The notes below the pieces were generated by a model. That model was given only the letters and a program-made list of their open reading frames with translations, had not been told where the DNA came from and searched no databases. From a virus, in IMG/VR virus record IMGVR_UViG_3300008114_000342, positions 1-30,196 of that record: a stretch of DNA of 30,196 nt. One strand, written 5' to 3'. The translations under genes were made by a program, and so were the position numbers. Shown here in pieces: positions 1 through 30,196 of this stretch. The first letter of the stretch is position 1. The number at the start of each line of letters is the position of its first letter.

Positions 1-84
1 TGGGACGACAACACAGACAGTTGGGTAGAAGCCGTATTTTTACTTGACGCTGTCGGCGCTGATCGCGCTCGTTCTGCCACGTAA
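1..84 (+). CDS. C-terminal end of an unidentified gene (partial)
   Basis: Frame 1 is open from the left edge to a TAA at 82-84, giving 27 residues that end in VGADRARSAT. The base composition looks coding, with GC-rich third positions, and the start lies outside the window. It overlaps the 3' end of the convergent minus-strand glycosyltransferase by 45 nt, which is more than usual here. Either this reading or the extreme C-terminus of the minus gene may therefore be spurious. No family can be recognised from so short a tail. Confidence 0.3.
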   Translation, partial: WDDNTDSWVEAVFLLDAVGADRARSAT

Positions 85-1065
85 GTCTTTTTCTATTCTT
101 TCAAAAGGATCATCCCAATTACCATATTTTGTTTGGCGATACAATTTCACATTTTTGTACCAAGGTGATGTATCAATAGGAAGTGCCCAAATATAGTATG
201 GTAGTATAGGAGATATTACCCAAGTTTCTTTTCCCATAGCCGCAGACAAGTGCGCTATACTTGTACATGATGATATTACAAGATCCATACTGGCTATTAT
301 TTCCGCTGTATCTTTCCATGTCTTCATTTCGTATCTCATGTCTATACATGGTAGATTATCTACCAAATCTTCATCTCTTTGCAAACTGTAATATGTTGCT
401 CCTTTTATCTTTGTAAGATCTAACATTTTTTCTATTGGAAATCTTCTGTGTTGTTGATGTTCAAATTTTGGATTGCCCGCCCACTTTAGTCCAACTTTGA
501 ATTTTGCATTATTCTTTGGCACCCATCTTTTATTGAACATGTTCAAGTATGGCGCGTTGCTAAGATTCCAATATTCAAGTTTCAAATGCATTGGCGCGGA
601 CATTGCAGGTACCCAATAATGATGATATGATCTATTACAAACATCTCTATCTATCAGAGCATGGATATATTCCAGTTTTTCAAAAAGTGGGAAAAGTTCT
701 TTGCTACATCCTACTATAACTTTCGCGCCAAGATCATAAAAATTTTTAGCAAATCTTATGTTGATGATTTCATCACCAAATCCGCCTTCTCCATTAAATA
801 ACAAAATTTTGTCTTTGAGTGAACTACTATCATACATCGGAGGTATTCCTTTTTTGGATCCGCCGAAAACATTTATCATTCTGCCATACTCAAGATTTTT
901 ATGACCATCGTACAAACGTCCATCACGTATATAATACCATCCAAGATTAAATCGCACTCTTGGGTCATTTTGATTCAATGAAAGCAATATGTCCCTGCCT
1001 TCAGTTTTTCCTTGTATAGCAAGTTCAAGTGCCGCATCTAATCCTTTATCATTTTCTTTGAACAT
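40..1065 (-). CDS. TPR-linked GT9-like (heptosyltransferase-type) glycosyltransferase
   Basis: A 341-residue protein that resembles the C-terminal glycosyltransferase part of bacterial TPR proteins related to ADP-heptose:LPS heptosyltransferases (GT-B fold). Residues 1-60 look like one or two TPR-type helical repeats (FNLGWYYIRDGRLYDG). NGEGGFGDEI at about 91-100 is the N-terminal glycine loop. VGLKWAGNP at about 191-199, the following HRRFP, and SSCTSIAHLSAAMG at about 265-278 are the donor-binding signatures of the family. It probably transfers a sugar to a glycan or glycoprotein in the cytoplasm; the acceptor is unknown. It is divergent to the + strand sugar genes and shares a 61-nt intergenic region with them. 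Known T4 glucosyltransferases are unrelated in sequence. The family assignment is solid, but substrate and role are inference. Confidence 0.8.
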   Translation of the reverse strand: MFKENDKGLDAALELAIQGKTEGRDILLSLNQNDPRVRFNLGWYYIRDGRLYDGHKNLEYGRMINVFGGSKKGIPPMYDSSSLKDKILLFNGEGGFGDEIINIRFAKNFYDLGAKVIVGCSKELFPLFEKLEYIHALIDRDVCNRSYHHYWVPAMSAPMHLKLEYWNLSNAPYLNMFNKRWVPKNNAKFKVGLKWAGNPKFEHQQHRRFPIEKMLDLTKIKGATYYSLQRDEDLVDNLPCIDMRYEMKTWKDTAEIIASMDLVISSCTSIAHLSAAMGKETWVISPILPYYIWALPIDTSPWYKNVKLYRQTKYGNWDDPFERIEKDLRGRTSAISADSVK

Positions 1066-1170
1066 GTTTATATGAAACTATATTTATTTCTGAATGTCAA
1101 TATTATTTAAAATTGACAAACTGTTCATGGAAAAAACAGCGAACGATTTTGCCAAACCGACAAGAAGACT

Positions 1171-1863
1171 TTGATACTAAAATGTCTAAATAGTATTTTG
1201 TATGCTGTTTCTGGTAGGAATGATAATACGCAGATAACTATTATTGACGATGCAAGCAGTCAAGAATGTGTTGATTCCATGAAAAAGATTTTGGAATCAT
1301 ATAAACATCCATCTGAATTGATTGTTCGCGACAAAAGAGATTATAATGAAGCCACATTACAATATTTTGAGTTGGCCAGAAATAGTGATAAAACTTTAGT
1401 GTATTGTGTAGAGGACGATTATCTACATTTTCCAAACGCCATATCTGAAATGGAGTTTTTTTACAAACATGCATTTACACAACTTCATGGTACAAAAGAT
1501 ATAGTACTTCATCCATTTGATGACCCAGATAACTATTTATCAAAGTATATGGATAAGTCTCATATAGTTCAACACGGCGGTCGCCATTGGCGTACAAATT
1601 ACTATACAACGTGTACGTTTTTCACGACTCCGAGTGTTATAAACCGTGGCTGGGAACATTTTGAAAATTTCGCAAAAAATTATGGAAAAGATCCAACAAT
1701 CAATGAAAATAGTACCATAAATAACGTATGGCGAAGTGAGAATGTTCAATTGTTCAATCCCATGCCAAGTCTTGCTTTACATATGCAATTTGAAGCAAAC
1801 AGAGATAAATTGATAGATTGGAAAAAACTTTGGAATATTATTCCAGAACTATCGCAACCATGA
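1171..1863 (+). CDS. GT2-like glycosyltransferase, 5' end probably frameshifted
   Basis: A GT-A fold glycosyltransferase: IDDASS at about 25-30 is the nucleotide-sugar-binding turn of family 2, and VEDDYLH at about 80-86 is the metal-binding DXD-type motif. The in-frame start is a TTG at 1171, and the first beta strand seems to be missing. An ATG at 1127 lies in a neighbouring frame: it reads MEK and then runs into a TGA at 1172. One extra A in the A-run at 1131-1136 would join the frames and give MEKNSERFCQTDKK before the present start. I therefore suspect the gene begins at 1127 and that one base is missing, by error or mutation. It ends in an ATGA overlap with the next sugar gene, so translation is probably coupled. 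The acceptor is unknown. Confidence 0.75.
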   Translation: MILKCLNSILYAVSGRNDNTQITIIDDASSQECVDSMKKILESYKHPSELIVRDKRDYNEATLQYFELARNSDKTLVYCVEDDYLHFPNAISEMEFFYKHAFTQLHGTKDIVLHPFDDPDNYLSKYMDKSHIVQHGGRHWRTNYYTTCTFFTTPSVINRGWEHFENFAKNYGKDPTINENSTINNVWRSENVQLFNPMPSLALHMQFEANRDKLIDWKKLWNIIPELSQP

Positions 1864-3083
1864 GCAATACAAACATCACAAACACTGTCATTGATAGAAT
1901 AAGAAAAGCGGCCCTACCCAATTCTCCGAATAATATTCAGAATTTTCCAAAGATTGCCGCCAGAATGACAAGAAATGAATATTCTTTGTACAATAATACT
2001 GATACGGACAAGGATCTTATTCTACACCATCTGAAACAGAAGTTTTTAAAAGTACAAAATGAAGAAGATGTGGTTGTCGGCAACGGAAAAAATTTATTGT
2101 ATTTTACACTATTTCTCAGTGATTCTTATTTGGATGTTTTGCATATGTGCTTAAAAAGCATTGTGGCAAACACACCTAATATAAATTTTGATATATTGTT
2201 CATAACAGATGTTGAAATGAAGGCGAAGATAGAACAGCTTGATGTTATATCAAGTTTCAATGTGGATTATATGATTTTACCTACACCAAAATCTGCGCCA
2301 CTTGCTTCAACAAAAAAACTAAACATATTTGACTACGAAAAAATATCAGACTATTCAAAGATTCTTTTCTTTGATGCGGATATACTTTGCATCAAAAATT
2401 TGAATATAATTTTTGAAAAAAGTTTGGAGTCTGAAAAATTATACATCTGTGTTACGGAGATTCATAGATCGCCGCTTTTGCTTTCTCCAACGCATGGTAT
2501 CATGTATCTCAGTAAAGAAGATGCCGTGTTCATAAGTGAAAATCCAGATATAGTTCCATTTAATGCTGGACAATATATGTTTTTGAATTCATCAAGGATG
2601 GAAAAACATTTTTCCAATATACGATGGCTGAAGAACGTTTGGCCCGCTGACTATTTTTATGAACAGTCGTTTATGAATTATTATTTTGTGTTTAACTCTC
2701 TCACCAAACCTCTTATCGGCTCTGCAAGTTCTTCTGTTGAAAATGGTGGAATAAATAATATTCCACACCAATTGATATCAATCACTCATAACCAAAATAA
2801 AATTACATCTAATGATGGGGATATGTTTCTTGAAATGATAAAAATGAAAAGGTTTGCCGCTTCGAAAAATTTAATGACAGTAAGTGGAGCGACCAATAGC
2901 AATTTTTCAAACAAAACTATGTTTAAACATGCATCTATGCCAGAAGGAATAGTTGTTGATCCACTAATTCCAATGCATAATGAAAATACAGTCGCCATAC
3001 ATTTTGCAGCTACATTGTCGGACGGCTTGGACAAAAAAACATTCATGAATCTTTACGCAAATGCCCATAAGTTACACATATAA
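1860..3083 (+). CDS. GT8-like glycosyltransferase
   Basis: A 407-residue protein beginning at the ATG that overlaps the preceding stop (ATGA, 1860-1863). An ATG-like upstream extension exists but would overlap the GT2 gene further. After a roughly 75-residue N-terminal extension comes a GT-A core: YFTLFLSDSYLDVLHMCLKS, then FDILFITD, then the DXD motif FDADIL at about 171-176. This is followed by NAGQYMF at about 240 and a C-terminal IHFAATLSDG that corresponds to the conserved His of GT8 (glycogenin/LPS galactosyltransferase) enzymes. It should transfer a hexose from a nucleotide sugar with Mn2+. It sits between the GT2 and sulfotransferase genes with overlapping ends, so the three probably build one glycan. 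Confidence 0.75.
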   Translation: MSNTNITNTVIDRIRKAALPNSPNNIQNFPKIAARMTRNEYSLYNNTDTDKDLILHHLKQKFLKVQNEEDVVVGNGKNLLYFTLFLSDSYLDVLHMCLKSIVANTPNINFDILFITDVEMKAKIEQLDVISSFNVDYMILPTPKSAPLASTKKLNIFDYEKISDYSKILFFDADILCIKNLNIIFEKSLESEKLYICVTEIHRSPLLLSPTHGIMYLSKEDAVFISENPDIVPFNAGQYMFLNSSRMEKHFSNIRWLKNVWPADYFYEQSFMNYYFVFNSLTKPLIGSASSSVENGGINNIPHQLISITHNQNKITSNDGDMFLEMIKMKRFAASKNLMTVSGATNSNFSNKTMFKHASMPEGIVVDPLIPMHNENTVAIHFAATLSDGLDKKTFMNLYANAHKLHI

Positions 3084-3699
3084 TCTTGTCTTTATTCATA
3101 TACCAAAATGTGCAGGTACCACAATTGAAAAAATATTAGGTACATGCACATCTCGCGAATTGTATGGTCAAACTCCATCACCAAGACTTGGACAATATAC
3201 AACGCCGCAACATTTTACATACCTTCAATTAAAAGATACGTTGAATATAAATTGGTCCGATTATCATGCATTTTCCGTGGTAAGAAATCCATATTCAAGA
3301 TTTGTATCTGAATACAATTATCGCAAGTATCTTTTTGAAAAGACAAAACGACCAGAATTTAATCCTAGAACATTTTCAAACTTTATTGAGTGTTTGAACA
3401 AAGATGCCTCTCACAGAATATCTGCATACGATGGTCATCTAGAAACTCAATCAAGTTTCTTAAAAAATGCAAGTGGAAATATTGAGCCGTCGATTCAAAT
3501 ATTCAAGTTTGAAGATTTGACTTCATGTTGGGATATGCTTGAAGAAAAAACTGGGGTCAAATACTCAATTGATCTTTGGTCGAGAAAAAGCAATGTAGAA
3601 ATTCCATATCAGGAATTTTACACAACAGAAACAAAAAATATTATATACAACTTTTACAAGGAAGATTTTGATAACTTCGGTTATAGTACAGAATTATGA
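3061..3699 (+). CDS. PAPS-dependent sulfotransferase family protein
   Basis: A 212-residue sulfotransferase of the carbohydrate/sulfotransferase-2 type. FIHIPKCAGTTIEKIL (about 11-26) is the 5'-phosphosulfate-binding loop that contacts PAPS. SVVRNPYSRFVSEYNY (about 72-87) is the 3'-phosphate-binding motif with the conserved Arg and Ser. FKFEDL at about 148-153 matches a further conserved helix. These enzymes move sulfate from PAPS to a hydroxyl or amine of a sugar. The start overlaps the GT8 gene by 23 nt and the end overlaps the next gene as ATGA. Context suggests that the glycan made by the neighbouring glycosyltransferases is sulfated. A host-derived metabolic gene unrelated to virion decoration remains possible. 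Confidence 0.85.
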   Translation: MPISYTYNLVFIHIPKCAGTTIEKILGTCTSRELYGQTPSPRLGQYTTPQHFTYLQLKDTLNINWSDYHAFSVVRNPYSRFVSEYNYRKYLFEKTKRPEFNPRTFSNFIECLNKDASHRISAYDGHLETQSSFLKNASGNIEPSIQIFKFEDLTSCWDMLEEKTGVKYSIDLWSRKSNVEIPYQEFYTTETKNIIYNFYKEDFDNFGYSTEL

Positions 3700-4022
3700 G
3701 TGTAGAAAATAAAGGTACATGTAGTACCTGTTCTCAAAAAATTATAGAATCGGAAAAGGGCGATCCAAATGACCCTATTTTAATGAACAACAATCCAATC
3801 AGTATGCTTTTTAATTTAGGCAGTACTGCGGTTGATGTATTAAAAGAGTATAGTCGTCGTGGATTACTTGTTACGGACAACGCCATAATGGATTCTCGTA
3901 TGGAAATATGCAGTACCTGTAAAATGTTCAGTAAAGAATCAGCACGATGCGGACTTTGTGGGTGCTTTATGAAAGTAAAAATCAGATTGGCGGCGGTAAA
4001 GTGTCCACTTAGTAAATGGTAA
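3696..4022 (+). CDS. Small CxxC-rich (zinc-ribbon-like) phage protein
   Basis: A 108-residue protein starting in an ATGA overlap with the sulfotransferase stop. It has an N-terminal CSTC pair (about 9-12) and a C-terminal module EICSTCKMFSKESARCGLCGCF followed by VKCPLSKW. That gives seven cysteines in a spacing typical of a small metal-binding fold. This C-terminal module, ending in KCPLxKW, is one I recognise from uncharacterised proteins of T4-like marine phages. The middle (VDVLKEYSRRGLLV) is helical. The function is unknown; a structural or chaperone role is as likely as a regulatory one. Confidence 0.75.
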   Translation: MSVENKGTCSTCSQKIIESEKGDPNDPILMNNNPISMLFNLGSTAVDVLKEYSRRGLLVTDNAIMDSRMEICSTCKMFSKESARCGLCGCFMKVKIRLAAVKCPLSKW

Positions 4023-4098
4023 TTTTTATAACGAATGTTTGTGATTTATAATTCATATATATGAGTTGAACAATCAACTGTTACAACAACAAAATATT

Positions 4099-4377
4099 AT
4101 GGATATCAATCAAAATACATCGTCAGATCAAATCAAGTTCAGTCAAGCTGAAATTGAAGAATTAACAGCTATTCGCCGTGGCTATGAAGAAATTACATTG
4201 GCACTTGGTCAATTGGAACTTCAGAAGCGAGAACTAGTAAAGAATGAAAAACGTATTAACGAAAGATTGACTGCATCAGAAGCTCAAGAGAAGGTTTTCT
4301 TGGACAAGATTGTTGCCAAATATGGTGAAGGAACATTCGACATTCAGTCGGGTGTTTTCACTCCTAAAAAGTCGTAA
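4099..4377 (+). CDS. Small coiled-coil conserved phage protein
   Basis: A 92-residue protein (ATG at 4099; a TTG at 4066 would add 11 Gln/Asn-rich residues). From FSQAEIEELTAIRRGYEE to NERLTASEAQEKVFLDKI it is a charged helical, probably coiled-coil segment. It ends in a short conserved tail, AKYGEGTFDIQSGVFTP. Similar small proteins with the same YGxGTxDxxxGxFTP end occur in T4-like phages next to structural genes; no function is established to my knowledge. No good ribosome binding site is visible. A hairpin terminator follows about 17 nt after the stop. Confidence 0.7.
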   Translation: MDINQNTSSDQIKFSQAEIEELTAIRRGYEEITLALGQLELQKRELVKNEKRINERLTASEAQEKVFLDKIVAKYGEGTFDIQSGVFTPKKS

Positions 4378-4394
4378 TAAAGTTTTTGTTTAGC

Positions 4395-4426
4395 AAACTC
4401 AACATTTTTTATGTTTTGAGTTTTTC
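4395..4426 (+). terminator. Rho-independent terminator
   Basis: The 8-bp stem AAACTCAA/TTGAGTTT is extended by CAT/ATG with a 2-nt bulge, around a T-rich loop, and ends in a run of T. It separates the small coiled-coil gene from the sheath gene. Confidence 0.6.
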
Positions 4427-4480
4427 TAACATACTTATATATAGACTTTTTGTCGAACTTTAATAGGAGAAAATAAACAT

Positions 4481-6172
4481 ATGGCAATAGAACAAAATGG
4501 AAATTATAGCCCTTCCGAAAGAATTGTGTCTCCGGGTGTATTCACTCGTGAAATTGACCAATCATTCTTGGCACAGGGTGTGGCAGCAATCGGAGGAGTA
4601 GTCGTTGCTCCCTTTAAAAAGGGACCGGGATTTTCTCCTACAGTTATCACCAGCGAAGGTGATCTAGCAAACACATTTGGTGATCCAGATGGCGTGCTAT
4701 ACGGACCAACGACCGCGCAACAATATTTGCGTCAACAAGGTCAAGTCACTGTTGTGCGCGTTGGTGGATTGGGTGGATATGAACAAAATGATCCACTCGT
4801 CATCAGTGCTGTACCGGGACAATATGCTCGCTATATGGAATCTGGTTCTTTCACAGGAACAATTCTAAATGCGACATACACCTATGTTAATACAGGAAGT
4901 TGGAGAATTTCTGGTTCATTGAAATTGGAATTCTCATCTGGTATTTACTCTGGATCAACTGTTCTTGTTGGTGACATTAATTTCCTAACCACATCAGGAA
5001 GCACAAGTGCATCGCAAGGATCTGGCACAAATACATTCCATAGTACTTCGTTCATGGCATTGCCATTGACATCTTCTGTTCTTGCTGGTGCAACAATAAC
5101 AAACACACGTGTTGTTACTGGTAGTATCACACTAAGTGCAGTATCTTCATGCGCAAGCGAATTAAACATTGAAGGTATTCTATCTGGATCATATGGTGCA
5201 TTCAATCCAAATGCTTGGACACCTGCCGCAACATCATCAATGACATGCGGAACTGCATCACTTGTTTCTGGTAGCGACGAGGTTGTGTTGGCAGTTCTGG
5301 CCAATACAGCATATGATCGTGGTCAAAATCTATATGGATTCAATGGATCTATTCTAACAAGCAAAGACACAACAGATGCAGTTGATACTGATTTCATGTT
5401 GCAATTGTCTTCTTCATATCTTGATACGGATACAAATACTTATGTATCAAGTTCGTATGGATTATATGAATTCTCGATTGATCCAGAATCTTCAGCATAT
5501 GTAACAAATGTATTTGGTACAGATCCAAATGCAGGATTTGCTCCAGTTGCTGCTGGTCAAAAGATTGAAGCCGCTTATACATATAAGCACTTTGAATACA
5601 AAGCAAAGCGTATTGTAAGTGAAATGCTAGCATCTGGTTCTTGGAAGATTCAAATATCCACTCCGGGCAGCAACATGAAGTTCACCGATGGTATTACTCC
5701 TGACGAAGGAACTTCTACATTCGACCTAACAAATGCATATACGCCATTTATTCGCTCACAAAAGATCTCGGCATTTAACAGCACTGGATCTGGAATCGCA
5801 TATGACTTGTTCCAAGTTCATACTATCAGCGACGGCGATGCATCAAACAAGATGTTCAAAGTTGAAATCAGCAACGTCCGTAGTCCGGGTTCAATCTCTG
5901 GAACAAAATATGGTTCGTTCTCTCTTGTCGTAAGACAGTATGGAGACACAGACGCAAAGTCAGTAATCGTTGAACGCTATGACAATCTAAACTTGGATGT
6001 CAATAGCAGCAATTATGTAGCTCGCCGTATTGGTGATACATACAACTACATCGACTTCAATGGTAAGATCATTGAAATCGGAAATTATCCACAAAAGAGC
6101 AAGTGCCTTCAATGTCATACTGCGCTGCATCAGCATACTTGTTGCAACCGGGACGTTATTGCTCTGGAGTAG
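4481..6172 (+). CDS. gp18: Contractile tail sheath protein, N-terminal part (frameshifted gene)
   Basis: The first 540 or so residues of a T4 gp18-like sheath protein. The conserved N-terminus is present: SPGVFTREIDQSFL, AIGGVVVAPFKKGP, and FGDPDGVLYGPTTAQQYLRQ. From about residue 118 to 265 there is a Ser/Thr/Gly-rich, beta-strand-like insertion, after which family sequence resumes at AVLANTAYDRGQNLYGFNGS. The start is well supported by AGGAG at 4465-4469, although the spacing of 11 nt is long. Good family sequence continues to IGNYPQKSK at about 6080-6103. It then degenerates into a Cys/His-rich tail, and the true C-terminal half continues in the -1 frame (next entry). Six sheath molecules form each contractile ring around the tube. 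The joined product would be about 960 residues, far longer than the 659 of T4 gp18. Confidence 0.92.
   Translation: MAIEQNGNYSPSERIVSPGVFTREIDQSFLAQGVAAIGGVVVAPFKKGPGFSPTVITSEGDLANTFGDPDGVLYGPTTAQQYLRQQGQVTVVRVGGLGGYEQNDPLVISAVPGQYARYMESGSFTGTILNATYTYVNTGSWRISGSLKLEFSSGIYSGSTVLVGDINFLTTSGSTSASQGSGTNTFHSTSFMALPLTSSVLAGATITNTRVVTGSITLSAVSSCASELNIEGILSGSYGAFNPNAWTPAATSSMTCGTASLVSGSDEVVLAVLANTAYDRGQNLYGFNGSILTSKDTTDAVDTDFMLQLSSSYLDTDTNTYVSSSYGLYEFSIDPESSAYVTNVFGTDPNAGFAPVAAGQKIEAAYTYKHFEYKAKRIVSEMLASGSWKIQISTPGSNMKFTDGITPDEGTSTFDLTNAYTPFIRSQKISAFNSTGSGIAYDLFQVHTISDGDASNKMFKVEISNVRSPGSISGTKYGSFSLVVRQYGDTDAKSVIVERYDNLNLDVNSSNYVARRIGDTYNYIDFNGKIIEIGNYPQKSKCLQCHTALHQHTCCNRDVIALE
6086..6105 (+). other. 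Apparent -1 frameshift site inside the sheath gene
   Basis: Upstream sheath sequence in frame 2 (NYPQKSK) and downstream sheath sequence in frame 1 (VPSMSYCAAS) meet here, within CACAAAAGAGCAAG. Loss of one base, for example from the A-run at 6093-6096, explains it. No X XXY YYZ slippery heptamer is present in the zero frame, so programmed -1 frameshifting is not supported. Confidence 0.75.
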
Positions 6173-7377
6173 TGTTCCAACCAGCACCTTCAAATGCAGA
6201 TGCTGATCTAAGAGCACTGTATCCACAAGGTTCAGCCGAAGGATCCGAGTTGGACAACAAGCAATATTTTGCTCCAGTTCCATACGGTGCATCCGCAGAA
6301 GCAAACGCCGCGTTCGATTTGGAAACAGATGCAGGGGTAACTCCGCTATATGTTGCTTCCGAAGAAAGCGTAAATGTAAAGAAGCGCCGCTTCATCCTTG
6401 GTTTCCAAGGTGGATTCGATGGTCAGTCTCCATCGATCCCTGTATTGGTAGGCGATGATATTGTACCAACCAATCAACAAGGATTGAATTGCTCAACAAA
6501 CACATCATACGGTTCATATGCATACAAGCAAGCCTTGACCGCATTGAGCAACGCAGATGAGTTTGATTTCAACCTGATCACCGTTCCGGGTATTAACTAC
6601 GAACAACATCCATACGTTGCAGGTTTGACAATTGAAATCTGCGAAAATCGTGGTGATGCATTCTATATCATGGACATTGCTCCAAATCAAAATGCAGGTG
6701 ATGCGGCTATCAACAATGTTGTTGGATTGGCAGGTCAATTCGACACCAATTATGCTGCAACATACTATCCTTGGGTGAAGGTTGTTGACACAAATACCAA
6801 TAAGATAATGCCAGTACCACCATCTGTTGTAATGATGAGCGTTTATGCCGCAAACGACAAGGTGTCTGCTGAATGGTTTGCTCCTGCGGGTCTAAACCGT
6901 GGTGGTATTCCAACCGCAGTATCGGTTGCTGATAGATTGACACACACCGAACGCGACACTCTATATGAAGGTCACGTAAACCCAATCGCAGCGTTTCCGG
7001 GACAAGGAGTGGTGGCATGGGGTCAAAAGACACTACAACGCAATCCAAGCGCATTGGATCGCATCAATGTACGTCGTTTGTTGATCGCATTGAAGAAGTT
7101 TATCGCTTCATCGAGCCGCTACCTAGTATTCGAACAGAATGTGGCAACAACTCGCCAACGTTTCCTAAATATTGTTAACCCATATTTGGAAAGCGTACAG
7201 CAACGTTCTGGTATCTATGCCTTCAAGGTAGTAATGGATGATACCAACAATACGCCTGACTTGGTTGATAGAAATATCCTTTATGGACAAATCTATATCC
7301 AACCAACACGTACTGCTGAATTCATTGTATTGGACTTCAATGTATTGCCAACAGGCGCTACATTTCCGGGAGCCTAA
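6103..7377 (+). CDS. gp18: Contractile tail sheath protein, C-terminal part (frameshifted gene)
   Basis: The remainder of the sheath gene, in the frame -1 to the N-terminal part; this frame is open from 6076. It contains the most conserved region of gp18: FILGFQGGFDGQSPSIP, DEFDFNLITVPGI, ENRGDAFYIMDI, and GLNRGGI. RLTHTERDTLYEGHVNPIA, RINVRRLLIALKKFI and the C-terminal IQPTRTAEFIVLDFNVLPTGA follow. These C-terminal segments form the core around the tube and mediate contraction. The listed GTG start at 6103 is only formal and is unlikely to be used. The gene ends 24 nt before a strong terminator. Because a phage lacking sheath would be dead, I read the break as a missing base in the sequence rather than a pseudogene, unless recoding joins the frames. 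Confidence 0.92.
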   Translation: MPSMSYCAASAYLLQPGRYCSGVVFQPAPSNADADLRALYPQGSAEGSELDNKQYFAPVPYGASAEANAAFDLETDAGVTPLYVASEESVNVKKRRFILGFQGGFDGQSPSIPVLVGDDIVPTNQQGLNCSTNTSYGSYAYKQALTALSNADEFDFNLITVPGINYEQHPYVAGLTIEICENRGDAFYIMDIAPNQNAGDAAINNVVGLAGQFDTNYAATYYPWVKVVDTNTNKIMPVPPSVVMMSVYAANDKVSAEWFAPAGLNRGGIPTAVSVADRLTHTERDTLYEGHVNPIAAFPGQGVVAWGQKTLQRNPSALDRINVRRLLIALKKFIASSSRYLVFEQNVATTRQRFLNIVNPYLESVQQRSGIYAFKVVMDDTNNTPDLVDRNILYGQIYIQPTRTAEFIVLDFNVLPTGATFPGA

Positions 7378-7401
7378 TAGATAAGGTATAAAAACTTAGT
7401 C

Positions 7402-7429
7402 AAAAGCCCACCGAAAGGTGGGCTTTTTT
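7402..7429 (+). terminator. Strong rho-independent terminator after sheath
   Basis: An 11-bp stem AAAAGCCCACC/GGTGGGCTTTT is closed by a GAAA (GNRA) tetraloop and followed by a T-run. It lies 24 nt downstream of the sheath stop and separates the structural transcript from the accessory block. Confidence 0.92.
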
Positions 7430-7452
7430 GTTATATTACCCTCTATAGATTA

Positions 7453-7460
7453 TATTTATA
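7453..7460. promoter_or_regulatory. TATTTATA octamer upstream of HAD gene
   Basis: An exact TATTTATA, which is the reverse complement of the T4 late-promoter box TATAAATA, five bases before the ATG of the HAD phosphatase gene. It is one of five exact copies I found, all between genes. Function and direction are unproven. Confidence 0.4.
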
Positions 7461-7465
7461 ATCGT

Positions 7466-8041
7466 ATGCCTATACTACTGAAAAACTTATTGACAGAAGC
7501 TGATAATGTTACTGGTGACGGAAATCCATTGAAAGTTCAATTTTATTGTGACATGGATGGCGTACTTGTTGATATGGATGGCGGCTTTAAGGAAATTTCA
7601 GGAGGATTGTTGCCAAAAGAATATGAAGCAAAGAATGGAAAAAGTTCATTTTGGAAACTTGTAAACAAGCATCCTAATTTTTGGATTGATTTGGAACCAT
7701 TGCCAGATGCCAAAGTACTTTGGAAATTTATCAGAGAAAATTTCAAAGATCCAGTTCCTGTTATATTGAGTGCGGGACAAGGTGCTAGAATAACAGAACA
7801 AAAAACAGCATGGATAAGAAAACATATTGATCCAACCGTAAGAGTGATTATTGCTGCGTCTGGTGTTAAGAAGCCAAACTATATATTACCATCAGAAGGT
7901 ACAGTGACTCATTTTCTTCTTGATGATACTCAGAAGAACATAGATGTATGGAATAATGAAGCTAATCATAGAATTGCATTATTACATACGAATGCAGCAA
8001 ATAGTATAAAGAATATCACAGGTATGTTCTTGCAGAAATAA
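7466..8041 (+). CDS. HAD-superfamily phosphatase (5'-nucleotidase-like)
   Basis: A 191-residue HAD enzyme started at the ATG at 7466; the longer reading from 7418 has only a GTG inside the terminator region. Motif I is CDMDGVLVDMDGGF at about 28-41, with the nucleophile Asp29 and acid/base Asp31. Motif II is VILSAGQG, the Lys of motif III is in ASGVKKP, and motif IV is FLLDDTQKN. The compact cap and the 'DMDGVLVD' form resemble phage and bacterial 5'(3')-deoxyribonucleotidases, which remove the phosphate of a nucleotide; the substrate cannot be fixed from sequence. The N-terminus MPILLKNLLTEADN precedes the enzyme core by about 20 residues. It resembles a removable leader (LTE|A), like T4 capsid-targeting peptides. 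The stop overlaps the next start by one base. Confidence 0.8.
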   Translation: MPILLKNLLTEADNVTGDGNPLKVQFYCDMDGVLVDMDGGFKEISGGLLPKEYEAKNGKSSFWKLVNKHPNFWIDLEPLPDAKVLWKFIRENFKDPVPVILSAGQGARITEQKTAWIRKHIDPTVRVIIAASGVKKPNYILPSEGTVTHFLLDDTQKNIDVWNNEANHRIALLHTNAANSIKNITGMFLQK

Positions 8042-8289
8042 TGAAACCTATATTACTTTCATCGCTTTTGCTATCAGAAAATATTGAAATCACAAATGTT
8101 GTGAAGCTAGAGAACGAATGCAAGGAATTCGCCAAGAAGCTTGTTACTCAAGGAATTATTACCAGCGTTCATAAAGATCTAACGTCGGCAGATGTTCCTG
8201 CTATGGATTATTCAGAAGATATGGCCGAGGTTATCCGTAATGAGATAATAAAATGGAAAAGCACAGTCAACGCAAGAGGTGGAAGATGA
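8041..8289 (+). CDS. Small unknown protein with PILL leader
   Basis: An 82-residue protein not recognised. It starts at the ATG overlapping the HAD stop (TAATG) and ends in an ATGA overlap with the nucleotidyltransferase, so the three genes are translationally coupled. Its N-terminus (MKPILLSSLLLSEN) is strikingly like that of the HAD protein (MPILLKNLLTEADN), suggesting a shared targeting peptide. The remainder is a mixed helical domain (ECKEFAKKLVTQGIIT, MAEVIRNEIIKW) with no catalytic signature that I can see. Confidence 0.65.
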   Translation: MKPILLSSLLLSENIEITNVVKLENECKEFAKKLVTQGIITSVHKDLTSADVPAMDYSEDMAEVIRNEIIKWKSTVNARGGR

Positions 8290-9191
8290 ATTATCCATTA
8301 TACAGAGACAATCTTTGCCCAAAAATGTGGCATATGGATGAAGATGGTTATAAGCTTGACCAAGAGGTACGAAAGATGCTATTAAAGGTCGCAACAGATT
8401 TTGTAAAAAGCTTAAAACAAGATCATGAACTCAATATCAAAATTCACGATTTGGTTATCATTGGCAGTGTCGCCAACTACAACTGGACTGATTATTCGGA
8501 CATTGATCTACACATCGTTGTTGATTTTTCTGACCTTGAGATGACCAAGGATGATGCGCAAACAATGTTTGACGCCATCAAGACCAGTTGGAATTTCAAG
8601 CATGACATAAAGATGAAAGGTCATGACGTTGAACTATATGTTCAAGATATCGAACACGAAGCGGTATCAACTGCTGAATATAGTGTTCTAAATGATAAAT
8701 GGATAAAAGAGCCGGTAAAACAAAAGCCAAATTTCAACAAGAAGCTCATCAAGAGAAAATACAAAGAGTACAAAAATCAGATCAATAGCCTTGTTAAAAA
8801 CAAAGATGAAGTTAAACTGAAAAAACTTCTTGAAAAGCTTTACAAGTATCGTCAGGCAGGATTGGACAAGGGTGGAGAATTAAGTGAAGAAAATATTGTA
8901 TTCAAAATTCTTCGCGCTATGGGTCATCTTGACAAACTCAAGGATGGCATCAATAAGATTTACGACAAAAAGATGAGCGTGAAAGAAATTGCCATAATAC
9001 CAAGTGGATACAAAAAAGAGGTATTAAGAGTGGCAAATTCAATTTACAATTATGAAATGAGAACTCAGAGTCAAATAGAACAGGCGGACTTGGAAAATAT
9101 ACTAAATTTGTTGTCTAAAAGATTTAATGTTAATATAGACGATGTACACCATGACATTGCCAGAGCGTTGCATAACTTGAGAAAAAAATAA
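8286..9191 (+). CDS. Pol-beta-superfamily nucleotidyltransferase
   Basis: A 301-residue protein. The start at ATG 8286 (ATGA overlap, with AGGTGGAAG upstream) is preferred to an upstream start at 8253. The nucleotidyltransferase signature is clear: VIIGSVANYNWTDYSDIDLH at about 57-76 gives the GS motif and the metal-binding Asp pair D72/D74. HDVELYV at about 113-119 supplies the third carboxylate, E116. The C-terminal two thirds are Lys-rich and helical. Enzymes of this superfamily add nucleotides to RNA, proteins or small molecules. Uncharacterised members occur in T4-like phage genomes, and the target here is unknown. It is the last gene before a terminator. Confidence 0.8.
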   Translation: MNYPLYRDNLCPKMWHMDEDGYKLDQEVRKMLLKVATDFVKSLKQDHELNIKIHDLVIIGSVANYNWTDYSDIDLHIVVDFSDLEMTKDDAQTMFDAIKTSWNFKHDIKMKGHDVELYVQDIEHEAVSTAEYSVLNDKWIKEPVKQKPNFNKKLIKRKYKEYKNQINSLVKNKDEVKLKKLLEKLYKYRQAGLDKGGELSEENIVFKILRAMGHLDKLKDGINKIYDKKMSVKEIAIIPSGYKKEVLRVANSIYNYEMRTQSQIEQADLENILNLLSKRFNVNIDDVHHDIARALHNLRKK

Positions 9192-9216
9192 AACCCCGAT
9201 TTCTCGGGGTTTTTTG
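9191..9216. terminator. Bidirectional terminator between convergent genes
   Basis: Stem AACCCCGA/TCGGGGTT with a 4-nt loop, flanked by A-rich sequence on the left and a T-run on the right. It can stop transcription from both sides: the nucleotidyltransferase on + and the EF-hand gene on -. Confidence 0.88.
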
Positions 9217-9236
9217 TTATGTGAATTGTTTTTGAA

Positions 9237-9461
9237 TTATTGTTTCTTCTTTCTGTCTGGTGGCGGTGGTAGCTTTGCCTTGTCTTCTGGTGTCATCTTT
9301 TCTCTTTCTTCCTTGTCCAGTCTACCATTTTTGTTTGTGTCATACTTGGCGATGATTGCCTTCTGCTCGTCAGTCAATACTGGCCCGCCTTTCTTTTCAC
9401 CTTTTTCTGCGGCGAAAACTGATACTGCTGCTAACAATGCTATTGCGATATACTTCTTCAT
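9237..9461 (-). CDS. Secreted single EF-hand protein
   Basis: A 74-residue protein. Residues 1-18 (MKKYIAIALLAAVSVFAA) are a Sec signal peptide with an Ala-rich cleavage region. The mature part is Lys/Glu-rich and holds one canonical EF-hand loop, DTNKNGRLDKEE (about 41-52), with Asp, Asn, Asn, Asp and Glu at the calcium positions. It ends in a Pro/Lys tail (LPPPPDRKKKQ). The start has AAAGGA about 5 nt upstream on the minus strand. The product should go to the periplasm or outside and bind Ca2+. Small secreted EF-hand proteins are common in some environmental bacteria and rare in phages, so it is probably an acquired host gene. It is alone on its strand and ends at the shared terminator. Confidence 0.8.
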   Translation of the reverse strand: MKKYIAIALLAAVSVFAAEKGEKKGGPVLTDEQKAIIAKYDTNKNGRLDKEEREKMTPEDKAKLPPPPDRKKKQ

Positions 9462-9565
9462 GTTTATCCTTTTGTTGTTTCAACCATAATCGGTTGATAC
9501 CATCTATAACTATCACATAACATATTGCAGTCAATAACATTTACACAAGATTTACAAAATTGCAA

Positions 9566-9593
9566 TTGACATAATATATTGTTTATACATAAT
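9566..9593 (+). promoter_or_regulatory. Possible sigma70-type promoter
   Basis: A perfect -35 TTGACA (9566-9571), a 16-bp spacer and a -10-like CATAAT (9588-9593). The expected start of transcription is almost at the ATG of the 9602 gene, which would make a nearly leaderless mRNA, so this is tentative. Confidence 0.35.
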
Positions 9594-9601
9594 ATTTTTG
9601 T

Positions 9602-10300
9602 ATGAAAATCAAGTTTGCAAGATTTGGTGGATTAAGTTCTGTCAATCAAAGAGGTTATAGCAGCGATGTTGGATATCATAGTCCTCCGTGTCGTCGTGGA
9701 TTTTATGCATTTGTTTGGCCTCATTACGATTTCTTTCTTCTAAGTAACGGAAAGACTACAAGTTATCCGTGGGCAATCGGAACCAAGTTTAGTTATGTCA
9801 AAGATAGCAAGGGTAATGTCATTGATGACAAACATCCAGAGCACGAAGAACTTTCTGAGGGTCACAAGTATTGGAGTGTTCCTACCAAGTCTTGGAGTAA
9901 TCATATGGATGCTTGGTACGATATGGAAAAAGATGTACCGTATCCAAGTTCGGAGTATAACAAGATGCGAGAGGAGTTTGATTCTAAATGGGAAGTTGAA
10001 AATCCAAATGTCGGAAAATATGTTCTTATTCAAAAACCTTCCCCGAAAATCTTTGAATATACTGGAAATATTTGGCATCACCTTGGCGAGTATCTTAGTC
10101 CAAGCGGTGTGATTAAGAAGAAAGGTGGATGGACTCTTTCAGCTTTTGATGAATACAAACATGCGCTTGAGAAAGATATGCACGCCGCAATTAAACTTCA
10201 AACACACCAATATAACCAACGAAAGATTCCTTACTCAACAAAAAATCCTTACAATGGAGTTTGTAAGGATCATTTGGAAGTGTTTATTGAAAAACTTTAG
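9602..10300 (+). CDS. Hypothetical protein, aromatic-rich
   Basis: A 232-residue protein that I cannot assign to a family. It is rich in Trp, Tyr, His and Pro, for example PPCRRGFYAFVWPHYDFFLL and GNIWHHLGEYL. There is no signal peptide, membrane segment or catalytic signature. The N-terminal GLSSVNQRGYSSDVGYHSPP followed by RGFYAF looks like the start of a compact domain. It stands alone on the + strand behind a possible host-type promoter. Its stop overlaps the stop of the convergent minus-strand gene by about 3 nt, so no terminator lies between them. It is most likely an accessory gene. Confidence 0.7.
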   Translation: MKIKFARFGGLSSVNQRGYSSDVGYHSPPCRRGFYAFVWPHYDFFLLSNGKTTSYPWAIGTKFSYVKDSKGNVIDDKHPEHEELSEGHKYWSVPTKSWSNHMDAWYDMEKDVPYPSSEYNKMREEFDSKWEVENPNVGKYVLIQKPSPKIFEYTGNIWHHLGEYLSPSGVIKKKGGWTLSAFDEYKHALEKDMHAAIKLQTHQYNQRKIPYSTKNPYNGVCKDHLEVFIEKL

Positions 10301-10716
10301 ATTTCGTAGAATCCGTTTTTTATTTTTTCTCGATATTCTTTGTCCAAGCGAGCAATCATTTGATCCACGGGCTCATCTCTTGTTGCCATATTGTATCTTA
10401 GACGAAAATAATCTTCTTCGCCTTTAATCTTATCCCACTCTACACTTGAGTCACTTGTGTAAGCGTACAACGTAGGTTGTTCTTCATTTTCTGGATCAAG
10501 TGGTACCACCTCATACGCCGTCGATCCTTCACGTTCGGCATCAACGTCTTCATAGTCAGAATTCACGCCAACTTCTTCTTGATGGTCATACAACCACTTA
10601 ACAACTTGCTCTTCGTCCATTCCTTTTAGTTCTGGGAACTTGTCCGTATCAATTACATATTCTCCTTTTCCACAATATGTGACATAACTTTCTCCGTGCA
10701 TAAATCTTAATTTCAT
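10297..10716 (-). CDS. Hypothetical acidic protein
   Basis: A 139-residue acidic protein of unknown function. I chose the ATG at 10716 because GGAG lies 11 nt upstream on the minus strand; the longer reading to 10776 has no such site and overlaps the endonuclease gene. Visible segments are MKLRFMHGESYVTYCGKG, a helical DEEQVVKWLYDHQEE, and a C-terminal charged helix VDQMIARLDKEYREKIKNG. It lies 4 nt after the homing endonuclease stop, so it is probably co-transcribed with it. It may be the gene that was next to the endonuclease insertion point rather than part of the mobile unit. Confidence 0.65.
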   Translation of the reverse strand: MKLRFMHGESYVTYCGKGEYVIDTDKFPELKGMDEEQVVKWLYDHQEEVGVNSDYEDVDAEREGSTAYEVVPLDPENEEQPTLYAYTSDSSVEWDKIKGEEDYFRLRYNMATRDEPVDQMIARLDKEYREKIKNGFYEI

Positions 10717-10720
10717 AATA

Positions 10721-12223
10721 TTATTTTCTCCAAATCCATTTACTATGTCCACAATCCCATATTCTGTCAAATCCATTATTTTTCATGTTTTCCCATTCAG
10801 ACATTTCTGGGTCAAACTTCTCTAATCTTTCTGCCAACTTGTTTTTCTGAAACATTTGTCTGTTGAACAGTGCTTTATAGTCTGGCGAGATATAATAGTA
10901 ACCTTGTGGAGTATAGCTTTCAAACTTCATTCCCAATTTACTGTATACATCACCTGAAAAATATCTTCTGTCAGAATAACTTACTATGTTATTTGGAGAA
11001 TAGTCGTGTAGAAATACATTAAATAATTTGCTTGCACCACCATGTATCTTTGTATTTAGCGCGTTGCAAAATCTGGATATTTCCCATTCGCACTTTTTGT
11101 CAAATCTACTCTTGCAGAAAGTCATAATACTGACAAGTGTGCCTTTGTAGAATAGTCCATATGCCACAGACGACTTGTCGTTGCCTTGAATGTGACAATT
11201 ATTCAGAAAGTCTTTCTTGGTGTTAGAGTCTACTTTCTTGATATCACACTCTCTGCCATGAATCTTGGCAACAAATCCGCCAAGAGTTTGTCTAATAATG
11301 GATTTTACAATGTTTTGTTTTTGCAGCCATTCGTTTTCAAATATATGAATCAGTTTTATACCCTTCTCTTCACATGCTTGTGTTTTTTCCAAGTGATAAT
11401 TTTTTGAAACTCGAACGCTTTCCTTGTGCCAATACAGTCCATTATATTCAATAGCTATGTTCAGATCTGGAATATAGAAGTCTAATTCTTTTCCATTAAG
11501 AACTGTTCGGTTGTTTCTTGATATCAACTTGCCATTAAGTTCACTGTTTAGAAAGTCTAGCAGCGATTTTTCTCCTGTGTTCTTTTTGTCTGGATAACAC
11601 AGTTCACAGAATACATTGTTAGGAACATATACTGTAGAGTCGAATGTGTTGCTGCACTTATTGCACCTAAACTTGTATGATTTGGAAAAATGATATCCTT
11701 CATACTCATCTGGTTGTATTAGCCATGTAAGATTGTTAGCGGCAAACAATGCAGATAGATCGGTGTAATGGTTTTCTTGTTTGCGCTTGCTTCTGCGAGA
11801 TATAACTTCGTCGGCTTTGCCGGGATTGTCTACACCATATTTGTCAATCCATGTTTGTTTTATCTGTTCTCTTAATGGACTGTTTGCAGATAATACATTT
11901 TCTACCCCATAGTTCTGTACAGTTGTTCTCTTAGCTTTGTCTTGTATAGACTTTACTTGCATGGCATATTCTTTGCCATACTTTTCAGACATAGAAGTCT
12001 TGTATCGTTCTTGTGTCTCTTTCGTCTTCATGGCGTGACCGCCATATTTTTCATTGAATGTATTTTCTACACCTTGTCTGTTTTTTTCCTTGACATCTGG
12101 TGAATTGGCAGAGCAAGACTTGCTACAATACTTCTTGGGCTTGTATTTCTTATATTCGAATACAATTTCACATGTTGGGCATGTAGATTTAATAATGGTG
12201 TCTGCGCTTCTAGGTCTGGCCAT
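10721..12223 (-). CDS. EDxHD-type homing endonuclease
   Basis: A 500-residue free-standing homing endonuclease. The N-terminus has a Cys4-like finger (CPTC at 15-18, CSKSC at 33-37). It is followed by three or four repeats of about 25 residues around EKYG/NYGVEN/DKYGVDN (about 53-135), typical of DNA-recognition repeats in such proteins. A second finger CNKC...CELC is at about 187-209. The nuclease core is E218 in GEKSLLDFL, D248 in ELDFYIPDLNIAIEYNG, and H266 in YWHKE. This is the Vsr-like EDxHD arrangement known from I-Bth0305I. The C-terminal DNA-binding part ends in DCGHSKWIW, common in this family. It would cut a phage allele lacking the insertion and spread by repair. It is on the opposite strand to the late genes, between sheath and tube. 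Confidence 0.88.
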   Translation of the reverse strand: MARPRSADTIIKSTCPTCEIVFEYKKYKPKKYCSKSCSANSPDVKEKNRQGVENTFNEKYGGHAMKTKETQERYKTSMSEKYGKEYAMQVKSIQDKAKRTTVQNYGVENVLSANSPLREQIKQTWIDKYGVDNPGKADEVISRRSKRKQENHYTDLSALFAANNLTWLIQPDEYEGYHFSKSYKFRCNKCSNTFDSTVYVPNNVFCELCYPDKKNTGEKSLLDFLNSELNGKLISRNNRTVLNGKELDFYIPDLNIAIEYNGLYWHKESVRVSKNYHLEKTQACEEKGIKLIHIFENEWLQKQNIVKSIIRQTLGGFVAKIHGRECDIKKVDSNTKKDFLNNCHIQGNDKSSVAYGLFYKGTLVSIMTFCKSRFDKKCEWEISRFCNALNTKIHGGASKLFNVFLHDYSPNNIVSYSDRRYFSGDVYSKLGMKFESYTPQGYYYISPDYKALFNRQMFQKNKLAERLEKFDPEMSEWENMKNNGFDRIWDCGHSKWIWRK

Positions 12224-12349
12224 AATATGCTTTAAGTTTGTAAGTAGCTTATGATTATATATCTAAATAGTCAATAAAAAAATTATTGACGTATATTTAT
12301 TTATTAGTAGTGAAAATATACACTAAACAATCATTAACCCAATAAGACT

Positions 12350-12844
12350 ATGGCAGAACTACTAGAATCAAACGAAATATTCTTCACGGCATTTGAACCA
12401 AAAGTTCAAAACCGTTTCATCGTAAACATTGACGGCGTACCTGCGTACCTAATCAAAGCAGCCGCTCGTCCTTCGATCACAAATGGAACAATTACGCTTG
12501 ATCACATCAACCTAAAGCGCAAGCTTAAGGGTAAGAGTGAATGGCAAGACGTTTCAATCACTCTGTATGATCCAATTGTTCCTTCTGCTGCACAAGCTAT
12601 GATGGAATGGGTGCGTCTTGCTCACGAATCTGTAACAGGTCGTAACGGCTATGCTGACTTCTACAAGAAAGACATCACCATCAATGTTCTTGGACCTGTT
12701 GGTGACAAAGTTGAAGAATGGCAATTGAAGGGCGCATTCCCATCAACCGTTGACTTCAATGGTAGTGGTCTTGATTGGGCAAGCAACGAAGCATTGCTCA
12801 TCAATGTCACACTAACTTACGACTACGCAATCTTGCAGTACTAA
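12350..12844 (+). CDS. gp19: Tail tube protein
   Basis: A 164-residue T4 gp19-like protein forming the hexameric rings of the inner tail tube. Family features are FEPKVQNRFIVNIDGVPAYLIKAAARPSI at the N-terminus and LKGKSEWQDVSITLYDPI in the middle. The C-terminal strand pair ends in LLINVTLTYDYA. The length matches T4 gp19 (163). In T4 the tube gene follows the sheath gene directly; here about 5 kb of accessory genes lie between. Upstream is TATATTTATTTATTA (about 12291-12305), a variant of the AT-rich box seen before other genes. A terminator follows at once, so the gene is probably a single-gene, highly expressed transcript. Confidence 0.93.
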   Translation: MAELLESNEIFFTAFEPKVQNRFIVNIDGVPAYLIKAAARPSITNGTITLDHINLKRKLKGKSEWQDVSITLYDPIVPSAAQAMMEWVRLAHESVTGRNGYADFYKKDITINVLGPVGDKVEEWQLKGAFPSTVDFNGSGLDWASNEALLINVTLTYDYAILQY

Positions 12845-12865
12845 GATATTTTCGTCAAGATTACA

Positions 12866-12896
12866 CAAAAACCCAGCGTCAATGCTGGGTTTTTTG
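12866..12896 (+). terminator. Rho-independent terminator after tail tube
   Basis: Stem AAAACCCAGC/GCTGGGTTTT with a 6-nt loop and a T-run, 22 nt after the tube stop. Confidence 0.92.
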
Positions 12897-12926
12897 TTGT
12901 AAAAATACATGTAAGAACTAATAAGC

Positions 12927-12955
12927 TTGACAACTTTTATCGTCCCCCCTATAAC
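12927..12955 (+). promoter_or_regulatory. Sigma70-type promoter of the leader-peptide operon
   Basis: TTGACA (12927-12932), exactly 17 bp, then TATAAC (12950-12955): near consensus for a bacterial housekeeping promoter. The spacer ends in six C residues, unusual in this AT-rich genome. A second TATAAC lies at 12961. It sits about 100 nt upstream of the first leader-peptide gene and after the tube terminator. Confidence 0.6.
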
Positions 12956-13012
12956 CCCTATATAACAATTTGTTTTACATAAGTTAATTATAATTTTTTA
13001 TACAGTAGTTGA

Positions 13013-13020
13013 TATTTATA
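13013..13020. promoter_or_regulatory. TATTTATA octamer before leader-peptide operon
   Basis: An exact TATTTATA, 33 nt before the ATG at 13054. It is a candidate late-promoter element used in addition to the sigma70-like promoter upstream. Confidence 0.4.
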
Positions 13021-13053
13021 TATACTCTGTACAAAACAACAAGGAAATACTCT

Positions 13054-13515
13054 ATGAAAAAATCAGAACTAAAAGCATTAATACGTGAAGCCGTGGAAGA
13101 AGTGATGAATGAATTTTCACCACTTGGTGTTGCTGAAACACAGCAACTACATGAAAAAGCACCACCCGATTTTCCAAAGGCATTGCACGATAAGCTGTTA
13201 AAGCAATATAAGGATGATGAAAGTAAAGCATATGCCACAATGTGGAAAATCTTCTATGCCAAGAAAGGCGGTAACAAGAGAGTTGATGAAATGTGGACAG
13301 CTTTTGAAAACAAGAGTTTGAATGAAGCAGAAGAAAAGGGTCAGGATGAAGAGCATGACGAAACTGATTTGAGTAATCCAGAAGAAAATCGTGAAGTTGA
13401 ATTGGCAAACAAGATCAAAAAGCTTGCTGATGAATTGTTGAGCATGCACGGAGTAAAAGACGAAGAGGGTGAAAAAGAAGAGAATGATAAAAAAGAATCA
13501 GATGAAAAAGTCTGA
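13054..13515 (+). CDS. Leader-peptide protein 1 (putative head-internal protein)
   Basis: A 153-residue protein. The ATG at 13054 has AAGGA 8 nt upstream; the longer reading from 13009 is untenable. Residues 1-20 (MKKSELKALIREAVEEVMNE) form an amphipathic helix shared with three other proteins of this operon. It contains IRE|A, matching the T4 prohead protease rule (I/L)-x-E. Residues about 36-80 (PDFPKALHDKLLKQYKDDESKAYATMWKI) are a small conserved domain that I recognise from other uncharacterised phage proteins. The rest is highly acidic, disordered-looking Glu/Asp/Lys sequence. No enzyme motif is present. Its 3' end overlaps the next leader-peptide gene by 14 nt. Confidence 0.75.
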   Translation: MKKSELKALIREAVEEVMNEFSPLGVAETQQLHEKAPPDFPKALHDKLLKQYKDDESKAYATMWKIFYAKKGGNKRVDEMWTAFENKSLNEAEEKGQDEEHDETDLSNPEENREVELANKIKKLADELLSMHGVKDEEGEKEENDKKESDEKV

Positions 13516-13789
13516 ACTTAAACAAGTCATTAGCGAGATTGTTCGCCGTAAGATGGGTGAAAAAACTTCATCTTACGGCTATGTTATGAAGCCAATGGCT
13601 GGTGACGATCCTAGTGATCCAAGATTACAGTTGATTGGTTATGGAAATATGCCAAAGAGTTATTGGCAAAAAAAGCTAGAAAAGTATGCGGAAGAATTGC
13701 TACAAAGAGTTAAGGATGAAGATTGGAAAACAGCAGCATATTTCATGGAGAAAAACAGTGTTCAAGGAACAATTGGGTACAGACAATGA
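13502..13789 (+). CDS. Leader-peptide protein 2
   Basis: A 95-residue protein starting at ATG 13502, inside the end of the preceding gene. The leader is MKKSELKQVISEIVRRKMGE, with ISE|I at the potential processing position. It is followed by a short domain SYGYVMKPMAGDDPSDPRLQLIGYGNMPKSYWQKKLEKYAEELLQ and a C-terminal helix ending in GTIGYRQ. I cannot identify the domain; its aromatic/glycine pattern followed by a charged helix looks like a small structural or DNA-associated module. It lies within a chain of overlapping genes, so it is made together with its neighbours. Confidence 0.7.
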   Translation: MKKSELKQVISEIVRRKMGEKTSSYGYVMKPMAGDDPSDPRLQLIGYGNMPKSYWQKKLEKYAEELLQRVKDEDWKTAAYFMEKNSVQGTIGYRQ

Positions 13790-14015
13790 AGAAACACAAC
13801 AAGATCCAAAAGACATCAGAAAACAAAAGGAAATGGAATCCTTGAAAAAGAAACAAAGTGATTTGAATGACAAAATCAGACAAATTGACGCAAACAAGCA
13901 AAAACTAGAAGATCCTATTCGCAGAAAAATTCAAGACTTGGAAAGAAGAAAAGCGCCAGAAGTAAAAAAGCTTGGTGCAGTTACCAAACAAATTCAAGAT
14001 CTACAAGACACATGA
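13758..14015 (+). CDS. Small coiled-coil protein
   Basis: An 85-residue protein, mostly one long charged coiled coil: KQKEMESLKKKQSDLNDKI, then QIDANKQKLEDPIRRKIQDL, then VKKLGAVTKQIQDLQD. The start is uncertain. I prefer the GTG at 13758 because GGAG lies 7 nt upstream. TTG 13773 (AAGGA upstream) and ATG 13686 (a 104-nt overlap with the previous gene) are alternatives. It lacks the MKKSELK leader. The stop overlaps the next start as ATGA, so it is coupled to the GP88-like gene and may be a partner or scaffold for it. Confidence 0.55.
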   Translation: MFKEQLGTDNEETQQDPKDIRKQKEMESLKKKQSDLNDKIRQIDANKQKLEDPIRRKIQDLERRKAPEVKKLGAVTKQIQDLQDT

Positions 14016-15202
14016 AAAAATCAGAACTCAAGAAAATTATATCAGAAGCAGTGATGGAAGTAATGTATGAACAATCATTGCCAACCGGAGTTAGCTCAAA
14101 GGCAATTATTCCTATTAGTCAATTTGTGCAACGTGCAGATCAGGTTGATGAAGCAGAAGGTGATTTTCTTGGTGCCAGAACATCAACAATGTCGCCAGAA
14201 GAAATGCAGGCATATTTGGCAAGAATCAAGTCTGGCGAAAAAGCAGTAACAGACAAATATAAGATGCCATATATTCATGGCGGCAATATTGAAATCAAGA
14301 ATGAAGCTGGTCAAACATATGACTTGGACAAGCTCAAAGCGTCAATCATGACTCGTCCAAAGCAGATCTTGAAGCAAAATGCAAAGATGGCAAAGAGTGC
14401 AGGTGAAGACACAATGTTCTTTGACATTGGACTACCTGCATTAAAAGGTTTGGCAGTAAATGAAAAAACAGGAGAATTTATCATTGTTGATACATGCCCC
14501 GGTGCAGGTGCATGCAAAGTATACTGCTATGCCAAAAAAGGCGGCTATGTTCAATGGAAAGATGCATCAATGTCTCAAACCAGACTGTTGAACTTTCTTG
14601 TTAACGATCCACAAGGATTCAAGACACAATTTGAAAACGAACTTCGCGCCAAAGCAACAAGTCTTATCAAAAGAGGTAAAAAAGTAATTGTTCGTTGGCA
14701 TGATGCGGGAGACTTTTTCAGTCCAGAATATCTTGATCTTGCTTATGGCATTGCCAAGGATTTTCCAGATGTTCTTTTCTATGCATATACCAAGATGGCA
14801 AGTGTGGCAAAGAGTCAGAAGCCATCAAACTTTATCATCAATTTCTCAATGGGTGCAACGCCAGAACAAGAAAAGCAAATTGATTTTGGAAAAGATAAAC
14901 ATTCAACTGTTGTACCAAAACCAATGTTTGACAAATATGTGCTGAAAGATGAAAAGGGTAAAGCAATCAGAGATGAAAAGAATAGAATTCAATTCAAAGA
15001 TGAAGCGGCATTGCAATCATTCAAGAAAGACTTGGCAATGAAATACAATGTACCAGTTGAAAGCATTCTTACATATGACGAAATGATCAAGACACCGCAG
15101 TCAAATGAAGAAGGTAAGTATAACATTATTGTTGTGCCGGGCGATGGCGACGTAAGTGCATCACGCAGAGATGTCAAAGGCACATATCTATTAATTCATT
15201 GA
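14012..15202 (+). CDS. Leader peptide fused to GP88-like Cys-motif protein
   Basis: A 396-residue protein. Residues 1-20 (MKKSELKKIISEAVMEVMYE) are the shared leader with ISE|A. About 100 residues follow (TSTMSPEEMQAYLARIKSG, MPYIHGG). Then comes a domain resembling the phage gene 88 protein family: TCPGAGACKVYCYAKKG at about 161-177 with three cysteines, RLLNFLVNDP, and IVRWHDAGDFFSPEYLDLAYGI at about 226-247. The Cys pattern recalls radical-SAM-type iron-sulfur ligation, but the biochemical function of the family is not established. The C-terminus (PVESILTYDEM, IIVVPGDGDVSASRRDVKGTYLLIH) is probably the end of the same fold. If the leader is a capsid-targeting signal, this enzyme would be packaged in the virion. 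Confidence 0.78.
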   Translation: MKKSELKKIISEAVMEVMYEQSLPTGVSSKAIIPISQFVQRADQVDEAEGDFLGARTSTMSPEEMQAYLARIKSGEKAVTDKYKMPYIHGGNIEIKNEAGQTYDLDKLKASIMTRPKQILKQNAKMAKSAGEDTMFFDIGLPALKGLAVNEKTGEFIIVDTCPGAGACKVYCYAKKGGYVQWKDASMSQTRLLNFLVNDPQGFKTQFENELRAKATSLIKRGKKVIVRWHDAGDFFSPEYLDLAYGIAKDFPDVLFYAYTKMASVAKSQKPSNFIINFSMGATPEQEKQIDFGKDKHSTVVPKPMFDKYVLKDEKGKAIRDEKNRIQFKDEAALQSFKKDLAMKYNVPVESILTYDEMIKTPQSNEEGKYNIIVVPGDGDVSASRRDVKGTYLLIH

Positions 15203-15205
15203 TGT

Positions 15206-16273
15206 ATGAGCGAAGCTGAAGATCAATTGATTGATATTGAAGAAAATCTCCACAAATGGTTCAAGGAGAAATGGGTAAGGTTTGGGCCAGATGGAAAAAT
15301 TCGTGGAGCATGTGCACGAGGAAAAGAAAGCGAAGGTAAACCAAAATGTCGTCCATTAAAGTCTGCACAAGCAATGGGCAAGAAAGCCAGAGCAAAAGCT
15401 GCACGCAGAAAGCGCCGTGAAGATCCAAATCCAGATCGTACAGGAAAAGCAAAGAACGTAAAAACCGAGGAAATTAGGCCAAGTGCATATGCATCTGGAG
15501 CACTTGTTAAGTGCCGCAAAAAAGGCGCAAAGAATTGGGGCAATAAATCAGAAGGATTTGAACCAGTTGATGAAGCATGTTGGAAAGGCTACCACAAAGA
15601 AGGTAACAAAAAGATGTTTGGTAAAACATATCCAAACTGTGTAAAGAACACAAACGAACAAGAAGAATTGGATGAAAAATGGAGCGAGAAATACAAACGC
15701 AGTATAGATTGCAGCCATCCAAAAGGATTTAGTCAAAGAGCACATTGTCAAGGTCGCAAAAAAACCGAGGAAGAAATTATGAAAGAACAACAACTTAAAG
15801 AAGCCATTAAGAAATTGGTCAAGGAAGTATATGAAGAACAGGCTCAACAGGATGAATGTTGGGAATGTTATGAAGCCGCTATGGAAGAAGGTACCAATGA
15901 AGCTTGGGAAGAATGCTATAAGAAAACAAATTGGAGTATGATTCCAGAAGGCGACGAACATACTTGCGAAGGTGATGAATTCTATGAGATATACGGAGAC
16001 ATCAACGCAGATGCAAAAGAAAATCTTGAAGAAGCAGAATATCGTGGTCGCAAAGTACCACTCGGTAAACCAATGCGCGGAGATGTTAAAAAATTCAAAG
16101 TGTTTGTTCGCAATCCATCGACCGGAAAAGTAAAAAAGGTCAATTTTGGCGACAAGAACATGCGCATCAAAAAGAGCAATCCAAAGCGCCGCAAGAGTTT
16201 CAGAGCAAGACACAACTGTGCAAATCCGGGACCAAGAACAAAAGCACGCTATTGGTCGTGCCGCAAATGGTAA
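15206..16273 (+). CDS. Basic Cys-rich modular phage protein
   Basis: A 355-residue, very basic protein made of short Cys-containing modules. They are RFGPDGKIRGACARGKESEGKPKCRP (about 26-50) followed by an Arg/Lys stretch; CWKGYHKEGNKKMFGKTYPNCV (about 130-150); and CSHPKGFSQRAHCQGRK (about 170-187). From about 287 the C-terminal module reads KVFVRNPSTGKVKKVNFGDKNMRIKK and then FRARHNCANPGPRTKARYWSCRKW. I recognise these modules, especially the last, from structural or unknown proteins of T4-like phages, where they occur in varying combinations. Zinc and nucleic-acid binding is likely but unproven. At residue 192 an internal Met begins a leader-like helix (MKEQQLKEAIKKLVKEVYEE) behind GAGGA, so a second, shorter product may be made. 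Acidic Cys pairs (CWECYE, WEECYK) follow. Confidence 0.8.
   Translation: MSEAEDQLIDIEENLHKWFKEKWVRFGPDGKIRGACARGKESEGKPKCRPLKSAQAMGKKARAKAARRKRREDPNPDRTGKAKNVKTEEIRPSAYASGALVKCRKKGAKNWGNKSEGFEPVDEACWKGYHKEGNKKMFGKTYPNCVKNTNEQEELDEKWSEKYKRSIDCSHPKGFSQRAHCQGRKKTEEEIMKEQQLKEAIKKLVKEVYEEQAQQDECWECYEAAMEEGTNEAWEECYKKTNWSMIPEGDEHTCEGDEFYEIYGDINADAKENLEEAEYRGRKVPLGKPMRGDVKKFKVFVRNPSTGKVKKVNFGDKNMRIKKSNPKRRKSFRARHNCANPGPRTKARYWSCRKW
15765..15781 (+). promoter_or_regulatory. Possible internal ribosome binding site and start
   Basis: GAGGA at 15767-15771 lies 7 nt before an in-frame ATG at 15779 within the Cys-rich gene. Translation from here would give a 164-residue protein whose N-terminus resembles the operon's leader peptides. 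The same codons (KTEE) also occur at about 15463 without an ATG, so the match could be chance. Confidence 0.35.
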
Positions 16274-16293
16274 TCTTTTAAAATCACACTATT

Positions 16294-17043
16294 ATGAAAA
16301 AATCAGAACTAAAATCACTACTTAAAATCATCGTTGAAGAAGTTCAATTTGCCACCAAAAAAGGAAAGTTGTCCGAAGGCAAAGGACTTTCTGGAATGAA
16401 GAAAGCACCAGAATCAACCGAACACACAGAGAAAGTTGCAGATTCAAAAGATCTTACGGGTGGCGCACCTGTTGAAAAAGAAGAAGGTAAAAAACTTCCC
16501 GTGGTCAAGAAGCCATCCAACCCACAAAAAGTTGGAGATCTTAAGGAAGAAATCTTAAAGATGATCCGCGAAGAAATTGACGAAATGGCTCGGGTCAAAG
16601 GAGCGGTTGGATCAAAGTTCAAAGTTCAAGATTCAAATTCACCAACAGGATGGTCTGTTAAAGGACACAAAACAATTCCAGATGGTACACCAACAGAAGC
16701 ACCAAAAGGACCATATGTTCCAAAAGGAACAGGTATGGGTCGTCCATCAAAGACAGATACATCTGTAGGAGCAGAACCAACCGAAGCAGCAAATTCAAAA
16801 ATCGTTGTGATCTTTGATGGTGACAATCTTGGTGAACTTGACATGAACAGAGTAAAAGGTTCACTCATGGGATATGTAAAATCATTCTTGGGTGGAAACA
16901 ATGTATTCTTGGACATATACAAAATTGATCCATCAGTTCAAGCAAAGCTTGATGAATTGAGCGACATGTACTCTGATGGGAAATTGTCAGTTGGTACAGA
17001 ACTAAATCTTATCGTTGATAAAGACACCGTAAAGGCGGTTTGA
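16294..17043 (+). CDS. Leader-peptide protein with a second internal leader-like helix
   Basis: A 249-residue protein. The leader is MKKSELKSLLKIIVEEVQF. A Lys/Pro/Glu-rich linker follows, and from about residue 82 a second, similar amphipathic helix (LKEEILKMIREEIDEMARVKG). Next is a short module VGSKFKVQDSNSPTGWSVKGHKTIP and a disordered Pro/Thr/Gly linker. A folded C-terminal domain starts at about 168 (SKIVVIFDGDNLGELDMNRVKG, FLDIYKIDPSVQAKLDELSDMYSDGKLSVGTELNLIV). I do not recognise this domain. Duplication of the leader inside one protein suggests gene fusion within the operon. The 20-nt gap before the start has no clear ribosome binding site. Confidence 0.72.
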   Translation: MKKSELKSLLKIIVEEVQFATKKGKLSEGKGLSGMKKAPESTEHTEKVADSKDLTGGAPVEKEEGKKLPVVKKPSNPQKVGDLKEEILKMIREEIDEMARVKGAVGSKFKVQDSNSPTGWSVKGHKTIPDGTPTEAPKGPYVPKGTGMGRPSKTDTSVGAEPTEAANSKIVVIFDGDNLGELDMNRVKGSLMGYVKSFLGGNNVFLDIYKIDPSVQAKLDELSDMYSDGKLSVGTELNLIVDKDTVKAV

Positions 17044-17054
17044 TATACAAACAT

Positions 17055-18035
17055 ATGAAGAAATTAGCCACATCACTACTAACGGTTTTATTGGTTTCAG
17101 GATGCGCGTTGCCAAGTCTGCCAAAGATGCCAAGCATGCCAAGCATGCCAAGCTTTGGTAAAAAAGCAGAAGCAACTGTCGCTCCTTCTCAGCCAAAAGA
17201 ACCAGAAGTAAATGTGGCTGCTATGGTGGCTGCACAAGCTGCAAAAGAAGCAATGGAAAAAACTGCTTTGGTTGAACAAAAAGCCGCTGAAGACAAAAAG
17301 AAAATGGAAGAAGAATATGCCAAGCTAAAAGCTGAAACTATCAAGGCATATGATGATCTGAAGAAAAAAGACCAAGAAAACTTCGATAAGATTGCTGAGT
17401 TGAACTATGGTGTATATCATGTTACACAAGAAAAGAAGAAAATAGATATCAACACAACTATTGCCCATTTGCGTTCAAAAGAAATAATGATGCGTACAGA
17501 CAAATTGTCTGACGAGAAAAAAGCAGCAATTCAAAAAGAAATTCTTGAAGAAAAAGCAAAGACAGTAGATCAATTGTATATTCAATATAAGGCAACAATA
17601 GATCTTGCTGTAAATCAAAAAGCAGCACTTGATGAAGCAGATCAATTGATTCAACAAAAAGAAAAAGAAAAAACTGCTTTGAAGGAAGCAAATAGAATTG
17701 CGCTTGAAAAAGCAGAAGCAGAGAAAAAAGCAGAAGTTGAAAGAGTTAGAAAAGAAGCAGCAGATCAAGTTCGTTTGCTAAAAGAAGCACAACAAGCACA
17801 ATTGATGCAAATGATGATTTATGGCCTTGGTGGATTAGGATTGATATTCTTGATACTTGGTGTTTTGATAAGAAGCATATCGTTTATCATATCAGCAGTA
17901 ATGTTCCTTGGTCTAGCATACTTCGCAGCAAGCGTTCCTATGTGGGTCATAGGTGCTGTAGCAGGAGTTTCAATACTAGGGATGGGATTGGCTCAACTTC
18001 TATTTAAATCAAAGAAAAAAGAAGCGGCCAAATAA
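17055..18035 (+). CDS. Lipoprotein with long coiled coil and C-terminal membrane helices (spanin-like?)
   Basis: A 326-residue protein started at ATG 17055. Residues 1-17 (MKKLATSLLTVLLVSGC) are a lipoprotein signal with lipobox LVSGC, so Cys17 should be lipidated. A (M/L)PS repeat follows (PSLPKMPSMPSMPSFG), then about 190 residues of Ala/Lys/Glu coiled coil. The C-terminus has three hydrophobic segments at about 246-268, 270-290 and 292-316, and a KSKKKEAAK tail. A lipid anchor at one end and membrane helices at the other is the topology of unimolecular spanins (T1 gp11 type), which join outer and inner membranes at lysis. Known u-spanins are much shorter and have one helix. A virion or superinfection-exclusion membrane protein is an alternative. 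Confidence 0.72.
   Translation: MKKLATSLLTVLLVSGCALPSLPKMPSMPSMPSFGKKAEATVAPSQPKEPEVNVAAMVAAQAAKEAMEKTALVEQKAAEDKKKMEEEYAKLKAETIKAYDDLKKKDQENFDKIAELNYGVYHVTQEKKKIDINTTIAHLRSKEIMMRTDKLSDEKKAAIQKEILEEKAKTVDQLYIQYKATIDLAVNQKAALDEADQLIQQKEKEKTALKEANRIALEKAEAEKKAEVERVRKEAADQVRLLKEAQQAQLMQMMIYGLGGLGLIFLILGVLIRSISFIISAVMFLGLAYFAASVPMWVIGAVAGVSILGMGLAQLLFKSKKKEAAK
17111..17155 (+). repeat. Five tandem 9-bp units in the lipoprotein gene
   Basis: Units GCCAAGTCT, GCCAAAGAT, GCCAAGCAT, GCCAAGCAT and GCCAAGCTT, in frame, encode the PSLPKMPSMPSMPSF stretch just after the lipidated Cys. Two adjacent units are identical, consistent with slippage-driven length variation. Confidence 0.85.
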
Positions 18036-18092
18036 ATTGTTTTTATATATACGGAAAACTTTGTGTAATCCATATATATGATAAACAACTGT

Positions 18093-18100
18093 TATAAATA
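18093..18100 (+). promoter_or_regulatory. TATAAATA box (T4 late-promoter-like)
   Basis: An exact match to the T4 late-promoter octamer, ending 2 nt before the ATG at 18103. The predicted transcription start would fall inside the gene, so it may be fortuitous or give a leaderless transcript. Confidence 0.3.
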
Positions 18101-18102
18101 TT

Positions 18103-18954
18103 ATGTCAGACACAACTATTCCTATTGCCAAATCTCTTATACCCAATGCAGCAGTAAAGGCTGCATATGAGCAAAATCAAGCAGAAGCATCAAAGCCAAC
18201 TCTACCTACTCTAACAGTAGAGTTGCCATCCAAGGGACTATTCTATCCAACCAATCATCCATTGTCTAATGGTAAGATTGAAATATATCAAGTTACTGCA
18301 CGACATGAAGATATTCTTAGCAATACAAATTTGCTAAGAAAAGGAACAGTATTGGATGAATTTCTGAAGGCACTTATTGCTACACCAAATGTAGGCATCA
18401 ATGATCTTTTGATTGGAGACAAAAATGCATTGTTCATTGCTGCACGCCGTAGTGCATATGGTGATTCATACACAACAAAAATCAAGTGCCCAGAATGTGG
18501 CGCTGAATCAAATGTAGATATTGATCTTGGTAAGATCGGACCAAAGCAGTTGGCAAATAATATTTCACCAGACAAACTTGCATTCGAATTGCCAAATTCA
18601 AAGAAGACTGTTGTGTTCTCATTGCTCACACACAAGGATGAAGCAGACATTGATGCTGAAATCAAAGCGTTGGCAAAGTTTGGTGCCAAGAATACAACCA
18701 CACCAGAAATCACCACACGATTGAAATATACCATCAAGGCAATTGATGGCAACGCTGACCGTGGTCGTATCAAGAACTTTGTTGATAATGAACTCACCGC
18801 CAAGGACAGTCTTGCACTACGCAGACATGTTCGTGAAATTACACCAGATATGGACATGAACTTTGATTTCACATGTCCAGAATGCGGTCATCAAGCAAGA
18901 ATCACAGTTCCATTGGGTGCTAATTTCTTTTGGCCTAATGTATCAGACAATTGA
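18103..18954 (+). CDS. gp26: gp26-type baseplate hub/assembly protein
   Basis: A 283-residue protein of the T4 baseplate (gp26) family. Landmarks are VELPSKGLFYPTNHPLSNGKIEIYQVTARHEDIL (about 39-72), LLRKGTVLDEFLKALI, and LLIGDKNALFIAARRSAYGDSY (about 105-126). Two zinc-ribbon halves follow, CPECG at about 131-135 and about 266-270, ending in VPLGANFFWPN. In T4-like phages this protein takes part in building the central baseplate hub. It is directly followed by a divergent paralogue and then by the tape measure gene, the expected neighbourhood for hub assembly. A region of 67 nt with AT-rich boxes precedes it. Confidence 0.8.
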   Translation: MSDTTIPIAKSLIPNAAVKAAYEQNQAEASKPTLPTLTVELPSKGLFYPTNHPLSNGKIEIYQVTARHEDILSNTNLLRKGTVLDEFLKALIATPNVGINDLLIGDKNALFIAARRSAYGDSYTTKIKCPECGAESNVDIDLGKIGPKQLANNISPDKLAFELPNSKKTVVFSLLTHKDEADIDAEIKALAKFGAKNTTTPEITTRLKYTIKAIDGNADRGRIKNFVDNELTAKDSLALRRHVREITPDMDMNFDFTCPECGHQARITVPLGANFFWPNVSDN

Positions 18955-18962
18955 TATGAAAT

Positions 18963-19880
18963 GTGAATCTGCGTGCTGAGATAATAGATCTTGCATCAGA
19001 GGGATATTTTTATCCAAGCAGTTCAATATTGTCTTATGGAAAAGTTTCCATATTGCCCATAACGGGCGAGGTGGAAGAATTGCTTGCCAATGCTAATTTG
19101 GCCAAGCGAGGTTTACTTGAAGACATATTTTTGAATGTGATTGTTGATGGCGGTGTCAACAAGGATGAATTGCTGCAATGTGACAAAGAGGCTATATTGC
19201 TTAATCTTAGAATTGCAAATTATGGCTCGCAGACAAAAATGAAAGCAGTGTGTAGTGATTGTGATAATGAATATGAGCAAAACATATCATTCGCTTTCAG
19301 ATCAAAGCCATTTAACTTTTTGAAATGCGAGAAAGGAAATAACAAACTTGTATATACATTTCCAAAGTGCAAAAAGAATGTATACTTCAGATTGCCCACA
19401 TGTTCAGAATATCAGATATACAAGAAAGAAGGTTGGCTATCTTTGGCAAAAAAGATAACAATAGAAATAGATGATGTAAGTGACATATCAAATTTCTATG
19501 AATATGAACTGAGTGCAACTGATAGCAAGTTGTTCAGAAAATATTTTGAAGAGAACACACCGGGGTATATAAGCAAAATAGCACTAACATGCCCACAATG
19601 TAATACATCATCAACTATGAACATGGACATAGATGTTGATATATTTGGCATAAAACCAGAAAGCAAGATGAACATTCATGCCGAAATATTTGACCTTTGT
19701 TATTATAGTAATGGCGCGTTTACTCAAGAGGGTGTTTATAAGATGCCCACCAATATGCGCAGTTTTTATATAAAAAAGATGGTTGATGCCAAGAAATCAG
19801 AGTCAGAAGCCAATAAAGCAGCAAGTGAAGGTAAGGGCAGTGGGGCCAAAATAGCCAAGCCGCCAAGCTTTAAAAAGTAG
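18963..19880 (+). CDS. Second, divergent gp26-type baseplate protein
   Basis: A 305-residue paralogue of the preceding protein: LASEGYFYPSSSILSYGKVSILPITGEVEELLANANL corresponds to the N-terminal signature, and LLQCDKEAILLNLRIANYGSQ to the GDKNA segment. The paired cysteines are kept as CSDCDNEY and CPQCNTSS. It carries an extra C-terminal region, MNIHAEIFDLCYYSNGAFTQ and YKMPTNMRSFYIKKM, of the sort seen in small tail assembly proteins, and a Ser/Lys tail. It may combine hub and assembly-catalyst functions (gp51-like), which is inference. The only usable start near the beginning is GTG 18963, because the ATGs at 18956 and 18961 are out of frame. No clear ribosome binding site is seen, so coupling to the previous gene is likely. 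Confidence 0.72.
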   Translation: MNLRAEIIDLASEGYFYPSSSILSYGKVSILPITGEVEELLANANLAKRGLLEDIFLNVIVDGGVNKDELLQCDKEAILLNLRIANYGSQTKMKAVCSDCDNEYEQNISFAFRSKPFNFLKCEKGNNKLVYTFPKCKKNVYFRLPTCSEYQIYKKEGWLSLAKKITIEIDDVSDISNFYEYELSATDSKLFRKYFEENTPGYISKIALTCPQCNTSSTMNMDIDVDIFGIKPESKMNIHAEIFDLCYYSNGAFTQEGVYKMPTNMRSFYIKKMVDAKKSESEANKAASEGKGSGAKIAKPPSFKK

Positions 19881-19890
19881 TCAAAACTGA

Positions 19891-19898
19891 TATTTATA
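19891..19898. promoter_or_regulatory. TATTTATA octamer before tape measure gene
   Basis: An exact TATTTATA in the 41-nt gap before the tape measure gene, 23 nt from its ATG. It is a candidate late-promoter element. Confidence 0.4.
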
Positions 19899-19921
19899 AT
19901 ATAATAAACATTTGTATATAA

Positions 19922-22900
19922 ATGGCAGACGACGACATAAAGTCCAAACTGGAAGATTACGAAAAGTATCAACGTTCTATATCCAACCTATCTGGTGAAT
20001 GGGCGGATGATTTAGATAGAATTGTCGATCTGAGCAATAAACTTGGAAGCAGAGTAAGAAGTACTTTCAGCGATCTTCAAAAATCAAAAGCGGAATATGC
20101 TCAATCGTTGGACAAAGTAAAGCAGTTGGAAGTTGCGTTGAAATCAAATGGAAGAGAAGTTGCGGCATTAATAGCCGCTCAAACCGAGAACAATAGAATT
20201 TTGGAAGAAAGACAAGTGCTTTTGAATGAAGAGGCTATGTCAAGAGAACAAATTGCTAAGATCGAAAGAGAGCAAATGCGTAACTCAGGGGCTCAATTAG
20301 CAAACACGCAAGCTTTGATAGATGTAAGAAAACAGCAAATAGGAGTTCAAGATAAGTTTAAAAAATTGGAAGAAATGATGGTTGAGGAACAACTTAATGG
20401 TATCACCAATCAAGAAAAATATAACGGACTGTTACAGCGCCATGCATATCTTTCAAAAAGAATAACTGAGCTTCACCAAAAAGAAGTTAGCTATATAGGC
20501 GACGCCGCTAGGTTGGCTGATCGTGGTTTAGAATTAAGTAAGCAACAAGTGATGGTAAAAAGCAGACTTGGTGCAATAGAAAAAAAACTTTCGGATGATG
20601 CATCAAAGTATGCAAAAGCTGACGAACGAAAAGTAGAAATTGAAAATCAGATAAATACATTGCTTCAAAAAGGAAAAGCAATGCGTCAAGAAAAGAATGA
20701 GCTTGATGAAAAGAATGCAAAACTTCTTGAAAAGATAAATGATCTCACAGCAAAATGGACATTGCTAAATTTGTTGAAGATGGGATATGACCGTTTTGTT
20801 CAACTGGATAAAGCCGCAGAAAATTTTAGAAGAACAACTGGATTCACAAATACGCAGATGGTAGAGTTGCGTAAGAATGTTGAATCAGTTAACAAAGACT
20901 TTGCTGCGCTTGGAGTCACTATCGAAAATGCATACAAAGCAGCACAAGCACTTACTGATGTATTTGGCAGAACATCTCTTGTTACAAAAGATGCCATAGA
21001 AAATATTGCATTGATGAGTGCAAATCTTGGTGTTGTTGAAGCCGATGCCGCCGAGGCATTGTCGATCTTCCAAGGAATGGGTGGCGCAACGCAGGAAGTT
21101 GCAATGAATACCATGATGGCTGGAGCCGCATTGTCTGAAAAGACAGGTGTACCATTCAGTAAAGTGATGGGAGATATTGCAAAATCGTCCGGTACTACTG
21201 CAATGCTTCTTGGAACTACGCCAAGTAAACTAATGAAGGCGGCGATTGCCGCCAGAGCACTTGGTACAGACCTTAATACAATCGCAGCACAACAGGAAAA
21301 ACTGTTGAATTATTCTGATAGCATCAACAGTGAACTTGAAGCAAGTGCATTACTGGGCAGAAGTATTTCATTCCAAAGAGCAAGACAACTTGCATATGAA
21401 GGTAAAGTTGAAGAATCAGCAAAAGCCACACTTGATATGGTCAAGCAAGCTGGTGACTTCAATGAAATGAACATATATCAACGCAAGGCACTTGCTGCTG
21501 CGTCTGGTATGGAATTGAAGGATTTGACCAAGATGATGGCGGTCGAAGTGCAAAAGAATGAGATTAGAATGAAAGGAACGGATGAACAAAAGGAACAGCT
21601 TAAGATGCAAGAAGCTGAACTTGAAAAGCTTCGCAAAACAAATGATCTCACAAAGGACAGCGTGTTGGAAGAAAACAAGAAAGCAATTGCACAGGCAAAG
21701 ATTCAAGGGCTGATGACACAGATCAACAACTTACTTGATCAAATGAAGACAACATTTGCAGACCTTCTTGAACCAGTAATTACTCCGTTGGTCAAAATAC
21801 TTATACCAGCGTTCAAACTTCTTTCACTTGTTGTCAAAGGCATTGCACCAATCATAAAAGGAATGGTATATCCGTTCCAATATATAGCAGAGAAAATTTC
21901 AGAATGGACAGATGGTCTTGACGTTGCATTGAATACATCCAAAAAATTCAAAGAGTTTTTTGAAAACGATGTAGTAAAAGCTATATTAGGTATTGCTGGA
22001 GCCGGAATTTTATACAAGGTATTTTTTGGATCGGGCGGACCATTAAAATTGATGAGCATGTTGTCTACTCCATTCAAATATGCGAAAGACGCTATAAGTG
22101 GAATGATGGGCAAAGGTGCAGTAGATCGATCCAAAGGATTATCTGATATATCAAAGGGAGCGGAGAAAGTCCCATCAAAGTCTGGTGTTAAAGATTTTCT
22201 ATCTGATCTTGCATCTGGCTTGAAAAAGATGGGAGATGGTAAAGTACTATTTGGTGCATTGAACTTGATACCTTCGTCAATTGGATTGATTGCAATGATA
22301 CCAGCAGCAATTGGTATGGCGGCAATTGGTGTAACTGGAGGACTGTTTGCAGTTGGAGCCAAAGGATTGGCACAAGGTCTTTCTGCACTAGCAAATCCTA
22401 AAGTTCTACTTGGTACGCTTGCATTACTTGGAATTGGTGGAGCATTTGCACTGTTTGGTTTGGGTGCAAAGCTTGTTGCCGATGCATTTGTATCAATCGC
22501 AGCAGTAATACCAGAAGCTATTGTTCCACTTACTCAACTTGCACTATTGTCTCCACTTCTTTATGTCGCGGCAGGTGGAATTGGAGCACTTGCTGTTGGA
22601 TTGGGAGTTTTAGCAGCGGCAACAATTCCTGCAACAGTTGCTTCGGTGGGAATATACGTTATTGCAAAGTCCGTAGAAAAACTTGGAAACAGTTTTGAAC
22701 AAGTATCCAAGAACACAATTTCGTTGGCAAAATCAATTCCTACTGTAATCAATCCTATAAAGCAATTTGCTTCAATAAACATGAAGGAAACTGCGGAAGG
22801 AATGATGATGTTGAGTAATTCACTTGCTTCGTTTGGTGTTGGGTCTGCGGTTGCCGGTATAGGTTCATTTGTTGGAAATTTCTTGGGAGGCGATCCTATA

Positions 22901-23278
22901 GCAAAAATGGAAAAACTAGCATCCATCAGCGACAGACTTAAAGATGCAGCATCAGCAATAAGTTCAATTGCGTCAGCGACTAGTAGATTTAGTGCAGTAG
23001 ATAGTTTTGCAAAATCGGTAGGAGTGTTGGCCGACTCATTAAATAAACTCACAGATTCACTTGGCGACATAAAAACAGAAGAACTTGCCAAACTTTCTAC
23101 AATAGCAGGCGCAACGGGTGCAAGAACAGAAGCAGCACCAGCCGCAACAACAATGTCCACAGAAGGTATAGAAGCAAAATTGGATAAATTAACTGAATTA
23201 TTGGTAGGTGGTGCAGTCAAAGTATACATTGATGGAAAGAATGTAAGTGCTGTAGTCGCCAACACTGCGGGCAGATAA
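19922..23278 (+). CDS. Tail tape measure protein
   Basis: A 1118-residue protein. About residues 1-290 are coiled coil (KYQRSISNLSGEWADDLDRI, then KIEREQMRNSGAQLANTQ). Next comes an Ala/Gly-rich helical part with the pattern of phage tape measures (TGFTNTQMVELRKNVESVNKDF, GATQEVAMNTMMAGAALSEKTG). A second coiled coil lies at about 530-590. Hydrophobic, membrane-like segments occupy about 776-920 (IGLIAMIPAAIGMAAIGVTGGLF, LLYVAAGGIGALAVGLGVLAAA). A folded C-terminus includes LDKLTELLVGGAVKVYIDGKNV, a common tape-measure ending. It sets tail length during tube growth and may insert into the host membrane on injection. At about 0.15 nm per residue it predicts a tail near 165 nm. It follows the hub genes, as gp29 does in T4. 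Confidence 0.9.
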   Translation: MADDDIKSKLEDYEKYQRSISNLSGEWADDLDRIVDLSNKLGSRVRSTFSDLQKSKAEYAQSLDKVKQLEVALKSNGREVAALIAAQTENNRILEERQVLLNEEAMSREQIAKIEREQMRNSGAQLANTQALIDVRKQQIGVQDKFKKLEEMMVEEQLNGITNQEKYNGLLQRHAYLSKRITELHQKEVSYIGDAARLADRGLELSKQQVMVKSRLGAIEKKLSDDASKYAKADERKVEIENQINTLLQKGKAMRQEKNELDEKNAKLLEKINDLTAKWTLLNLLKMGYDRFVQLDKAAENFRRTTGFTNTQMVELRKNVESVNKDFAALGVTIENAYKAAQALTDVFGRTSLVTKDAIENIALMSANLGVVEADAAEALSIFQGMGGATQEVAMNTMMAGAALSEKTGVPFSKVMGDIAKSSGTTAMLLGTTPSKLMKAAIAARALGTDLNTIAAQQEKLLNYSDSINSELEASALLGRSISFQRARQLAYEGKVEESAKATLDMVKQAGDFNEMNIYQRKALAAASGMELKDLTKMMAVEVQKNEIRMKGTDEQKEQLKMQEAELEKLRKTNDLTKDSVLEENKKAIAQAKIQGLMTQINNLLDQMKTTFADLLEPVITPLVKILIPAFKLLSLVVKGIAPIIKGMVYPFQYIAEKISEWTDGLDVALNTSKKFKEFFENDVVKAILGIAGAGILYKVFFGSGGPLKLMSMLSTPFKYAKDAISGMMGKGAVDRSKGLSDISKGAEKVPSKSGVKDFLSDLASGLKKMGDGKVLFGALNLIPSSIGLIAMIPAAIGMAAIGVTGGLFAVGAKGLAQGLSALANPKVLLGTLALLGIGGAFALFGLGAKLVADAFVSIAAVIPEAIVPLTQLALLSPLLYVAAGGIGALAVGLGVLAAATIPATVASVGIYVIAKSVEKLGNSFEQVSKNTISLAKSIPTVINPIKQFASINMKETAEGMMMLSNSLASFGVGSAVAGIGSFVGNFLGGDPIAKMEKLASISDRLKDAASAISSIASATSRFSAVDSFAKSVGVLADSLNKLTDSLGDIKTEELAKLSTIAGATGARTEAAPAATTMSTEGIEAKLDKLTELLVGGAVKVYIDGKNVSAVVANTAGR

Positions 23279-23290
23279 TACTTATATGAT

Positions 23291-25489
23291 ATGATACAAG
23301 ATGCTCCAATACCAAAGCCATTAAGTCCGATTCAAAGAATTACAGCGGACGAGCGTCTTGCAACGTTTCAAGCACAATCCAACAGTATATACAACAAGTA
23401 TACTCCGTTTACAACATATAGCATAGGTCCATCACAGCCATTCATATACACAAAGATCAGCGACTCTACAATATTAAAGAACTTTACAAAGTATGACACA
23501 TATGCTGCGCCGATTGGTTCAACGGCGAGAGATGTTAAGCGTATTGGACAATATTCAATATCAGGAAATGGAATACTATATCTTGGCAAACAGTTATATC
23601 TTCAGAAAGAAAATGCATTCAATGAAACCAGAATATACAATCCACTTAGTTTGCTAAAAGCAACAGCAAGACCTGCGTCACTTGGATTGATTGATTATCC
23701 ACAAAGACATTTGGAAACAAGTGGTGGACTATTGAATTTCTTCAAGGACGCATTGCTAAGTACAATTGGTTTTGAGAATAAGGATTCGAAAACACCAACA
23801 ATAGAAGGAACCGCCACTGGAAGAAATGGTCAAACTCCATATGCTTCTTATGTTGGTGCACATGGCGGAGCAAGAGCGGGTTTGATGCGACTTGGAACAG
23901 CATCAGCAGCAAGTTCAATTTTTGAATCAACATGGGTTACAAATCCAAGTCAAGGTAGTACAAATGGAGGATTTTTAGCAAACCTTGGAAGATCATTAGT
24001 TAACAAGCTTAAATCTCTTATACCAAGCACAAATCCACTAGGAGCATTTGGCGGAACAAGTTCAGAAGCATGGGAATTCAGACCAGAATACAAGAAGGGT
24101 AAAGATGGAATATATTACGCATTCTTGGCAGACAATTCTGGATTTATGACAGTGAATGCACCAGCATCTCAGCTGTTCTATAACGATAGAACATTTGCTT
24201 CTGCAAATGCCGCGCAAAGATCAACAGTAAAAATAGCCAGTGATTTTCACAAATATTATCCACAAAAACAAGCAGACGCAAGCAGCAGAGTTTGGTATGC
24301 GAACCCATCAAAAATTTCAGAAGACTCGGTTGGTATAACAGATGTTGATGGAAATAAGAACAACTTAAAAAGTCTTCATGAAAGAATGGTTAAGTCAATC
24401 AGTGCGTTCCAAAACCCAACAGCAAATCAGTTCAGAAGATCCGCAGAAAGATACAGCGAAGTAAAAGACTCAAAAGGAAACAAGTATCCAACATACAATG
24501 ATATTCCAACTTATGGTGAAGAAAATAAGTATGAATTGAGAATTGAAAATATCAAAGGAGCAATACCAATACGTAAGAGAGGATTTTCTGAGGCAACTTC
24601 ATTCGCCAATATTAGCAACGGAAAAACAACAGGCGAAGATTCATATAATACGTTGGAAGCAATAAGTGGAAAAAGAGACACCATACCAAAAGAACTACTT
24701 GATGCAGATCCAAATCAGTCGAAAGATTTGATATTTTTCTATTTCTATGATCTTATTAATGAAATGTATATTCCATTCAGAGCAACAATTAAAGGATTAA
24801 GCGACCAACATAATGCTGAATGGGAAGAAATTTCATATATTGGCAGAGCAGACAAGCTTTTCATGTACAAAGGATTTTCCAGAGATGTTAATTTTTCATT
24901 CACTGTATATGCAAACAGCGCCAAGGAAATGCTGCCAATGTGGGAAAGAATCAATTACTTGGTTGGATTAACAAGACCAAGCAAATACACTGCACTACCA
25001 AACAAGCCAATGACTGCAAAACAAAAACAAGAATTATTGGGTAATGCAACTGAAGCATTGAATTTGGCCAACGAGGTAGGTGACGTTGGTGGACAGGAAG
25101 CAGCAAACACCAGAATAGAAGAGTTGAACAAAATAAACTCGAATGAGACAACTGGTAGAGAAGGAAAGTTCATATATCCTCCAATGACCACATTCAGACT
25201 TGGAGACATGTACGTTGATCAACCTTGCATATTAAGCAGTGTTGGTGTTAATATTTCAGACGATGCAAATTGGGAATCTCTTCGCGCCGATGATTATTCA
25301 TACATATACAAGCAATATAGCGATGACATAATTTCAAAGGGAACAAAGTCTCGCCAACTGCCATTGCAAGTTGATGTATCCGTCACATTAAAGATTCTTG
25401 AAAAGGCACTTTCACTAGGAAAGAATGCACACTTCGGAAAAACAGAATATGATTTCTCTGGAAATGAAACCAAGAGGTGGGTACTATGA
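23291..25489 (+). CDS. Baseplate tube-initiation protein (gp48/gp54-like)
   Basis: A 732-residue virion protein. The N-terminal half contains proline-rich and Gly/Ser-rich stretches with no recognisable domain. The C-terminal part, from about 475 (DLIFFYFYDLINEMYIPFRATIKGLSDQ), has the two-part tube-like fold of baseplate proteins that start the tail tube. Its landmarks are WEEISYIGRADKLFMYKGFSRDVNFSFTVYA, KEMLPMWERINYLVGLTRP, and FRLGDMYVDQPCILSSVGVNISDD, then LQVDVSVTLKIL. An insertion of about 50 residues lies between the LTRPSKYT and YPPMTTFRLG segments. Its position right after the tape measure matches T4 genes 48 and 54. The exact T4 equivalent is uncertain, and the large N-terminal extension is not in T4. 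The stop overlaps the next start (ATGA). Confidence 0.7.
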   Translation: MIQDAPIPKPLSPIQRITADERLATFQAQSNSIYNKYTPFTTYSIGPSQPFIYTKISDSTILKNFTKYDTYAAPIGSTARDVKRIGQYSISGNGILYLGKQLYLQKENAFNETRIYNPLSLLKATARPASLGLIDYPQRHLETSGGLLNFFKDALLSTIGFENKDSKTPTIEGTATGRNGQTPYASYVGAHGGARAGLMRLGTASAASSIFESTWVTNPSQGSTNGGFLANLGRSLVNKLKSLIPSTNPLGAFGGTSSEAWEFRPEYKKGKDGIYYAFLADNSGFMTVNAPASQLFYNDRTFASANAAQRSTVKIASDFHKYYPQKQADASSRVWYANPSKISEDSVGITDVDGNKNNLKSLHERMVKSISAFQNPTANQFRRSAERYSEVKDSKGNKYPTYNDIPTYGEENKYELRIENIKGAIPIRKRGFSEATSFANISNGKTTGEDSYNTLEAISGKRDTIPKELLDADPNQSKDLIFFYFYDLINEMYIPFRATIKGLSDQHNAEWEEISYIGRADKLFMYKGFSRDVNFSFTVYANSAKEMLPMWERINYLVGLTRPSKYTALPNKPMTAKQKQELLGNATEALNLANEVGDVGGQEAANTRIEELNKINSNETTGREGKFIYPPMTTFRLGDMYVDQPCILSSVGVNISDDANWESLRADDYSYIYKQYSDDIISKGTKSRQLPLQVDVSVTLKILEKALSLGKNAHFGKTEYDFSGNETKRWVL

Positions 25490-25788
25490 ACAGATATACT
25501 CCAACCAGCAACAATGTTTTCAATAGATATGATGGTAAAAGAGTGTTTAGAACTACTCGATATCCAAAAATACCATTCTACTACGACGACATATACATAA
25601 TAGCAACAGAAACAGACTATTTAGATAGCATGGCACAGAAGTACTACAAAGATCCATCACTTTGGTGGATACTTGCTCAAGCCAATGGAATCAAAGGAAC
25701 ACTTAAAGCTCCAACAGGAAAACAAATGAGAGTACCACAGCGAGTGGATTTGATAGTCACAAATTTTACAAAAGCAAACGCAGTTTAA
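25486..25788 (+). CDS. gp53: gp53-like baseplate wedge protein with LysM-type fold
   Basis: A 100-residue protein starting at the ATGA overlap; a GTG three codons upstream is less likely. It contains RYPKIPFYYDDIYIIATETDYLDSMAQKYYKDPSLWWILAQANGI and GKQMRVP. This is the pattern of the LysM-like domain in gp53-type baseplate proteins: D-x-Y, then DxLDxxA, yYxDxxLWWIL, and a final R(V/I)P. Such small proteins link baseplate wedges to the hub; T4 gp53 is about twice as long. The FRTTRYP segment before the domain is also typical. It lies between the tube-like and hub-like genes. Confidence 0.75.
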   Translation: MNRYTPTSNNVFNRYDGKRVFRTTRYPKIPFYYDDIYIIATETDYLDSMAQKYYKDPSLWWILAQANGIKGTLKAPTGKQMRVPQRVDLIVTNFTKANAV

Positions 25789-25804
25789 AATCGTTACATA
25801 ATTT

Positions 25805-28300
25805 ATGCCAGAACCATATAAATTTCCTTGGGGTCTAAAACCATTGGATCCAATGGTAGAGAAAGAATTTCAAAGAAGAGTCAAGGATTACAATTTGAAT
25901 CCAACATCTTCTCCATCAGATTCTGCTCCATATTCAGGACCAAGAACAGCATGGATACGTGTGTTCTCAAATGGAATATCAAAGGACGACGAGGAAAATG
26001 GCACACCGAACGGATTTGTTTTGGGAGGAACGGAAGGGTTTGACGAGAGTTATGGATTTGCTCCTTCTGCATATGATATGGAAGCAACAGATGGTAAGGT
26101 AACAATCGGCGTGGACTGTTGGGGAGATAAGCACGAAATATCAGCAACGCCTACCGACCCATCGTTGGGAGTTGGTTCTGATACACCACACAGACCACCA
26201 CCATCTGTCGTATCATTGGAAACAGAATTTTCTGGCGGAAACAACTCTGGTTTCAACGCCACATGCAGAAAAACAAAAATTTCATGGAAGTGCTACTCGC
26301 TTTCACAACTTGAATATCTCACACCATATTTTCTTACACCAAGAATAACTATATTGGCAGAATGGGGATGGAACAATTATGATCCTTCATCGCTTGTTGA
26401 TCTTACATCCACAGAAACACTATACAAGATATTCAAGGGTGACAAAGAAGAAATAGATAACAGAATAAGAAGATCGCATGGCAATTATGACTTGGCACTT
26501 GGATTCATAACTGATTATGGATATACCATGAATGACTTTGGTGGATTTGATGGATATACCACAATAACTAATGCGAATTATTTGGTCGAAGGAAAATCTT
26601 ATCAAAATCGCCAAGATTCAAAACAGGACAATACAAATCCATCTGCCTCATTAAAACTTAAAGACTTCAAGGAATTTGTGTTTGAGGACATGGACAATCT
26701 CACAATTAAGAACACAAACGCAAGAACAGTCCGAGTTGAGAATCCAAGATATTCTGGTCCATATGGGGGAAACATCTACGGAGGAAACTATAGTCCAACA
26801 TATACAGAAGAGCGAGATGCATCAACTGACATAAAAATAAACACAAAATACAAAGTATTTAAAAACGACGATGATCAATGGATGCGAATGGATTTGGTTG
26901 CGGAAATAATAAATCAATTTTTCTCAATCAAGTTTTTGGATTCAAACAACAAGGAAGTTGATGTGGCGGCTGGAGTTCTTGATATAAGAGAAGTTCCAAT
27001 ATGCGCACACCCTGCCATAAAATCAACCAATAGAAACTTCATTATACCAAATAAATTTGCTCCAAGGTTTGTGTCAAAATCGGATAGTACAAAAGACGAT
27101 TCGTTGGTTGATAAAGAAGCAAGAAGACTGAGCGACATAAAGCAGGTTGGGTCAATTTCAACCACGCAAAATCCATCGCCAAATGGAGAGTATGCAAAAC
27201 TATTCCCAGATATATTAAAAGTAATAGAGGAAAATAAATTGGATGACACGTTTGACAATTTGGTTTCCGCGCTCAACACGGGAGGAGCCAGAACAAAATA
27301 TGGATCATTCCCACAGTTCAAGGACTATGAGGACAATGTAAATAACAAAGGATATCCAAAAGCTGGATATTGGGGATATTTGGAAGATGTATTTGTTTCA
27401 GTAAAATACTTCAAAGGTTTGGTTGAAAAGCACGAAACAGTCCTTCGACTGATTGAAGAGTTGTTACAAGGTATATCCGAGTGCATGTGCAATATAGCAC
27501 AGCTACAATTGAAGCCAGATACAGTGGGCAATGTGAGAAAGTTTGTCATTGATAACAATTTTACTCCAATTGGTGACGACAGAAGCGCGGAAAAACTTCC
27601 AAGATTTGTATTGAATGCAACAAACAATGCATTCATGAAGAGCAATTCCATCACCATAAAGATCAGCACGGATATGATGAATCAGATGGTGATGCAAAGC
27701 GCAAATCAAAAACAAATACCATCAGAATATGGCACAGCCACATACGATCCAAAGAGCATGAAATATAGCGTGTTTCAACGCGGAGATAGAATGTTTAACT
27801 GTGGTGTATTTACTCCAAAACAAATACAAGATTCAAATTCTTCCACAGACAATGGTAAAGGAAAATTCACCAGAATGTTTACAGAACAAAACCCAGATTT
27901 ATATGTGTATATTTACAACCCGACCAAGAAAGGACAAAACTTTTTGGAAAGAACAGTGGGAACAGGAACAGATTCTGATGAAGCAAATCAGGTGTATATA
28001 CTCACGGAAACAAATTCAAATTTCTTGAAAACTATTTTGCTTGATATGAAGAATGCAAGTAAAGCTGTTTATACCAACAATGGAATCATGCCGGGCACAG
28101 ATTTCAAGATGGAATTTTTGGGATTGTCGGGTATAACATTTCTTTCGCAGTTCACATTAGATCATGTGCCAAGAACATACAGCTACAAAAATGCCGTGTG
28201 GCAAATATCAGATGTAAGACATAGAGTGGAAAATAAGATATGGACAACCAGCATAACCGCTCAAGCCAGACCGTTCATAACAATAAATGAAAAGGTATGA
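25805..28300 (+). CDS. Large baseplate hub-type virion protein (gp27-like?)
   Basis: An 831-residue structural protein. The region at about 130-195 contains PPPSVVSLETEFSGGNNSG, then KISWKCYSLSQLEYLTPYFLTPRITILAEWGWNNY. I recognise this from baseplate hub proteins of environmental myoviruses: a QLEyL.pYFL.P...ILAEWGW motif in a tube/hub domain. Further conserved-looking pieces are NYDLALGFITDYGYTMNDFGGFDGYTTI, FIIPNKFAPRF and, near the end, FLSQFTLDHVPRTYSYKNAVWQISDVRHRVENKIWTTSITAQARP. That last region resembles the closing domain of T4 gp27-type trimers. Loops rich in Asn/Asp/Ser separate them. No lysozyme motif is seen. Placement among hub genes supports the role; exact equivalence to gp27 is inference. 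Confidence 0.65.
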   Translation: MPEPYKFPWGLKPLDPMVEKEFQRRVKDYNLNPTSSPSDSAPYSGPRTAWIRVFSNGISKDDEENGTPNGFVLGGTEGFDESYGFAPSAYDMEATDGKVTIGVDCWGDKHEISATPTDPSLGVGSDTPHRPPPSVVSLETEFSGGNNSGFNATCRKTKISWKCYSLSQLEYLTPYFLTPRITILAEWGWNNYDPSSLVDLTSTETLYKIFKGDKEEIDNRIRRSHGNYDLALGFITDYGYTMNDFGGFDGYTTITNANYLVEGKSYQNRQDSKQDNTNPSASLKLKDFKEFVFEDMDNLTIKNTNARTVRVENPRYSGPYGGNIYGGNYSPTYTEERDASTDIKINTKYKVFKNDDDQWMRMDLVAEIINQFFSIKFLDSNNKEVDVAAGVLDIREVPICAHPAIKSTNRNFIIPNKFAPRFVSKSDSTKDDSLVDKEARRLSDIKQVGSISTTQNPSPNGEYAKLFPDILKVIEENKLDDTFDNLVSALNTGGARTKYGSFPQFKDYEDNVNNKGYPKAGYWGYLEDVFVSVKYFKGLVEKHETVLRLIEELLQGISECMCNIAQLQLKPDTVGNVRKFVIDNNFTPIGDDRSAEKLPRFVLNATNNAFMKSNSITIKISTDMMNQMVMQSANQKQIPSEYGTATYDPKSMKYSVFQRGDRMFNCGVFTPKQIQDSNSSTDNGKGKFTRMFTEQNPDLYVYIYNPTKKGQNFLERTVGTGTDSDEANQVYILTETNSNFLKTILLDMKNASKAVYTNNGIMPGTDFKMEFLGLSGITFLSQFTLDHVPRTYSYKNAVWQISDVRHRVENKIWTTSITAQARPFITINEKV

Positions 28301-28680
28301 AATATAACGACAAAATAGTTGGAGAATATGGAACGTTTGTTGATTTGAATGGAGAATATCCACTCCCATCAAAACCTTTGCCAAACAAAAATGATTATGA
28401 CAAGGGTATATTTATGCGAGCATTTTCAAAAAGAATAAATGGCAACATCATAAATGAAGTGAGTATGGAACAGGCAAATCGTTTGAACTCTGAACTTTAC
28501 AAAGTAGTGGTGGCAAAATGGACCATATCAGGACCAAGAGAAAATAGAATTATAAATGGAATACTTGAATATGGTGTAAAACAATCAAACAAATACGAGA
28601 TTGAGCGCATAATAAAAGAAGAAGAAATTGATCTTTCAAAAGTGCTTAATAATCATCTTGAATATTGGCGAGGACATTGA
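28297..28680 (+). CDS. Small conserved protein coupled to hub gene
   Basis: A 127-residue protein starting in an ATGA overlap with the hub gene. The N-terminal YGTFVDLNGEYPLPSKPLPNKNDYDKGIFMRAFSKRINGNIINEVS is followed by KWTISGPRENRIINGILEYGVKQSNKYEIERIIKE and a C-terminal NHLEYWRGH. The pattern (a YxxGxFxRxFxKxxN core, then a repeat-like INGxxEYGV segment) looks like a small structural baseplate-associated protein. I know no function. Coupling to the hub gene suggests a direct partner. Its TGA stop is followed by the same open frame up to the polymerase-like gene. Confidence 0.68.
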   Translation: MKYNDKIVGEYGTFVDLNGEYPLPSKPLPNKNDYDKGIFMRAFSKRINGNIINEVSMEQANRLNSELYKVVVAKWTISGPRENRIINGILEYGVKQSNKYEIERIIKEEEIDLSKVLNNHLEYWRGH

Positions 28681-28713
28681 GTTCTTGACTTTTTAGGAAG
28701 TGTTCATCAATAT

Positions 28714-29865
28714 GTGAACGTGCATATTGTAGAAACACAAGACGAGCTTATTTTGATGTGTAGTCACATTGGCAGCGATGCTTTTGTGATGGATGCTGTT
28801 TGTGTTGATCATGAAAAGCATGCCCAAAACAACAATATAAGTTTATTGATGTTTTACTTCATGTCTTCCAAGAGTTTATGGTGTTTACCACTTCATCACA
28901 ACGAGACACTTCCTATTGCCAATTCACTGAGCAAGGTCAAGGATCATCTCAAATTCTCTATTCACAACAAGTTTGTTTTTGACAAGAAATCAGTCATACA
29001 ACTATTTGATGATGACTATGATTTCATTGATATAAGCATTCTCAAGTATCTTGATGAGGGAATTATTGACCAAAAGCAACACGAAACAAACGCGCATATT
29101 TTTATTCGATCAAACTTTAGAAATGTATCAAATATAAATGCTTGCACTCCAATCTACAAGCATATCAGAGCATTCAGTGAAAAGATAAACAACCTTGGTA
29201 AGATAAACAATGAAATGATTCGCGACGATGGTTTCAAGTTTGTCAATAACACCATGACAAAGTGCTTTGCCAAATTGGAGAATGTTGGACTGTGCGTGAA
29301 TGAAAGACTAATTGCTCATCTTGTTAATTTCAACATGAGTGCCGAGGAAAATCCATATGCATACTTGGCCAAATATTTCTTCAACAAGAAAGAAGCAAAT
29401 GATGAAGATATTGCCGTTGCCAAAGGATTTACATTCACACAGCTATACGGCGGCATAGACAAGAAATGGCTGCATATTCCATACTTCTCAAAGATCCAAG
29501 AATATATTGATCATCGTTGGAAATTCTTTGAGCAAAATGGATATATTGAGACGCCAAAATACAAGAGAAAAATCAAGGAATGTCATATTCCAGACGCCAA
29601 TCCAAGCAAGCTGTTCAATTATATTCTACAGGCATTTGAAACAGAAACAGCCGTGGAAGTTCTTGGAGACATTCTGTCTGAACTAAATGGCAAGAAAACA
29701 CAGCCAATATTGTACACATATGACAGCATCCTTTTTGACGCTCACAAAGCAGACAAGATGGATACAATCAAAAAGCTGAAAAACATAATGGAACGAGGCA
29801 AGTTTCCTGTCAAAATATATGTAGGAAACAACTACAAGGATATGAAGCAAATATCCATACCTTAA
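28714..29865 (+). CDS. Family A DNA polymerase-like protein lacking motif A
   Basis: A 383-residue protein that aligns by eye with E. coli Pol I but is incomplete. The N-terminus follows the 3'-5' exonuclease fold: FVMDAVCVDHE where exo I DxE should be (the Glu is lost), HNKFVFDKK for exo II, and IDISILKYLDEG for the following helix. AKLENVGLCVNERLI (about 186-200) is the thumb-entry 'mE..Gi.vd' segment. After only about 35 residues comes motif B, DIAVAKGFTFTQLYGG (about 232-247), with the dNTP-binding Lys237. Then come NGYIETPKYKRK, an aligned FNYILQAFETETAVEVL, and motif C as YTYDSILFD (Asp337). The end (PVKIYVGNNYKDM) also matches. About 150 residues with motif A are absent, so polymerase activity is doubtful. 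The start is GTG 28714, with AGGAAG 13 nt upstream. Confidence 0.78.
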   Translation: MNVHIVETQDELILMCSHIGSDAFVMDAVCVDHEKHAQNNNISLLMFYFMSSKSLWCLPLHHNETLPIANSLSKVKDHLKFSIHNKFVFDKKSVIQLFDDDYDFIDISILKYLDEGIIDQKQHETNAHIFIRSNFRNVSNINACTPIYKHIRAFSEKINNLGKINNEMIRDDGFKFVNNTMTKCFAKLENVGLCVNERLIAHLVNFNMSAEENPYAYLAKYFFNKKEANDEDIAVAKGFTFTQLYGGIDKKWLHIPYFSKIQEYIDHRWKFFEQNGYIETPKYKRKIKECHIPDANPSKLFNYILQAFETETAVEVLGDILSELNGKKTQPILYTYDSILFDAHKADKMDTIKKLKNIMERGKFPVKIYVGNNYKDMKQISIP

Positions 29866-29873
29866 TATTTATA
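29866..29873. promoter_or_regulatory. TATTTATA octamer after polymerase-like gene
   Basis: An exact TATTTATA immediately after the TAA stop of the polymerase-like gene and 52 nt before the next ATG. It is a candidate late-promoter element for the last gene of the window. Confidence 0.4.
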
Positions 29874-29881
29874 ATAAGCAT

Positions 29882-29908
29882 ATATATCACTGTAGGTTTG
29901 TGATATAT
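29882..29908 (+). other. Hairpin in the leader of the last gene
   Basis: A perfect 9-bp stem ATATATCAC/GTGATATAT with a 9-nt loop (TGTAGGTTT), between two TATTTATA copies. It lacks a following T-run, so it is not a typical terminator. It could be an RNA structure in the leader or an operator-like dyad. Confidence 0.5.
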
Positions 29909-29913
29909 GATGA

Positions 29914-29921
29914 TATTTATA
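29914..29921. promoter_or_regulatory. TATTTATA octamer at the start of the last gene
   Basis: An exact TATTTATA, 4 nt before the ATG at 29926. It is too close to act as a conventional -10 for that start unless the transcript is leaderless. Confidence 0.35.
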
Positions 29922-29925
29922 TATT

Positions 29926-30196
29926 ATGGATAAAAGCAAGATTATAGATGAAATATTAATGGAGTGGGCGATGCGTTCGCCAGATGGTCTTGTGGGTGGG
30001 CATGACACGCCAGAAAACATGGCGGTGCTGAATGAGATATTGGCCGAAAAGGGTGCATTGAGTGCCGCCGAAAAAAATATAACAGGTATAAATCCTTTTC
30101 AAAGCAATTTAGAAAAAAGTACAATGTCGCTGGCTCAACAAGAAAAAGATACACTAAATCCATTGGATATAAAGTATTTTGAAAAAGTTGGACCTA
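29926..30196 (+). CDS. Unidentified phage gene, N-terminal part (cut by window edge)
   Basis: An open frame from ATG 29926 to the window end (90 codons so far). The N-terminal IIDEILMEWAMRSPDGLVGGHDTPENMAVLNEILAEKG is a short helical module of the type EilxEWaxRxxxGxxxxxxxxxxxxLxxiLxE. I recognise it from the start of various uncharacterised T4-like phage proteins. After it come a Ser/Ala/Asn linker and NPLDIKYFEKVGP. No catalytic features are seen in the visible part. It is preceded by a hairpin and AT-rich boxes, so it may begin a new transcript. Confidence 0.7.
   Translation, partial: MDKSKIIDEILMEWAMRSPDGLVGGHDTPENMAVLNEILAEKGALSAAEKNITGINPFQSNLEKSTMSLAQQEKDTLNPLDIKYFEKVGP

Follow-up and report, generated by a model that had tools for sequence, protein, structure and literature searches.

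The window analysed here, 30,196 bases in length, is the whole of IMG/VR record IMGVR_UViG_3300008114_000342, which is classed as linear and so is perhaps a fragment. It carries a set of T4-type phage tail genes, namely a sheath gene present as two open reading frames (ORFs), a gp19-type tail tube gene (PF06841) and genes for two T4-baseplate-type proteins (PF12322). No RNA families or tRNA genes were found in the window. The features of concern are listed below, where Mel-type refers to sheaths like that of Microcystis phage Mel-JY01.

1171..1863, plus strand: GT2-type glycosyltransferase ORF, sheath neighbour (PF00535, 27 bits, cut-off 23.3)
1818..3083, plus strand: GT8-type glycosyltransferase ORF, sheath neighbour (PF01501, 29.8 bits, cut-off 24.3)
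3061..3699, plus strand: sulfotransferase ORF, sheath neighbour (PF03567, 70.8 bits, cut-off 22)
4481..6172, plus strand: first ORF of the sheath (563 aa), with homology to relatives up to about residue 541
4481..4786, plus strand: N-terminal core, residues 1-102, gp18 domain III N-terminal region (PF22671 in the family)
4787..5248, plus strand: inserted Ser/Thr/Gly-rich, predicted beta domain, residues about 103-256 (composition; model; absent from Mel-type sheaths)
5150..5152, plus strand: invariant Cys224 codon (Cys in all 23 aligned domains)
5246..5248, plus strand: invariant Cys256 codon (Cys in all 23 aligned domains)
5264..5680, plus strand: beta module A, residues 262-400 (model; matched by Mel-type residues 92-225 in profile comparison, probability 72.6)
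5693..6103, plus strand: beta module B, residues 405-541 (model, with resemblance to the P1 and H. borinquense sheaths; profile match to Mel-type sheaths)
6103..7377, plus strand: second sheath ORF, C-terminal core (PF04984 and PF17482, both over cut-offs)

Identification of the protein as a gp18-like sheath comes from the second ORF, which matches PF04984 with 57.6 bits (cut-off 31.4) and PF17482 with 44.4 bits (cut-off 26.9); the sheath also matches phrog_23, tail sheath (4.3e-68). The N-terminal core of the window's own sheath matches no Pfam family, PF22671 being found only in other members of the family (16 of 24 at E <= 0.1, best 2.9e-5), and by profile it weakly resembles residues 5-82 of T4 gp18. 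Between the two cores lie three beta stretches, a multi-domain (type 3) layout that is seen both in the structural model (mean pLDDT 64.8) and in the profile comparison with Mel-type sheaths.

The sheath gene is read as two ORFs, 4481-6172 and 6103-7377, since the window lacks about 109 bases near position 6103 that the aligned loci L002, L003 and L007 possess, and homology of the first ORF stops at about residue 541 for the same reason. The break, which falls outside the insert, is either a contig error or a real deletion, and both halves match one unbroken ORF in 28 of 29 loci. The exception is locus L027 (10001-11704 of a 97-kb record), in which all frames of the sheath gene are broken. With 34% identity it had been considered as a distant relative or intermediate, but it was dropped given its broken reading frames and L010-like sequence, and is best regarded as a low-quality record that mimics a distant relative.

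Two further observations concern this region. Modules A and B (5264-6103) exhibit a weak profile similarity to each other that is perhaps the trace of an old internal duplication. Their profile score of 34.4 is above that of 100 of 100 column shuffles (maximum 18.5), one block shuffle reached 32.5, and in Mel-type sheaths the similarity of A to B is weak (probability 6.6). Additionally, a homing-endonuclease-like ORF (10721-12223, minus strand; phrog_3339, E 4.6e-125) is located between the sheath and tail tube genes, and its homologues occur in either orientation at 28 of 53 loci of relatives.

An earlier sequence-only reading of this DNA had described a segment dominated by Ser, Thr and Gly at about residues 118-265 of the sheath, and this segment is real. 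Residues 118-265 (nucleotides 4832-5275) are 46.6% S+T+G (S 20.3%, T 14.9%, G 11.5%) with little charge (D+E 3.4%, K+R 2.0%), as compared with 26.5% S+T+G in residues 1-117, 27.6% in residues 266-548, 19.1% in the second sheath ORF and 26.6% in both ORFs together. It is the richest 148-residue stretch of the sheath, at a level that none of 5000 shuffles reach, and it is also the richest stretch of that length among 24 ORFs of the window that were compared, the runner-up having 34.5%. The bias is common to the family (34.2-46.6% in the 23 alignment rows that span the segment). Among 12 other phage sheaths, comparable stretches occur in S-8S56 (43.9%, from residue 230), S-CAM9 (42.6%, from 158) and Flavobacterium phage immuto (43.2%, from 149), and the richest stretch of the T4 sheath has 27.7%. 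The AVLANTAYD segment that was said to follow the insert is indeed found at residues 271-279. The span of the insert needs one adjustment, in that 118-265 holds for the rich segment while structure and homology place the limits of the domain at about 103-256.

That the segment is an insert is borne out relative to related sheaths. Mel-JY01-type sheaths (81 among the matches listed) lack about 147 residues at this site, as does the sheath of a 484-kb uncultured phage. The sheaths of Mel-JY01 and its relatives are otherwise like that of the window, with a core, modules A and B and a C-terminal part of 60% identity. Complete window-type sheaths are 987-1101 aa long as compared with 812 aa in Mel-JY01; a search with the Mel-JY01 sheath gave at least 600 stretches, and the 80 Mel-type sheaths kept among the matches listed have 799-819 aa, one of them cut at its start. 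The strongest BLAST segment pairs Mel-JY01 residues 97-812 with residues 264-992 of L002, and the LR756508 sheath aligns with L002 in two segments (3-88 with 13-100, then 115-824 with 285-991). A second, weaker gapped segment (Mel-JY01 3-448 with L002 12-462, 25.7% identity) crosses the insert region, so the edges of the missing piece are approximate. From the GGY motif of the N-terminal core to the FG motif of module A, the median distance is 90 residues in Mel-type sheaths (measurable in 73 of the 81 among the matches listed) and 237 residues in window-type sheaths (22 of 24 rows). Mel-type residues 92-225 match the profile of module A (probability 72.6) and not that of the inserted domain (0.6). 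Because a global MAFFT alignment smeared Mel-type residues over the columns of the domain, the argument for an insertion is made from BLAST, profiles, motif distance and lengths.

A profile of the domain, searched at E up to 10 against 7272 ORFs (145 sources, 60 codons or longer), finds only sheaths of this family and has no match in any of the 80 Mel-type sheaths among the matches listed. Searched alone, the domain has a best PDB sequence match of E 0.03, and tblastn against 50,697 phage records finds nothing at E 1. A tree built from the last 300 sheath residues of 43 rows, 11 of which belong to neither group, separates the 19 domain-bearing rows from the rest by one branch and the 13 Mel-type rows by another, each with 99/99 support. 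By these sequence comparisons the domain is restricted to one well-supported clade, which is that of the window. The long branches of the tree leave its deeper order unsure, and the domain may have been gained in this clade or lost elsewhere.

Structure prediction supports the proposal that the insert is a beta domain. An AlphaFold2 model of residues 1-548, built with 24 aligned sequences, has its best-modelled part in the insert, where block pLDDT is 73-93 over residues 111-250; the N-terminal core (residues 1-100, pLDDT 27-58) is a weak spot. Residues 103-250 contain no helix and nine strands of five or more residues (106-117, 120-137, 140-151, 160-169, 175-179, 184-191, 210-220, 226-236 and 241-248), and the insert strands are repeated in the model of L002 from the same family, which in full length has a mean pLDDT of 47.9 and is poor outside of the outer domains. 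Thus, the insert is predicted with good confidence to be a discrete all-beta, barrel-like domain.

Structural matches to these models are all below Z 8, and we use them as support for placement of the domain and not for its fold family. Residues 118-240 give weak matches (Z 2.9-4.8) to unrelated proteins, enzymes among them, that form closed barrels. Residues 411-548, which approximate module B, match an outer part of the P1 and H. borinquense sheaths (Z 6.6-7.6), and the L002 model matches the P1 sheath over residues 99-394 (Z 5.6) and T4 gp18M over 35-390 (Z 5.2). On the VIA list, T4 entries 3foa and 3j2m are among the matches for the L002 model, with none among the matches listed for the window model. 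Foldseek found nothing in the PDB at E 0.001 or better for the 548-residue model; in BFVD it gave four matches, of which two are named tail sheath protein, one is a COG3497 sheath and one is nameless.

The sequence-only reading had supposed that T4 gp18 has no such segment at this point, which is contradicted by the description, in a T4 tail review, of T4 gp18 domain I (residues 98-188) as a six-stranded barrel inserted in domain II, itself inserted in domain III (PMC3004832; the same residues are repeated in PMC8570332). According to PMC3004832, the fragment made up of domains I and II is solvent-exposed, with domain I protruding. The N-terminal core corresponds to the N-terminal region of gp18 domain III, as seen in 16 of 24 members, and so the insert begins where T4 has domain I; the order of segments also matches, as the N-terminal part of domain III precedes the insert and another outer domain follows it. 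T4 domain I is a beta-barrel and the window's domain is predicted to be barrel-like, and both follow the same part of domain III. They differ in that T4 domain I has 91 residues, six strands plus a helix and 29.7% S+T+G, whereas the window's domain has about 150 residues, nine strands, no helix and 46.6% S+T+G (residues 118-265), and comparison gave neither sequence similarity nor a direct alignment between them. Because the place of the insert matches the protruding part of T4 gp18, it is likely, by analogy, that the insert is on the outside of the tail. Of the claim of an external beta domain, the beta character is thus upheld by the model, and the external position is likely on the T4 comparison. 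Alternation of strand polarity does not identify a clear outer face, since 371 of 2000 shuffles reach the observed value.

Other known sheaths provide further comparisons. For example, model residues 100-395 superimpose on residues 103-374 of the protease-resistant fragment of phiKZ gp29 (3SPE), at the same place in the sheath, but this match is weak and also spans module A (Z 4.8, rmsd 4.7, 136 residues, 10% identity). Evseev et al. 2022 (PMC9230969) describe extra outer domains, mostly beta, in sheaths of large phages and suggest roles in stability or adhesion; in modelled and solved sheaths these add-on domains sit away from the tube. The window's sheath resembles their multi-domain (type 3) sheaths, where a conserved core is interrupted by several beta add-on domains. 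Type 3 add-ons are often Ig-like, and the weak matches of the window's domain are closed barrels of unrelated proteins; among the matches listed for residues 118-240, no entry is named Ig-like. Sheath add-on domains are already common in big phages, and that of the window is one clade's version.

The domain is also the most divergent part of the sheath. In 210 pairs from 21 rows (three partial rows were set aside), the N-terminal core averages 78% identity, module B 65%, module A 58% and the inserted domain 37%, the last being the least identical of the four segments in 209 pairs. Its length (residues 103-250 of the window) ranges from 135 to 222 residues over the 21 rows. In 13 chosen pairs dN/dS of the domain is 0.06-0.31 and is the highest of the four segments in 11, the exceptions being L018/L022, where there is a tie, and L047/L052, where modules A and B are higher. 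These values suggest that the domain is under loose purifying selection. Ten of its columns are invariant in 23 rows, C224 and C256 among them, and these two positions account for 46 of the 52 cysteines in the 23 aligned domains, hinting at an outer domain that may be stapled by a disulfide.

We consider it probable that the insert is a lineage-specific, independently folding beta domain in the outer part of a T4-type contractile sheath, located at the place of T4 domain I and forming a hydrophilic coat. Several other explanations were weighed against this. Bias toward Ser, Thr and Gly, low charge and variable length (135-222 residues, 21 rows) are what a disordered, low-complexity linker lacking any defined fold might display, but the confident strands of the model, the ten invariant positions and purifying selection in the 13 pairs make this extremely improbable, and it was rejected on the model and conservation. 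The lowest identity of the four segments in 209 of 210 pairs and the top dN/dS in 11 of 13 would fit a dedicated adhesin or host-surface-binding domain engaged in an arms race and not simply a coat, and PMC9230969 counts adhesion among possible roles of additional sheath domains. However, dN/dS of at most 0.31 gives no gene-wide sign of positive selection and the window's row resembles no carbohydrate-binding family in Pfam, so that we regard a dedicated adhesin as unlikely.

A further proposal was that the insert accepts sugars, possibly sulfated, from products of the GT2, GT8 and sulfotransferase genes, such that the tail is decorated for shielding or for tuning of adsorption. The insert is rich in Ser and Thr, the three genes are 0.8-3.3 kb upstream on the same strand as the sheath, and glycans on mycobacteriophage virion proteins are mentioned in PMC12619734. 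Nevertheless, in the comparison with relatives that the sequence-only reading had suggested, those without these genes keep the S/T-rich domain, and its S+T content does not track them. Means are 0.277 and 0.264 in six distinct inserts with the cassette versus nine without it (p = 0.56), the nine being those with at least 6.9 kb upstream in a sample of 39 sheaths and 23 distinct inserts, and p = 0.53 when the six are compared with all 17 without. The most telling single example is L022, a 297-kb record that lacks PF03567 and PF01501 although it does have GT2-type genes; its insert shares 99.4% identity with the inserts of five carriers. The cassette is opposite in strand to the sheath in L004-L006, L008 and L024, the insert contains one N-x-S/T sequon versus an average of 2.75 in shuffles, and the Bacteroidota O-glycosylation motif is absent from it. 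Equal S+T content, L022 and sequons that are not enriched led us to reject a glycosylation tract as the main reading, and we judge sugar attachment from the upstream genes to be very unlikely. Sugar may come from other glycosyltransferases on the records (PF00535 is in 11 of 30) or from host enzymes. No title on sheath glycosylation was among the papers listed by full-text searches, titles alone being no proof of absence. We read the S/T/G bias as surface composition and not as a sugar-attachment tract, which warns against deducing sheath glycosylation from a Ser/Thr bias plus adjoining sugar genes.

Distribution of the sugar genes is of some interest in itself. Relatives of the window's GT8 and sulfotransferase genes were found by tblastn at the same 13 of 53 loci, and those of GT2 at seven. 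GT8 and sulfotransferase occur together or not at all (together in L002, L004-L006, L008, L018-L021, L023, L024, L035 and L037), like a movable cassette beside the sheath. A minus-strand ORF at 40-1065, with no family assigned, and the adjoining GT2 ORF are present at the same seven of 53 loci and may constitute a further module in the vicinity of the sheath. In the 30 whole records searched, which are drawn from 50 family loci, PF03567 and PF01501 are found in an identical set of eight and PF00535 in 11, seven of them over the cut-off; as many records are fragments, absence is weak evidence.

Under the preferred reading, that of a lineage-specific outer beta domain, the domain would face outward on the sheath and would be dispensable for assembly or contraction, because related sheaths are built without it. 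It would provide a hydrophilic outer coat, either lending stability to the tail or contacting the host surface weakly, and its cysteine pair may form a disulfide once the virion is released from the cell. A precedent for the latter is Agrobacterium phage Milano, in which sheath cysteines can link subunits (PMC10811340). Both sheaths have conserved cysteines, one of those in Milano residing in an outer sheath extension domain; they differ in that inter-subunit bonds are shown in Milano (PMC10811340), whereas the window clade exhibits conservation of two cysteines only.

Kinship between the domain and module A is a lead only. Their profile score of 28.9 exceeds every one of 100 column shuffles, which peak at 20.9, and every one of 100 block shuffles, which peak at 23.1; the reversed profile scores 22.4. 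No profile similarity was found between the domain and module B, nor, as given above, between the domain and the Mel-type module A. A more speculative scheme, which we think distinctly unlikely, would have the clade's outer coat of cysteine-bearing barrels close chemically after virion exit, with C224 and C256 bonding each other or a neighbouring subunit and so hardening the extended tail; contraction would then depend on release of these bonds, as proposed for Milano (PMC10811340). The barrel would perhaps be a diverged, enlarged copy of module A, and the coat would have grown by internal duplication.

Roles of add-on domains are put forward as suggestions in PMC9230969. Among phages related to that of the window, matched sheaths can be compared that have or lack one outer domain, which makes the role of such an add-on in stability, adhesion or shielding testable. 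One relative, L022, also has at 3711-6035 an ORF of 774 aa in which KTNGTLWAWG- and KAIFGYG-type repeats recur many times; by eye these are RCC1-like, and the ORF may encode a tail fibre.
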